Origin: Chthoniobacterales bacterium
GTDB taxonomy: Bacteria; Verrucomicrobiota; Verrucomicrobiia; Chthoniobacterales; JAATET01
DNA: 64,000 bases
Direction of reading: 5' to 3'
Assembly (NCBI GenBank): GCA_015655545.1
Contig: JAATET010000078.1
Location: 1 to 64,000 of the forward strand
Positions 1-64,000 of the stretch are shown one piece after another (positions within the stretch are counted from its first letter, which is position 1; the number at the start of each line of letters is the position of its first letter). The notes below the pieces were generated by a model. The model was given only the letters and a program-made list of their open reading frames with translations. It was not told where the DNA came from and ran no database searches. A program made the translations under genes and the position numbers.

Positions 1-2
1 CC

Positions 3-1127
3 CTCACCCTCGCCATCGACAGCAAGGCGAAGGCCATGAAGGCCGAAGGCATCGACGTCTGCGGCTTCGGCGCCGGCGAGCCCGACTTCGACACGCCCGA
101 GCACATCAAGGCCGCCGCTCAGGCCGCCCTCGAGACCGGGTTCACGAAATACACACCCAGCTCCGGTATGCCCGAGCTGCGCGAGGCGATCTCCGAGAAA
201 TTCGCCAGGGACAACAAGCTTACCTACAAGCCCTCGCAGGTCATCGTGAGCAATGGCGCCAAGCAGTCCTGCTACAACGCCATCATGGCCGTCTGCGAGC
301 CCGGCGACGAGGTCATCATCCCCGCGCCCTATTGGCTGAGCTATCCCGAAATGGTCACGCTCGCCGGAGCGGTGCCCGTGTTCGTCGCCACGACGCAGGA
401 AAACGATTGGAAGATCACCGCCGAGCAGTTCGAGGACGCGATGACGCCGAAGACGAAGATGATTATCTTGAATACTCCCGGCAACCCGACCGGCTCCGTC
501 TACACCCGCGAGGAACTCCGCGCGATCAGCGAAGTCGCCGCCGAAGAAGAGATCTACATCCTCTCCGACGAAATCTACGAGAAGCTCGTCTATGATGGCA
601 CCGAGCACGTGAGCATCGCCTCGCTTACGCCCGAAGCCTATGACCTCACCATCACCGTGAACGGTTTAAGCAAAGCCTATTCGATGACGGGCTGGCGTCT
701 CGGCTACCTCGGCGCGCCCGAGGCCATTGCCAAAGCGATCGACTCCATGCAGAGCCACAGCACGTCGAACCCCTGCTCCTTCGCGCAGAAGGGCGGCCTC
801 GCCGCACTGAAAGGCGATCAACAGCCCGTCGTGGACATGCGCGAGGAATTTAACATCCGCCGCGAATACATGCACGGCCGCCTCAGCTCGATCACCGGCA
901 TCAGCGCCGTGAAACCGCTCGGCGCCTTCTACGTGCTGGCGAACATCAGCGCCCTCGGCCTGAACTCCACGAACTTCGCCGACCGCCTGCTCAGCAAGGC
1001 CAACGTCGCCGTCGTCCCCGGCATCGCCTTCGGCGACGATCGCACGATCCGCCTGAGCTACGCCACGAGCATGGACATGATCAAGAAAGGCCTCGACCGC
1101 ATCGAGGAGTTCTCGAAGACGCTGTAA
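3..1127 (+). CDS. Pyridoxal-phosphate aspartate aminotransferase (class I/II), 5' end outside window
   Basis: Frame is open to the window start (LTLAIDSKAKAMKAEGIDVCGFGAGEPDFDTP); PLP lysine motif NGLSKAYSMTGWRLGY. Confidence 0.93.
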   Translation, partial: LTLAIDSKAKAMKAEGIDVCGFGAGEPDFDTPEHIKAAAQAALETGFTKYTPSSGMPELREAISEKFARDNKLTYKPSQVIVSNGAKQSCYNAIMAVCEPGDEVIIPAPYWLSYPEMVTLAGAVPVFVATTQENDWKITAEQFEDAMTPKTKMIILNTPGNPTGSVYTREELRAISEVAAEEEIYILSDEIYEKLVYDGTEHVSIASLTPEAYDLTITVNGLSKAYSMTGWRLGYLGAPEAIAKAIDSMQSHSTSNPCSFAQKGGLAALKGDQQPVVDMREEFNIRREYMHGRLSSITGISAVKPLGAFYVLANISALGLNSTNFADRLLSKANVAVVPGIAFGDDRTIRLSYATSMDMIKKGLDRIEEFSKTL

Positions 1128-1160
1128 AGCGCCTCGGAAACTTTCCCGCCAAAAGAAAAG

Positions 1161-1186
1161 GCCGCCTCGAGAGAGGCGGCTTTTTT
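1161..1186 (+). terminator. Rho-independent terminator after the aminotransferase gene
   Basis: Perfect 8-bp stem GCCGCCTC-gaga-GAGGCGGC followed by TTTTTT. Confidence 0.85.
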
Positions 1187-1190
1187 GGCG

Positions 1191-2330
1191 TCAATACTGG
1201 TAATCGGGCGGAGCCGATGGCAACGGCACCCTTGCCGGCTCCGCTTTCGGTGCGGCCGCCTGGCGCACGGCGATCATGAGATTCGACTCGCCGAGCTTCC
1301 ACTTGTAGCCCGTGCCGAAGGGCAGCGGCGCGGCTCCGGAGGCCTGGTAAGCCTGGCCGAGGTCGATTTGCAGATACTTTTTGAAAAGGTCGAGCACGCC
1401 GGTGTAAGTGCCGAAAAACGCAAGCTGCCACGGCCCGCTGCCCAGGAACGCGCGCAGCGGAATGCCCGAGTCGTCCTGCACGATGACCGAGCTTTTCGTG
1501 AGCAGGAAATCGCGCACGCGGGAGAAATACGCCTCGTGCATGAGATACGAAGCAGCCTTGAGGTATGCGACGGCGGGCTGGAAGCGCCCCATCCATTCGA
1601 GCAACGCGGGATGCGCCTTCAGGCCGTCGTTCGAGAGATCCGCCTGGAAATAATAGACTGTCTGCTCGGCGGCGCCGGGCGCTTTTTGAAAACGGATCCG
1701 CACGCCGGGAAAAGCCCGATCCGGACTAAAGGAATCGACGCCGAGAATCTGCCCGCCGCCCAGCGCGATGAAGGATTCCAGAATCGGCAGCACGCCCTTG
1801 AAATCGGTCTGCTCGAAATCGATCTTCATATCCTTCGTGATGAAGAAGCTGAACTGCAGCGTGACCGCCGTCGATTTGCGCAGATTCTCGAGGCCGGCCT
1901 TGATGCGCGCGGCATCGAGCTGCTCCGGAGGCACGATCGAGCCGATCGGCTCGAGACCCACGAGAATGTAGACCGGCACATCCGGAAACAACGCGTAGGC
2001 ATTGATGAAGTCCGGACCGGAGAACGTGTAGTAGAGCGCTTGCGGCGACCCCGTGCGCGGGGCGATCTGCGCGGCGGCGAAGGCGCGCATTTTGCCGAAA
2101 TAGCGGTCGTCGAATTTCCGCCACATCGTCGCGTAAGCGCGGGTGTGGTCGAGATATTCCGGAACGTGCTGGAGCGGCTCGAGCACCGAGCCGGCGGGCA
2201 CGCGCAGACCGGAAAGAAAGCGCGCCTGTTCATTGGCGGAGGATGCCGCGGGGGGAGGCGGAGCAGGTTGCGCGAAAGTCGCGCCGCAAAGGACAGCCGC
2301 GGCAAGCAGGCACGGGACACGGGTCATCAT
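1191..2330 (-). CDS. Secreted hypothetical protein
   Basis: 379 aa ORF with N-terminal signal peptide (MMTRVPCLLAAAVLCGATFAQP); no family recognised. Confidence 0.7.
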   Translation of the reverse strand: MMTRVPCLLAAAVLCGATFAQPAPPPPAASSANEQARFLSGLRVPAGSVLEPLQHVPEYLDHTRAYATMWRKFDDRYFGKMRAFAAAQIAPRTGSPQALYYTFSGPDFINAYALFPDVPVYILVGLEPIGSIVPPEQLDAARIKAGLENLRKSTAVTLQFSFFITKDMKIDFEQTDFKGVLPILESFIALGGGQILGVDSFSPDRAFPGVRIRFQKAPGAAEQTVYYFQADLSNDGLKAHPALLEWMGRFQPAVAYLKAASYLMHEAYFSRVRDFLLTKSSVIVQDDSGIPLRAFLGSGPWQLAFFGTYTGVLDLFKKYLQIDLGQAYQASGAAPLPFGTGYKWKLGESNLMIAVRQAAAPKAEPARVPLPSAPPDYQY

Positions 2331-2348
2331 GCCGGGAGAATAACGCAG

Positions 2349-3656
2349 CTAGCGCATTTTCGCACGCATCCAGCGACCGGCGTGATAGATCGCGAATCCC
2401 GCGAGCACGGTGCCCATTCCCACCAGGGCCGAGACCGTGTCGTTGATCGCGGTGTAGATGAGTGTAAAACCGGCGGTGGCGGCGAAAAGCAACGGCGTGA
2501 GCGGATAGCCCCAGCAGCGGAAAGGCCGCGGCAGCGCGGGCTCGCGCCAACGCAAGACCGCAACTCCGGCGACGACGAGCAGGCCGCAGATGACGAGCGC
2601 GAATTGCGTGGCCACGAGCACGCGCTCGAAGGTGGCGTTCCACAGCAGCACGAGCACGATGGCCATTTGCAGCAGCACGGCCCGCGCGGGAATGCCGGCG
2701 CGCGTCTTCTTCGCAAAAAATCGCAGAGCGAAGAAATCCTCGCCGATCGTCTGCATCACGCGCGGGCCGGCCCAGGTCATCGCACTGAGCGAGGAGATGA
2801 GGCCGGCGCAGATGAAGCCGGACATGATGCGGCCGCCTTCGGCGCCAAAAATCGCCACGGCGGCGAGATTGCCAACGTCGATTTTGTTCGCGAGTTTTTC
2901 CAGCGGCACGGTCTTGAGAAAAACGCCATTCAGCGCGACGTAGAGAATGCCGACGAAGACCGTGCCCGCGACCAACGCCCACGGAACGTTGCGCTCCGGT
3001 CGGCGGACCTCGCCGACGATGTAGGTGGCGGCGTTCCAACCGGAATATGCATACATCACATACATCAGCGAAATGGCGAACGGCGCGGAGAACAGCAGCG
3101 CACCGTCGCCCGTCGCCGGCAAAAACGAGAGCGGCTCGCTCGGGCCGACGGCCACGCCCGCCACGATGATCGTCCCGATAAGGAGCAACTTCAGCGAGGT
3201 GAAGACGACCTGGAAGTTTCGGCTGAGATTGAGCGTAAAAAGGTGCGCCGCGGTCACCCCGAGCACGAGGATGGTCGAGACCACGTGAGCGGGCGCTCCC
3301 GGAAAAGCTCCCTGCAAATATTTACCAAAGGCCATGGCCGTGAGAGTGACCGGCGCCGCAAAGCCGGCGGTGACGGAAACGAACCCGCCCATGAACCCAA
3401 TCGGACGGCCATAGATGCGACTCAGAAAATTGTATTCGCCGCCGGAACGCGGAAGCGCCGCCGCGAGTTCCGCGTAGCACAGCGCGCCGCACAATGCGAA
3501 GACGGCGCCCGCGGCCCATAGCGTGAGCAGGACGAATCCCGACGGCAGACCGGGCACCTGGTAACCGAGGCTCGTGAACACCCCGGTGCCGATCATGTTC
3601 GCCACCACGATCGCGGTGCAGGTAAACCAACCGATTCCCCGGACGCGGCCGCTCAT
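2349..3656 (-). CDS. APC-family amino acid permease
   Basis: Start MSGRVRGIGWFTCTAIVVANMIGTGVFTSLGYQVPGLPSG; multiple TM segments. ATGA overlap with the upstream nagA stop; the longer track ORF start lies inside nagA. Confidence 0.88.
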   Translation of the reverse strand: MSGRVRGIGWFTCTAIVVANMIGTGVFTSLGYQVPGLPSGFVLLTLWAAGAVFALCGALCYAELAAALPRSGGEYNFLSRIYGRPIGFMGGFVSVTAGFAAPVTLTAMAFGKYLQGAFPGAPAHVVSTILVLGVTAAHLFTLNLSRNFQVVFTSLKLLLIGTIIVAGVAVGPSEPLSFLPATGDGALLFSAPFAISLMYVMYAYSGWNAATYIVGEVRRPERNVPWALVAGTVFVGILYVALNGVFLKTVPLEKLANKIDVGNLAAVAIFGAEGGRIMSGFICAGLISSLSAMTWAGPRVMQTIGEDFFALRFFAKKTRAGIPARAVLLQMAIVLVLLWNATFERVLVATQFALVICGLLVVAGVAVLRWREPALPRPFRCWGYPLTPLLFAATAGFTLIYTAINDTVSALVGMGTVLAGFAIYHAGRWMRAKMR

Positions 3657-4825
3657 TCGCCGAAGACCTGCTTTCCATCCACCAAGGTTTTCCGCACGCG
3701 AAAATCCTCGTCGAAAAGAACAATATCCGCGCAAGCGCCCGCCTCCAGCCGCCCGCGATCGCCCAACCTCAGCGCAGTCGCCGGCGTGAGACTCGCCGCA
3801 CAAATCGCTTCGCCCAAAGGCGCGCCGGCTTCGCGGACGAGCGTGCGAATGCCATCGATCATTCGGCAGGTGCTGCCCGCGAGCAACTGACCATCCGCCG
3901 TCAGCGCGATGCCGTCGTCCACGCGGCATGCGATATCGCCGAGCGAAAATAAAGCGCCGCGCTCCAGGCCCGCGCCAGCCGTCGCATCCGTGATCAGCGC
4001 CACGCGCGCGGCTCCCTTGGCCGCCCAAAGCATGCGCAGCAATGTCGGCGAGACGTGCTTGCCGTCCGCGATGACTTCGCAGATCACAGCCGGATGCGCC
4101 AGCGCCGCTTCGAGCAGACCAGCCACGCGAAAAGGTCCGCGCCGGCGCGCGGAGGACATGCAGTTAAAAGTATGCGTGACCTGCCGCATGCCCGCGGCAA
4201 AGGCCGCCTGCGCATCCTCATCCCACGCATCGCTGTGCCCGCCGCTCACGGGGATCCCCGCCGCGACCAGAGCCGGAATCAGCTCGCGCATGCCGGGCAA
4301 TTCCGGCGCGAGCGTGATTTGGGTGATCACGTCGGTGTAGCGCATCCAGTGATCGAGATCGTCCGGGGCCGGATCACGAATGAGGCTGGCGTGGTGCGCG
4401 CCGGGTTTTTCCCGCGAGAAATACGGGCCTTCCACATGAATGCCGGCCAGACGCGCGCCCGTCGCCCCGGATTGGTCCCGCCACGCGCGCGCGACATCCA
4501 GCACTTTTCCGATGTCGAGCCACGGCGCGCAGACCGTCGTCAGCGCGAGCGTGGTGGTGCCGCCGGTGGCATGGTAGCGGCAGATCGTTTCGAACGCCTC
4601 CGGATTCGCTTCCATCGTATCGCGGCCGAGCGCCCCGTGGACATGCAGATCGATAAATCCCGGCGCCAAAAATAGACCAGAAGCGTCGATCACGTCGCGC
4701 GCGGGCAGGCTCGTCCCGATTTCCAGGATCCGGCCGTTCTCGACGCGGAGATCGCCGGTCTGAATTTCTCCGTTGGGCAGGCACAGACGGCCTCCGCGAA
4801 AAACGATGTTCATAGCCGCGGCCAC
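3653..4825 (-). CDS. nagA: N-acetylglucosamine-6-phosphate deacetylase
   Basis: APGFIDLHVHGALGRDTMEA, GGTTTLALTTV, VSGGHSDA, LITDATAGAG motifs of NagA amidohydrolases. Confidence 0.92.
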   Translation of the reverse strand: MAAAMNIVFRGGRLCLPNGEIQTGDLRVENGRILEIGTSLPARDVIDASGLFLAPGFIDLHVHGALGRDTMEANPEAFETICRYHATGGTTTLALTTVCAPWLDIGKVLDVARAWRDQSGATGARLAGIHVEGPYFSREKPGAHHASLIRDPAPDDLDHWMRYTDVITQITLAPELPGMRELIPALVAAGIPVSGGHSDAWDEDAQAAFAAGMRQVTHTFNCMSSARRRGPFRVAGLLEAALAHPAVICEVIADGKHVSPTLLRMLWAAKGAARVALITDATAGAGLERGALFSLGDIACRVDDGIALTADGQLLAGSTCRMIDGIRTLVREAGAPLGEAICAASLTPATALRLGDRGRLEAGACADIVLFDEDFRVRKTLVDGKQVFGE

Positions 4826-4878
4826 AGGAGCTTGTTTTCGTCAACGCGCCACCGGGAGTCAACGTCCGTCGCAGGCGG

Positions 4879-7800
4879 CTACGAGGGCAGCGGAAATTTC
4901 AGCGTGACGATCTCGAAGGGGCCGATGTCGAAATGGATTTCGCCCCGCGCGCTCATTTTCACCGGAGCCAGCGTGCGCTCCAGCAAATCCGCGGTGAATG
5001 CCTCGCGGAAACCGAGCGTCGTGCCCAGCGTGGCCGGCCCGCGGGAGCCGTGAGCCTCGTAAAGCCGCACGATGATCGCGTTTTCCTTCTCGGCTTTTTT
5101 GACCGCCTCGATGATGACGTTGGCGCGGTTCACGCGGAAGAATTGCCCGGTCGCCGGCAGTGACGTCTCCGCCGCCTCCGGCCGGACGAGGCGCAGCGGG
5201 ACGTTGAGCGCGTAGGCTTGCTCGATGACCTTGCCGATCCGAAAATCTCCGGCGTGCGGAAGCAACGCGTAGGTGAAGCGATGCTCTCCGCGATCCGCCG
5301 TCGGATCGGGCGCGGATGGCGCCCGGAGCAGGCTCAGGCGCATCACGCCGTCTTCGATGTCGTAGCCGTATTTGCAGTCGTTGAGCAAGGCGACGCCGTA
5401 GTCGCCCTCGCTCAAGTCGGCCCATTTCTGCGCGCAGACTTCGAACCTTGCGAGATCCCAGCTCGTATTCGAATGCGTGGGGCGCTCGACGTTGCCGTAT
5501 TGGATCTCGTAGGTGGCCCGCGGCGAGCGCACCCGCACTGGAAAAGCGACCTTGAGAAAACGATGGTCTTCGTGCCAATCGACATCGGTCTCGAAATCCA
5601 CGCGGGCCGATCCGGCGCAGAGCCGCACGTGCTGCTCGACTCTCGAAGCCGCGCCGATACGCCGAACCATGCGAATGGTGGCTCGTTCCGCGGAAGACTC
5701 GACGATTTCCAGCGCCTCGAGGCCGCCGGTGCAGTCCTCGACTGCTTCCTTGTAAAAAACATCCACGTCCCAGGCATCCCACGCATTCGGATAATCGCGG
5801 TGCAGCTGGAAGCGATTGCCCGGCGCCGCCAGCACCTCGCGCTCGCCGCGATGGTCGAGAATGCTCGCAATTTCTCCCCGCGCATCGAACGCGACCCGCA
5901 GAATACCGTTATCCAGGATCAACGAGCCGTCGCCGGCCTGGGAAGCCGTCACCGGAGCGATCGCTTGCGGAAGCGCGGCACGCGCAAGATCGACGACCGC
6001 ATGGCCATATGCGGGAACCGTGACAAAGGCGGGCGCTCCATCGGGCAGAGTCACCGTTTCGCTTCGCGCGTGGCCGAGCGTGTTAAAGACAATCCATGGC
6101 TTGGCGCAGCCGCGGGTATCGATTCGCGAAGCAACCGCACGCACGCACGAGTCGAGCACGCGGTGCGCGAGCGCGGAGATGGTCTCGTAGTCACGCGCGC
6201 TGTCTTCGTAAACCCACGCGATGGACGAGCCGGGAATGATGTCGTGAAATTGATTGAGCAATACGAGCTTCCAGGCGCGGTCGAGATCGGCGGAGCGGGA
6301 GTCGCCGGAACCGGGAAATTGACCGCCCGGGCGGTTGATCACGTCGTAGCCGGCGTGCGCGGGCAAGTCCGCCGCGGGGGCCTCGCACGACAGGCCGAGC
6401 GCGCGGCTGATCGCGTCGAAATACTCGGCGTCGCGGAGCAGGAACTCGCTTTTGCGGTTGCCGCGTTTGTTCGCGGCCTGCGTCGTATAGGTGCCGCGAT
6501 GCATTTCCAGATACAATTCTCCGGACCACACGGGCAGGTCGGAAGCGTCTGCTTCCGCTTTCGGGAAAAAGTCGATCGCGCGTTCCAGCTCGACCTTGGG
6601 CAGGCCGTCGAAGTCCTTGAACCGCGCGGCGAGCTCGAGCATTTCCTTCGTGGGACCGCCGCCGCCATCCCCGAAGCCGTAGAGATAAAGCGAACGGGTG
6701 GCGCGATCGTTTTCCTTAAAATTTTTGACGTTGTAGACGAGGCTCTCCCCGAGCATCGAGGCGTTGTAGGTATCCGCGGGCGGGAAATGCGTGAAGATGC
6801 GCGTGCCGTCAATGCCCTCCCACAAAAACGTGTGGTGCGGGAATTTGTTGAATTGGCTCCAGCTGATCTTCTGCGTGAGAAAATAATTCACGCCGGCGCT
6901 TTTCATGATCTGCGGGAGGGCGGCGCAGTAGCCGAAGACGTCGGGAATCCAGACATCGCGCGTCTCGTAGCCAAATTCGTCGAGGAAGAAATTTTTGCCG
7001 TGCAGGAGCTGGCGGATGAGCGATTCGCCGCTGGAGAGGTTGCAATCGGCTTCGATCCACATCGAGCCGACGGGCTCCCATTGCCCGCGCCGGATCGCTT
7101 TTTTGATGCCCGCGTAGATGGCGGGAAAATATTCCTTCATCCACGCGTATTGCTGCGGCTGGGAGCAGGCGAATTTGTAATCGGGATACGCCTCCATGTA
7201 GAGCAGCGCGGTCGCGAAAGTCCGCGCGCATTTTCGGATCGTCTCGCGCAGGGGCCAGAGCCATGCGGTATCGATATGGGCATGGCCGATCGCGCTGATC
7301 TGGTGCGCGCTGCCGCCATTCCGGCTCGCAAGCGACTCGCGGAGCGCCTCGCGCATGGGCGCAACCGACTGGTGGGGATTTTGGTCGTCGAAAAGATTGA
7401 CGGCGCGATTAAGCGCGGCGAGCAGCTCGCCGCGGCGCGGACTGTTTTCCGGCAAAGCCTTCATCGCCGTGAAGGCAGCCTTCATGTCATAATAGAGGTC
7501 TTTCGCCTCCGGATGGAAAATGGCGAGGTCGGCGCGGCGCACTCGACCAAGGGGCCGGCCGCCATAGTCCGGCCTCAAGGCCTCCGCGGCATCGTGCATC
7601 GCCGCGGCCGGATTGGCGGCAGCCTCGATGTAAAACGCGAACTCTTCGCCGCTTCGGGCCGATTCGAAAAGGCCGACATCCTGCCGCTTCACGTTGACCG
7701 CACTGACCGGCACGCCCTCGCGCCAGACGAGTCCCTCGACGGTGAAGCCCTCGTGGTGCGGCTCGAAGCCGAGATCGATCAAGGCGACGATTTCACGCCC

Positions 7801-8046
7801 GCGGCCTTCTTTCGGCACTTCGCCGGCGACGCGAAACCACACGGTGTCCCAGCGCCCGCCCCATTCCTGGCCGACGGCAAAAGGCTGGTAATCGGCCGCG
7901 ATCGCGCGCTCGAAAGAAATCGGCTCACCGCAAACGGCAAACGCGTCCAGCTGCAAGGGCGCGACCGGTGTGTAAAGCAGCGGGAGAATGCGCCGGGTGA
8001 TCGTTTGATCGATGCGCCTCTCGGTGATTACAGGATGCTTGTGCAA
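4879..8046 (-). CDS. Alpha-mannosidase, glycoside hydrolase family 38
   Basis: SAIGHAHIDTAWLWPLRET, IPDVFGYCAALPQIMKSAG, LNQFHDIIPGSSI motifs. The track ORF extends into the tRNA; probable TTG start at 8046. Confidence 0.9.
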   Translation of the reverse strand: MHKHPVITERRIDQTITRRILPLLYTPVAPLQLDAFAVCGEPISFERAIAADYQPFAVGQEWGGRWDTVWFRVAGEVPKEGRGREIVALIDLGFEPHHEGFTVEGLVWREGVPVSAVNVKRQDVGLFESARSGEEFAFYIEAAANPAAAMHDAAEALRPDYGGRPLGRVRRADLAIFHPEAKDLYYDMKAAFTAMKALPENSPRRGELLAALNRAVNLFDDQNPHQSVAPMREALRESLASRNGGSAHQISAIGHAHIDTAWLWPLRETIRKCARTFATALLYMEAYPDYKFACSQPQQYAWMKEYFPAIYAGIKKAIRRGQWEPVGSMWIEADCNLSSGESLIRQLLHGKNFFLDEFGYETRDVWIPDVFGYCAALPQIMKSAGVNYFLTQKISWSQFNKFPHHTFLWEGIDGTRIFTHFPPADTYNASMLGESLVYNVKNFKENDRATRSLYLYGFGDGGGGPTKEMLELAARFKDFDGLPKVELERAIDFFPKAEADASDLPVWSGELYLEMHRGTYTTQAANKRGNRKSEFLLRDAEYFDAISRALGLSCEAPAADLPAHAGYDVINRPGGQFPGSGDSRSADLDRAWKLVLLNQFHDIIPGSSIAWVYEDSARDYETISALAHRVLDSCVRAVASRIDTRGCAKPWIVFNTLGHARSETVTLPDGAPAFVTVPAYGHAVVDLARAALPQAIAPVTASQAGDGSLILDNGILRVAFDARGEIASILDHRGEREVLAAPGNRFQLHRDYPNAWDAWDVDVFYKEAVEDCTGGLEALEIVESSAERATIRMVRRIGAASRVEQHVRLCAGSARVDFETDVDWHEDHRFLKVAFPVRVRSPRATYEIQYGNVERPTHSNTSWDLARFEVCAQKWADLSEGDYGVALLNDCKYGYDIEDGVMRLSLLRAPSAPDPTADRGEHRFTYALLPHAGDFRIGKVIEQAYALNVPLRLVRPEAAETSLPATGQFFRVNRANVIIEAVKKAEKENAIIVRLYEAHGSRGPATLGTTLGFREAFTADLLERTLAPVKMSARGEIHFDIGPFEIVTLKFPLPS

Positions 8047-8058
8047 ACGAAGAAAATT

Positions 8059-8141
8059 TACCGGCGGAGGGGGTCGAACCCACACTCCCAAAGGGAACCA
8101 GATTTTGAGTCTAGCGCGTCTGCCAATTCCGCCACGCCGGC
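8059..8141 (-). tRNA. tRNA-Leu(CAA)
   Basis: Minus strand GCCGGCGTGGCGGAATTGGCAGACGCG...ACTCAAAATCT...GTTCGACCCCCTCCGCCGGTA; acceptor stem pairs, anticodon loop CTCAAAA, long variable arm. Confidence 0.95.
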
Positions 8142-8182
8142 GCAGCGACAGGAATATGCGACAAGTCGGCGCACGGGGCCAA

Positions 8183-8704
8183 TCAAAAAACCAAGCCCTT
8201 GGGCGTGCCTAAGATTTCCTGCACGAGAATGGCTTTGCGCAAGCCGTCGCGCGAGCGCAGCAGATCGTCGAGATTCGAGCGCGGCGCGGCCACCGGCTCC
8301 GGCGACAAATGTGGAAATGAAGGCGGCGGCGTCCGTGCCGATGGAGCAGCGGGCTCCGTTTTTACGATCCGCCGTTCCGGATCTGCGACCGGCACGACCT
8401 TGATCTGGTCCATACGAAAGGAGGGCGGCGATGCGACGACGGGGGGGCGGCGACGCGGCAAATCCGATTCATCCGGAAGTCCCAAAGCCTCGCGAAGCCG
8501 GCGTGCGGCGCTGTCCGGGTCGGGCAACGGGAAAGATGCCGCTGGCCTCGGCGCCGGCATGGGATGGGCCGCCGGCTCCGACTCGCCAAACCGCCCGATG
8601 CGCTCCTCGGTCTCGCGCCGCGATCGCTGCTCGGCGGATTTTTCCAAGAGCCATTTGACGAGGCCGATGGCGCCGACGACGAGGAGAATGACGAGCTGCT
8701 CCAT
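8183..8704 (-). CDS. Hypothetical protein with N-terminal TM segment and proline-rich region
   Basis: 173 aa ORF just upstream of tRNA-Leu and downstream of floA on the same strand; MEQLVILLVVGAIGLVKWLL. Confidence 0.65.
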   Translation of the reverse strand: MEQLVILLVVGAIGLVKWLLEKSAEQRSRRETEERIGRFGESEPAAHPMPAPRPAASFPLPDPDSAARRLREALGLPDESDLPRRRPPVVASPPSFRMDQIKVVPVADPERRIVKTEPAAPSARTPPPSFPHLSPEPVAAPRSNLDDLLRSRDGLRKAILVQEILGTPKGLVF

Positions 8705-8722
8705 GGAGAAAATCCGCAGCCG

Positions 8723-9751
8723 TTACTTTTGATGATCGCCGGGCGCGGGCGGCGTGGCGATGGACTCGCGCATCTGCGTGTCGGACTGGATATTTTTCAT
8801 GCGCAGATAATCGAGCACTCCGAGGTTGCCATTGCGGAAGGCCTCGGCCATCGCGAGCGGCACCTGCGCCTCGGCTTCGACGACTTTGGCGCGCATCTCC
8901 TGCACGCGGGCTTTCATTTCCTGCTCGGAGGCGACGGCCGCGGCGCGGCGCATTTCGGCCTTCGCCTGGGCGACGACCTTGTCGGCATCGGCCTGGGCGA
9001 CCTGGAGCTTCGCGCCAACGTTGTCGCCGATGTCGATATCCGCGATATCGACGGAAAGAATTTCAAAGGCCGTTCCGCTATCGAGACCCTTCTGGAGAAC
9101 GGTTTTCGAAATGCGATCGGGATTTTCGAGCACTTCCTTGTAGGAAGCGGCGGAGCCGATGGAGGTGACGATGCCTTCGCCGACGCGGGCGATGATGGTT
9201 TCCTCGGTCGCGCCGCCGACGAAACGGTCGAGATTCGAGCGGACGGTGACGCGGGCGCGCACTTTCACTCCGATGCCGTCGCGGGCCACGGCGTCGATCG
9301 TCACGCGGCCGCCGTCGGCGGGATTCGGACAATCGATCACTTTCGGATTGATGCTCGTGCGCACCGCCTCGAGCACGGTCTTGCTCGTGCCCTTGATGGC
9401 AAGGTCGATGGCGCAGGCGCGGTTGTAGTCGAGCGGGATCCCGGCTTTGTCCGCCGCGATAAGGGCGAGCACGACATTGGGGACACTTCCTCCGGCGAGG
9501 TAATGCGCTTCGAGCAGATCGCTATCGATGGGCAGACCGGCCTTCACGGCGGTCACGCGGCTGTCGACGATCAATCCCACCGGCACGCGACGCAGCCGCA
9601 TGCCGATCAATTTTGCAAAACTCACGGGCGCGTCGGCGATTTTTGCGCGGAGCCAGACTCCGAAGAAATTGATGAGAAGAATGGCCACGACCAGCGCGAC
9701 GACAAGAAGCAGGCCAACGAGGACGGTGACGACAATGGGCGCAAGCGGCAT
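8723..9751 (-). CDS. floA: Flotillin-like protein FloA (SPFH/band-7)
   Basis: 342 aa with N-terminal [29 protein letters not shown], and [23 protein letters not shown] typical of FloA. Confidence 0.92.
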
Positions 9752-9796
9752 AATATGGATGGGTTGGCACCAGTCTAGCGCAGTCGGTTGCGGGCG

Positions 9797-10261
9797 CTAT
9801 GCCTTTTTCCGCACGACGACGCGGGCCCCTTCACCGGCGATCACGACGATCTTCGCCTTCGCTTCAATAAAATCGCCCTCGGCCACCACATCAAAACGCC
9901 GCTCGTTGATGAGCGCCTTGCCCGCAGGACGCAGAGTCGTGATCGCCACGCCCTCGCTGCCGACCAGCGACGAGGAAGACGCCAGCAGATCGCCACCGCC
10001 CAGACTCCGGCCGAGCGTCATGGCCTTCCCCGCCGCAGTGCGCGGAAAGAGAGCCATTCCGATGCAAAAACCCACCAGCACGCCGACCAGAATCACGCAC
10101 AGGAGCCCGCTTCCCCAGAGCGGTCCCAGTTCCACATAGCCGACGATTGTCGCGGCAACGAGCAACAGGCTTCCCACGACGCCGAGCACTCCGCCCGGCA
10201 GGAACATCTCCGTCAGCAGGAGCAGAAATCCGGCGCCCGCGAGAAGGAGGATCGTATCCAC
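9797..10261 (-). CDS. NfeD-family membrane protein
   Basis: TM segments then OB-like C-terminus (GSEGVAITTLRPAGKALINERRFDVVAEGDFIEAKAKIVVIAGEGARVVVR); adjacent to floA. Confidence 0.88.
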   Translation of the reverse strand: MDTILLLAGAGFLLLLTEMFLPGGVLGVVGSLLLVAATIVGYVELGPLWGSGLLCVILVGVLVGFCIGMALFPRTAAGKAMTLGRSLGGGDLLASSSSLVGSEGVAITTLRPAGKALINERRFDVVAEGDFIEAKAKIVVIAGEGARVVVRKKA

Positions 10262-10262
10262 G

Positions 10263-11072
10263 TTACTGCCCGGGGGGGTTGTCCTGGCCGATGGTCCGTT
10301 CGCCAGTGAGCGCTTCCTGCACGGTGCCGACGACGTTGAGCGTGGTTTTCTTCACCGTCTTGCCGACATTGATCGACGTATCCTTCACGGTCGTTCCGAC
10401 GTTGACCGAAGCATCCTTGACACTCGTGCCGACATTTTTCGAAGTCCGCTCGACGAAGCCGAACACGCCTCCTTTAAAATGCGTTTTGGTTTCCGAATCC
10501 TCATCCGCCGGAGTCGTCTCCACGACCGGCTTCTCCCGCGCGTCGGGATCGACCTGCAAGGCGCGGACAATTTTGCCGTCTTCCGCGGACACCCGGAGAT
10601 TTCCGACCGGAGCGCCCATGTAGTCGAACAAATGCAGCGCCCACATCGGCGCGCCGTCCGCATCATTCGTGCGCAGCGTGTAATCGACGCTGTGAAAGCC
10701 GAGCCTGGCCTTGGTGGCGTCGGCATTCGCCACGCGGAAAGCCCCGTCGGAATCCAGATTCAGGCGTGAAAAATTCAGCATCGGCAGAGCCCCCGTGCCC
10801 ACCGAGTAACCGCGCACCGGCGTGCGCTCCGAGGCGATCTCGCCCCCCGTCACGACGAACTCGCGGATACCGCCCCGCGCCGCGGGATCGCTCATCAGGA
10901 TCGTCCAGCTCTGCGGCTGCGGCTGGCCCGTCTCGCCGCGAACCTCGACGAGCTGCTGGAGAACCCCGTCGCCCTTCGCCTTCTTGACCACCTGCAAAGC
11001 TTCGTAAGCCGTGGCCGCCATGGAATCAGCCGTCAGCGCGCCGAGGACGAAAATAAGAGCGAGCTTCTTCAC
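10263..11072 (-). CDS. Secreted hypothetical protein
   Basis: GTG start gives VKKLALIFVLGALTADSMAATAYEALQ signal-like N-terminus; C-terminal SKNVGTSVKDASVNVGTTVKDTSINVGKTVKK repeats. Confidence 0.7.
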   Translation of the reverse strand: MKKLALIFVLGALTADSMAATAYEALQVVKKAKGDGVLQQLVEVRGETGQPQPQSWTILMSDPAARGGIREFVVTGGEIASERTPVRGYSVGTGALPMLNFSRLNLDSDGAFRVANADATKARLGFHSVDYTLRTNDADGAPMWALHLFDYMGAPVGNLRVSAEDGKIVRALQVDPDAREKPVVETTPADEDSETKTHFKGGVFGFVERTSKNVGTSVKDASVNVGTTVKDTSINVGKTVKKTTLNVVGTVQEALTGERTIGQDNPPGQ

Positions 11073-11157
11073 CAACGGAAACTGTGGCGTAGCGCGACGG
11101 GATTTCCAGCGAATTTTCCCGCTCGATTTTGCGGCCGAACGCTGGAAAGTTGCACTC

Positions 11158-12435
11158 GTGCCCGAAGACATCGCATCGCTGCGGAAATCCCTCGACGTTT
11201 ATCGCGGCCTCGTGGAGGTGAGCAGATTGATCAACTCGATCACCGACTACGACGAGCTGCTGCGCGCCATTTTGGAAGTCGCACGCCGCGTGATCCAGGC
11301 CGAGGCGGCGTCGCTCTTCCTGCGCGGAGAATCGGGCGATCATCTCGATCTGGTGATCTCCTCCAGCGGCGAAGGCGAATTTGTCCAGCCACGGATTCGG
11401 GTCGAAAAAGGCCAGGGCATCGCCGGCTGGGTCTTCGAGCACGGCGAGAGCCTGCTGATTCCGGACGCCTATGCGGACGAGCGGTTTTTTCGGGGCGCGG
11501 ACAAGGCGACCGGCTTCCGCACCCGCTCGATACTCTGCGCGCCGCTGAAGTGGAATGGCAACATCATCGGCGTGCTTCAGGTCCTGAACCCGCGGGAAAA
11601 GGAATCCTTCGAACCTCTCGATCTCGAGGGCTTCGACGCGTATTCGACCATGATCGCGACCGCCATCGAGAAGCTGCGGGCCATCGAGCGCATCCGGCAG
11701 CAGGAACGCGTCGAGCGCGACGTGTCGATCGCCGCGGAGATCCAGCAGGAGCTGCTTTCCCGTTCGATGCCGGACGAAGTGCCGGGCGCGATCTTTGCCA
11801 GCTACAACAAGGCGGCCTCCGATGTCGGCGGAGATTTTTTCTGCGTCTTTCCGCGCAGCCCCTGCGAGATCTACTTCGCGATTTGCGATGTTTCCGGCAA
11901 AGGGATTCCCGCCTCGCTGCTCATGGCGCAGACGTTGAGCGCGATGCAGTTCGTCTTCGCCGTCACGACCAGCCCGGCGAATGCCCTCGCCACGCTGAAC
12001 TCCACGATGCACGAGCATATCGTGCGCGGCATGTTCGTCACCGCGCTCGTGGGCCGCATGACGCCCGAGTCGAGCCGCATCGAACTCTCCAGCGCCGGCC
12101 ATTGCCGCCCATGGCTCGTGCGCGCCAAGGGCGAGCCGATGGAAATTCTCACCGAAGGCGCGCTGCCGCTCGGGATCATGCCGCAAGTTACCTACCGCCA
12201 GGCGAAGGTCGAGCTGGAACCGGGCGACTACCTCATGTGCTACACCGACGGGCTTTCCGAATCCCGCGATCCGGCCACCGGGCAATTTTTCGAAGACCAC
12301 CTTTCCTCGACGCTGAGCCGGAAGTTTTCCAACCCCAAAGAAATTGTCGATCACCTCGTCGCCACGGAGGAGAGATACCGCGCCGGCACGGCCGCGAAAG
12401 ACGATTTGACCCTCCTGGTCGGAGGCTTCCGATGA
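11158..12435 (+). CDS. GAF domain-PP2C (SpoIIE/RsbU-type) serine phosphatase
   Basis: Start inferred at GTG 11158. GAF region (IRVEKGQGIAGWVFEHGESLLIPDAYADERF), then SpoIIE-like DVGGDFFCVF, AICDVSGKGIPASLLMA, GDYLMCYTDGLSESRDP. Confidence 0.9.
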   Translation: MPEDIASLRKSLDVYRGLVEVSRLINSITDYDELLRAILEVARRVIQAEAASLFLRGESGDHLDLVISSSGEGEFVQPRIRVEKGQGIAGWVFEHGESLLIPDAYADERFFRGADKATGFRTRSILCAPLKWNGNIIGVLQVLNPREKESFEPLDLEGFDAYSTMIATAIEKLRAIERIRQQERVERDVSIAAEIQQELLSRSMPDEVPGAIFASYNKAASDVGGDFFCVFPRSPCEIYFAICDVSGKGIPASLLMAQTLSAMQFVFAVTTSPANALATLNSTMHEHIVRGMFVTALVGRMTPESSRIELSSAGHCRPWLVRAKGEPMEILTEGALPLGIMPQVTYRQAKVELEPGDYLMCYTDGLSESRDPATGQFFEDHLSSTLSRKFSNPKEIVDHLVATEERYRAGTAAKDDLTLLVGGFR

Positions 12436-12884
12436 ACCTGCGGCTAAAATTCCCCGCCGACACGAGCTCGCTCGCCGGCATGCGTCACGAATCGCGCGAG
12501 TTTCTGATCGGCGTCGGCGTGCCCGAAATGGATGCGGAGCTCATGGTCCTCGCCCTCGACGAGGCCTGCACGAACATCATTCGCTACGCCTACGGCGGCC
12601 CGACACAGCGCGGCATCCGCCTGAATATCCAGCGACTTCGGCGCGGCATCCGCTGCACTTTGCGCGACTATGGCGCGTCGTGCGACCCGTCGAAGATTCG
12701 CAGCCGGGATCTCACCGACTTCCGGCCCGGCGGACTCGGCGTGCGCATTCTGCACTCGGCCTTCGACCAAGTGCTTTACGAGTCCAAGCCGCGCGGCACG
12801 CAGCTTACCCTGGTCAAGACGCTCGGGCGATCATCCGGGTCCCACGCCGCTTCCGCGGCGCCGGTCGGGCAGTCGTCGCGCTAG
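12432..12884 (+). CDS. Anti-sigma regulatory factor (RsbW-like HATPase_c)
   Basis: LALDEACTNIIRYAYGG (N box), DYGASCDPSKI, GGLGVRILHSAFDQV; ATGA overlap with the phosphatase gene. Confidence 0.88.
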   Translation: MNLRLKFPADTSSLAGMRHESREFLIGVGVPEMDAELMVLALDEACTNIIRYAYGGPTQRGIRLNIQRLRRGIRCTLRDYGASCDPSKIRSRDLTDFRPGGLGVRILHSAFDQVLYESKPRGTQLTLVKTLGRSSGSHAASAAPVGQSSR

Positions 12885-13091
12885 ATTTTCAAGCCGTGGC
12901 CAGTCGCTCGCGCAGGCGGCGCAGCCGCAGGATCGTGCGCTCTTCGTTGCGCGTGAGCTGGCGGCCCGACAACGGCAGCTCGAGCTGCTGATAGGCGGGG
13001 CTGTGTGGCGAGCGGAGTGACTTTAGCAGTGCGTTGATGGTTCTCATAACTGCGTTGACTCTACGCCCGGGTATCGGACACTAGCCGTCCA

Positions 13092-14099
13092 ATGGACGGA
13101 AAAAGTTTAAGAAATTTCGAAGCCGCCCGCTCGTCGCGTCCGCCGCTCGTGCGGATGCTCGCGATCCACAATCAGCTCGCCGAGGGACGCCATCCGAACT
13201 GCTTCAAGCTCGGCCGCGAGCTGGAAGTCGCAACGAAGACGATCCATCGCGACCTGGAGTTCATGCGGGACCAGCTCGGGCTGCCGCTGGCTTACGATCG
13301 GGTGAGGCACGGCTATTATTATACCGAACCCGTGGGCAATTTTCCGACCGTGCAGGTGAGCCATGGCGAGCTGGTCGCGTTGCTCATTGCCCAAAAGGCG
13401 GTCGAGCAATATCGCGGCACCGCCTTCGAGAAGCCGCTGCAATCGGCCTTCGCGAAGCTCGCGGCGGGATTGCAGGGCGAGAGCGGGATCGCGCTGCATG
13501 AACTCACCGAAGCGATTTCGTTTCGTCCGCAAGGCCTTGCGGTGACGGAGCTCGACGCATTCCAGACGCTCGCCGAGGCGACGCTGAAGCATCGCGAAGT
13601 GCGCTTCGAATATCGCTCGCTCAAGAAAGGGAAAGCCGAAGAGCGGATCGTTCGCCCCTACCATCTCGGATGCCTGGCGAATCAATGGTATCTCATCGGC
13701 TACGATGTCGATCGCGAGGCGGTGCGGACATTTGCGATGGCCCGCCTGCAAGCGGTCGCAGAGACGGGCGCCGCCTTCAAAAGGCCGATGGATTTTTCGG
13801 TCGCGGACATGTTTTCCGGCAGCTTCTCGGCCTTCCAGAGCGGAAAGGTCGAGCGGATCGTGCTGCGGCTCGATGTCTTCGCGGCACGGCTGGCTTCCGA
13901 GCGGAAATGGCATCCTTCCCAGCGGATCGAGGAAAAAAAGGACGGCACTGCGGAGCTGCGGCTCGAGGTGAGCATCGCGCCCGACCTCGAAAACTGGATT
14001 CTGAGCTGGGGGGAGCATGCGGAAGTGCTCAAGCCGAAAGAGCTGCGCGCAAAGATCGCTACGATCGCGAAAGCAATGGTGAAGCAATACAAAAACTGA
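13092..14099 (+). CDS. WYL-domain transcriptional regulator
   Basis: N-terminal HTH (LGRELEVATKTIHRDLEFMRDQLGLPLAYDRVRHGYYYTEP) and WYL core (VRPYHLGCLANQWYLIGYDVDREAVRTFAMARLQ). Confidence 0.9.
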   Translation: MDGKSLRNFEAARSSRPPLVRMLAIHNQLAEGRHPNCFKLGRELEVATKTIHRDLEFMRDQLGLPLAYDRVRHGYYYTEPVGNFPTVQVSHGELVALLIAQKAVEQYRGTAFEKPLQSAFAKLAAGLQGESGIALHELTEAISFRPQGLAVTELDAFQTLAEATLKHREVRFEYRSLKKGKAEERIVRPYHLGCLANQWYLIGYDVDREAVRTFAMARLQAVAETGAAFKRPMDFSVADMFSGSFSAFQSGKVERIVLRLDVFAARLASERKWHPSQRIEEKKDGTAELRLEVSIAPDLENWILSWGEHAEVLKPKELRAKIATIAKAMVKQYKN

Positions 14100-14128
14100 T
14101 AAACGCGAGTCACACCCACGAAAAAATC

Positions 14129-14551
14129 ATGAGCCTGGCCAAGGAATTCAAAGAGTTCATCGCGCGCGGAAATGTCATCGACCTCGCCGTAGGCGTGATT
14201 ATCGGCGCGGCGTTCGGAAAAATCGTCAGCTCGCTGGTGACGGATATCGTTACGCCGCCGATTGGTCTTCTGACTGGTCACCTCAAGTCCCTTTCCGATC
14301 TTTACATTGCTGTGGACGGAAAAGTTTATGCCTCACTCGACGATGCCAGGAAAGCTGGCGTCGCCTTCGCATACGGAAGTTTTATCGATACGATCATTAA
14401 TTTTTTAATCGTTGCCGCCGCTGTTTTTCTGCTCGTAAAATTGGTCAACCGCCTCAAACGCGAACAAGCCGCCGAACCGGCGCCTCCCGCTCCTCCTCCG
14501 CGGTCGGAAGTCCTCCTCGAGGAAATCCGCGACGTGCTGAAGAGTAAATAA
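14129..14551 (+). CDS. mscL: Large-conductance mechanosensitive channel
   Basis: MSLAKEFKEFIARGNVIDLAVGVIIGAAFGKIVSSLVTDIVTPPIGLL; classic MscL N-terminus. Confidence 0.96.
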   Translation: MSLAKEFKEFIARGNVIDLAVGVIIGAAFGKIVSSLVTDIVTPPIGLLTGHLKSLSDLYIAVDGKVYASLDDARKAGVAFAYGSFIDTIINFLIVAAAVFLLVKLVNRLKREQAAEPAPPAPPPRSEVLLEEIRDVLKSK

Positions 14552-14556
14552 TTTTA

Positions 14557-14620
14557 CAGGAGGAAACGGAGAGAACGGAGAAATTCATTTTCTCGACCTC
14601 TGTTCTCTCCTTGCCTCCTG
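14557..14620 (+). terminator. Long imperfect hairpin downstream of mscL
   Basis: CAGGAGG...GGAGAGAAC...GTTCTCTCC...CCTCCTG inverted repeat immediately after the mscL stop. Confidence 0.5.
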
Positions 14621-14622
14621 TT

Positions 14623-14662
14623 CAAAAAAGAAACGCCGCCCCGCTTTCACGGGACGGCGTTT
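14623..14662 (-). terminator. Rho-independent terminator for the outer-membrane protein gene
   Basis: Minus strand AACGCCGTCCCG-loop-CGGGGCGGCGTT followed by TCTTTTTT. Confidence 0.75.
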
Positions 14663-14683
14663 TGAATTGAATTCGGCTGCCGT

Positions 14684-15217
14684 TTAGAACGCGAAACGCA
14701 GACCGCTGCGGAGATTCCCGACATTGCCGGAACCGCCATAGAAATAACGGCCGTCCACGAAGAGACCGATGTTCTTGGTCACGCGATATTCGAGACCGCC
14801 GCCGACGTTGCCGTAGCCGATGCAGGTGCCGTCCCAGCCAGCGCCGCCGCCGACCATGATGTAGGGGGCGAGGTTGATGGAGCAGATCGGATAACGGAGG
14901 AAGAAATTGCCGGCGAGCGGGAGATGCTCGGCGGTGCCGTTGTTGGAATACCAAGCTGCCTCGTAGCCGATACCGAAGTATTTCGCGAAGAAGAAGTTCA
15001 GACCGAGGCCGCCACCGGAACCGGTGGAGAGCTGGCTGCCCTTCGAACCGAAGAATCCGGTGTAGAAGGCATCGACCTGGAATTCCATGTCGCGGAATTT
15101 GCATTCCTCCGGAGCCACGGGGACTTTGTCTTTGAAGGATTTCGCTTCAACGCCTGCAAAGGCGGAGCCGGTGGCGATAGCTGCGCCGAGCAGAATCGAG
15201 AGAGTAAGTTTTTTCAT
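14684..15217 (-). CDS. Outer-membrane beta-barrel protein (porin-like)
   Basis: MKKLTLSILLGAAIATGSAFA signal peptide; alternating aromatic/Gly strands, C-terminal ...LRSGLRFAF. Confidence 0.78.
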   Translation of the reverse strand: MKKLTLSILLGAAIATGSAFAGVEAKSFKDKVPVAPEECKFRDMEFQVDAFYTGFFGSKGSQLSTGSGGGLGLNFFFAKYFGIGYEAAWYSNNGTAEHLPLAGNFFLRYPICSINLAPYIMVGGGAGWDGTCIGYGNVGGGLEYRVTKNIGLFVDGRYFYGGSGNVGNLRSGLRFAF

Positions 15218-15546
15218 ATGTTTTGTTGGTGCATGCGGTCGGGAAACCGCTGATGGAGTGAATGTTATAAAGTGCCGGGGTCGGGTGTCAACCTGATTGA
15301 ACCCTTTCTTCACCAGCCGTCTTTTTTTGAACCGCCGGGCGAGCGAAGCCCATTCCATGGGCGTTCCACGAGGGGCGGGAAAACCCGGATAAGGATTACC
15401 CCTGATGAGAACAGACCTGCTCCAGCGTCCATGAACCGCCGCTGGAGGTCGCGTAATAAGTGTCGAAGAAATTGCTGAACCCGGCCGTAAGCCGCTGGCA
15501 GGAAATCGACGGCACCTCCGTTCGTGCCGAGCTCAACACATTCAAC

Positions 15547-15577
15547 AAAAAAGGCGGCCCGGCAAGGCCGCCTTTTC
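15547..15577 (-). terminator. Rho-independent terminator downstream of ilvC
   Basis: Minus strand AAGGCGGCC-loop-GGCCGCCTT followed by a T-run. Confidence 0.8.
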
Positions 15578-15598
15578 TGAAATGAACCTTGGCTTCGC

Positions 15599-17150
<1,552 letters not shown>

Positions 17151-17229
17151 GAGTCGGAAAGGAACCGATGAGAGTGCGGAGAAAGTTTCGCTTCGTCAAA
17201 CGGTTTTCTCCCGCTAATTTGGCCGGTTT

Positions 17230-17850
17230 ATGCGCCTCGATCGACTGGAATTGCCCGCACACCCTTTCAAAGCCTACATCTTCGACTGCGACGGGACGAT
17301 CGCCGACACGATGCCGCTGCACTTCCGAGCCTGGACGCGCGCGATGAAGGAATTCGGCGGGACGTTTCCCGAGGATCTTTTTTATGCGTGGGGCGGCATC
17401 CCGACTTTCAAGATCGTCGAGCAGTTGAACCAGAAATACGGCACGACGCTCGACCCCGTCGAGGTGCCGCGCATCAAGGAGCAATATTTCGTGGAAATGA
17501 TCCCCGATGTGCTGCCCATCGAGCCGGTGGTCGCGCTCGTGAAGCAATTTCACGGCACGGCGCCTATGGGCGTGGCCAGCGGCGGGCATCGCGAGATCGT
17601 GATCAAGACGCTCGATGCGCTGGGGCTCACCGGCTATTTCGACACGATCGTGGGCGCGGAGGACGTGCTCCACGGCAAGCCCGCGCCCGATCCTTTCCTG
17701 GAAACCGCGAAGCGACTCGGCGTCGAGCCGGAAGCCTGCCTCGTCTTTGAGGATAGCCCGACCGGCATCCAGGCGGCCAAAGCCGCGGGTATGCAATACG
17801 TGCTCATCCCCTCGCCTGCGATCGCCTCACTGGAAGCGCTGGAATCCTAG
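17230..17850 (+). CDS. HAD-superfamily hydrolase (beta-phosphoglucomutase-like)
   Basis: AYIFDCDGTIADTMPLHFRAW, GVASGGHREIV, KPAPDPFLETAKRLGVEPEACLVFEDSPTGIQAAKAAGM. Confidence 0.9.
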   Translation: MRLDRLELPAHPFKAYIFDCDGTIADTMPLHFRAWTRAMKEFGGTFPEDLFYAWGGIPTFKIVEQLNQKYGTTLDPVEVPRIKEQYFVEMIPDVLPIEPVVALVKQFHGTAPMGVASGGHREIVIKTLDALGLTGYFDTIVGAEDVLHGKPAPDPFLETAKRLGVEPEACLVFEDSPTGIQAAKAAGMQYVLIPSPAIASLEALES

Positions 17851-17894
17851 CCGCCGACAGCGGTTTTCGGAATGCTTCGATTTGCGAGCCGTGC

Positions 17895-19070
17895 CTAGCC
17901 TACCAAGACCGGCCCACTCGCCGGCGAGAGGGCGCGGAGTTTTTCCACGATGGCGGGCACGGTCTCGAGCGCGGCGTCGACGTCGGCCTCGGTATTGAAA
18001 CGTCCGAAGGAGAATCGCAGGCTCGCGCGGGCGCGTTCGTTGGAAAAACCCATCGCCTTCAGCACATGCGAGGGATGCACCGAGCCGCTGGTGCAGGCCG
18101 AGCCGGCGGAACAGCAGATGCCGCGCTCGTCGAGCAGGATGAGCGCCCCCTCGGCTTCGATGCCCTCGAAGGTCAGATTCGTCGTGTTTGGCAGGCGGTG
18201 CTCGCGGTCGCCATTCACCGCGACGCCGGAAACGCGGGCGAGGATTTCGTTCTCGAAACGATCGCGAAGGGCCCGCACGCGGGTTTGTTCCTCCGCCATG
18301 TGTTGCGCGGCGATTTCCGCGGCCTTGCCCAGCGCGACGATCGACGCGACGTTTTGCGTGCCGCCGCGGCGGCTGTTTTCCTGACTGCCGCGCAGCCACG
18401 GCGTGAAGCGCACGCGCTTGTTCACATAAAGGACGCCGACGCCTTTCGGGCAGTGCAGCTTGTGTCCGGAAACGGAGAGGAAATGGATGCCGGCGTCCGC
18501 GAGATTCAGCGGGATTTTGCCGACGGCCTGCACGGCGTCGCAATGGAAGAGCACTTTTTTTGCGCGGCAGATTTCCGCGACGCGCTCGACCGGGAACAGG
18601 ACGCCGGTCTCGTTGTTGGCCCAGAGCAGGCTCACGATGGCCGTGTCGGGACGAATCGCTTTTTCGAGCTTCTCCAGGTCGAGCCGGCCCGAGGAATCGA
18701 CCGGCAGCCACGTGACCTCGAAGCCTTTTCGGGCGAGGTGCTCGCAGAGCTTCATCGTGGCGCTGTGCTCGACTCCGCTCGTGATGATGTGCGTGCGATC
18801 GGGATCGAACGCGATCGCGGACTGGATGGCCGTGTTGATCGATTCCGAACCGCAGCTGGTGAAAATGATCTCGCCGGTCTCGCAGCCGAGCAGGGCGGCG
18901 ACGCGCTCGCGCGCAACCTCCACGGCCTGGAGCGCGCGCTTGCCGTGCCGGTAGGCGCTCGATGGGTTGCCGTAATAGTCGCGCAGCCACGGCAGCATCT
19001 CGTCCACCACGGCGGGGTCGACCTGCGTCGTCGCGTTGTTATCGAGATAGATGATGCTTTCGTCGCTCAT
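17895..19070 (-). CDS. Cysteine desulfurase (NifS/IscS family)
   Basis: Start MSDESIIYLDNNATTQVDP; IHFLSVSGHKLHCPKGVGVLYV PLP-Lys motif; CCSAGSACTSGSVHPSHVLKAMG active Cys loop. Confidence 0.93.
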   Translation of the reverse strand: MSDESIIYLDNNATTQVDPAVVDEMLPWLRDYYGNPSSAYRHGKRALQAVEVARERVAALLGCETGEIIFTSCGSESINTAIQSAIAFDPDRTHIITSGVEHSATMKLCEHLARKGFEVTWLPVDSSGRLDLEKLEKAIRPDTAIVSLLWANNETGVLFPVERVAEICRAKKVLFHCDAVQAVGKIPLNLADAGIHFLSVSGHKLHCPKGVGVLYVNKRVRFTPWLRGSQENSRRGGTQNVASIVALGKAAEIAAQHMAEEQTRVRALRDRFENEILARVSGVAVNGDREHRLPNTTNLTFEGIEAEGALILLDERGICCSAGSACTSGSVHPSHVLKAMGFSNERARASLRFSFGRFNTEADVDAALETVPAIVEKLRALSPASGPVLVG

Positions 19071-19170
19071 GGGTGAACCGAGTAGCATAGGGGAAGGCGG
19101 GAAGTCATGGCAACTCTGCGTCATATTCCGCGAAGGATGCGGGCCGTTCCCGAACGCTTGCCGGGGCGGC

Positions 19171-20925
19171 TCAAGGCGATTTCTTGGGATTGCCAGAGGG
19201 GTCCAGGCCGAGAATTTCGAAAAGTTCGGCGTCGGGATTCGGAGTCGGCTTCGGCGTGGGGGCCGGCACGGGCGTGGGAGCCGGGGTGGGAGCCGGTGTC
19301 GGGGTGGGAACTGGCGTCGGCGCGGGCGTGGGAGTCGGGGCGGGCGACCGCGCGCCCAGTTCGGCTTCGCCAGGCTCCAGATGCGTGATGCGATAGGTCC
19401 GGTTGAACCCCGTCTGGCCAGCCGCATCCCAAAGCGAGGCCTCGAAGCTGTCGCGGAAAGGTTGCGCCGCGCGCGCGGACAATGCGACGCCGTTGATGAG
19501 GATCCGCGGCGCGCCAAACTGGGTTTCGTTTTTTCCCACCTGCACGGGCAATTCATAGCGGATCACAAACGCGCGTCCCCGCCACTCGACGTCTTCATCG
19601 ATCGCGATTCGCCCCTCGAAAAGCTGGACGCCGAGAGATTTCCTGATCGGCCCCTCGGCATCGGGGCGCGCGCTGAAATCGACCCGCTCCCGCAGGAACG
19701 CATTCACATCGCTTTCCGCGAGCGTGACCTTGCGCTTCTCACCCGTGCGCAGCGGCACGCCCATTTTTACCTCGTTCGCATTCGCCAGAACCTCCAGCAC
19801 GACACCGGGATTTCCGCGCCCTTCGGACTTCGTCGTCCGCGAGGGCGCGGCGAAAAGCGGCCAATACAGACCGATCACGCCGAAGATTCCCGCAGCGATC
19901 AGGAGAAAACCGAGCGCACGCAAAAGCGGGAGGCGCGCCAGCAGAAGAAGAATGCCCACGATCACCGCCAAGGCGCCGACCCCGAATATCCCCTGAAGCA
20001 CGATGCGCATCGCGCCGGGGGGCAATGCCCCCGAGTCCGCCGACAAACGGAAGTCGGCGATCAGTTTTTCGCGGGCGGCTTTCAGCTTCGCGGCATTTTG
20101 AAATTGCCGGGCCTCGGCGCCCTCGAGCCATTTCGATCCGTCGAAAATTTTGCCGGCCCAAAATTCCTGAAGCGCGGCGCGATACGGCGCCGCGGCTTGA
20201 TCGATGCGCGCGGCGGCGGCCGGAATCTCGCCGCGGAGACGTTCTCCGGCGAGCAAATGCTGCGCGAGATCGCCAGGCCGGGTGGTGGATGAAAGCCGCA
20301 GGGACCCGGCGACCCAGGTGTCGAGGTCGCGCTGGAGATCGCGGCGGCGTTTGACCTCGTTCGCGCTGGCGGCGCGGAGACGCGCGGCCTCCGCCTGGAG
20401 CGGCTTCTTCAGCTGGGGAACGGCCAGGGCGCGGACTTCATACTGCTGGACGATTTGCGAAATCCGCGCCGGATCGAGCGCGCGAAAATCGCTGTCGCCG
20501 AGCCACGGAAGCGCGCCGAGGATGCGCTGACGATCCCAGATGCTCCGCTTGCCATGGCCATCGTCGACCACCACGACGGCGCCCTGCGTTTTCGCGCTGA
20601 CGGCGGGAACAATCACTGGTCCCGTGGTCGCGGTCGCAAGAACCCAGTAAGTCCGCACGGAGCGGGCGCTCGCTTTTTCCCCGGCGGATTTCGATGAGGG
20701 CGCGGCGTGGCGCAAGGGGATCGCGTAGGCTTCGAGCTCGGCTCGGCGCGCGGGATCCGAGCGGATTTGCTGCTCAATGGCCGCCAGCTGCGCCTGCACT
20801 TTGGCCGGAGTCGCCAGATCCGCCGGCGACGGCGGGCTGGCGAGTAATTGATCGCTCGACACGCCTCTGGCCGATGGAGCGGCCGAAGCCGAAAAAATCA
20901 GCAACCCACCGAGCAGAACGCGCAT
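19171..20925 (-). CDS. Hypothetical envelope protein with C-terminal Pro/Thr-rich tail
   Basis: Signal-like MRVLLGGLLIFSASAAPSARG, central TM helices, C-terminal TPTPAPTPVPTPTPAPTP repeats. Confidence 0.72.
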   Translation of the reverse strand: MRVLLGGLLIFSASAAPSARGVSSDQLLASPPSPADLATPAKVQAQLAAIEQQIRSDPARRAELEAYAIPLRHAAPSSKSAGEKASARSVRTYWVLATATTGPVIVPAVSAKTQGAVVVVDDGHGKRSIWDRQRILGALPWLGDSDFRALDPARISQIVQQYEVRALAVPQLKKPLQAEAARLRAASANEVKRRRDLQRDLDTWVAGSLRLSSTTRPGDLAQHLLAGERLRGEIPAAAARIDQAAAPYRAALQEFWAGKIFDGSKWLEGAEARQFQNAAKLKAAREKLIADFRLSADSGALPPGAMRIVLQGIFGVGALAVIVGILLLLARLPLLRALGFLLIAAGIFGVIGLYWPLFAAPSRTTKSEGRGNPGVVLEVLANANEVKMGVPLRTGEKRKVTLAESDVNAFLRERVDFSARPDAEGPIRKSLGVQLFEGRIAIDEDVEWRGRAFVIRYELPVQVGKNETQFGAPRILINGVALSARAAQPFRDSFEASLWDAAGQTGFNRTYRITHLEPGEAELGARSPAPTPTPAPTPVPTPTPAPTPAPTPVPAPTPKPTPNPDAELFEILGLDPSGNPKKSP

Positions 20926-21129
20926 TTTTGATGGGAAGGAGGGCGCCATTCTTAGTCCGAATCCGCGACGGTGCATGGAAGCTCGAGCGGACGCAATCCC
21001 CGATTAATCGAGCGATCGTCGCCGCGTCCTTTCGACGTTCCAAAGCCACGCGAGCGGACGATTTTCGCGAAGCCACCGGCTCGCGAAATCGCATTGTATG
21101 AGCGAGGGGAAATCCGCCACATTGCCGCG

Positions 21130-21864
21130 ATGAACGATCTTTGGCGCGGCATTTCCGACTCGGCCCGGCAGCGGCTCACGCAACGCGACTATCAAGCGGC
21201 GGGCGTCGAGCGGCGGATCGCTGCGGCCGGGCTCGAAGGCGGCCAGGCATTGGCGGCGGAGAGCACGCTGCGCGAGGCGGGAGCATGGATTCCCGGCGTG
21301 GAGGTTTTTCATCGGGTGATTCACGCGCAGCGGCAGCGCGGGATGTTTGGCGAGTTTGCGCGCCAGGGTGAAGGCGTGCTCGGACGCATCGGCTTCTGGC
21401 CGAGGCAGTGGGCTTGCGCGCGGATGTTCGCCGGCACCTGCAAGGGCTTTCACATTCATCCGCCGTTCGTGCCGGAAGGCTCGGAGCCGGCGGCGTGGTT
21501 CGCCAAACTTTTTCCGACGAACCGGGAGGAGGAAGACTTCTCGCGGCGGCTCTACGACCGCGAGCAATGGGACGTGATGTTTTGCACGCAGGGCCGGATG
21601 GAAATGTTCCTCGTCGATGAGCGGGCGGGCCTGCCGCGGCGCAAGATGCGCTTCACGATCGATGGCGACGAACATCGCGGGCCGAATACCGTCGGCGTCG
21701 TCATCCCGCCCGGCGTGGCGCATGCGATCCGCGTGGAAGGCTCGGACGACGCGATCATGGTCTATGGAACGTCCACGGCCTTCGATCCCGATTTCGAGGG
21801 CCGCATGGCCAGCGATGTCGAGTCCGCCAGTCTGCCGCCGGAATGGGCCGACTATTTCGGCTGA
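21130..21864 (+). CDS. Cupin-fold dTDP-4-dehydrorhamnose 3,5-epimerase-like protein
   Basis: CKGFHIHPPFVPEG, FCTQGRMEMFLVDER, NTVGVVIPPGVAHAIRVEGSDDAIMVYGTSTAFDP. Confidence 0.72.
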   Translation: MNDLWRGISDSARQRLTQRDYQAAGVERRIAAAGLEGGQALAAESTLREAGAWIPGVEVFHRVIHAQRQRGMFGEFARQGEGVLGRIGFWPRQWACARMFAGTCKGFHIHPPFVPEGSEPAAWFAKLFPTNREEEDFSRRLYDREQWDVMFCTQGRMEMFLVDERAGLPRRKMRFTIDGDEHRGPNTVGVVIPPGVAHAIRVEGSDDAIMVYGTSTAFDPDFEGRMASDVESASLPPEWADYFG

Positions 21865-21882
21865 TCGAGACGCGGGCGGGCG

Positions 21883-23727
21883 TCAGGTGCGCGGCGGGAT
21901 TTTATCGGGGCGCGCGTAGATTTCGTTTTCGTCGAGGTCCAGGTCCCCGCCGACGCGCACGTAATGCTGGCGAATCCATTCGTAAACCGGCGCGGCCCAG
22001 TTCTTGAAACGCGAATACTCGGTGTCGTTGATGTCGCGCTGGTCGATCACGATGACCGCGGGATTGTATTCCCCGATTTGCGCGATCGCCGTCGGGGAAA
22101 AATTGCGTTCCGCGCTCGCGTTGTCGACGTAGAGATTCTTGAGGTATGACGGGCGGTTCGTCAGGAAATTGATGGTCGGCGAATAAGGAAAAGTGACCAC
22201 CCACTCGCCCGGCGCGGAGTTGCTCACGACCAGGTCGTGGATCGCCTGCACGCGCTCCTGCTCGCGCTTTTTCAGCAGCACGCGCACGCCATTTTCGCCC
22301 ACGGCCTCATAGGAACGCTTGCGCGCCGCGGCGATCGTGCCGGCGGACTCCTTCGGGAACGAGTGGAAGACGAATAATCCTTCCGCAAGGACGCAGAGCA
22401 TGACGAACGCCGCACCGCCGATGCGCACGAGCAGCCACCGCGTGCGAGCGGCCGTGCGCAGCGCGTAGAAAGAAGCGCACGCCATCGCGACGAGAAAGGG
22501 AATCATGAATTCGCTCAGGTGCGGCGTGTCCGGGCGAAAGAAAAAATATTGTGGAAAAAGCGTGAGCGCCGCGCCCAGCGTGGCGAGACACGCGAGCGAG
22601 GATTCCTTGAGCGCGGCATCCGCGGTGACCAGCGACTTCGCCAGAGAGCTGCCCGCCACGAGAATCACGAGCGCGCTGATCAGGATCGGCAAATGCAGGA
22701 TGAGAATGAAGACGGCGTCGTAGATCGACGCCTGCCGAAAGAGATCGCTCAATCCCCGCCTCGGCCGCCCGCCCCGATCCAGCTCGGCGCGTTTCTCGTG
22801 CTCCCCCCGGGCCAGCTGCACCCAATTTTTCGGCGTCTTTTTCCAATGGACCTCGATCCATCCGTCCCGAGGCGCGGGAGCGATTCCGGCCGGCTGTGCT
22901 TTCGAGCTTTCAGGCGCGTGGCGGCCGGGCAGGCGCCGCGTGATTTCGTAGGTGATCTGATTCCAAAGGATCGCGTATTGGCCGACAAACTCCGCGCCGA
23001 AATGGCGGCGTTGCGCATCCGCATAAAAAGGCGCGTGGATGGCGGCGGCCATGAAGAGGCAGAGCGCTCCGCCGCCCAACGCCGTCGGCAGGCGCTGGAG
23101 AAATTTCCCGCGAACGCCCAGTGGATAAAGCGCGACGAGCCCCAGATAAATCACGGTGAAGAAAAACCCCTCGTCGATCCGCACGAGAAACGTCACCCCG
23201 AGCACGAGTCCGGCCGCAGCGAACCACCGCCACTTTCGCGCGCCGGTTTTCGGCCCCATCACGAACGCATGCAGCATCACCCACGCATTCAGCAGCGGGA
23301 GAAGCCCCTGATAATTGCGGAAGAGCATTCCCGGGATGGCCACGATCAACAGTCCCGCGCCCAGCGCCAGCCAGCCGAGATTCGTGACCCGGCGCAGGAT
23401 CAGAAACCCGAGCAATCCCGCCAGCAGGCAGAGCGCGAAAAAGTAAACCCGCAGAGCGAGGTAATCCGGGCCGGTGAGCTTGAAGAGCCACGCCACGGGG
23501 TAGAACCACAGCACATTGTAGTTGAGCGTCGTGTCCTTGATCGGCAGCAAGCCGTCGTTCAGCCGCATCGCGTTCACCGCCGCCGTCCCGCCCTCGCCGC
23601 CGAGGTTCAGGCCGGAGCGATAATATTGGCCGTAATAGCAGACCGCGAAAACCGCCAGCGCAAGCGGCCCCCATCGGCGCAGCAGCGCGTCCAGGCGGAA
23701 TAAAAAAGCGCGAACCGCATCAGACAT
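21883..23727 (-). CDS. Polytopic membrane protein, glycosyltransferase-39-like
   Basis: 614 aa, many TM helices, GEGGTAAVNAMRLNDGLLPIKDTTLNYNVLWFYPVAWLFKLTGPDYLALRV. Confidence 0.65.
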   Translation of the reverse strand: MSDAVRAFLFRLDALLRRWGPLALAVFAVCYYGQYYRSGLNLGGEGGTAAVNAMRLNDGLLPIKDTTLNYNVLWFYPVAWLFKLTGPDYLALRVYFFALCLLAGLLGFLILRRVTNLGWLALGAGLLIVAIPGMLFRNYQGLLPLLNAWVMLHAFVMGPKTGARKWRWFAAAGLVLGVTFLVRIDEGFFFTVIYLGLVALYPLGVRGKFLQRLPTALGGGALCLFMAAAIHAPFYADAQRRHFGAEFVGQYAILWNQITYEITRRLPGRHAPESSKAQPAGIAPAPRDGWIEVHWKKTPKNWVQLARGEHEKRAELDRGGRPRRGLSDLFRQASIYDAVFILILHLPILISALVILVAGSSLAKSLVTADAALKESSLACLATLGAALTLFPQYFFFRPDTPHLSEFMIPFLVAMACASFYALRTAARTRWLLVRIGGAAFVMLCVLAEGLFVFHSFPKESAGTIAAARKRSYEAVGENGVRVLLKKREQERVQAIHDLVVSNSAPGEWVVTFPYSPTINFLTNRPSYLKNLYVDNASAERNFSPTAIAQIGEYNPAVIVIDQRDINDTEYSRFKNWAAPVYEWIRQHYVRVGGDLDLDENEIYARPDKIPPRT

Positions 23728-23867
23728 TCGAGAAGCGAGCTAACGCGCTCCCGCCCGTCCGGTTCAAATCAAATCGGCTGCTTGCCCCGGCTGCCGTCCG
23801 GTGCGACGCTTTCACACATCCGCGCCGCGGGCGCCGGAGTCGTAGCCAATCCAACCAAGTAAAAGCC

Positions 23868-25025
23868 ATGACGATTGCCGAACAGGTCGCTGTGCGCACC
23901 TATCCTCCCTTCAGCCTCCACAACCTCATCGAGGGCACCTTCAAACCGAAACCCGGCCAGAAAATCTGCATCTTGATCGAGCTCGACGAACCCCACGACG
24001 CCGTCGATTTCAAATTCCTCGAGAATCCCGACCTCTCCGTCCAGCGGAACGCCTACCAGCATTTCTACGTGGGGCTTAAGGAAGGCGTCCTCGACCAGCT
24101 CCAGCTCAAAGGCGGCGACCTTCTCGCCTACCAAACGACCGGCGGCAGCAACCTCGACCTGCCCGATCTCGCCGTCGCCTCGGACGGCCGCGAGCTCAGC
24201 CTCGAGCGCGATGTCTACACGAACTACGACATCATTCTCTGCATCTCGAACTACTCCGCCACCGCGCCGCTCACCGCCTTCGCGAAAAAATACGGTTTTC
24301 GCGGCGCCACGCTGCACGGGCTCAACCAGACCATCCTCACCACCGGCCTCGCCGTCGATTACGACGAAGTCAGCCGCCTCGGCGAACTGCTTCGCCTCGG
24401 CATGACGCGTGCCGACTGGGTCGAGATCGACTTCGAATGTCTCGACCACAATCACACGCTCCGCCTCGATCTCGGCCAGCAGGAGGCGCAGAAAAGCCAC
24501 GGACTCTGCCGCGGTGACGAGCCCGATGTCGCGAATCTTCCGGCGGGCGAGATCTATTACGTGCCGACCGGCGCGCACGGCGAGTTTCCCATGAAATACG
24601 AGGACGGCACGCTCGGCATCATGACCGTCGCCGACGGCCGCGTGCAGCGCGCAAAACTACTCACCGGAAATCCCCAGACGATCGCCCTCCACAACGCCAA
24701 ACTCGCGAGCGACCCCGCCACCGGCATCATCGGCGAGCTCGGTTTCGGCACGCAGGTGCTGCCCGTCTCCGGCAAGGACATCCAGGACGAAAAAATTCTC
24801 GGCACCATCCACATCGCCACCGGCCGCGACGACCATCTCGGCGGCGGCGTCACGCCGGATAAATTCACCGACGCGAAAAACGCCACGCACGACGACATCC
24901 TCTTCGCGCCGCACAAGACGCCGGAAATCAACGTCACCCAGGCCCGCATGTCGCGCGACGGCAAAATCGAAGTCCTCATCGAGAGCTTCGAACCGTCCGG
25001 CTACCTGACCGGCCTCATCGCCTGA
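23868..25025 (+). CDS. Aminopeptidase T (M29)-like / NicX-like metal-dependent enzyme
   Basis: LPAGEIYYVPTGAHGEFP, IIGELGFGTQVLPVSGKDIQDEKILGTIHIATGRDDHLGG, NATHDDILF. Confidence 0.6.
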   Translation: MTIAEQVAVRTYPPFSLHNLIEGTFKPKPGQKICILIELDEPHDAVDFKFLENPDLSVQRNAYQHFYVGLKEGVLDQLQLKGGDLLAYQTTGGSNLDLPDLAVASDGRELSLERDVYTNYDIILCISNYSATAPLTAFAKKYGFRGATLHGLNQTILTTGLAVDYDEVSRLGELLRLGMTRADWVEIDFECLDHNHTLRLDLGQQEAQKSHGLCRGDEPDVANLPAGEIYYVPTGAHGEFPMKYEDGTLGIMTVADGRVQRAKLLTGNPQTIALHNAKLASDPATGIIGELGFGTQVLPVSGKDIQDEKILGTIHIATGRDDHLGGGVTPDKFTDAKNATHDDILFAPHKTPEINVTQARMSRDGKIEVLIESFEPSGYLTGLIA

Positions 25026-25032
25026 CGTTGAT

Positions 25033-25779
25033 TTGAGCGGGAACCTTTACGAATCGCCGAAGCTCCTCGCGGAATATCTGCTGCTGCACTACGGCGGCGC
25101 GGCGGACGTGCTCGGCGAAATGCCCGGCCCCGCCGAGGCAACCGGCTTCGCCACGCGGCTCGTGCGGGAACTGCTCGCTCCCTGCGATCCGCACTCCCGC
25201 GCACTCGATCTCGGCTGCGCCGTCGGAGCGTCGTCCTACGAGCTCGCGCGCTCGTGCCGCGAAGTCATCGGCATCGACTTCTCCCACGCATTCATCCGTG
25301 CCGCGGAGACGCTCAAAGAAACCGGAAACCACCCTTTTGAGAAACTGATCGAGGGCACGATCACGAAACCCGCCGTGGCGCATGTGCCCGAAAATGTGGC
25401 GCGGGATCGCGTGCGGTTCCATCAAGGCGACGCGGGGGATTTGCCCGCCGATCTCGGCTCGTTCGACATCCTCCTCGCCGCGAATCTCCTCTGCCGCCTC
25501 CCCAACCCGACACGCCTGATACAGCGCCTCCCTGGCCTCGTGCGCAGCGGCGGCCAGCTTTTGCTGACGACACCCTTTACGTGGCTCGAAGAATTCACAC
25601 CGCAGACAAACTGGCTCGGCGGCACGCCGGCGACCGGCCGCAGTTTCGACGCGTTGCGCGCGCTGCTCGATCCGCATTTCGCGCTCGAGCACACCGCCGA
25701 CCTTCCTTTCCTCATCCGCGAGCACGCGCGCAAATTCCAATACAGCATCGCCTGCGGCTCCCGCTGGCGGCGGCGCTGA
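25033..25779 (+). CDS. SAM-dependent methyltransferase resembling the OvoA C-terminal domain (putative 4-mercaptohistidine N1-methyltransferase)
   Basis: TTG start; SGNLYESPKLLAEYLLLHYGG, ALDLGCAVGASSYELAR, LLAANLLCRLPNP, FLIREHARKFQYSIACGSRWRR. Confidence 0.7.
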   Translation: MSGNLYESPKLLAEYLLLHYGGAADVLGEMPGPAEATGFATRLVRELLAPCDPHSRALDLGCAVGASSYELARSCREVIGIDFSHAFIRAAETLKETGNHPFEKLIEGTITKPAVAHVPENVARDRVRFHQGDAGDLPADLGSFDILLAANLLCRLPNPTRLIQRLPGLVRSGGQLLLTTPFTWLEEFTPQTNWLGGTPATGRSFDALRALLDPHFALEHTADLPFLIREHARKFQYSIACGSRWRRR

Positions 25780-25785
25780 TCCCTC

Positions 25786-26385
25786 ATGGACTGGGAGCTG
25801 CGCTATCAATCCGGAGACATGCCGTGGGAAAAAGGCGGCCCCGCGCCGCCGCTCGTCGATTGGCTCTCCCGCAATGAAATCCACGGCCGCATTCTGGTGC
25901 CCGGCTGCGGCAGCGGACATGACGTGCGAGCCCTTTCCCGGGCCGGCGCCGAGCCCGTCGGCCTCGATATCTCGCCCTCCGCCATCCACCTCGCGGATTC
26001 GCTGCCCCGCGCCGGCGGCGAGCGCTACCAGCTCGCGAATCTATTCGAGCTCCCGTCGGAATTGATCGGCGCGTTCGACTGGATTTTCGAACACACGTGC
26101 TTCTGCGCCATCGACCCGAAAAGTCGCCCCGATTACGTCGCCGCCGTCGCCGCGGCCTTAAGCCCGCACGGCCGGCTGCTCGCCATTTTTTATCTCGATC
26201 CCGGACACGACGCCCGCCCGCCCTACGGCACCACTCGCGAGGAGCTCGATGCATTCTTTTCCGGCCATTTCGAAACGCTCGCCGAATACATCCCGACGAT
26301 TTCCTATCCCGGACGCGAGGGCCGCGAACTCGTGCGCGTCCTGCAAAAGCGGAATCAGCCCGCCTCCGCGAGCCGTCGCAGATAG
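25786..26385 (+). CDS. Thiopurine S-methyltransferase (TPMT)-like methyltransferase
   Basis: WELRYQSGDMPWEKGGPAPPLVDWL, ILVPGCGSGHDVRALSRAGAEPVGLDIS, FEHTCFCAIDP. Confidence 0.82.
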   Translation: MDWELRYQSGDMPWEKGGPAPPLVDWLSRNEIHGRILVPGCGSGHDVRALSRAGAEPVGLDISPSAIHLADSLPRAGGERYQLANLFELPSELIGAFDWIFEHTCFCAIDPKSRPDYVAAVAAALSPHGRLLAIFYLDPGHDARPPYGTTREELDAFFSGHFETLAEYIPTISYPGREGRELVRVLQKRNQPASASRRR

Positions 26386-26663
26386 GCGAACGAATAAATG
26401 CCGGTCGAGTGTCCGTCGCCCCAGCGCGGCTGAAGCCCGTAGCCGCCCACGAATTCATATCCGGCCAGCTCGAAGCTTTTCGCCGTGTAGTCATTGTGCG
26501 GGCGAACGACATTCCCCATCACGTCGGCTTCCCCTCCGCAAATCGCACAGGGACACGCCCGCCGCAGCTCCTCCAATTTGAAATACGTCTCCACGCCATC
26601 GCTCCATGCGATGGCGAGTTCGGAGCCGATTGCCTGAACCCGAGCGATCTGCAAAGCCGTCAT
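26355..26663 (-). CDS. DUF971-type protein (gamma-butyrobetaine hydroxylase N-terminal-like)
   Basis: IAWSDGVETYFKLEELRRACPCAIC and YGLQPRWGDGHSTGIYSFAYLRRL. Confidence 0.85.
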   Translation of the reverse strand: MTALQIARVQAIGSELAIAWSDGVETYFKLEELRRACPCAICGGEADVMGNVVRPHNDYTAKSFELAGYEFVGGYGLQPRWGDGHSTGIYSFAYLRRLAEAG

Positions 26664-26737
26664 CGCTGGAAATATGGCCGTTCCCGCGCGAATTGCGATT
26701 TCGCACTTCCGCGACCTGGATTAGATTGCGGATTCCC

Positions 26738-29155
26738 ATGAATCCCGAAACACCAGAGCTCCTCGCCCCCGCCGGCGACTGGGAGTGCGTGCGCGCCGCC
26801 GTCGCCAATGGCGCGGACGCCGTGTTTTTCGGGCTCTCGCGCTTCAACGCCCGCATGCGCGCGGAAAATTTCACCGAAGAGAATCTGCCCGAGGTCATGC
26901 GCTTCCTGCACAACCACGGCGTGAAAGGCTATGTGACTTTCAACGTCCTCGTCTTCACCGACGAACTCGCCGACGCCGTCGCGCAATTACGCCTGCTCGA
27001 AGCCGCCGGCGTGGACGCGATCATCGTGCAGGATGTCGGCCTCGCCCATTTGGCGCGCCGGCTCACGCCGCGCCTCCGCGTGCATGCCTCCACGCAAATG
27101 ACGATCACGTCGCCGGAGGGCGCGGAATTTGCCGCCGGGCTCGGCGTCAGACGCATCGTCCTCGCACGCGAGCTTTCGTTGCGCGAGCTGGCGAAATTCG
27201 ACGCCGCCGCCATGCCGCTCGAGGTCTTCGTGCACGGCGCGCTTTGTGTCGCCTATTCGGGCCAATGCCTTACCAGCGAATCGCTCGGCCAGCGCAGCGC
27301 CAACCGCGGCGAATGCGCGCAAGCCTGCCGCATGCCTTACGAGCTCGTTGTCGATGGCGCCGTGCGCGACCTTGGCGACAAACGTTATCTGCTTTCGCCG
27401 CAGGATCTCGCCGCCGTTCGCGAAATTCCAAATCTCGTCCGAATCGGCGTCAAAAGTTTCAAAATCGAAGGCCGTCTCAAATCGCCGGAATACGTCGCCG
27501 CCGTCACCTCGGTCTACCGCCAGGCGCTCGACGCCGTCCTCGCCGACCGACCCCGGGCTCCCACCGAAGACGACTTCTACCGCCTCGAGATGACGTTCTC
27601 GCGCGGCCTCTATCCCGGCTGGCTGCACGGCGTGAATCACCAGGAGCTCGTCGGCGCCCGCTACGGCAAAAAACGCGGCCCGTTTGCCGGGCGCATCACG
27701 GCGATAGGCCGCGACCATCTCGAACTCGACGCCGCCCTTCCGCTCAAGCCCGGCGACGGACTCGTGTTCGATACCGGCGGGGACACGAACGCCGAGCAAG
27801 GGGGGCGCCTCTACGAAATCCGCGACCGCAAACTTTTCTTCGAGCACGGCCGCATCGATTTCCCGCGCCTCAAAATCGGCGACCGCGTCTGGAAAACCGA
27901 CGACCCCGCGCTCGCCCGCGAACTCCGCGCGAGCTTCGCCGGAAACATCGCTCCGCGCGACGCCCGCAAGCAGCCCCTGCACTTTCGAGTCAGCGGTTCG
28001 GCCGGCCATTCTTTGCGTCTCGAGACGCAATCCGGCAATCGCACGGTGACTTTCGAATCCGCGCAGCCGCTGGCCACGGCCATCAAGCAGCCGCTCACGA
28101 CCGAGCGTCTCGCCGCCCAGCTCGGCAAGCTCGACGAAACGCCCTTCCGTCTCGAAACCCTCGAAAACGATTTCGAAGGCCGCGTCATCGCCCCGCTCTC
28201 GGAGCTGAACCGTCTCCGCCGCGAATCCGTCGCCGCCCTGCTCGTCGAGGCGCCGGTTTTCGCGCCGAAGATCTCGTTGGAAGAGATTCTTTCCGACGTT
28301 CGCGAAGAACCGACGGCCGAAACAAATCCGACCCTCTCCGTGCTTTGCCGAAGCCTGGAACAGCTGAACGCGGCCCTCCTGGAGCCGGTCGACCATCTCT
28401 ACGCGGACTTCGAAGACATCCGCCGCTACGGCGACGCCGTCGCACACGCCCGCGACGCGGGGAAAATCATCTTCCTGGCCACGCCGCGCATTCAGAAAGC
28501 CGGCGAGGAAGGTTTTTTCAAGTTGATCGAAAACGCCAGGCCGGACGGCGTGCTCATCCGCAACGTCGGAGCGATCGCGCATTTCAAAAACTCGCCGCTG
28601 CGCAAGATCGGCTACTTTTCGCTGAACGTCTCGAATCCCGTCTCCGCCTCGATCTTTCGCGCACACGGGCTCGAGCGCCTGACCGTTTCCTACGACCTCA
28701 CCGCCGGCCAGGTCACCGCGCTCGCCCGCGGCGTCCCCGCCGGCTGGCTCGAGCTCACGATCCATCAGCACATGCCGATGTTTCACATGGAGCACTGCGT
28801 GTTTGCCGCGTTCATGAGCACGGGCGCGTCATTTCTCGATTGCGGCCGCCCTTGCGAAAAACACCGCGTGCATCTGCGCGACCGCGTCGGCATCGAGCAC
28901 CCGCTCCGCGCCGACGTCGGCTGCCGCAACACCCTCTTCAACGCCGCCGCGCAAACGGGCGCGAAATTTTTCGATCCGCTCTGGAGCGCGGGCCTGCGCC
29001 ATTTCCGCGTCGAGCTGCTCGAAGAAACCGCCGCAGAAACCGCCGCCATCATCGCCGCCTACCGCGCCCTGGTCGACCGCCGCGGCGAAGGCGACGCGCT
29101 CTGGCAACGCTTGAAAGCCACGCATCAGCTCGGCATTACGCAAGGCACCTATTGA
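26738..29155 (+). CDS. U32-family peptidase / RlhA-like protein
   Basis: PELLAPAGDWECVRAAVANGADAVFFGL, EVFVHGALCVAYSGQCLTSESLGQRSANRGECAQACRMPY, KIEGRLKSPEYVAAVTSVYR. Confidence 0.92.
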   Translation: MNPETPELLAPAGDWECVRAAVANGADAVFFGLSRFNARMRAENFTEENLPEVMRFLHNHGVKGYVTFNVLVFTDELADAVAQLRLLEAAGVDAIIVQDVGLAHLARRLTPRLRVHASTQMTITSPEGAEFAAGLGVRRIVLARELSLRELAKFDAAAMPLEVFVHGALCVAYSGQCLTSESLGQRSANRGECAQACRMPYELVVDGAVRDLGDKRYLLSPQDLAAVREIPNLVRIGVKSFKIEGRLKSPEYVAAVTSVYRQALDAVLADRPRAPTEDDFYRLEMTFSRGLYPGWLHGVNHQELVGARYGKKRGPFAGRITAIGRDHLELDAALPLKPGDGLVFDTGGDTNAEQGGRLYEIRDRKLFFEHGRIDFPRLKIGDRVWKTDDPALARELRASFAGNIAPRDARKQPLHFRVSGSAGHSLRLETQSGNRTVTFESAQPLATAIKQPLTTERLAAQLGKLDETPFRLETLENDFEGRVIAPLSELNRLRRESVAALLVEAPVFAPKISLEEILSDVREEPTAETNPTLSVLCRSLEQLNAALLEPVDHLYADFEDIRRYGDAVAHARDAGKIIFLATPRIQKAGEEGFFKLIENARPDGVLIRNVGAIAHFKNSPLRKIGYFSLNVSNPVSASIFRAHGLERLTVSYDLTAGQVTALARGVPAGWLELTIHQHMPMFHMEHCVFAAFMSTGASFLDCGRPCEKHRVHLRDRVGIEHPLRADVGCRNTLFNAAAQTGAKFFDPLWSAGLRHFRVELLEETAAETAAIIAAYRALVDRRGEGDALWQRLKATHQLGITQGTY

Positions 29156-30087
29156 TGATTTTCGAGACGCTCGCGCCCATTCTCCTGCTCATCACGGTCG
29201 GCTCCGTGCTGGCGCACCTGCGCTTCCTCGGCCGCGATTTCATCTCCGACCTCAATAAACTCGTCTTCTGGGTCACGCTTCCCGCGCTCATCTTTGTCGG
29301 TGTCGCGCAGATCGGACACGCCGGCGGACAAACCGCGAAGCTGATTGCCGCCCTTTCGGCCAGCACCATCGTCGTCCTCGCCCTCGGATGGCTGGCGGGG
29401 CGATTTCTGAAATTATCCGGAGCCGGCGTCGGCACGCTGGCGCAAGGCGCTTTCCGCGGGAATCTCGCCTACATCGGCATCCCCGTGCTGGCTTACGCTT
29501 TCGCCGATTTGTCCGCCGTGGCGCGCAGCGAAGAAATGGCCACCGCGCTGCTGGTCATGACCAGCATGACCGCGATCTTCAACGTCCTCGCGGTCCTCGC
29601 CCTGCAAGGCGCGCAGCAAAAACTGGGCGCGGGCAGCGCCACGATGATCGCGCGCAGCCTCGCGACCAATCCGCTGATCATCGCCTGCGCCGCCGGGCTC
29701 GCGTTCACGTTCGCCGGCCTCCGCTTGCCGGTTTTTCTTTCGCGCACGCTCGAGACTCTCGGCGCTTCCGCCGTGCCGGTGGCCCTGCTGTGCATCGGCG
29801 GCTCGCTGGCCACGATCACCCTGAAAGGCCGCCGCACCGCCATCATCGCCGCCGCCGTCCTGAAAGTCTTCGCCGCGCCGCTGCTGGCGTGGATTTTCTG
29901 CCGGCTGGCCGGCATCGAAGGCCCGGATTTGCGCATCGCACTGGTGCTCTCGGCGTGCCCGACCGCGGTCGCGTCGTTCGTCATGGCCGGCCGGCTCAGC
30001 GGCGACGAGGCGCTCGCCTCGGGCTCTATCGCGTTGAGCACCGTTCTTTCCGCAGCCTCGCTGGCGCTGGCGCTCTGGCTCAGCTAG
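29155..30087 (+). CDS. AEC-family transporter (auxin efflux carrier-like)
   Basis: MIFETLAPILLLITVGSVLAHLRFLG, FRGNLAYIGIPVLAYAF, C-terminal TM half; TGATG overlap with the upstream gene. Confidence 0.88.
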   Translation: MIFETLAPILLLITVGSVLAHLRFLGRDFISDLNKLVFWVTLPALIFVGVAQIGHAGGQTAKLIAALSASTIVVLALGWLAGRFLKLSGAGVGTLAQGAFRGNLAYIGIPVLAYAFADLSAVARSEEMATALLVMTSMTAIFNVLAVLALQGAQQKLGAGSATMIARSLATNPLIIACAAGLAFTFAGLRLPVFLSRTLETLGASAVPVALLCIGGSLATITLKGRRTAIIAAAVLKVFAAPLLAWIFCRLAGIEGPDLRIALVLSACPTAVASFVMAGRLSGDEALASGSIALSTVLSAASLALALWLS

Positions 30088-30965
30088 AATTCCCGCACGA
30101 GCAGGTAATCCGCAAGCGCGCGCAGGGTTTTTGCGCGCGGACCAAAGGGCTCGAGCGCGCTCAAAGCCAATGCGGTCAATTTGCGCGCCTCCCGTTGCGA
30201 AGCCTCGAGGCCGATGACCGACGGATAGGTCGTCTTCTCGGCCGCGACGTCCTTGCCCGCGCTTTTCCCGAGCTTTTCGCTCGTCTGCGTGACGTCGAGA
30301 ATGTCGTCGATGACTTGGAAGGCCAGCCCGAGATTGTGCCCGAAGCGGGTCAGCGCCGCGAGTTTCGCCGGCGTGGCATTCGCGCTCATCGCGCCAAGCC
30401 GCAGGCTCGCCTCGATCATCGCGGCGGTCTTGCATTCGTGGATGAATCGCAGCTGGGCGCGGGTGGCTTTCTTCCCCTCGCCTTCAAGGTCCGCCACTTG
30501 CCCTGCGATCAACTTTAGGCTTCCGGCCGCCGAGGCCAATTCACGGATCATCGTCGCCAGGGCATAGCGGCGGGACGGTCGCGCTTGAGCGAGAATTTCA
30601 AAAGCCTGGGTAAGCAGGGCATCGCCCGCCAGCACGGCCATGCCCTCGCCGAAGACTTTGTGCGAGGTCGGTCGGCCGCGCCGCAAATCGTCGTCGTCCA
30701 TGCACGGGAGATCGTCGTGAACGAGCGAATAGGTGTGCACGCACTCGACCGCGCAGGCGGCCGGGAGCGCCGCGGAAAAATCGCCGCCACAAGCTTCCGC
30801 CGCCGCGAGGCACAGGACCGGCCGCATCCGCTTTCCACCCGCGAAGAGGCTGTAGCGCATCGCACGGTGGATCGTCGCAGGCTTGAGCGTCGCCTTGGGC
30901 AGGAAGCCATCCAATGCTCCGTCCACGCGCTGCGCGCACGATTTCAAATACGCCGACAAATCCAT
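30084..30965 (-). CDS. Polyprenyl (farnesyl/geranylgeranyl) diphosphate synthase
   Basis: [24 protein letters not shown] and [25 protein letters not shown] aspartate-rich motifs. Confidence 0.93.
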
Positions 30966-31048
30966 TCGAGGCGCCAGTATGCAAACGGAGCGCGCGTTGG
31001 AAAGCGCCCGCTTGCGCGCAAAGCCCCCTCGTGCATCATCACCCCGTG

Positions 31049-31624
31049 ATGAGACTCGGCATTCTCGGCTCCGGCAAGGGCTCCAACCTCGGCGCGATTC
31101 TGCGCGCCATCCAGGCGGGCGAGCTCGACGCGACCGTCGTCGTCGCCATCTCGGATGTCCCCGGCGCGGGCATTCTCGACCTGGCCTCGGACGCTGGCAT
31201 TCCGACCCACACACTCGTCGAGCCGCGCTACAAAAGCCGCCTCAGCGCCGAGGTCGAAGCCGAGCTCGTTTCCGTATTGCAGGCCGCCGAGGTCGATCTC
31301 GTCGTCCTCGCCGGCTACATGCGGGTCGTGAAGGCCCCGCTGCTCGAGGCCTTTCCGCGACGGGTCATTAATATCCATCCCTCGCTCCTTCCCGACTTTC
31401 GCGGCCGGGAGGCCTGGCGGCAGGCGCTGGAAGCCGGCGTGGAAAAAACCGGCTGCACCGTGCATTACGTGGATGCCGGGGTGGATACCGGAGAAATCCT
31501 CGCCCAGGCCGAGGTGCCGCTCATCCCCGGAGACACGCCCGAGTCGCTCCACGCGCGCATCCAGGCCGCCGAGCACCATCTCTATCCCTCGGTCATTCGC
31601 CAGCTCGCGAAGGAAAATCGATGA
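31049..31624 (+). CDS. purN: Phosphoribosylglycinamide formyltransferase
   Basis: LGILGSGKGSNLGAIL, GYMRVVKAPLLEAFPRRVINIHPSLLPDFRG, TVHYVDAGVDTGEIL. Confidence 0.94.
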   Translation: MRLGILGSGKGSNLGAILRAIQAGELDATVVVAISDVPGAGILDLASDAGIPTHTLVEPRYKSRLSAEVEAELVSVLQAAEVDLVVLAGYMRVVKAPLLEAFPRRVINIHPSLLPDFRGREAWRQALEAGVEKTGCTVHYVDAGVDTGEILAQAEVPLIPGDTPESLHARIQAAEHHLYPSVIRQLAKENR

Positions 31625-31648
31625 GCGACTTCCGTAAGAATATTTCTC

Positions 31649-32953
31649 ATGCATAGATCGCTATTGCTGGCTTTTCTGTTCACGCCGCTTGTCTTCGCGG
31701 AAGCGCAGGATTCCACCGCCATCGACAGGGACGCCTACCTCGCTGCGGAACGCAAGAAAGCCGACGAAGCTCTGGCGTCATGGCGCGTCGCCACAACCTC
31801 CAGCGAAAAGGAAGCGCTCGCCGGTATCGCGATCGATGCCGCCGTTCACGCGGAATATCCGGAAGCAGTCCTGGAAATCGCGAGCGACCGCATCTATCCC
31901 GGCCGCAAGATCGAGATTCCTACGGCGGTCCGGCCGGTCGAGCTCGAAGTCCTCACGACCTTGGAACAGGCGAAGCCCAATCGTTACGGCGGAACTTTCC
32001 CGTGGGTGATTCGCAGGATTTCCACCGAGACTTTTGAAGCGTGGCAGCCGGGACACGGCCTGCTGTTCAATCGCAAGGGCGCGGTGTTGAACGAGGCCCA
32101 TCCTCCCCGTCGCGATGGCGTCGGACGCGAATGGTATGGCGCATTTCTTCCGGACGGACGTTGGATCACCACGGATCTTTGGGAACTGGACCGCACGCTT
32201 TCCCTTTTCTCCGCCGCGGGAAAATATCGACGCGAAATTCCGGCGAGCGTCCTCGTTCCAAAAGGCGCCGACGACTGGGGCACCGACCTCATCGGGTGGG
32301 CACGGTCGGACAAGGACGGCCAAGGCTGGATCGTGAGCGTCGGATCGGAGGCAGGCCGTGGCCTCGCATACGTTCGGCCCGATGGGACGCACCGCATCCT
32401 CGCCAACAAGGAAAACCCTTTCGCCATGTGCTTTCCCCGCGACCTTGAACCGAAGGGCTTCTATATTTCCCTCTTCACCAGCAGCGACGACTTACAGCTT
32501 TTGTTCGACCGCGAGGAACCCGGGCATGGAGCCTTCGTCGGCTATCCCACTTATTCCTTGCCTCCCGCATCAGGCAGCATCTTGCTGGCGGACGGTGATA
32601 GTCACTTTGGATTTTTGCCCGCGTCGCACAGCGTCTTCATCGAACGCGAAATTTACGGAGAGAATTCGAGCAAAACCTACGAAACTTGGTTCTATGACGA
32701 GCGGCCGAAATTCACCGGCTGGATTGCCGCCAGGCCGGTCGGCGATTCCTCGACCAAAGACTCCATGCTTTTTCTGACCGATCGTGGAAACGTTGTGACC
32801 TTGAACCGGTCTTTGAAAGTCGCTTCGCAAGTCCGCTTCACTTTTCCGAACGGCCATTCTGCCGTTCCCGAAAAAACCTTCGCCGATCTCCATCTCGGAT
32901 TTTTCCGCGACGGCGATCGACTCACTCTCGCCCGCTGGAAGCCGAAGCTATGA
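31649..32953 (+). CDS. Secreted hypothetical protein
   Basis: Signal peptide MHRSLLLAFLFTPLVFAEAQ; 434 aa, no recognised family. Confidence 0.72.
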   Translation: MHRSLLLAFLFTPLVFAEAQDSTAIDRDAYLAAERKKADEALASWRVATTSSEKEALAGIAIDAAVHAEYPEAVLEIASDRIYPGRKIEIPTAVRPVELEVLTTLEQAKPNRYGGTFPWVIRRISTETFEAWQPGHGLLFNRKGAVLNEAHPPRRDGVGREWYGAFLPDGRWITTDLWELDRTLSLFSAAGKYRREIPASVLVPKGADDWGTDLIGWARSDKDGQGWIVSVGSEAGRGLAYVRPDGTHRILANKENPFAMCFPRDLEPKGFYISLFTSSDDLQLLFDREEPGHGAFVGYPTYSLPPASGSILLADGDSHFGFLPASHSVFIEREIYGENSSKTYETWFYDERPKFTGWIAARPVGDSSTKDSMLFLTDRGNVVTLNRSLKVASQVRFTFPNGHSAVPEKTFADLHLGFFRDGDRLTLARWKPKL

Positions 32954-32960
32954 TTCTCCG

Positions 32961-34961
32961 ATGAGCGATTTTCGCATCTTCGACCTCAATCCCGAGCAGC
33001 TGCAGGCCGCGAAGCACAACGCCGGGCCGCTGCTCATCCTCGCCGGCGCCGGCACGGGGAAGACGCGCGTGATCACCGCGCGCATCGCCTGGCTCGTCGC
33101 GCATGGCGCGGATCCCGCGTCCATTCTCGCCGTCACGTTCACGAACAAAGCCGCGAAGGAAATGAAGGAGCGCGTCGCGGGCATGATCGACGCCGACGCC
33201 GCGGCGCTCGTCACCACCTCGACCTTCCACGCGCTCTGCGTGCGCATCCTGCGCGCCGACGCGCAGCATCTCGGCTACAAGCCGAACTTCAGCATCTACG
33301 ACGAGAGCGACACGAACGGGCTCATCAAGAAGATCATCACGCGCACCGCGGCGCAGGATGAAAAACTCGATCCGGGTCTCGCGAAAAATCTCATCAGCAA
33401 GGCGAAGAACAACGGCTGGCGCGCTCCGGAGGACGAGGAGACGCTCGCCGGCGCGGTCTACGCCCGTTACGAAAACGAGCTGCGCGCGCTGAACGCGATG
33501 GATTTCGACGATCTGCTCGTGAATGCCGTGCGGCTCTTGAACGACTTTCCCGAAGTCCGCGAGAAGCTGCAGCGCCGCTACCGCCACCTGCTCGTCGATG
33601 AGTTTCAGGATACCAACCGCCTCCAGCTCAGCCTCGTCACCTCGCTCGCCTCGGGCTCGCCGCCGGACGTCTGCGTGGTCGGCGACGACGACCAGAGCAT
33701 CTACGGATGGCGCGGCGCGGAGGTGTCGAACATTCTCGAATTCGAAAAGCATTTTCCGAATCCGACCATCGTCCGCCTCGAGCAAAACTACCGCAGCACG
33801 AACGAGATTCTGCAGGCCGCGAACCGGCTGATCCGCAACAACACGAAACGCCGCGGCAAGAATCTCTGGAGCCCGCGCGAAGGCGGCGATGCCGTCGAGA
33901 TCATTGCCGTGCCCGACGACCGCGAGGAAGCCGAGTTCATCGTCAACGAGCTCGCCGCGCGCCGTGATGGCGAGACCGGCGCGTGGGAGGACTACGCGAT
34001 CCTCTATCGCATGAACAATCAGTCCCGCTTCTTCGAGGAGAACCTCCGCCGCATGCGCATCCCCTACCGCGTCGTCGGCGGCAAGAGCTTCTACGACCGC
34101 CGCGAGATCAAGGATCTCATGGCCTACATGGGCGCGCTGCTCAATCCCCAGGACGATGCCGCGCTGCTGCGCATCGTGAACACTCCGCCCCGCGGCATCG
34201 GAGCGACGACCGTCGAGCTCGCGCTCGAACGCAGCACGCAAAATCGCCGCAGCCTTTTCGAGGAAATGGTCTCGCCCGAGTTTCTCGCCTATGTGACGAA
34301 GCGCGCCGCCGAGGCGATCCGCACCTTCACCGACACGCTGCAATCGGCAAAAATCCGCATCGCGACCCCCGGCGCCGACACCGCGCACATCATCAGCGAG
34401 CTGCTCATGGACTGCGGGTATTTCGACGATCTCAAGCGCTCGTGCAAGACGGCGCAGGAAGGCGACGGCCGCGAGAACAACGCGCGCGAGCTGCTGGCCA
34501 GCCTGGCCGAGCACGACAAACGCTCGCGCAAAGGCCTGCGGCATTTCCTCGACGAGGTCACTCTCGACCGCGACCGCGAGGAAAAGAAGGAGCAGGCCAC
34601 CGGCGTCACGCTCATCACGCTGCACGCCGCGAAGGGCCTGGAATTCCCGCACGTCTATTTGATCGGCGCCGAGGAAGGCCTGCTGCCGCACGAGCGCTCG
34701 AAGGCCGACGACACGATCGACGAAGAGCGGCGGCTGTTCTACGTCGGCATCACGCGCGCGATGCGCTCGCTGCACATCACCCATTGCCGGAATCGCACGA
34801 AATTCGGCACGGCGACGCATTGCGAGCCGAGCCGCTTCCTCAAAGAAATCGAAGGCGACGGCGTCGTGCGGAAAAATTTCGAAGAGCTGATGAACTCCCC
34901 GGTCTCGGAGGAGCAGTTCGAAAACTCCTTTGCGCGGCTGCGCGAGATGCTCGCCGAATAA
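32961..34961 (+). CDS. UvrD/PcrA/Rep-type ATP-dependent DNA helicase
   Basis: ILAGAGTGKTRVITARIAWL, LLVDEFQDTNRLQ, VVGDDDQSIYGWRGAEVSNIL, TLITLHAAKGLEFPHVYLIGAEEGLLPHERS. Confidence 0.96.
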   Translation: MSDFRIFDLNPEQLQAAKHNAGPLLILAGAGTGKTRVITARIAWLVAHGADPASILAVTFTNKAAKEMKERVAGMIDADAAALVTTSTFHALCVRILRADAQHLGYKPNFSIYDESDTNGLIKKIITRTAAQDEKLDPGLAKNLISKAKNNGWRAPEDEETLAGAVYARYENELRALNAMDFDDLLVNAVRLLNDFPEVREKLQRRYRHLLVDEFQDTNRLQLSLVTSLASGSPPDVCVVGDDDQSIYGWRGAEVSNILEFEKHFPNPTIVRLEQNYRSTNEILQAANRLIRNNTKRRGKNLWSPREGGDAVEIIAVPDDREEAEFIVNELAARRDGETGAWEDYAILYRMNNQSRFFEENLRRMRIPYRVVGGKSFYDRREIKDLMAYMGALLNPQDDAALLRIVNTPPRGIGATTVELALERSTQNRRSLFEEMVSPEFLAYVTKRAAEAIRTFTDTLQSAKIRIATPGADTAHIISELLMDCGYFDDLKRSCKTAQEGDGRENNARELLASLAEHDKRSRKGLRHFLDEVTLDRDREEKKEQATGVTLITLHAAKGLEFPHVYLIGAEEGLLPHERSKADDTIDEERRLFYVGITRAMRSLHITHCRNRTKFGTATHCEPSRFLKEIEGDGVVRKNFEELMNSPVSEEQFENSFARLREMLAE

Positions 34962-34967
34962 GAGCGT

Positions 34968-36092
34968 ATGAAGTGGTCCTACAGCATCGCGAAGATCGCC
35001 GGCATCGACGTGCGCGTGCACGCGACCTTCCTGCTGCTGCTCGCGTGGTATGGCTATTCCGGCTATCAAGCCGGCGGAGCCGCGGAGGCGACACTCAGCG
35101 TGTTTTTCATCCTGCTGCTTTTCCTTTGCGTTCTGCTGCACGAGTTCGGGCACGCCTTCGCGGCCCGGGCCTATGGCATTCGCACGCCGGATATCACGCT
35201 GCTGCCGATCGGCGGCGTGGCCCGGCTCGAGCGCATGCCGGAAAGCCCCGTCCAGGAGCTGGTCATCGCCATCGCGGGTCCGATGGTGAACGTGGTGATC
35301 GCGGCGGGCCTTTGGCTGGCGCTCGGCATGCCTGCCTTGTTCGGCCGGCATTTTCCTTTCGGGAACGAGACGCGGCAATTGGCGTTCAGCCTCCTGCAGG
35401 TGAACGGAATGCTCGTGGCCTTCAATCTCATCCCCGCACTTCCGATGGATGGCGGGCGCGTCCTGCGTGCGCTGCTGGCCATGCGCATGGCACACGCCGC
35501 CGCCAGCCGCGTGGCGGCGCGGATCAGCCAGGGCATCGCCGTGGGGCTCGCGCTCATCGGTCTCTTCGGGATCCCGGACGAAGTGCGCTCCATACCTGTC
35601 CTAGGGACGATCTCGCTGCTGTTCAATTCGGGCTCCAACCCCTTCCTGCTTTTCATCGCGATGTTCGTCTTCATGGGCGCGCAGCAGGAGGCCGCCTTTG
35701 CCGGAATGCGCACCGCCGTGGCGGGAATGCGAGTGGCCGACGCGATGGTGACGCGGTTCCAGACCTTCCTGGCGGACATGCCGCTCGCGCAGGCGATGCG
35801 GGAGGCGCAGGATGATCTCCAGCCTGTCTATGCGGTGACGGACGCGCATTTGCGGACGGTCGGCATGGTGCTTCGCAATGAATTGCTGCAGGCGCATCCG
35901 GAGGCGACGCCGACCGTCGGTGAACTGGCGCGGGCCGTGCCGACCGTGCGCACGGATGCGACTTTCGAAGAAGCCTTCCGCCTCATGCAGCAGAGCGGCA
36001 GCCCCGTGCTGCCGGCGGTGAATCCCGGCGGGCAGGTCATCGGGCTGGTGAGCCTGAACCTGATCCAGGAGCGGATGCGGAAACCGCGCTGA
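34968..36092 (+). CDS. Site-2 protease family (M50) metalloprotease with CBS domains
   Basis: LLHEFGHAFAARAYGI HExxH, FNLIPALPMDGGRVLRALLA, C-terminal CBS-like region. Confidence 0.92.
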   Translation: MKWSYSIAKIAGIDVRVHATFLLLLAWYGYSGYQAGGAAEATLSVFFILLLFLCVLLHEFGHAFAARAYGIRTPDITLLPIGGVARLERMPESPVQELVIAIAGPMVNVVIAAGLWLALGMPALFGRHFPFGNETRQLAFSLLQVNGMLVAFNLIPALPMDGGRVLRALLAMRMAHAAASRVAARISQGIAVGLALIGLFGIPDEVRSIPVLGTISLLFNSGSNPFLLFIAMFVFMGAQQEAAFAGMRTAVAGMRVADAMVTRFQTFLADMPLAQAMREAQDDLQPVYAVTDAHLRTVGMVLRNELLQAHPEATPTVGELARAVPTVRTDATFEEAFRLMQQSGSPVLPAVNPGGQVIGLVSLNLIQERMRKPR

Positions 36093-36295
36093 CGGACGCC
36101 AGGCTGAGTCGATATTCCGCAATCGTCCACGGCAGCGGCGCTCGATGAGCGACGCATGATTCGTCGGTCATCTGCAACCGACCTGCTCAATCGGGGCGCT
36201 TCCTTGGCAGGCATGGCGACGGAGCGCCGTGGCTACAGTTTGTTTCGTCCGTTCCCGCACGGATATTCGTGCCGGTCCGCAACGCGGATGGCAAG

Positions 36296-39200
36296 TTACG
36301 CGGCGAGCGGGGCGGCGGGGCCGTGGGTCGGGAGCTGCGGAGACGGCGGCTCGTGGAGCTCGGCGGCGGTGTGCTTGCGGGCGAGGAGCATGTAGATCGC
36401 CGGGACCACGAAGAGCGTGAAAACGGTGCCGATGACCATTCCCGTGCAGAGGACGATGCCGATGCTGTTCCGAGCGCCCGCACCCGGACCGTGCGCGATG
36501 ACGAGCGGAAAATGGCCGACGACGGTCGCGGCCGTGGTCATGAGAATCGGACGCAGGCGGGTGCCAGAGGCCTCGACGATGGCGCGAAGTTTATCCAGGC
36601 CGGTTTCCTGAAGATGGTTCGCGAAGGAGACGATGAGAATGCCGTTTTTCGCGACAAGACCGACGAGCGTAATGAGACCGACCTGGCTGTAGATATTCAG
36701 CGAAGTGAAGCCAAAGAACGTGAAGAGCATGGCGCCGGCGAGCGCGAGCGGAACGGAACCAAGCAGGATGATGAAGGGATCGCGGAAGCTTTCGAACTGC
36801 GCGGCGAGCACGAGATAGATGAGCACGAACGCAAGCGCGATCAGCGGGAGGAATTTGCTGCCTTCGACGCGGAGTTGGCGGGCTTTACCGGCGTAATCGA
36901 TGCTGAAATCCGGCGGCAGGATTTTTTTGGCCTCGGTTTCGAGAGCCTTCAAGGCGCTATCGAGCGGCACGCCGGGAGGCAGGACGCCCTGAATGCGCAC
37001 GGCGTTGAGCTGCTGGAAGCGCTTGAGCTCGCGCGGCTGCGCCGAGGTCTGGATCGTGGCAAAGGTGGAAAGCGGAACGAGCTTTCCTTGCGGGCCGGTC
37101 ACGTAGATGTCGCCGAGCTGGTCGGTATTCAATCGGCTCACGCGCTTGATCTGCGGCACGACCTTGTAGCTGCGACCGTCGCTGCTGAAGCGGTTCACCC
37201 AATTGCCGCCAAGCATGGTCGAGAGGTCGGCTCCGACCTGGCTGAGGTCGATGCCTTGCGCGCGAACCTTGTCGCGATCGAAGACGACCTCGGCCTGGGG
37301 CTGGTCGTATTTGAGATCGGAATCGGCGAATCGGAAAAGGTGGCTCTCATTCGCGGCCTGCACGAGTTTGTTGGCGATCTCGAGCAAAACCTTCGGCTCG
37401 GCGGTGGAGCCGATAACAAAGTCCACGTCGAATTGCTCGCCGCCGGGAAGCGGTGAAGGCGTGATGGGAATGATGCGAATGCCGGGAACCTTGCCAAACT
37501 CGGCGGCGGCGGCGAATCCGATCTGCTCGGCGGTGCGCTTGCGTTCATTCCAAGGCTTGAGGACCATGCCGCTGAAACCGTTCGAGGGCGTGAGCAGGAG
37601 TTCGAAGATGCTCGCTCCCTCGGAGAAGGTGTGAAAGACGTCGTAAATCTTTCCACTGAAAATCTGGGTCTGCTCGAGCGTGGAGTTCGTGGAACCTTGC
37701 ACGATGCCGAAAACGACGCCCTGGTCCTCGGGAGGCGCGAGATCCTGAGCCGAAAAGATATAGAGTCCGGGAAGAATGATGAAAAAGATGGCGCCCCAGA
37801 CCACGAAGATGGCCGGGCGGTAGTTCATCGCACGCGTCAGCAGGGCAATATAGCCACGGCGAATGGAGTCGAACCGACGGTTGACGAATCCCGCGAAGCC
37901 GCGCTCGGTGTCGCCGGCGCGGAGAAGCTTCGAGCCGAGCATGGGGGAGAGCGTGAGAGCAACGATGCCGGAAATGACCACGGCACCGGCCAGCGTAAAG
38001 GCAAACTCCCGGAAGAGCGCGCCGGTGAGACCGCCTTGAATGGCGACGGGAGTGTAGACAGCGACGAGCGTGATCGTCATCGCAATCACGGGGCCGACGA
38101 GTTCGCGGGCTCCGATAATCGCGGCGGCGAAGGGAGTTTTTCCCTCGTGCATGTGGCGCTCGATATTTTCCACGACGACGATGGCGTCGTCCACGACAAG
38201 ACCGACGGACAGAACGATGGCGAGAAGGGTAAGAAGATTCAGCGTGAATCCCGCCATGGCCATGAGGGCACAGGCACCGATGAGCGAGATCGGAATGGCG
38301 ATCACGGGAATGAAAACGGCGCGGACGGAGCCCAGAAAAAGAAAGATGACGATGATGACGATCGCCAGCGTCTCGGTGAGCGTCTTGATGACGTCGTGGA
38401 TGGCGTTGTCGATGTAGACGGTGGAATCGTAGGCGACGTCGGCGCGCATGCCCGCGGGAAGCGCGGCCTTGATCTGCGGCATGAGGTTGCGCACGGCCTT
38501 GATCACGTCGAGCGTGTTCGCGGTCGGCAGCACCCATACGCCCATGAAGGTGGCGGTCTGGCCGTCGAAGCGGACGGCTTGCTCGTAACCTTCGGCGCCG
38601 AGGTCGACATCGGCGATCTCGCCAAGGCGGACGACGGTGTTGCCGGATTGCTTGACAACGAGGGCGCGGAATTCCTCCGGCGTTTTCAGATCGGTATTGG
38701 CAACCAGATTGACCGCGACCATGGAGCCCTTCGTGCTCCCGAGGGCGGACAGATAATTGTTCGCGGTCAGCGAGGCCCGGACGGCGGAGGGCGAGATGCC
38801 CAGCGACGCCATCTTGTCGGGTTTGAGCCAGATGCGCATGGCGAAGGTGCGGTTGCCGAGGATGTCGGCGCGCTGCACGCCATTGATGGCGGTGATCTTC
38901 GGCTGCACCACGCGCAGAAGATAGTCGCTGATCTGGCTCGCGTTCATCGTGTCGGACGCGAAGCCGATATACATGCCGGCGATCTGGTTGTCGGCGAGTT
39001 CCACGTCGATGATCGGCGCCTCGGCCTCGGGCGGGAGGTCGTTGCGCACCTGTGCGACCTTCGCCTGGATCTGGGTCAGCGCGGCGTTGATGTCGAAGTT
39101 AAGCTTGAGATGAACGGTGATCGTGCTGACGCTCTGCGCGCTGGAGCTCTCGATGTAATCGATGCCATCCGCGCTCGCGATGACCTTCTCGAGCGGCGTG

Positions 39201-39391
39201 GTGATGAAGCCGCGAACGAGGTCGGCGTTCGCGCCGACATAGGCCGTGGTAATCTTGACGACGGCAATGTCGCTGCGCGGATACTGCCGCACCGCGAAGC
39301 TGCGAATCGACTGCAGTCCCGCGATGAGGATGATGAGATTAACGACGAGCGCCAGGACCGGCCGCCGAACAAAGAGGTCGGTGAACTTCAT
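36296..39391 (-). CDS. RND efflux transporter permease (AcrB/MexB-like)
   Basis: 1031 aa; MKFTDLFVRRPVLALVVNLIILIAGLQSIRSFAVRQYPRSD, GLVVDDAIVVVENIERHM, LVGLVAKNGILIVSFANHLQE. Confidence 0.96.
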   Translation of the reverse strand: MKFTDLFVRRPVLALVVNLIILIAGLQSIRSFAVRQYPRSDIAVVKITTAYVGANADLVRGFITTPLEKVIASADGIDYIESSSAQSVSTITVHLKLNFDINAALTQIQAKVAQVRNDLPPEAEAPIIDVELADNQIAGMYIGFASDTMNASQISDYLLRVVQPKITAINGVQRADILGNRTFAMRIWLKPDKMASLGISPSAVRASLTANNYLSALGSTKGSMVAVNLVANTDLKTPEEFRALVVKQSGNTVVRLGEIADVDLGAEGYEQAVRFDGQTATFMGVWVLPTANTLDVIKAVRNLMPQIKAALPAGMRADVAYDSTVYIDNAIHDVIKTLTETLAIVIIVIFLFLGSVRAVFIPVIAIPISLIGACALMAMAGFTLNLLTLLAIVLSVGLVVDDAIVVVENIERHMHEGKTPFAAAIIGARELVGPVIAMTITLVAVYTPVAIQGGLTGALFREFAFTLAGAVVISGIVALTLSPMLGSKLLRAGDTERGFAGFVNRRFDSIRRGYIALLTRAMNYRPAIFVVWGAIFFIILPGLYIFSAQDLAPPEDQGVVFGIVQGSTNSTLEQTQIFSGKIYDVFHTFSEGASIFELLLTPSNGFSGMVLKPWNERKRTAEQIGFAAAAEFGKVPGIRIIPITPSPLPGGEQFDVDFVIGSTAEPKVLLEIANKLVQAANESHLFRFADSDLKYDQPQAEVVFDRDKVRAQGIDLSQVGADLSTMLGGNWVNRFSSDGRSYKVVPQIKRVSRLNTDQLGDIYVTGPQGKLVPLSTFATIQTSAQPRELKRFQQLNAVRIQGVLPPGVPLDSALKALETEAKKILPPDFSIDYAGKARQLRVEGSKFLPLIALAFVLIYLVLAAQFESFRDPFIILLGSVPLALAGAMLFTFFGFTSLNIYSQVGLITLVGLVAKNGILIVSFANHLQETGLDKLRAIVEASGTRLRPILMTTAATVVGHFPLVIAHGPGAGARNSIGIVLCTGMVIGTVFTLFVVPAIYMLLARKHTAAELHEPPSPQLPTHGPAAPLAA

Positions 39392-39400
39392 CGGGAAGCG

Positions 39401-40537
39401 TCAGCTGTCGGCGGGCGTGGGCGCTCCGCTATTCGACGGCTGCGCGGCGTTGTTGCGCTGAATCGCGGCCCTCGGCGCGAGCTTGAATCCGCCCGATGTC
39501 ACGACTTCCTCGCCGGATTTGATGCCCGACACGACCGCCACCTGGTCGCCGCGGCTGGCTCCGAGTGTCACAATCTGCTGCCGCACGCCGTCGTAGCCCT
39601 TGCCTTCCGGATCCTTCATTTTTTCGACGACGTAAACCGAATCGCCATAGGGAGCGTAGTTGATGGCGGTTGCCGGGAGCGCCAGCACTTTTTCCTTCGT
39701 CGGGAGCACGACGTCGGCGGTGACAAACATGCCGGGGCGCAATTTCTGGCCCGGATTTGCCAGCGTCGCCTGCACCAGCACATTGCGGGTGGCTTCATCG
39801 ATGACGGCATCGACGGAGGTGATTTTTCCCTCGAACGTTTCGTCGGGAAGTCCGTCGGCCTTCACTTTGACCACGCCTCCCACCGCCAAATCCTTCAGCC
39901 GCTGCTGCGGCAACGAAAAATTCACGTAGATCGGATCGAGCGATTGAAGGGGAACGACGGGATCGCCGCTCTTCATGTATTGGCCGAGATTCACCTGCCG
40001 GATGCCGAGCACGCCGGTGAAGGGCGCGCGGATCAGCTTCCGCTCGATGGTGGCTTTGATTTCCGCGACGGCGGCCTCGGCCTCTTTGTCTTCGGCTTCG
40101 GACGTGTCGTAGTCGGATTGCGCGGAGACACGTTTTTGGAGCAGCCCTTTTTGACGGTCGAGATTCGAGCGCGCGAGCTGTCGGCGGGCCTCCGCGGACT
40201 TCAACTGCGCCTCCTCCTGTTTCGTGTCCAGCTTGAGGAGCGGATCGCCTTGCTTGATGTGGCGACCGGATTCGAAAGTGATTTTTTCCACGATCCCGGG
40301 CAGATCCGTGCTCACGGTCACGCCATTGACGGACTGGACCGTGCCCACCGCGTTGAGCGTGGGCTGCCATGCCTCTTCCCGGACGACGAGCGATGTCACC
40401 GCGATCGGTGGCGGGCTCCACTTCATGCCCGCGAAACCGGCAATCTGGCGAACCTTGAAGAATATCAGCGCGCCAATGATCACGGCCAAGACCGCGATCA
40501 CCAGCACTACTGAAACAAGCGTCTTGCTTTTACGCAT
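39401..40537 (-). CDS. RND efflux periplasmic adaptor (membrane fusion protein)
   Basis: Start MRKSKTLVSVVLVIAVLAVIIG; VSTDLPGIVEKITFESGRHIKQGDPLLKLDTKQEEAQLKSAEA, APFTGVLGIRQVNLGQYMKSGDPVVPLQSLDPIYVNFSLP. Confidence 0.94.
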   Translation of the reverse strand: MRKSKTLVSVVLVIAVLAVIIGALIFFKVRQIAGFAGMKWSPPPIAVTSLVVREEAWQPTLNAVGTVQSVNGVTVSTDLPGIVEKITFESGRHIKQGDPLLKLDTKQEEAQLKSAEARRQLARSNLDRQKGLLQKRVSAQSDYDTSEAEDKEAEAAVAEIKATIERKLIRAPFTGVLGIRQVNLGQYMKSGDPVVPLQSLDPIYVNFSLPQQRLKDLAVGGVVKVKADGLPDETFEGKITSVDAVIDEATRNVLVQATLANPGQKLRPGMFVTADVVLPTKEKVLALPATAINYAPYGDSVYVVEKMKDPEGKGYDGVRQQIVTLGASRGDQVAVVSGIKSGEEVVTSGGFKLAPRAAIQRNNAAQPSNSGAPTPADS

Positions 40538-41087
40538 ACGCGACCGTGTTACCGGACGCGTCGTGCCCACTCGCTGGAGAGTGCGCGGCTTTCTTTTCGG
40601 CCACCAGGCCGGCTTTGATCTTCGCGGTGAGGCGCAGGAACTCAGTCTGCTCTTCGGTGGAAAGGTTCGAAGGAACGGAAGCAATGATGCGGAAATAGCC
40701 GGGCAGGACCTGTTTCAAGAGCTCGCGGCACTCGGGCGTGCTCACCACGCGCATCGAGCGGCGGTCGGTCGGGTCGAGCGTGCGACCCACGTAGTTGTCG
40801 CGCTCGAGCGTATCGAGCAGACCCGTCATCGTCGCGCGAGTGACACCGATCATTTCGGCGAGCTCGGACGGCTTGCGAACGATGCTCTCGTCGATGCCGA
40901 GCAAAAGCATGACGGCAAAACGGCCGGGTGTGATTTTGTGAGCTCCCAGATAAGAAGCCTCGATCGAAGATACCGCTTCGCCCGTGCGAAGAATATCTAA
41001 AAACAAATCACATGCAGCAGAATCTATTCCAGGCTGAGTTTTGGCAATTTCCTGAAGAAAGTCGTAGCGAGGCAGTTCGTTTAACAT
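40530..41087 (-). CDS. MarR-family transcriptional regulator
   Basis: LLGIDESIVRKPSELAEMIGVTRATMTGLLDTLERDNYVGRTLDPTDRRSMRVVSTPE. Confidence 0.9.
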   Translation of the reverse strand: MLNELPRYDFLQEIAKTQPGIDSAACDLFLDILRTGEAVSSIEASYLGAHKITPGRFAVMLLLGIDESIVRKPSELAEMIGVTRATMTGLLDTLERDNYVGRTLDPTDRRSMRVVSTPECRELLKQVLPGYFRIIASVPSNLSTEEQTEFLRLTAKIKAGLVAEKKAAHSPASGHDASGNTVAYA

Positions 41088-41439
41088 GAATTTTTGGTTT
41101 TGTTGTAGTGTGACAGTTAACTTGATTAATGGATTACTTCCTTAGAAATAAGGGCGCGTATGGGAGGGCGCAAGGTTTTTTATAGCAAATTTGTTTTTTA
41201 GGGAACTCTCATTAAAAGAGCGAGGCTTCCACAAAATACGTTTCGTAAAATTCGAAATCAAATAGCCGTGCGGACGCGATGTCGAAAGCGGCCCGTGGTG
41301 TCATGCACCGGAGATTATCGCGGTTTCTGCACGAGGTGTTCCACTCACACGCCCCGGAATCTTGCGCGGCGCACGCATCCAAGGGGCAATTGGATACTCG
41401 CCGCAAACTAAACTGCCTCGCAGCAGGAAATAAGAAGCG

Positions 41440-41511
41440 AGCCGACACTCGGATTCGAACCGAGGACCGACGGTTTACAAAACCGTTGCTCTACCACTGA
41501 GCTATGCCGGC
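41440..41511 (-). tRNA. tRNA-Thr(UGU)
   Basis: Minus strand GCCGGCATAGCTCAGTGGTAGAGCAACGGTTTTGTAAACCGTCGGTCCTCGGTTCGAATCCGAGTGTCGGCT; anticodon loop TTTGTAA. Confidence 0.95.
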
Positions 41512-41816
41512 GAAACGAGTTCACGAACTCTCATGTCATGCCTGCGGCGTCAATCCGTATTTACCGCTCGGAATCATCTCTCGCTCCAGAGATATTCACC
41601 TCTAGCTGTGGATAATCAGCGCAGGGCGAGCTCAAATGGGTCCGATCGCACAACTGAGATCGAGACGATCGATTTGCTGGAAAGATACGCGCGCCCCGCG
41701 TTCGTGGGCTCGATTCTCCTAGCTGGCTGCATTGTTCTCAACTCCGCAATTCGCGGTTCGAGAAACTCGCCGAAGTAGCATCTTCATCGAGAACAAAATT
41801 ACTGCAGTGAGATCGA

Positions 41817-42179
41817 GTGCGGGCCGGATGGCACGTCCTTCCTTCGTTCTTTTACGTAATTCGTGAACACGTCCTAGTGGATGCGGCGAGGCGGCTCGTG
41901 CGTGAGCGAGCCGAAGCCACGTCTGTCCCGCCGGAGATTCAGGCCGCCGCGCGGGTTCTAGTTGAACGGATGGAAAACCATCCCAAAAAAGAAGAGTGGA
42001 ATGTAACGGGGCCGTTGGCGGCGCAAGCCACCGCCTTCCTTGAATGGTTGGAAAACGAACCCATGCTTCTCATGGAAACGTTCCGAAATCTGATTAGGCC
42101 CATCTATTCTGAGATTAAGAATTGGCCGCCAGCCAAAGGCCTGATCAAGTTCTTGGGGTTGGGGCGGAGTAAGGAATGA
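41817..42179 (+). CDS. Small hypothetical protein
   Basis: 120 aa ORF with protein-like composition in the accessory region; no family recognised. Confidence 0.35.
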   Translation: MRAGWHVLPSFFYVIREHVLVDAARRLVRERAEATSVPPEIQAAARVLVERMENHPKKEEWNVTGPLAAQATAFLEWLENEPMLLMETFRNLIRPIYSEIKNWPPAKGLIKFLGLGRSKE

Positions 42180-42412
42180 TCTTGGTATCAGAACAGGCCG
42201 CGATAGGTGCCGGCGACGAGGGTTCGAATGTCCAGAAATTCTTGCCGAGTGGCGCGAGGTCGTCGGGGCTGTAGGCGCCGGTGAGGCGTGGTAATAACCC
42301 ACATTTATAACACTCCTTGTGTCGTCTAAAATATGGACATCTCCACCAAAACTGTCCCTTTCATGTCCACGACTACATTACCAACTGTGAATGAGCCGGC
42401 TGGTTTCTTAGG

Positions 42413-43423
42413 CTAACTGGCAGCGGCGTCCGTGCGAAAAATCGCCGCCGCTTCGGTGCGATTGCGCACGCCGAGCTTATGGAAGGCATTTTCCAAGTGC
42501 CGCTTCACCGTGCCTGCTGAAATCGCCATCCGTCCCGCGATTTCCTCATTGTGCATCCCTGTAACCGCCCAACCGAGCACCTCGCGCTCGCGCCTCGTGA
42601 CGCTTGCGCCGGCCGGCAGCGGATCCTTCGAGTGGCGCAGGGCGATCACGCCGCCTCCGGTGCCATCCGGAATGAACCAAAACTCGACCCGCTGACCGCT
42701 GCCGTTCCTGACCAGTGGCGCCGCCGCACCGCCACGCAGCCAATCCCTCATCGTTACCGGTAGCGAGCGGGTGGCTTGAAGCGTGAATCCGAACGCCCGC
42801 GCCACGTTTGCGCGCGTCTCCGCTGACCACATTTTCACCCGCCCTCGGCCATCGACCACGATTACATCCCCTTTCATCGCCCGGGTCGCGGCCAATCGCA
42901 CCGCATCCGCCGCGCGCGCCTCCGCCCAGATCGCCGGTAAATGCGTGGCCAGCAGCGTGAGCAGCACGCGCTCCTCTTCGGCAAACTTCCGCCACGGCCG
43001 CATCACGCACGCTGACGTCGGTGTGCCCGGACCGAGCACTAAGTTAATTCCGAGATCGTCTTCCTGACCCAGTAGGCGAAAGCATTTTTGGAAACAGTCC
43101 GTGCGTTCCCACCGAGCCCAGGAGGCGGAGTCCGAGACCGTCACAGCGCGCCTACTCCGATGTGAAACGGCCGGGTGGGAAGAGAGATCCTTCATGGTCA
43201 AATCCCGCGTCCGGACCACCGCCGCCGGGTCAGAACAGCGCATTGCGCGGAGATCCGGCCCAAACCCCACGATCACGAAATCTCCCGGAACCAGCGCTCC
43301 CACCCCCTCCACAAGCGCTCCTTCCATGTCGCCGGCCCGAGCCCGCGCTCGCAAATTTGCAACCGTCCGGTCCAACCGGTCGATGTCTCCCCATCGCAAT
43401 CGAATGAAATCTGTCGCCTTCAC
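42413..43423 (-). CDS. LuxR-type HTH transcriptional regulator
   Basis: C-terminal VTRREREVLGWAVTGMHNEEIAGRMAISAGTVKRHLENAFHKLGVRNRTEAAAI. Confidence 0.88.
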   Translation of the reverse strand: MKATDFIRLRWGDIDRLDRTVANLRARARAGDMEGALVEGVGALVPGDFVIVGFGPDLRAMRCSDPAAVVRTRDLTMKDLSSHPAVSHRSRRAVTVSDSASWARWERTDCFQKCFRLLGQEDDLGINLVLGPGTPTSACVMRPWRKFAEEERVLLTLLATHLPAIWAEARAADAVRLAATRAMKGDVIVVDGRGRVKMWSAETRANVARAFGFTLQATRSLPVTMRDWLRGGAAAPLVRNGSGQRVEFWFIPDGTGGGVIALRHSKDPLPAGASVTRREREVLGWAVTGMHNEEIAGRMAISAGTVKRHLENAFHKLGVRNRTEAAAIFRTDAAAS

Positions 43424-43487
43424 CTTTCATTAATACGCGCCTCACTTCGCGTTCGCTCTTCCTGATTTTCTCTTTATTATGAGCAGA

Positions 43488-43507
43488 AATGTGCCGATCG
43501 GCACATT
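43488..43507. promoter_or_regulatory. Perfect 20-bp palindrome, candidate operator
   Basis: AATGTGCCGATCGGCACATT is its own reverse complement; lies between the LuxR-type gene and the divergent cluster, followed by TTGACA at 43523. Confidence 0.6.
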
Positions 43508-43590
43508 GTTTTCGCATGCGGCTTGACAGAAATTCCCTCTATGCCGAACCACGACCATCTTCCGGATTTCGCACGCGCGCTCCGAGCGCC

Positions 43591-44098
43591 ATGAAATTGC
43601 CGGCTATGCTAAGCCCACGCCCGCGCTCCGTGTCCCGCTATCGCGCGCCCGGCGGACGGTCCGCCTCCTTCGTTCGAGTGGGCGGGCAGATGTTCGATCT
43701 CGACACATTGCTGGCGCCCGGCAGCGGATTCACCATCAGGAGCGCTGACGGAATCAACGCCTCCGGCCAGATCGCAGCGACCGGCACGAACGCTCGCGGC
43801 CAGACGCGTGCCCTCCTCCCCACGCCCATTCCCGACGCCGCGAGCGCGCCCGTCCTTCGCCTCCGAGGCAAAAAACGCCTCACCAAGACGCATTCCCGCC
43901 TCATCCTCTGCGGTACCAGCACCGACGCCATTCGCGTCGAGTCCAAAGCTGGCAAAAGCAGGTTCAAGAAGGCCAAAGGCACCGCGGCACGCTGGAAGAT
44001 TCCGCCTCACGACCCCGCGCATCGTCGTCAAAGGTCGCGCCACCGGTTCAGGCGGCACTTCGAAAACCCTTTGGGTTAAAATCAACCTCCGCGGGTGA
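43591..44098 (+). pseudogene. Frameshifted remnant of a HAF-like repeat protein with the shared basic C-terminal module
   Basis: One frame gives GGRSASFVRVGGQMFDLDTLL...GINASGQIAATG...LRLRGKKRLTKTHSRLILCGTSTDAIRVESKAGKSRFKKAKGTAARWKI; the module continues in another frame as RLTTPRIVVKGRATGSGGTSKTLWVKINLRG*. Confidence 0.65.
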
Positions 44099-44126
44099 TC
44101 GCGGCACTTTCCGAATCTAACCGGCC

Positions 44127-45764
44127 ATGACAACAGTCCTCCGCTCCCATCTCACCGCCGCGCTATTTGTCTTCGCCGCCGCCGGTCCCGCCGCGGCTGC
44201 CGGTGCTCTGGACCCGACTCTGACTGCCAACGCGGACGCGACCGTCTATGGGCTGATCCCCCAGATCGACGGACGGATCCTCGTTTCCGGCGCTTTTACT
44301 GCGATCAATGGCCAGTCGCGCGTCCGTCTCGCGCGGCTGGCGGCTGGCGGCACGATCGATCCCTCGTTTGCACCCCTCGCGAATGACCTCGTTTTCACCT
44401 TCCTTGTTCAGTCCGACGGCAAAGTCCTTGCGGGGGGGCTTTTTACTCAAATCGCCAGCCAACCGCGCAACCGCCTCGCCCGCCTCGAGGCCGACGGCGC
44501 ACTCGATGCATCGTTCGACCCGGATGCGAATGGCCCTGTTTATTGCGCGGTGCCGCAGGCTGATGGCAAGGTGCTCCTGGCTGGAAATTTCACTCAGATC
44601 GCCGGCCAGCCGCGCAACCGCGCGGCCCGCCTGAATGCCGACGGCACGCTCGATGCCGGATTCGATCCCAACGTGAACGGCGAGGTGGACGTTGTGGCCG
44701 TTCAACCCGATGGCAAGGTGCTCATCGGTGGATTATTCAGCCAGATCGGCGGCCAGCCGCGCGGTCAAGCCGCGCGCCTCAATGTCGATGGCACCCTGGA
44801 CCCATCGTTCAATCCCAACGCGAACGCCGGCGTTTTCAACCTGGCCGTGCAAGCCGACGGGAAAATCATCCTCGGCGGATATTTCACTCAAATCGGTGGC
44901 CAGCCACGCAATCACATCGCCCGCTGCAATCTCGACGGCACGCTAGACACCTCGTTCGATCCCGATGCGAATGGCAACGTTTTCAGCGTGGTTCTGCAGA
45001 CCAACGGCGGGATCATCCTCGCTGGACAATTCACTCAAGTCGGCGGCCAGCCCCGAAACCGCGTCGCGCGGGTGGACGCGGGGGGCACCCTGGACCCCTC
45101 GTTTAATCCCGACGCGAACTCCACCGTCAATACCGTCTACTTGCAGGCCGACGGCCGGGTTCTCCTGGGCGGCGATTTCACTCAAATCGGCGGACTTCCC
45201 GCCGCCCGCATCGCCCGGGTTCTCAATGATCCGGCCACACAGCATCTCACGATCACCAGCGCCAATCGTGTCCTTTGGCTGCGCGGCGGCGCCTCTCCCG
45301 AGGCCACGAGCGTCACCTTCGAGCTCTCGACGGATGGAGGATTCGTCCCCCTTGGCGCAGGAACCCGCACGACGGGGGGCTGGGAACTCGACGGCCTTGC
45401 GCTCCCCGCCGCTGGCATCATCCGCGCCCGGGCTCGGACTATGGGTGGCTTTGGGAATGACTTCACAGCGCTAGTGGAATCCCGGTCCAGCTTCACTTTT
45501 TCCGGCCCTATCCCAACGATTGCCGCCAAGGGCAAAGCCACCATAAAAACGAGTCGCAAACGCGTCACCCTCCGCGGCACCTCCACCAACGCCACCAGCG
45601 TCGAATTTAAGGCCCGCAAAGGCGGCTTCAAACCCGCCAAGGGCCCCGTCGCCAATTGGAAAATCCTCCTCCGCATCGAGTCCAAACGCTCCGTCGCCAA
45701 GATTCGCGCCGTCGGACCCGGAGGCACGTCTGCTCCCCTCAAAATCAAGGTTCTGCAAAGATGA
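44127..45764 (+). CDS. Secreted delta-60 repeat protein with shared basic C-terminal module
   Basis: Signal peptide; seven or so units of NGxVxxxxxQxDGKxLxGGxFTQIGGQPRNRxARLxxDGTLDxSFxP; C-terminal KGKATIKTSRKRVTLRGTST... Confidence 0.88.
   Translation: MTTVLRSHLTAALFVFAAAGPAAAAGALDPTLTANADATVYGLIPQIDGRILVSGAFTAINGQSRVRLARLAAGGTIDPSFAPLANDLVFTFLVQSDGKVLAGGLFTQIASQPRNRLARLEADGALDASFDPDANGPVYCAVPQADGKVLLAGNFTQIAGQPRNRAARLNADGTLDAGFDPNVNGEVDVVAVQPDGKVLIGGLFSQIGGQPRGQAARLNVDGTLDPSFNPNANAGVFNLAVQADGKIILGGYFTQIGGQPRNHIARCNLDGTLDTSFDPDANGNVFSVVLQTNGGIILAGQFTQVGGQPRNRVARVDAGGTLDPSFNPDANSTVNTVYLQADGRVLLGGDFTQIGGLPAARIARVLNDPATQHLTITSANRVLWLRGGASPEATSVTFELSTDGGFVPLGAGTRTTGGWELDGLALPAAGIIRARARTMGGFGNDFTALVESRSSFTFSGPIPTIAAKGKATIKTSRKRVTLRGTSTNATSVEFKARKGGFKPAKGPVANWKILLRIESKRSVAKIRAVGPGGTSAPLKIKVLQR
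44212..45195 (+). repeat. Intragenic delta-60 repeats (~50 aa / ~150 bp units)
   Basis: Recurrent FTQIGGQPRNR and DGTLDxSFDPxAN blocks. Confidence 0.85.
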
Positions 45765-48163
45765 ATGCGACTACAAACGCATCAAATCCCGGCCTGCCGC
45801 CGACTGAGGTCCGTCGTCCAGGGCCTTCCTCGCTCGCTCTCTTGATCGTTCTCTCCGCGATCGGCTCGGTATTCGGAGGCAACGACCGATCCGGCGCCAG
45901 CGCGACGGGTGCACCCGCCGCCCTCCCGGCCTCGGACTGGAGTGGCATCCGCGCCGCCTACGAGGCCGGACGACTCCAGATCGTCGAGCAGTCGGACGGC
46001 CACCACACCGCGCGCAACCCCGGCCAGGCCTGGCACACCCGCTTCGACGGGCGCGGATTTCACGTGGAGCCCGCCGCCGCCGATTGGCGCTGGGGCCTCG
46101 CCTTGCGCGCTTATGATGCCGGGGAGGGTCACCGCGTCCAGTTGCGCGCTCCCGCATCCGTGACCGCCGAGGCGAACCGGCTCGCCACCCGATGGGATGA
46201 CGTGCTCTCCGAGTGGTTCGTCAACGGTAGCAACGGTCTCGAGCAGGGCTGGACGATCGCCCGCAATCCAGTCCCCTCGGCTGACACTCCGCTCCGCCTC
46301 GAGCTCGGCGTCACCGGCGGTCTGGCTGCCCGCGTCTCGTCCGATGGCAAACAGGTCACCTTTGCGAACGGCTCCGGCCCCGCCGTCGTCACCTACGCCG
46401 GCCTTCGCGCCTGGGATGCGGACGGCCGTGACGTGCCCGTGCGTTTCGCGGCCTTGGAGAGCCGTTCATCGAGTGCCACGACCGGCCGGTTCGCGGTGGA
46501 GGTCGACACTCGCGGCGGCCGTTATCCGCTCACCATCGATCCCGTTGCACAACAGGCCTACGTGAAGGCATCCAACACCGATGCCGGCGACCTGTTCGGC
46601 AGAAGCGTGGCGATCTCTGGCGATACGGTCGTCGTCGGGGCGCCGGGCGAAGATGGCGACGGCATCGCGGCATCCGGCACGAGCGACGGGACCAACGGCG
46701 ACCCGACCGACAATTCCATCGCCACGGCTGGCGCGGCCTACGTGTTCGTCCGCTCCGGCGGAGGCTGGGCGCAGCAAGCGTATCTCAAGGGCGTCGTCTA
46801 TCCCTTCATCGCACCAGCGGTGAACGACGGTTTCGGCGCGTCGGTCGCGATCGTGGGCGATACGATCGTCGTCGGCGCAAGCGGTAAAACCTCAAACAAG
46901 GGTGCCGCCTTTGTCTTCACCCGATCCGGAGGCTCCTGGTCCGCGGCCCCAGTTCGCCTTCTGGCCTATCCGACTCCCGACGAGTCGGGTTCGTTCGGCT
47001 TATCGGTGGGAATTTCGGGCGACACCATTGTCGTGGGTGCGATTGATTCTCCTGCTCCGGGATCCTACATTGGCCGGGCTTGCGTGTTCGTTCGCACGGG
47101 GACGAATTGGTCCTTGCAGGCTAACCTGCAAGCCTCGAACCCCGAATCACTTGACGCCTTCGGCAGCTCCGTGGCCATATCCGGTGAGACGCTCGTCGTC
47201 GGAGCGCCGAATGAGGGCAGCAGCGAAACGGGAACCGAAGGAACGGGAGCCAACAACAATTCACCGCAATCTGGCGCGGCTTATGTTTTCATCCGCGCGG
47301 GCGGCTTCTGGAGCCAACAGGCCTACGTGAAGGCCTCGAATACCGGACAATACGACCGGTTCGGGACGTCCGTCGCTCTCGAAGGCAACACGCTCGTCGT
47401 CGGCGCCAACTTGGAAGGAAGTGCCACTCAGGAGGTCAATGGGGACCAATCCGACAATAGCCAGTTGGGTAACGGCGCGGCCTATGTCTTCGAACGCAAT
47501 GGCGATTCTTGGCGCCAGACGACCTACTTGAAGGCTTTCGAGCGAAGCGTGCATAGCGGATTCGGCGGATCGGTCGGCCTGTCCGGAAATCGTATTGTCG
47601 TCGGCGCTCCGTATGAAACCGGTGAATTTGGCGAAAGCGGAGCAGCCTACACTTTCGAGCGCACGGGCGCATCGTGGAAGCCGTTTGCCTCCCTGAGAGC
47701 GTCCCACCCCGATGCAAGCGATGACTTCAGCTCGAGCGTCGCGATCTCCGGCAACACGGTGGTCGTCGGTGCCCGCGCCGAGGACAGCATCCGGGTGGGC
47801 ATCAACGGAAACGAGACCGACAATAGTGCGGCCGACGCTGGAGCCGCCTACATCTTCACCCTCACGCCGCCCCCGTCCGTCCGCGGCACCGCAGCACCCG
47901 CCGTCCGCGTGAAGGGCAAAAAGACCCTCCGCACCACCGCCGCCCGCGTCGTGATCAAAGGCACCGCCACCGACCCGGACGCCGACCTGACCCGCGTGGA
48001 AGTCAAAGTCGGCAAGGCCAAATGGAAAAAAGCCCGCGGCTTGGAAAAATGGCGCTTCGTCGTGCGCGGCCTGAAACTCGGCCGCACGAAAATCAAGGTC
48101 CGCGCCCTCGATGCCACCGGCCGCTATTCCTCACCCGTCAAGCTCACCATCTTCCACCGCTAA
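45761..48163 (+). CDS. Secreted FG-GAP repeat protein with shared basic C-terminal module
   Basis: ATG overlaps the upstream stop (ATGA). Repeats DLFGRSVAISGDTVVVGAPGED, DAFGSSVAISGETLVVGAPNEG etc.; C-terminal VRVKGKKTLRTTAARVVIKGTATDPDADLTRVEVKVGKAKWKKARG. Confidence 0.88.
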   Translation: MNATTNASNPGLPPTEVRRPGPSSLALLIVLSAIGSVFGGNDRSGASATGAPAALPASDWSGIRAAYEAGRLQIVEQSDGHHTARNPGQAWHTRFDGRGFHVEPAAADWRWGLALRAYDAGEGHRVQLRAPASVTAEANRLATRWDDVLSEWFVNGSNGLEQGWTIARNPVPSADTPLRLELGVTGGLAARVSSDGKQVTFANGSGPAVVTYAGLRAWDADGRDVPVRFAALESRSSSATTGRFAVEVDTRGGRYPLTIDPVAQQAYVKASNTDAGDLFGRSVAISGDTVVVGAPGEDGDGIAASGTSDGTNGDPTDNSIATAGAAYVFVRSGGGWAQQAYLKGVVYPFIAPAVNDGFGASVAIVGDTIVVGASGKTSNKGAAFVFTRSGGSWSAAPVRLLAYPTPDESGSFGLSVGISGDTIVVGAIDSPAPGSYIGRACVFVRTGTNWSLQANLQASNPESLDAFGSSVAISGETLVVGAPNEGSSETGTEGTGANNNSPQSGAAYVFIRAGGFWSQQAYVKASNTGQYDRFGTSVALEGNTLVVGANLEGSATQEVNGDQSDNSQLGNGAAYVFERNGDSWRQTTYLKAFERSVHSGFGGSVGLSGNRIVVGAPYETGEFGESGAAYTFERTGASWKPFASLRASHPDASDDFSSSVAISGNTVVVGARAEDSIRVGINGNETDNSAADAGAAYIFTLTPPPSVRGTAAPAVRVKGKKTLRTTAARVVIKGTATDPDADLTRVEVKVGKAKWKKARGLEKWRFVVRGLKLGRTKIKVRALDATGRYSSPVKLTIFHR

Positions 48164-48199
48164 AATCCGTCCACTTGAATCCCTGAGGCAAACGGAATT

Positions 48200-51100
48200 A
48201 TGAAAAAACGACCTGCCTTTTTCCGTGCCGCCCGACTCCTGCCCGCGCTCGTTGGCCCGGTTTTCGTCCACGCCGATCCCATCACCTGGCTGGCCGCGCC
48301 TTCCAATGCCGACTGGTCCACCTTCACCAACTGGTCGCCCGGTCTTGTGCCGAACAGCCCGGCCGATACAGCCGTCTTCGCGGGCACGGCGACACCCGGG
48401 GTTTCGCTGTCGGCATTCGCGACCGTCAACGGGATCACGTTCACTCCCGCCGCAGCCGCCAATCCCTTTACCATCACGGTGCTGCGATCAAACGCCTCCG
48501 TGGTGCTCGAACTCAGCGGCGCGGGCATCATCAACAACTCCGGGACCACGCAGAGCTTCGTGGCCGGCGCCACCGCGTCGGGTGTGCAAGGCAACATCCG
48601 CTTTTCAAACGCCGCCACAGCCGGCACGCAGACGTCGTTCCTCACGATCGGCGGCGCCGACGGGTCCGGCGGAGGCGAGATTGACTTTGTCGGCACGGCG
48701 ACCGCCGGCGCCGCGACGTTCACGAATCGCGGAGCTGTGGAGGCCTTTTCCTCCGGCGGCTCCACGACTCTTACCGAGGACGCTACTGCCGACACCGCGA
48801 CGTTCGCCGCCGAGGGCAGCACCGTCGCCGACGCACGGGGCGGTCTCACGGCCTTCACTGGCAACGCCCGCGCGGGCAGCGCCACCCTGATCACCCTCGG
48901 AGGCAGCAATGACGGCGAAGGCGGCACAACGTCCTTTAGCGGCTCCGCCGATGGCGGGAACGCGCGCGCCATCACGCAGGGGAACGGCCGTTTCGACATC
49001 AGCGGGATCACCGCAGGCGCTTTGCAAATCGGCTCGATCGAAGGCAGCGGCTACTATTATCTCGGCGGTAAGCGGCTCACCGCCGGTGGCAATGGCCTCA
49101 GCACCACGGTCACCGGGATTCTCTTCGACGCCGGCAACGGCGGATCACTCGCGAAGGTCGGCGCGGGCACGCTCACCCTCATGCAGAGCAATTCCTTCTC
49201 CGGCGGCGTCTCGGTCTCCGGCGGTCGGCTGCAGGCCGCTGCCAACGGAGCCCTGGGCACGGGCGCGGCCACCATCACCGGCGGCACCCTCGAAATCGCC
49301 GCGGATACCGCGGTGGCGAACGCGATTACCCTCACGGCCGGCACGCTCGCCGTCAACGGCACCACCCAGACCGGCCAGCTCACCCTGACCGCCGGCACAA
49401 TTACCGGCACCGGCACGATCAATCAGCCCTTCACCCTCGGGCAGAACCTCACCCTCGCGCCGGGCAACGGCCCGGGCACCCTCCATACCGTCGGTGAGAA
49501 CTGGGCCGGCGGCGGGCGCTATCTTTGGGAGTTCAATCGCGTGACGGCCGCCGGCGGGAATCAAACCAGCCTGCGCGGCCTCGACCTCGGCGCGGACTTT
49601 CTCGCCCTCGCCGGCCAGCTCTCGATTACCGCGACCAGCGCCGATCCCTTCCGTCTTGACCTCGCAGGCCTCGATCTCGCCGGCGCTCCCGGCGCGGTGG
49701 ACGGCTGGGATCCCAACCGCAGCTACCAGTGGACCCTCGCGACGGCCAGCGGCGGCATCTTCGGCTTCGCGACGGACAAATTTGCCCTCGACGCGACTGC
49801 CTTTGCCGCCGCGAACGCGGTCAACGGCATTTTCTCCCTTGGCCAGACGGGCAACGATCTGGTGCTCAGCTACGTCGCGGTTCTCGAGCCCACGACCTTC
49901 GCCCTGCTCGCCATCGGCGGCCTGGCGATCGCCGGGCTTCGCACCCGATTCCGTCGCCAAAGTCGAAAATCCGCATTCCCGATTTCGCCGTCCCCAATGA
50001 AAACCGCCATCCACTGCCTCGCCCTCGCCGCCGCGATCCATCTCGTGCCCGCCTCCGCCCAGGCCGCTGGCGCGCAAGGGTGGACGGCCACCTCCCTCCA
50101 CCCCGCCGGCGCGACCTCTTCCTATCTCCGGGCCACCACCGGCACGCAACAGGCAGGCGTCGCCTATTTCAGTCCCGGCTTCTCCACCCCGCACGCGGGC
50201 ATCTGGGCCGGCTCGCCCGCCAACTTCGTGGACTTGCATCCCTCCGGCGCGACCTCCTCCGTGCTCGATGCGACCAACGGTGCCCAGCAGGCCGGCTCCA
50301 TCACCGTCCCCATTCCCGTGCCGATCCCCGCGCCGCCCTACGTTCAAATCGAATACCACGAATTCGCAGTCATGTGGGCCGGCACTGCCGCCAGCGCCGT
50401 CAATCTGCACCCCGCGACCGCGACCACTTCCCATCTCCGTGCCATCGCCGGCACCCAGCAGGCGGGCTATGCTGTGACCGACAATTCCGAACACGCGGTC
50501 GTCTGGGCCGGCACCGCCGCCAGCTTTCAGGACATTCATCCCGACGGCTCGACCGAGTCCTTCCTCACCGCCACCACCGGCACTCAACAAGCAGGCCGCG
50601 CCACCTTCAACGGCCACGCCCACGCGGGTATCTGGGCTGGCACCAAACAGAGCTTCGTGGATTTAAATCCCTCTGGCGCGAGCGCCTCATACGTCGCTGC
50701 CACTACCGGCGCCCAACAGGCGGGAGGGGCCACGATCAACGGTGACTCCCACGCGGGCACCTGGGTCGGCACCGCCGCCAGCTTCACGGATTTGAATCCC
50801 GCTGGCACCACCTCTTCCGAACTCTACGCCACCACCGGCACCCGGCAGGCCGGCTATGCCTACATCAACGGCGAATCGCACGCGGGCATCTGGGCCGGCA
50901 CCGCCGCCAGTTTCGTCGACCTCCATTCTGTCCTTCCCGCTGCCTACACCTCTTCCGCGGCCTATGCGATCTGGACCGACGGCGTCACCATTCTTGTCGC
51001 CGGCGACGCCGAAAATGCTGTGGCCAACCGCCAGGAAGCCATGCTCTGGCGCTTCACCTTCGTCGCCCCCACCGTCCGCGTCTCCGGCAAGCATACCCGC

Positions 51101-51340
51101 CGCGTCGCCGCCACGAAGCTCACCTTCAAAGGCACCGCCGCCGATGCGAACGGCGACCTCGCCCGCGTTGAAGTCAAAGTCGGCAAGGCGAAGTGGAAAA
51201 AGGCGCGCGGACTGGAAAAGTGGCGCTTCGTCGCTTACCATCTGAAAATCGGCCGGACGAAAATCCAGGTTCGCGCCACCGATACCACGGGTCTCCGTTC
51301 AAGCCCCGCCAGGCTCACGATCATCCGCCAGTCCCACTGA
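48200..51340 (+). CDS. Fusion ORF: PEP-CTERM beta-strand-repeat protein continuing in frame into a HAF-like repeat protein with shared basic C-terminal module
   Basis: N-terminal signal MKKRPAFFRAARLLPALVGPVFVHA; GAGTLTLMQSNSFSGGVSVSGGRLQA autotransporter-associated strand; internal PEP-CTERM-like LEPTTFALLAIGGLAIAGLRTRFRRQ; second signal MKTAIHCLALAAAIHLVPASAQA at residue 600. Confidence 0.8.
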   Translation: MKKRPAFFRAARLLPALVGPVFVHADPITWLAAPSNADWSTFTNWSPGLVPNSPADTAVFAGTATPGVSLSAFATVNGITFTPAAAANPFTITVLRSNASVVLELSGAGIINNSGTTQSFVAGATASGVQGNIRFSNAATAGTQTSFLTIGGADGSGGGEIDFVGTATAGAATFTNRGAVEAFSSGGSTTLTEDATADTATFAAEGSTVADARGGLTAFTGNARAGSATLITLGGSNDGEGGTTSFSGSADGGNARAITQGNGRFDISGITAGALQIGSIEGSGYYYLGGKRLTAGGNGLSTTVTGILFDAGNGGSLAKVGAGTLTLMQSNSFSGGVSVSGGRLQAAANGALGTGAATITGGTLEIAADTAVANAITLTAGTLAVNGTTQTGQLTLTAGTITGTGTINQPFTLGQNLTLAPGNGPGTLHTVGENWAGGGRYLWEFNRVTAAGGNQTSLRGLDLGADFLALAGQLSITATSADPFRLDLAGLDLAGAPGAVDGWDPNRSYQWTLATASGGIFGFATDKFALDATAFAAANAVNGIFSLGQTGNDLVLSYVAVLEPTTFALLAIGGLAIAGLRTRFRRQSRKSAFPISPSPMKTAIHCLALAAAIHLVPASAQAAGAQGWTATSLHPAGATSSYLRATTGTQQAGVAYFSPGFSTPHAGIWAGSPANFVDLHPSGATSSVLDATNGAQQAGSITVPIPVPIPAPPYVQIEYHEFAVMWAGTAASAVNLHPATATTSHLRAIAGTQQAGYAVTDNSEHAVVWAGTAASFQDIHPDGSTESFLTATTGTQQAGRATFNGHAHAGIWAGTKQSFVDLNPSGASASYVAATTGAQQAGGATINGDSHAGTWVGTAASFTDLNPAGTTSSELYATTGTRQAGYAYINGESHAGIWAGTAASFVDLHSVLPAAYTSSAAYAIWTDGVTILVAGDAENAVANRQEAMLWRFTFVAPTVRVSGKHTRRVAATKLTFKGTAADANGDLARVEVKVGKAKWKKARGLEKWRFVAYHLKIGRTKIQVRATDTTGLRSSPARLTIIRQSH
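50095..50930 (+). repeat. Intragenic HAF-like repeats, 43-aa (129-bp) unit
   Basis: LHPATATTSHLRAIAGTQQAGYAVTDNSEHAVVWAGTAASFQD and successive 43-aa units; the two N-terminal units are longer. Confidence 0.85.
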
Positions 51341-51349
51341 AATCCAGTC

Positions 51350-52372
51350 ATGAAAATCCCATCAACAACGCTCGCCATCGCAGTCCTTGCCCTTTCGCTC
51401 GCGACCGCCCGCGCCGTCGTGCATCCCGTTCCCGTGGACGGCAACGGCTACTTCCACCTGAACAGCGGCCAGGGCCCCTACGTCGGCTATTCGCCGGACA
51501 CCTACAATCCCGCCGTCCCGATCAGCCTCTTCGTCTGGATGCACGGCTGCGGCGGCATGGCCGAAGGCGACATGTATGCCGTCGCCCCCTTCGCAACCCG
51601 TGCGACGCAAAGTTACGTCGCCATTTCCGTCGGCGGGCGCGACGGGGAGTGCTGGGATGTTAACGCCGACACGGCAAAAGTCCTAGCCGCCATCGCGGAT
51701 GTCTCGCGCTACTTCAATATCAACCCCCGCAAGGTCTACTTGGGCGGTTACTCCTCCGGCGGCGACCTCACTTACCGCGTGGGCTTGGAGCACGCGGAAC
51801 TCTTCGCCGGACTCCTCGCCGAAAACACCGATCCCTTCCGTGACACCGGCTCTACCGCTGCGGCCCTCATTGCCGCCGCCGCATGGAGAATCAATGTCGC
51901 CCACCTCGCCCATACCGAGGACGACGTTTACCCGATCGGCACCGTCCGCGCCGATCTCGCCACCCTCTCCGCGAACGGCTTCCCCGTCGTGAAAATCGAA
52001 AAGCCCGGCCACCACTACGACGCAAGCGACTTCATGGCTGGCACAGGAACCGATTACGACCGCATCGCCTTCCTGCTCCCCTACCTCGATGCAGGCTGGG
52101 TCTCGCCCGCTACCTTCGCCCCGCGGATCGACATCGCGAAGACCAAGTTAAAGACGAAGAAACTGAAATTCGTCCTGCGCGGCACCGCGAAATTTGCGAT
52201 CCGCATCGAATACAAAGCCGGCAAAGGCGGATTCAAAAAACTCAAGGGCTCCCCTACGAACTGGAAGCTCAAGCTCGCGCTGAAAACCGGTCGTAACATC
52301 ATTCGCATCCGCGCCATCGGCGTCGGCGGCAGGTCCGCCCCGGTCACGATCGTCATCATCAGCAAAAGGTAG
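51350..52372 (+). CDS. Secreted alpha/beta hydrolase (PHB-depolymerase/esterase-like) with shared basic C-terminal module
   Basis: Signal peptide; ISLFVWMHGCGGMAEGD, VYLGGYSSGGDLTYRVGL nucleophile elbow, PGHHYDAS; C-terminal KTKLKTKKLKFVLRGTAKFAIRIEYKAGKGGFKKLKGSPTNWK. Confidence 0.8.
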   Translation: MKIPSTTLAIAVLALSLATARAVVHPVPVDGNGYFHLNSGQGPYVGYSPDTYNPAVPISLFVWMHGCGGMAEGDMYAVAPFATRATQSYVAISVGGRDGECWDVNADTAKVLAAIADVSRYFNINPRKVYLGGYSSGGDLTYRVGLEHAELFAGLLAENTDPFRDTGSTAAALIAAAAWRINVAHLAHTEDDVYPIGTVRADLATLSANGFPVVKIEKPGHHYDASDFMAGTGTDYDRIAFLLPYLDAGWVSPATFAPRIDIAKTKLKTKKLKFVLRGTAKFAIRIEYKAGKGGFKKLKGSPTNWKLKLALKTGRNIIRIRAIGVGGRSAPVTIVIISKR

Positions 52373-52499
52373 CTGCTTTTTCGTTCACAGTCCTCTTTGA
52401 GGCTATCCAGCGTTCGCATTTTCAGTGCCACCTTAACCATCGCATCGTGGAGCGACTGGTCCGCGAGGAGCATCGCGCGACTGCTGTCGATCTCGCCCG

Positions 52500-53246
52500 A
52501 TGCCGATCACGGAGCTTCACTTGCCGATTTGCCGCTGTGGGCAGAGTCTGTGCTCCACATCCAAGTTGCGCCGTTGCGATGATGCTTGGGAGATTCACAT
52601 CGCCTCCGAAATAGCCGATTTGATATCGCGCGGCTTTTGCTCACCTTCGAAAATCCCATTCTCGTCATTGATCAAAGAAACGGTCGAGCCGCTATTTGCC
52701 TCTCATTCTGCCGCTGCCAAGCATTTCGGATTTCATCCCAACTACCTCTATCAGGCACCGGGGATACGCCGAACAACGCTCCGCAATCTTTGCCGCTTGG
52801 CTGCAGGGATGTCGCTCCATTTGAGCGATCTGGTATTCGCTTCAACCGATTCATTAAAACCCGTCCTCACGACAGTCCCTACCATTCCTTCATTTAAGCG
52901 CAGAATCCGCCATTCTTCACGCCAGCTTGAACTCCAGCTCTCCGCTTCCCTCGAGCAGGATGGGCCGCCTAGCTCCATTCGTGCGACAGCAGCCAAAATT
53001 TCCGCATCGCGCACGACGATTCAAAAACACTGCCCCGATAAATTTCGGCGGATCAGGTTCAAGTATCTCGCCCATCGATCCAAAAAGGCCATAAACAGCC
53101 GAGTGAAGATTCGGAAAGCGATCCGAATGTTGATGGACGGAGAAAAGAACGATCTATCAGCTTGGTCCGTTATTCGGAGACTCGGCTTCGTCCGCTCTTA
53201 CGAAGAGATGCACTCTATCATCGATGAAGTTTATCCCCAGCCATGA
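52500..53246 (+). pseudogene. TniQ/TnsD-like protein, apparently N-terminally truncated remnant
   Basis: ICRCGQSL...C, SAAAKHFGFHPNYLYQAPGIRRTTLRNLCRLAAGMSLHLSDLV, ASLEQDGPPSSIRATAAKISASRTTIQKHCPDKFRRIRFKYLAHR resemble TniQ C-terminal repeats; no N-terminal zinc-finger half found upstream. Confidence 0.5.
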
Positions 53247-53330
53247 TCCTGCCCCCGATAATGGAAGCATAACTTTGCCGATGTCGCGTTGGAACCATAA
53301 CCCTGCCGTTGCGGCAATGTTATGGTTCCG
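53235..53330. repeat. Four copies of a ~20-bp motif (consensus cGGCArrGTTATGgTTCC), three tandem on minus and one inverted on plus
   Basis: Minus: 53289-53308 CGGCAGGGTTATGGTTCCAA, 53261-53280 CGGCAAAGTTATGCTTCCAT, 53235-53254 GGGCAGGATCATGGCTGGGG. Plus: 53311-53330 GCGGCAATGTTATGGTTCCG. Confidence 0.65.
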
Positions 53331-53352
53331 ATGGCAAAACCATTCCCGCTTC

Positions 53353-54477
53353 CTACGCGGAAACACGCATCGGCATGATGACGTAGAGGAAGTCGGAATT
53401 GATCTTCAATACGCCGGGGCTCATCTCGTCGATGAGATGGAGATGAATCTCGTCGTTCGAGAGCGCCTTGAGCGGATCCATCAGATACTCGGGATTGAAT
53501 GCGATCGAGAAATCGCGGCCGCGGTAAGCGACCGCGAGCGATTCCTTGGCTTCGCCGATTTCCGGCGTGTTCGAGGTGACCTCGATATTGTTCTTCGAGA
53601 AGTTCAGCCGGATCGAGCTCGTCTTGTCACTGCTCAGCAACGAAACGCGCCGCACGCAGGTCAGGAACGTCTCGCGCTCGAGGACGATGACTTCCTTCAC
53701 ATCCTCGCTGGAGGGGATGACCTGCTTGTAATTCGGGTAGTTGCCGTCCACGAGTTTGGAAACGAGCAGCGAGCCATTGAGCTCGAAGGAAACGAGGTTG
53801 TCGCTCACCGAAAGCGTGATTTCGCCGTCATCGACGAGCAGGCGCTGGAGTTCGTTGATCGCCTTGGTCGGCACGATGAAATCGAGGTCGAGCTTGCCGG
53901 CAAGTTCGGCGTCGATCGTTTCCTCAAAAAGTGCGAGCCGGCGACCGTCGGTCGCGACGAGCTTGAGCGTGTTTTCCTTGAACGAAAAAAGAATGCCGTT
54001 CAGCACATAGCGAGTCTCGTCCATCGAGATCGCGTAAGAGGTTTTGCGCAGGCCATCCTTCAGCACTTTCTGCTGCAGCGAAATCGCGCGGGCATCCTTC
54101 GAGCTCGGGAAGGCGGGAAATTCGTCGCGGGCGAGACCGTAAATTTTGAAGAAGCTCTGTCCGCTGCGAATGCTGGAGATGCTCTTGGCATCGGTCTCGA
54201 TCTGAATGTCGCTCGCGGGCAGTTCGCGGATGATGGCGAGCAGGCGGCGGGCCGGCAAGGTGGTGGCGCCTGCCTTTTCGATGACGGCGGGCACGTCGCA
54301 GCGCAGGGCGACCTCCATGTCGGTCGTGCTCAAACGAATGCCCGTTTCCGTGGTCTCGATGAGGACGTTGGAAAGCACCGGAAGCGTGGTGCGGCTGCTG
54401 ACGACGTTCTGGGTCTTTTGCAGGCCCTCGAGGAGATTTTCTTTGGTGACGCTGAACTTCATGGAAATGGGGTTCAC
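53353..54477 (-). CDS. dnaN: DNA polymerase III subunit beta (sliding clamp)
   Basis: MKFSVTKENLLEGLQKTQNVVSSRTTLPVLSNVLIET, C-terminal ...YVIMPMRVSA. Confidence 0.96.
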   Translation of the reverse strand: MNPISMKFSVTKENLLEGLQKTQNVVSSRTTLPVLSNVLIETTETGIRLSTTDMEVALRCDVPAVIEKAGATTLPARRLLAIIRELPASDIQIETDAKSISSIRSGQSFFKIYGLARDEFPAFPSSKDARAISLQQKVLKDGLRKTSYAISMDETRYVLNGILFSFKENTLKLVATDGRRLALFEETIDAELAGKLDLDFIVPTKAINELQRLLVDDGEITLSVSDNLVSFELNGSLLVSKLVDGNYPNYKQVIPSSEDVKEVIVLERETFLTCVRRVSLLSSDKTSSIRLNFSKNNIEVTSNTPEIGEAKESLAVAYRGRDFSIAFNPEYLMDPLKALSNDEIHLHLIDEMSPGVLKINSDFLYVIMPMRVSA

Positions 54478-54579
54478 GCACTGGGCGTGATGCGATCCGT
54501 GGTCTCTAACCGCCCACGGCGCGATGTGTCAAAATGAATCCTCCGGGGAGAGACGGCACGATCCTTCCCTTCCACCGTG

Positions 54580-55947
54580 CTAGCGCTGGAGCTGCGTCTC
54601 GATCGACCGGATCATGTGACGCGTGCGCTCGTCTTCGCCCATGCGACGCTTGATGAGTTTGCAGGCGTGAATGACGGTCCCGTGGTCCTTGCCGCCGAAC
54701 AAATCGCCGATCTCGATGAGCGTGGAGTTCGTCATCTGGCGCGAGAGATACATGGCGATCTGGCGCGGATAGGCGATGCTCGCCAGGCGGCGCTTGCTCG
54801 TCATGTCGGCGATGCGCAGGTCGAACATTTCCGCGACCTTGCGCTGAATCTGGTCGATCGTCACCGCCTTGCGCGCCTGTTCCTGGAAAATGTCGCGGAG
54901 CAGCGTCTCCATGTCCTCGCGAGTCACTTGGCGACCGGTCAGCGAACGATATGAAGCGACGCGCATGAGCGCGCCTTCGAGGCGGCGGACGTTGTTGCGG
55001 ATTTTATCGGCGAGAAATTCGATGATCCACTGGTCGAGCTCGATCTTGAGGCCGGCGGCCTTGCTTTGGAGAATCGCGATGCGCGTCTCCATATCCGGCG
55101 GCTGGAGCTCGGCCGTCATACCCCACTCGAAGCGGGAAACGAGGCGCTGCTCGAGTTTCTCGATCTCGCTCGCGGGGCGATCGCTGGAAAGGATGATCTG
55201 TTTGTGGCCGTCGTGAAGGGTGTTGAACGTGTGGAAGAACTCCTCCTGCGAACGCTCCTTGCCGGCGAGGAACTGGATGTCGTCGATCATCAACGCATCC
55301 GCGTGCCGGTATTTCTTGCGGAACTTCACCAGGAAGCCGTGCTGGATCGCATCGATGAACTCGTTCGTAAACTGCTCGCTCGAGAGATAAAAAACTTTCG
55401 CGCCCTTTCGCGAGGCGAGGATGTGGTGGCCGATGGCCTGGAGCAGATGTGTCTTGCCCAGCCCGCTGCCGCCGTAGACAAAGAGCGGATTGTAGGTTTT
55501 GGCCGGAGCCTGCGCGACGGCGAGCGCCGCGGCGTAAGCGAATTGGTTGTTCGAGCCGACGACGAAGGAGTCGAAGGTATTGCGCGGATTCATCCCGCTG
55601 GAAGCAGCCGTGCCGGTCACGCGCTCGCGCGACGCAGCCCGCGGAGGTTCGGGCTCGTCCACGACCTGGAGCGAGGAAGCCGACTCGATGTCGTCCGATT
55701 GCCGGGCAACGATACGTATCTCCCGGGCGCCTTCGAAAACATCCGCCACGGCCCCCTGGACCAAGGGCAGGTAGTTGCTCTCGATAAAAAACTTTTGGAT
55801 CGGGTTCGGCACCGAAAGCGTCAGCGAAGCGCCGTCGTCGCCGCACACCTCGACATCGCTGAACCAGCGCTGAAATCCGTCAGCGCTTACACGAGCGGCA
55901 ATACGCTCCGATATCGAGTTCCAGGTCGTCACAAAATCCTGCGTCAT
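54580..55947 (-). CDS. dnaA: Chromosomal replication initiator protein
   Basis: NPLFVYGGSGLGKTHLLQAIGHHIL Walker A, MIDDIQFLAGKERSQEEFFHTFN, C-terminal DHGTVIHACKLIKRRM. Confidence 0.97.
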   Translation of the reverse strand: MTQDFVTTWNSISERIAARVSADGFQRWFSDVEVCGDDGASLTLSVPNPIQKFFIESNYLPLVQGAVADVFEGAREIRIVARQSDDIESASSLQVVDEPEPPRAASRERVTGTAASSGMNPRNTFDSFVVGSNNQFAYAAALAVAQAPAKTYNPLFVYGGSGLGKTHLLQAIGHHILASRKGAKVFYLSSEQFTNEFIDAIQHGFLVKFRKKYRHADALMIDDIQFLAGKERSQEEFFHTFNTLHDGHKQIILSSDRPASEIEKLEQRLVSRFEWGMTAELQPPDMETRIAILQSKAAGLKIELDQWIIEFLADKIRNNVRRLEGALMRVASYRSLTGRQVTREDMETLLRDIFQEQARKAVTIDQIQRKVAEMFDLRIADMTSKRRLASIAYPRQIAMYLSRQMTNSTLIEIGDLFGGKDHGTVIHACKLIKRRMGEDERTRHMIRSIETQLQR

Positions 55948-56369
55948 AAGCTACTTATGCACACTCCCGATTAGCTGCTGCGCAGGAGCTTCCTCATCGA
56001 TTCCTGCCCGCGCATGGATCGAGTCCTGATCGCCTGCGAAAAAGACAATGCCCGCCCTCAGCCTGTTTTCTCCCTGTCTGTCTCTGATAATCAACATGTT
56101 ACAAAATTCGTTTGAAAGAGAATGCTTAACGGCTCTTCGACGCAGTGCGGGATTGATTCTCGGGCATCGCTGGTGTTGTGTGGAACACTTGGCTGGAATT
56201 GGAGGAACATTTCACAAGTTATTCACAGAGCCGGACGCTTCGCTCGCCGCAACTGCCGAGAGGCTAAGAACCGATCGTTTTTGCCTCAAGGAAAAAGGTT
56301 ACGAAACCGACAAATTTAACATCGAAAATTGGCCAATAAAGCTTGACGTCGGGGAAGTCCCTGATGCTT
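55948..56369. other. Candidate replication origin (oriC)
   Basis: ~420 bp non-coding gap upstream of dnaA with TTATNCACA boxes at 55955-55963 (TTATGCACA) and 56219-56227 (TTATTCACA) and AT-richer stretches. Confidence 0.5.
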
Positions 56370-58088
56370 TCAAGCCCCGCGGGCCGAGCCCAAATTTTCC
56401 AGCTCGGCGCCCGCCCGGCGCTTCGCGTCGGCCGACACGATTTGGGCCGCGGGCGTGCGAAAACAAACCGCCACGGCAAAAGTCACGACGGTGCCAAAAG
56501 CGATGCGCCATGGAAACTCGATCGTCAGCAGCCACGATGGTTTCCACAAAACGGCATTCGGGATCGTGGGATGGAGCATCGCCCAAAGATCGTTGTGCAG
56601 TCCGCTGAGCAGCGAGACGACGAGGAAGCCGCAGAACATCGCGATGAGATTGCCTCGTTCGCTGCCGCGACGGCGGGTCAGCAGGCCGACGAGGAAAACG
56701 CCGAGCAGCGAACCGTAGGTATAGCCGAAGATGCCGAGCACGATCCCGATGATGCTCGTCTGCAAAACGATCTTCGCATACGCGGTAAGCGCGCCGATGA
56801 TGATGAGCAAGACCGCGAAGACCACCGTGGTGCGACGGGCCGCGCGAACGATATGCCGCGGCGAGGCGTCGCGATTGATGTAGGGGCGATACCAATCCTC
56901 GACGAAGCTCGTCGCCAGCGCATTGAGCGCGGTGCTCAGCGACCCCATCGCGGTCGCGAACAATCCGGCGACGAGCAGCCCGCGCAGCCCGACCGGCATC
57001 TCGTAAATGATGTAGTGCGCGAAAGGCGCGTCCATGCCCGGCTTTTGATAATAGCTCCACAGCAGGATACCGACGAAGAGGAAGCAGCACGCGAGCGGAA
57101 GGTCCACCAAGCCTGATAGAATCAAGGAAAGACGGCTGCGGTGATAATTTTTCGCCGTGAGCATTCGCTGCACCATGTCCTGGTCGGTGCCGTGCGTGCC
57201 GAGCGTGAGAAAGGTCGAACCGATGAGCGCGGCCCAGATCGTGTATTCGTTCTCGAGGATCGAGCGGACATTGCCGAAGAAGCTGAGCTGGGGCTGGATG
57301 CCGGAGTCGAAAAACGTCATCGCATGGCTGGCGATCTTTTCCGCGCTGGCTTGCGCGGCCGCCGGGCCGGCGCGGGCGACGACGGCGGGGTCGATGATGA
57401 CCTTATGCGTCGAGGCCACGACTTCGCCCAGGCCGCCGTGGATCGCGGAAAGCAGCGACCAGATCGCGAATCCCAACGCGCCAAACATGATCACCACCTG
57501 GATCACGTCGGTCCACACGACCGCCTTGATGCCGCCCATGGCGGTGTAAATTGCCGTGAGGCCCGTGACCATGATGAGCGCGCCGATATAGACGGGCATT
57601 TGCTCGAGCGGCTTGAGCTCGTGACCGGTCGCGAATTCGTAGCCGAGCACAAGCACGATGGCGGCGACATAGAGCCGCGTGCCGCTGGCCAGCGCCCGAG
57701 TGATCAAAAAAACGACGGAAGCCGCGTCCTTGGTGCGCCGCCCAAAACGAATGAAGAGGTATTCGTAAATCGAGACGACGCGGAAGTCGTAGTAGGGCTT
57801 GATGAAAATGTAGGCGATGAGGACGCGCGCCAGGATGGTGCCGATGGCGAGCTGCGCGTAGGCGAAATTGCGGTTCCCATAGCCCTCGCCCGGCGCGCCG
57901 AGAAAGGTGGCGGCGCTGATTTCGGCAGCCAGGAGCGACGCGAGCACCGCCCACCAGGGGATATTGCGATCGCCCGTGGCGAAACTTTCGATCGAGTTGC
58001 TGCCGCGGCCTTTGTAGAGGCCGATGCCGATGACAATGATGAAGTAGGCGAGAACGACGAGGCCGTCGATGAGCAGCCCGCGGTTCAT
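56370..58088 (-). CDS. Sodium:solute symporter family (SSS) transporter
   Basis: 572 aa polytopic; FATGDRNIPWWAVLASLLAAEISAATFLGAPGEGYG, GTHGTDQDMVQRMLTAKN, GSLSTALNALATSFVEDWYRP. Confidence 0.92.
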   Translation of the reverse strand: MNRGLLIDGLVVLAYFIIVIGIGLYKGRGSNSIESFATGDRNIPWWAVLASLLAAEISAATFLGAPGEGYGNRNFAYAQLAIGTILARVLIAYIFIKPYYDFRVVSIYEYLFIRFGRRTKDAASVVFLITRALASGTRLYVAAIVLVLGYEFATGHELKPLEQMPVYIGALIMVTGLTAIYTAMGGIKAVVWTDVIQVVIMFGALGFAIWSLLSAIHGGLGEVVASTHKVIIDPAVVARAGPAAAQASAEKIASHAMTFFDSGIQPQLSFFGNVRSILENEYTIWAALIGSTFLTLGTHGTDQDMVQRMLTAKNYHRSRLSLILSGLVDLPLACCFLFVGILLWSYYQKPGMDAPFAHYIIYEMPVGLRGLLVAGLFATAMGSLSTALNALATSFVEDWYRPYINRDASPRHIVRAARRTTVVFAVLLIIIGALTAYAKIVLQTSIIGIVLGIFGYTYGSLLGVFLVGLLTRRRGSERGNLIAMFCGFLVVSLLSGLHNDLWAMLHPTIPNAVLWKPSWLLTIEFPWRIAFGTVVTFAVAVCFRTPAAQIVSADAKRRAGAELENLGSARGA

Positions 58089-58090
58089 TC

Positions 58091-59374
58091 CTAGTGCGCG
58101 AGCTGCTTCACGAGCACTTTCGAGTTGCGGCCGCTCATCTGGTATTTTTCAAGGCGCGCCGCGGGCATGCGTTCGGGTGGCGCTTCCGTGTAACCGCCTT
58201 TTTGCTGGAGATACATGAAGGCCTGTGTCGAAAGGGCGAAGAGCGTGGTGAGACCTTTTTCCTTCGCGAGATTTTCGATGAAGGCCATGAGCTTGCTGCC
58301 GTAGCCTTGATTCTCGTGGGTCTTGCTCACGTAGAGGCACGCGAGCTCGCCCGATTTTTCCTCGGCGTAGACGTGCAATGCCACGCAGGCGACCGGCAGG
58401 CGATCGACCTCGAGCACCCAGTAGTCCTCGATATGCTCGAGGATGTCGTTGCGCGTGCGCCGCATGAGTTCCTCGCTCTGCACGGACTGCCGGATGAGCG
58501 CCATCACGCCGCGGACGTCTTTTTTGAAGATGCGCCGCACCTGCTGGTATTCGTTCGAATACACCATCGTGCCAAACCCCTCGTGACTGAAAATCTCGGT
58601 GAGCAGCGCCTCATTGATTCCGCCATCGAGCAGATGGGCGCGCCAAACGCCTTGTTTGCAGGCGCGGGCGGCGCACTCGAGCTTGGAGACGAGCCCGACC
58701 TCGGCGGCGGGGCGGTGCTTTTTGAGCAGATCGTCGGTCTCGCCGATGGACAGCAACCGCGGCATCCAGCTGGCGTTCGAAAACGTCGTGGAGGGCGTCA
58801 GAAAAATGAGTTTCGCGGCCTGCAGCGCCTCGGCGACCTCGACGGCGATGTTGTCGGAGTTCACGCGATAGGTGCGGCCCTCGCCGTCGAAGCCGAGCGG
58901 CGGAATCACGGGAACGATGCCTTCCTCGAGCAGGAGCTTGAGCGCCTTCGTGTCCACGCGCTCGACCTTGCCGGTGAATTGGTAATCGGTGCCGCCGAGG
59001 ATGCCGGCGGGATGCGCGATGATCGCGTTCAGGTAGGCGGCGCGCAGGTCCACGGCGGAGAGGCCTTCCATGATTTCGTTCGTGAGCCGGATGGCCGCGT
59101 CGATGCTGACTTGAAGGGTGGACGCGTCGGAAACGCCCGTGCCATCGGCATTCGAAAGCGCGATGCCGCGGCTGCGCGCAAGCTCCTCGATCTGCCAGCT
59201 TGCGCCATGCACGACGACGGTGCGGATGCTCAGCGAACGGAGCACGGCGAGGTCGAGCAGGATGTTGGAAAAATTTTTCGATGCGGCGACTGCGCCGTCG
59301 ACCGCGATCACGAAGGTGCGACCGCGGAAGCGGGGGACGTATTGGAGGATTTCGCGGAGGTCGGAGACGTTCAC
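58091..59374 (-). CDS. argA: Amino-acid N-acetyltransferase (N-acetylglutamate synthase)
   Basis: AAK domain (FVIAVDGAVAASKNFSNILLDLAVLRSLSIRTVVVHGA) fused to GNAT domain (YVSKTHENQGYGSKLMAFIENLAKEKGLTTLFALST). Confidence 0.92.
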   Translation of the reverse strand: MNVSDLREILQYVPRFRGRTFVIAVDGAVAASKNFSNILLDLAVLRSLSIRTVVVHGASWQIEELARSRGIALSNADGTGVSDASTLQVSIDAAIRLTNEIMEGLSAVDLRAAYLNAIIAHPAGILGGTDYQFTGKVERVDTKALKLLLEEGIVPVIPPLGFDGEGRTYRVNSDNIAVEVAEALQAAKLIFLTPSTTFSNASWMPRLLSIGETDDLLKKHRPAAEVGLVSKLECAARACKQGVWRAHLLDGGINEALLTEIFSHEGFGTMVYSNEYQQVRRIFKKDVRGVMALIRQSVQSEELMRRTRNDILEHIEDYWVLEVDRLPVACVALHVYAEEKSGELACLYVSKTHENQGYGSKLMAFIENLAKEKGLTTLFALSTQAFMYLQQKGGYTEAPPERMPAARLEKYQMSGRNSKVLVKQLAH

Positions 59375-59444
59375 GGCAAGGCGTGCATTTTATGTGCATG
59401 CCCTCGCGAAAGTGCAAGGGCCGAGGCGAAGCGCGCCCGCGGGC

Positions 59445-60473
59445 TCAAGCGGCGCCGGGCAGCTGCACGGGACGAAGGAGTTCCTCATCGACGAGGCGGT
59501 GGAGCATCTCGGGCGCCTCGAGGCCGCCCAATGCGCCGGTGCGACCGGCGAGCACCACGCGACAATTTGGAATGAAGCGGCTCAGGCGCTCGACCTGCGC
59601 GGGCGGAAAGCGGTCGGGCAAATCCGGCCAGAGCACGCTGACCGGCTGCGTAAGACGGCCGAGCTGGGTCTTGACGTCGTAGAGCAGCTGACCACGCAGA
59701 AAGGCGAGCAGTGCGTGCTCCGCGCCGTATTGGCCGGCGAAGCTGGTGAGCACTTCGACCACGTCGTCGCTGATGAGCGCGGGATCGCCAAAGCCGAACC
59801 GCGCGAGCCAGCTGCGGATGAAGGGGCGTCGCGCGAAATAGTTTCGATAAACGAAGCGATTGATGGAGGGGAGCCGCGAGAGCGTGGAGAGGCCGAGCGG
59901 CATGCGGCGCATCGAGGCATCGAGACCGAGCGGCGCGTAGAGGACGAGGCGCTGCACGAGATCGGGATGCTGGACGGCGAGTTTGACGGCGAGCGAGGCG
60001 CCGAATCCGGAGGCGACGATCGCGGTGGGGCGGCCCTGGCCGATCGTGAATAGCAGGTCCGCCAATGCGCGCACATGGTCGTCGGCATCGAGGCCGCGGC
60101 GCGGGCGCTCCGACTCTCCGAAGCCGATCAAATCAGGCGCGACGACTTCGTAGCCGACGGCGAATTGCGGATAGACGCGCGACCATTCGAAGGACGAGGC
60201 GCCGGGATAGATCCCATGCAGAAAAACGAGCAGCTCGCCGGCGCCGGACGTGTGATAGATAATTTCTCCGTGCGTGGTCTGGCAGACGCGCGTCGCGAAA
60301 ATCGCGGGGGAAATATTATCGGGCAATGGCTGGCGGGCCACCCGCTGCATGCCATAGCGGAGCGCAAGCGCGACTGCGCCGAGCAACCCCACACCGAGAC
60401 CCACGCCTAACGCGGGCTTCTTTTTCCAAAAATCCAGCACAGAACGACGGGCTACTCCTCGCCGAGAAAACAT
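59445..60473 (-). CDS. Alpha/beta hydrolase
   Basis: LLVFLHGIYPGASSFEWSRVY, VVAPDLIGFGESERP, AIVASGFGASLAVKLAVQHPDLVQRLVLYAPLG. Confidence 0.87.
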   Translation of the reverse strand: MFSRRGVARRSVLDFWKKKPALGVGLGVGLLGAVALALRYGMQRVARQPLPDNISPAIFATRVCQTTHGEIIYHTSGAGELLVFLHGIYPGASSFEWSRVYPQFAVGYEVVAPDLIGFGESERPRRGLDADDHVRALADLLFTIGQGRPTAIVASGFGASLAVKLAVQHPDLVQRLVLYAPLGLDASMRRMPLGLSTLSRLPSINRFVYRNYFARRPFIRSWLARFGFGDPALISDDVVEVLTSFAGQYGAEHALLAFLRGQLLYDVKTQLGRLTQPVSVLWPDLPDRFPPAQVERLSRFIPNCRVVLAGRTGALGGLEAPEMLHRLVDEELLRPVQLPGAA

Positions 60474-60491
60474 CGGCGCGCAAGCACGGCC

Positions 60492-61514
60492 TTAATTAAT
60501 CCGCACGACGCCCGAGCCAGGCACGATGCGGCCGATCACGCGACCTTTCGTTTGCCTGAGCACGGCCGGCGCGGATTTCCCGGAAACGATCAGCACCATG
60601 CCGATGCCCATGTTGAAAACCTGGAACATTTCCAGACGATCCACCTTTCCGGCTTTGCCGATGGTTTCGAAAATCGCGGGCACTTTCCACGCCGCCGTAT
60701 CGATCTCAGCGTCACGATCGGCGGGAAGCGCGCGCGGAAGGTTATCGATCAGGCCGCCCCCGGTGATGTGGGCGGCGGCTTTGAGCACACGCGGCGGGAG
60801 GCTCGCCATGAGCGGCTGGTAGTTTCGGTGCACGCGGAGGAGCTCGTCGCCGAGGGTGCTTTTTGCGGTGGTGACGCCCGCGAGTTTCGACCGCGGAGTG
60901 AGTTTCATTTTGTCGAAAAGAACGCTGCGCGCGAGCGAGTAGCCGTTCGTGTGGAGGCCGTTCGAGGCGAGGCCGATGAGCACATCGCCTTTACGGACGG
61001 CGGAACCGTCGAGCATTTTGGCGCGGTCGACCACGCCGACGATCGTGCCGGCAAGATCGTATTCGCCGGGCTGATACATGCCGGGCATCTGCGCGGTCTC
61101 GCCGCCGATCAACGCGCATCCGCCGGCCTTGCAGGCTTTGGCGAAGCCTTTGAGGATTTGCGTGAAGACCTTTGGCTCGAGCGTGGCGGAGGCGAGGTAA
61201 TCGAGGAAGAAAAGCGGGCGCGCTCCGACGACGGCGATGTCGTTGATGCAGTGATTGACGAGATCCTGGCCGATGGTGTCGTGTTTGTCCGCGGCGAAGG
61301 CGATTTTCAATTTCGTGCCGACGCCATCCACGCTGGAGACGAGCACGGGCTCTTTCATGCCCCGGAAATCGGGTTTAAAAAGCCCGCCGAAGCCGCCGAT
61401 CTTGCCGAGCACTTCGGGACCGTGCGTGTCGCGCACGAGCTTCTGGATTCCGCTTTTGACCTGGTTGCCCAGGTCCACATCGACGCCGGCGGCGGCGTAG
61501 GCTTTTTTGCTCAT
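60492..61514 (-). CDS. purM: Phosphoribosylformylglycinamidine cyclo-ligase
   Basis: AYAAAGVDVDLGNQ, SVDGVGTKLKIAF, GGCALIGGETAQMPGMYQPGEYDLAG. Confidence 0.96.
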   Translation of the reverse strand: MSKKAYAAAGVDVDLGNQVKSGIQKLVRDTHGPEVLGKIGGFGGLFKPDFRGMKEPVLVSSVDGVGTKLKIAFAADKHDTIGQDLVNHCINDIAVVGARPLFFLDYLASATLEPKVFTQILKGFAKACKAGGCALIGGETAQMPGMYQPGEYDLAGTIVGVVDRAKMLDGSAVRKGDVLIGLASNGLHTNGYSLARSVLFDKMKLTPRSKLAGVTTAKSTLGDELLRVHRNYQPLMASLPPRVLKAAAHITGGGLIDNLPRALPADRDAEIDTAAWKVPAIFETIGKAGKVDRLEMFQVFNMGIGMVLIVSGKSAPAVLRQTKGRVIGRIVPGSGVVRIN

Positions 61515-62998
61515 GAAGATTTGGTATCCGCGAAAAGTGCGGGCTGGACGGCGGGAGGCAGCAGACGCGCTTTGCCGCGGCGGTTTTCCATGACGTATTT
61601 GTCGAAGGCCTCGTCGTAAGGCAGGGGATAATGTCCGTCGAAGCAGGCCATGCAGAAATTTTCTTTCGGCAGGCCGGTGGCGCGCACCATCGAATCCACC
61701 TCAAGATAGCCGAGGCTGTCGGCGCCAAGATAGTCGCGGATTTGCTCGGGCGTCATCTGGTTTGCGAGAAGTTTTTCGGGATCGGGAAAATCGATGCCGT
61801 AATAGCAGGCGTGCTTGTGCGGCGGGCAGCTGATGCGGACGTGCACCTCCTTGGCGCCGGCTTCACGGAGGTTCACGACGCGGGTGCGTGCCGTCGTGCC
61901 GCGCACGATGGAATCGTCGATGACGACGACGCGTTTGCCGCGCACGGCTTCGCCGATGAGGTTCAATTTCACGCGCACGTTGAAATCGCGAATGAGCTGC
62001 GTGGGCTGGATGAAGGTGCGGCCGATATAGTGGTTGCGCACGAAGGCGAGATCGAACGGGATGCCGAGCTCGTCGGAAAACCCGAGCGCGGCGTAAATGC
62101 CGGAATCCGGCACGGGCACGACGATGTCGGCCTCGACGGGATGCAGGCGCGCGAGCTCCCGGCCCATTTGCACCCGCACTTCCTTCACGTTCATGTCGTC
62201 GATGTTGCTGTCGGGGCGAGCGAAATAGACGTATTCGAAAATGCAGAAGGATTTCTTCGCGCGGCGGAATGGCCACTCGGAGCGGATGCCGTCCTTATCG
62301 ATGATGACGACTTCACCGGGCTCGATCTCGCGGAGGAATTCCGCGTGGATGAGATCGAACGCACAGGTCTCGCTCGAGAGCACGTAGGCGCCGTCGAGAC
62401 GCCCAAGCGAAAGCGGACGGAAGCCGAAGGGATCGCGCACGCCGATGAGCTCGTTCTCGCCCATGATGACCATGGAGAACGCGCCTTCCATGCGGCGCAA
62501 CGAGGCGAGCGGGTTGCTCGGATCGCTGGCTTTGGCGAGCAGATGCAGCGCGATCTCGCTATCGACCGTCGTCTGGAAAATGGAGCCCTCGGCTTCGAGC
62601 TCGATGCGGAGCTGGGCGGCGTTGACGAGATTGCCGTTGTGCGCTATGGCGAGCTGCCCGCGCGAGGTATCGACGAGGAATGGCTGCGCGTTTTTGAGAT
62701 TGCTCGAGCCGGTCGTGGAATAGCGGACATGGCCGATCGCGCGGTCGCCGGGGAGCTGCTCGAGATCTTTCATCGTGAAGACCTGTGAGACGAGGCCCAT
62801 GCCCTTGTGACTGCCAAAAACCTTGTTCGTGCCGTCGGAGGTGACGATGCCCGCGCTCTCCTGCCCGCGATGCTGGAGGGCGAAGAGGCCGTAGTAGGTG
62901 AGGATCGCCGCGTCGGCGTGGCCGAAAATGGCGAAGACGCCGCACTCGTGAGAGGGTTTGTTCAAATCTTTTGGGGCGCGAGGTTGAGGATTTTCCAC
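61511..62998 (-). CDS. purF: Amidophosphoribosyltransferase
   Basis: HECGVFAIFGHADAAILTYYGLFALQHRGQESAGI, RYSTTGSSNLKNAQPF, VVVIDDSIVRGTTARTRV. Confidence 0.96.
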   Translation of the reverse strand: MENPQPRAPKDLNKPSHECGVFAIFGHADAAILTYYGLFALQHRGQESAGIVTSDGTNKVFGSHKGMGLVSQVFTMKDLEQLPGDRAIGHVRYSTTGSSNLKNAQPFLVDTSRGQLAIAHNGNLVNAAQLRIELEAEGSIFQTTVDSEIALHLLAKASDPSNPLASLRRMEGAFSMVIMGENELIGVRDPFGFRPLSLGRLDGAYVLSSETCAFDLIHAEFLREIEPGEVVIIDKDGIRSEWPFRRAKKSFCIFEYVYFARPDSNIDDMNVKEVRVQMGRELARLHPVEADIVVPVPDSGIYAALGFSDELGIPFDLAFVRNHYIGRTFIQPTQLIRDFNVRVKLNLIGEAVRGKRVVVIDDSIVRGTTARTRVVNLREAGAKEVHVRISCPPHKHACYYGIDFPDPEKLLANQMTPEQIRDYLGADSLGYLEVDSMVRATGLPKENFCMACFDGHYPLPYDEAFDKYVMENRRGKARLLPPAVQPALFADTKSS

Positions 62999-63007
62999 CG
63001 GCGGGAT

Positions 63008-63649
63008 TTAGGAGCCGGGGCCGCCCTCGCCGTTTTTGCCGGCATCCGCGTCTTTGTTTTTAAGCTCTTCATCGGCATCGAACGGGCGCACGCCCCCGGG
63101 CGTATAAACCTCGCTTTTTCCGGTGAGCCACGTGCGCTTGACGCTGTCAAACAGCGCCTGCAGCTGCTCTTTGGAATCGAGCCGGAACTCGATCGTGCCG
63201 GCGTGCGTCGTGGACGGATAATTTTTCACCACTTTCGCCCAGGGTTGCTGATCGGCGGGCAGCACTTCATTCGCTTTATCCTGAACGGCGGACTGGACGC
63301 GGTCGACGATGACTTGCGCGCCGGGAAGGTTGCTCGGAGCCTGCGCGGAAATCATCTCGAGATAATAGAAACGCGGCTGAAAGACGCCGGCCGTGCTGAT
63401 GTTCACCTCGGTGACGCGGGCGACGCCGTCGAGGATGTATTGCTGCGTGCTGACGGCATTGATCGAGTTCCGCGCGATGATGTATTCCCCGCCGGGGAGC
63501 TCGGCTTTCCAGAGTGGAAACGCCAGCGGCTTTTTCCCGGGCGGATTATTCTGCTGGCCGTTCCCGCCTTGTTGCTGCGCGGCGAGCGGGTGGGAAAATG
63601 CCAGGACGCCAAGCATGGCCAGCGCGGAGGCGGGAGAAAAACGCATCAT
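63008..63649 (-). CDS. Secreted hypothetical protein
   Basis: MMRFSPASALAMLGVLAFSHPLAAQQ signal peptide start inside the longer track ORF; no family recognised. Confidence 0.72.
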   Translation of the reverse strand: MMRFSPASALAMLGVLAFSHPLAAQQQGGNGQQNNPPGKKPLAFPLWKAELPGGEYIIARNSINAVSTQQYILDGVARVTEVNISTAGVFQPRFYYLEMISAQAPSNLPGAQVIVDRVQSAVQDKANEVLPADQQPWAKVVKNYPSTTHAGTIEFRLDSKEQLQALFDSVKRTWLTGKSEVYTPGGVRPFDADEELKNKDADAGKNGEGGPGS

Positions 63650-63776
63650 GAAAGAGTCGGACGGTAACGCACGTTGAGCCGGGGAATATAGGCACGGGCC
63701 GGGAGGGTTTCCAGTCTTCGTTGCGCGAGTGCAAATAACGCTGGCCTCGATGTCTTTCGCGAGCTTTCCTCGGGGC

Positions 63777-64000
63777 ATGATCCGCTATCGGCCCAACGTG
63801 GCTTTCATCCTCCGGCGCGCGGACGGACGCATCCTGATCGGCGAGCGCAGCGACATCGATGGCGCCTGGCAATTTCCGCAAGGCGGCGTGAACAAAGACG
63901 AGACGATCGAGGAGGCGCTGGCGCGCGAGATGCTCGAGGAAATCTCGCTGGCACCGTCGGACTATCGCATCGTCGAGAAGCGCGGGCCTTACCGTTATGA
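63777..64000 (+). CDS. Nudix hydrolase (RNA pyrophosphohydrolase-like), truncated by window end
   Basis: [58 protein letters not shown] Nudix box; open to the end. Confidence 0.88.

Follow-up and report, generated by a model that had tools for sequence, protein, structure and literature searches.

The window, a stretch of 64,000 nucleotides, belongs to contig C106 of a 3.0-Mb draft genome that is 84% complete. At 43.8-52.4 kb it contains five plus-strand copies of a common domain of ~84 aa, referred to here as the tail, one of which is frameshifted. The initial annotation had proposed a single C-terminal module on five adjacent genes, and this was borne out by a profile built from four of the window copies, which matches genome-wide. 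The features of the cluster are as follows.

43846-44098, plus strand: tail copy 1, broken; one reading frame holds from 43846 to ~44001, after which the copy is shifted by one frame up to a stop at 44098
44127-45764, plus strand: exported delta-60 (DUF5122) repeat protein with tail
45513-45761, plus strand: tail copy 2, at the end of ORF 44127-45764
45761-48163, plus strand: exported FG-GAP repeat protein with tail
47894-48160, plus strand: tail copy 3, the copy used for structure prediction
48200-51340, plus strand: fused ORF, an autotransporter-repeat protein followed by a HAF-like protein with tail
49880-49948, plus strand: PEP-CTERM-like segment within ORF 48200-51340 (15.3 bits, just under the model cut-off of 16)
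49998-50066, plus strand: second, internal signal peptide of the same ORF, starting at ATG 49998; MKTAIHCLALAAAIHLVPASAQA
51065-51331, plus strand: tail copy 4, closest to copy 3 despite unrelated bodies
51350-52372, plus strand: exported alpha/beta hydrolase, PHB-depolymerase-like (GYSSGG), with tail
52118-52366, plus strand: tail copy 5, at the end of ORF 51350-52372

The five genes had been described as encoding tailed secreted proteins. All five tails are present, but copy 1 is broken, ORF 48200 holds two proteins, and most of the set lies outside the window. The body in front of copy 1 (ORF 43489-44079) is degenerate and weakly HAF-like, and neither a start nor a signal peptide could be assigned to it convincingly. 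The gene spacings given earlier (28 bp, an ATGA overlap, 36 bp, and 9 bp) are all correct; the first gap is 28 bp because the shifted frame of copy 1 runs to the stop at 44098. Spacing alone suggests that the genes of the cluster may be co-expressed, and a scan for promoters and terminators gave nothing above shuffled sequences. Of two tail subtypes distinguished by eye, the pair formed by 45761 and 48200 held up (66-68% identity, a supported clade), but copies 1, 2, and 5 did not form a group, their nearest identities being 0.44-0.47. Directly past the cluster, on the opposite strand, lie dnaN and dnaA (window 53353-55947, named from sequence), so the cluster adjoins a likely replication-origin region.

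The ORF at 48200-51340 consists of two exported proteins in one frame. It encodes, in order, an autotransporter repeat, a PEP-CTERM-like end, a signal peptide that begins at 49998 (MKTAIHCLALAAAIHLVPASAQAA), a HAF-like body, and the tail. Its first half resembles a PEP-CTERM protein within a tail-gene cluster on contig C10 (37.5% identity over 136 aa). This fused ORF is the only one with both a PEP-CTERM match and a tail match.

The profile found 31 tail copies in an initial set of stretches of this genome, with domain E-values of 1e-13 to 1e-36, and 41 places genome-wide at E<=0.01. Such E-values at so many places exclude chance. In other words, the genome of the window has about 40 tail copies, most of them beyond the window. 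The cluster on C10 is the second one in this genome: it comprises 17 copies on one strand at 115-148 kb, in genes that mostly nearly touch. Likewise, three other genomes of the genus, which together with this one form the genus sample and represent the only genus of the family sampled, have 17-31 copies each. The expectation that the tail is always C-terminal on exported proteins held within the genus. In the genome of the window, the tail ended 0-25 aa from the stop codon in 39 of 39 copies examined, that is, all 41 matches except C10:15942 and C44:9201, both in short ORFs. It was C-terminal in 52 of 53 complete ORFs of the genus-mates.

The bodies that precede the tail are diverse. They include HAF, NHL, and delta-60 repeats, FG-GAP repeats, a PHB-depolymerase-like esterase, an FGE-type domain, a cyclophilin, an alpha-L-rhamnosidase, a papain-like peptidase, a heparinase-like protein, DUF4394, and a sulfatase, and no common ancestry could be detected between bodies of different families. 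Nearly all tail proteins with an intact N-terminus have a predicted signal peptide, as judged by a hydrophobicity heuristic and by reading; several proteins that were negative by the heuristic showed a plain signal on reading or were cut by the end of a contig or locus. The sulfatase has a Tat-like signal (RRGFLK), and the other export signals are of the Sec type. A Pro-rich linker often precedes the tail.

The tail had been called strongly basic, and its charge proved extreme. Tails of the genome of the window have a mean net charge of +16.1 and a pI of 11.5, and those of the genus-mates a mean charge of +12.5. The bodies are mildly acidic; only 3 of 1451 body windows of 85 aa reach +8, which is the maximum. 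The 85 aa that precede the PEP motif average -5 over 14 PEP-CTERM proteins of this genome. Lys and Arg make up 21% of the tail compared to 2.7% for Asp and Glu, and acidic residues are almost confined to a handful of positions, most of which lie in loops. The last two positions are Lys or Arg in 91% and 88% of tails. Other conserved residues are G23, W53, G63, and G76, which probably form the core of the fold. Tails of different loci share only ~32% identity, yet the charge is kept. This low identity together with the composition indicates that charge is better kept than sequence.

An Ig-like fold had also been proposed, and the predicted structure and its nearest solved folds support it. AlphaFold2, run on tail copy 3 with 51 sequences, predicted a seven-strand Ig/FnIII-like sandwich (pLDDT 89.5, pTM 0.75), the type of beta-sandwich that defines the bacterial Ig-like (Big) superfamily. 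The nearest solved fold was the FnIII module of CbhA (3pe9, TM 0.79), followed by the Ig domain of sulfite oxidase and SiiE, and SiiE (2yn3) was also the best PDB profile match (5e-9). A model of the whole 51350 protein, made without an alignment, reached a pLDDT of 34.8 and was left out of the fold evidence. Big_7 (PF17957), Big_13 (PF19077), Glucodextran_B (PF09136), and the BIg domains of SiiE share the fold of the tail and give many weak matches: at E<=0.1, Big_7 matched 33, Big_13 26, and Glucodextran_B 28 of 51 tails. The window tails fall under the curated cut-offs of these three families, and among the proteins shown L012 alone passes one (Big_13, 28.6 bits against a cut-off of 27). 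The tail thus does not appear to be explained by a known family, as nearly all scores are below curated cut-offs. No curated family covers the set, Pfam and NCBIfam giving almost only weak Ig-like matches and NCBIfam none to a sorting domain, and no earlier description of such a tail was found in the literature searched.

What does the tail do? One possibility is that it serves secreted proteins as a module for binding substrates or particles outside the cell, such as acidic polysaccharide from plants or algae, humic matter, minerals, or extracellular DNA. Its positive charge would suit acidic targets, FnIII-like modules accompany glycoside hydrolases, and some of the bodies are hydrolases or lyases (the esterase, rhamnosidase, sulfatase, and heparinase-like protein). 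However, most bodies are propeller-like repeats, cyclophilin, or others without an obvious substrate. Furthermore, accessory binding modules do not usually keep to the same end throughout all the proteins of a genome, as the tail does. External binding is thus quite an unlikely explanation.

The relationships among the tails bear on whether the domain has a function at all. In the genome of the window, neighboring genes with unrelated bodies have tails that are on average 0.65 identical. Tails on related bodies at different loci are no more alike (0.350) than those of unrelated pairs at different loci (0.346). When C10 is left out, sharing a locus makes little difference to tail identity across body families (0.345 vs. 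0.302). As a result, tail sharing between neighbors was rejected as a general rule, and the claim is limited to C10 and to the pair 45761/48200. On C10, tail similarity follows position and not body family. Mean DNA identity there is 0.33 upstream, rises sharply to 0.60 inside the tail, and is 0.31 just past its end. An orphan tail on C10 (L010:14704-15276) has no body and is joined directly to a sequence homologous to the upstream region of gene 10643-12601, another member of the cluster. It appears that either bodies were exchanged before a standing tail or tails were converted between neighbors, because selection on tail function alone would not tie similarity to position. A single origin of all basic tails was not supported, since the tree is poorly resolved and does not place them in one clade. 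At least three label changes are required by the supported branches of this poorly resolved tree, so that the basic end domain may have had more than one origin. It could still be argued that the tail has no dedicated function and is an Ig-like accessory domain expanded by duplication, whose position and charge derive from a founder. Part of the set is indeed a tandem cluster, and the profile falls within the large superfamily of bacterial Ig domains (Big_7, Glucodextran_B, Big_13). However, tails keep their charge and end position even where those of separate loci are down to ~32% identity, bodies of different families lack detectable common ancestry, and the poorly resolved tree does not gather the basic tails in one clade. 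The absence of a dedicated function is thus improbable.

The genomes that contain the tail also contain a known C-terminal sorting system. PEP-CTERM and exosortase (TIGR02595, TIGR02602) were first met in Verrucomicrobium (PMC1569441). Exosortase-like proteins occur in all four genomes of the genus, over the cut-off in three; the single match in the genome of the window scored 91.8 bits against a cut-off of 105.55. All four genomes have many PEP-CTERM matches, with about 28 over the cut-off in the genome of the window, where PEP-CTERM genes are interspersed with tail genes on contigs C10 and C130. Like the tail, PEP-CTERM is C-terminal and present in many copies per genome on unrelated exported bodies. 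It differs in being a segment of ~24 aa with a PEP motif, a transmembrane helix, and a basic cluster, all three of which are missing from the tails, whereas the tail is a folded domain of 84 aa. The HAF body of L072, which has a PEP-CTERM ending, is homologous to tail-bearing HAF bodies (35% over 378 aa). Since HAF bodies occur with either ending, the tail and PEP-CTERM are alternatives for one body type at least. These alternative endings and the strict C-terminal position are the main reason to regard the tail as a C-terminal location tag, a reading that the sequences support well. A sorting or retention role would likewise fit a domain that is only C-terminal, occurs in many copies per genome, and follows unrelated N-termini on exported proteins.

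The explanation that we tentatively favor, at a little under an even chance, is that this tag acts by electrostatic retention of the body on the anionic surface polymer of the cell itself. The protein would leave the cytoplasm via a Sec, occasionally a Tat, signal, and its last ~84 residues would fold into a compact Ig-like sandwich with a net charge of about +16. After export, the folded tail would bind an anionic polymer on the cell's own exterior (LPS, exopolysaccharide, or another acidic matrix) and hold the functional N-terminal body at the cell surface. This would be a non-covalent counterpart of the PEP-CTERM/exosortase route, which serves other proteins of the same cell. Within clusters, bodies would be swapped before the tail or neighboring tails homogenized. 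We infer the surface location and the absence of cleavage, and polyanion binding is a best guess from the charge. A parallel is found in the GW modules of Listeria, which are also basic and C-terminal and keep their protein at the surface by charge. These modules differ from the tail in having an SH3-like fold, occurring as tandem repeats, and targeting the lipoteichoic acid of a Gram-positive surface.

A different possibility is that a secretion machine recognizes the tail as a signal for export across the outer membrane, by T9SS-like logic or through selection by the type II system, and that the tail is possibly cleaved later. The T9SS C-terminal domain folds as an Ig-like beta-sandwich and is carried by dozens of exported proteins of unrelated kinds (PMC4804311), and the tail resembles it in fold, size class, strict C-terminal position, and range of bodies. 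The conserved terminal Lys/Arg pair, the occurrence of tails behind both Sec and Tat-like signals, and secretins in all four genomes also point to such a signal. However, by sequence the tail is not a T9SS sorting domain: none of 51 tails matched the type A or B models at E<=0.5, nor did any of 10 whole proteins at E<=0.1. The T9SS domain is also from a different phylum, and SprA, the one component of the machinery searched for, gave no match in the four genomes but none in any control genome either, so it may still be present. Furthermore, a loose sequence with kept charge would be odd for a specific receptor, and no candidate export machinery was found adjoining the window cluster. An export signal is thus rather unlikely. 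Retention by charge would explain why charge outlasts sequence, and a machine-read signal would explain an always-last domain with a basic final pair; retention is placed somewhat ahead. Several points count against it. A purely electrostatic binder could sit anywhere, so the C-terminal position and the basic pair are at least equally good arguments for a machine. The exosortase match in the genome of the window is under the family cut-off, and the signal peptides were called by a heuristic. In addition, one genus-mate tail (L115:1-4563, G001:C94) is C-terminal at a net charge of -4, the one clear non-basic exception in the genus.

The tail may add a new option to the protein-sorting tails already described. 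A broader proposal, possible but doubtful, is that it represents an undescribed sorting or retention system of Verrucomicrobiota in which a supercharged Ig domain replaces the exosortase signal and clusters permit body exchange before a constant tail. Members of this phylum have very many exported proteins of unknown placement. A charge-defined folded tag at the C-terminus would point to the location of ~40 proteins of a single genome together and would be a second solution beside PEP-CTERM within the same cell. The tail also offers a simple test of charge-based decoration of a Gram-negative surface, and its profile groups many otherwise nameless proteins.

The tail profile matched 22 of 213 genomes of the order, with just 1-4 weak matches in each matching genome outside the genus, and 38 of 388 genomes in a phylum sample. 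The matches beyond the genus are isolated, mostly internal, uncharged Ig-like domains. Among 20 stretches from outside the genus, which were high-scoring matches picked by hand and not a random sample, 3 of 19 were C-terminal and the mean charge was -1.0. A phylum-wide domain of the same properties was therefore rejected. Internal matches, which the initial annotation had named as evidence against a C-terminal module, were not a feature of the genus and appeared only outside it, on Ig-like domains without the charge. The only close case outside the genus is an NHL protein from another family of the class (L092:1827-3287) with a C-terminal tail of +8. Within the genus, two tandem tails share one C-terminus at L040:1501-2019, the first being the only complete copy that is not terminal. 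One genus-mate has a second cluster of tail genes (L113, G001:C123:8500-24000) with its own subtype ending in TVTVKSL. Three proteins with internal Ig-like matches at the order level (L103, L105, and L108) have a common C-terminal ending, ~G.G.F....G.....L.P, which is perhaps a separate C-terminal motif.
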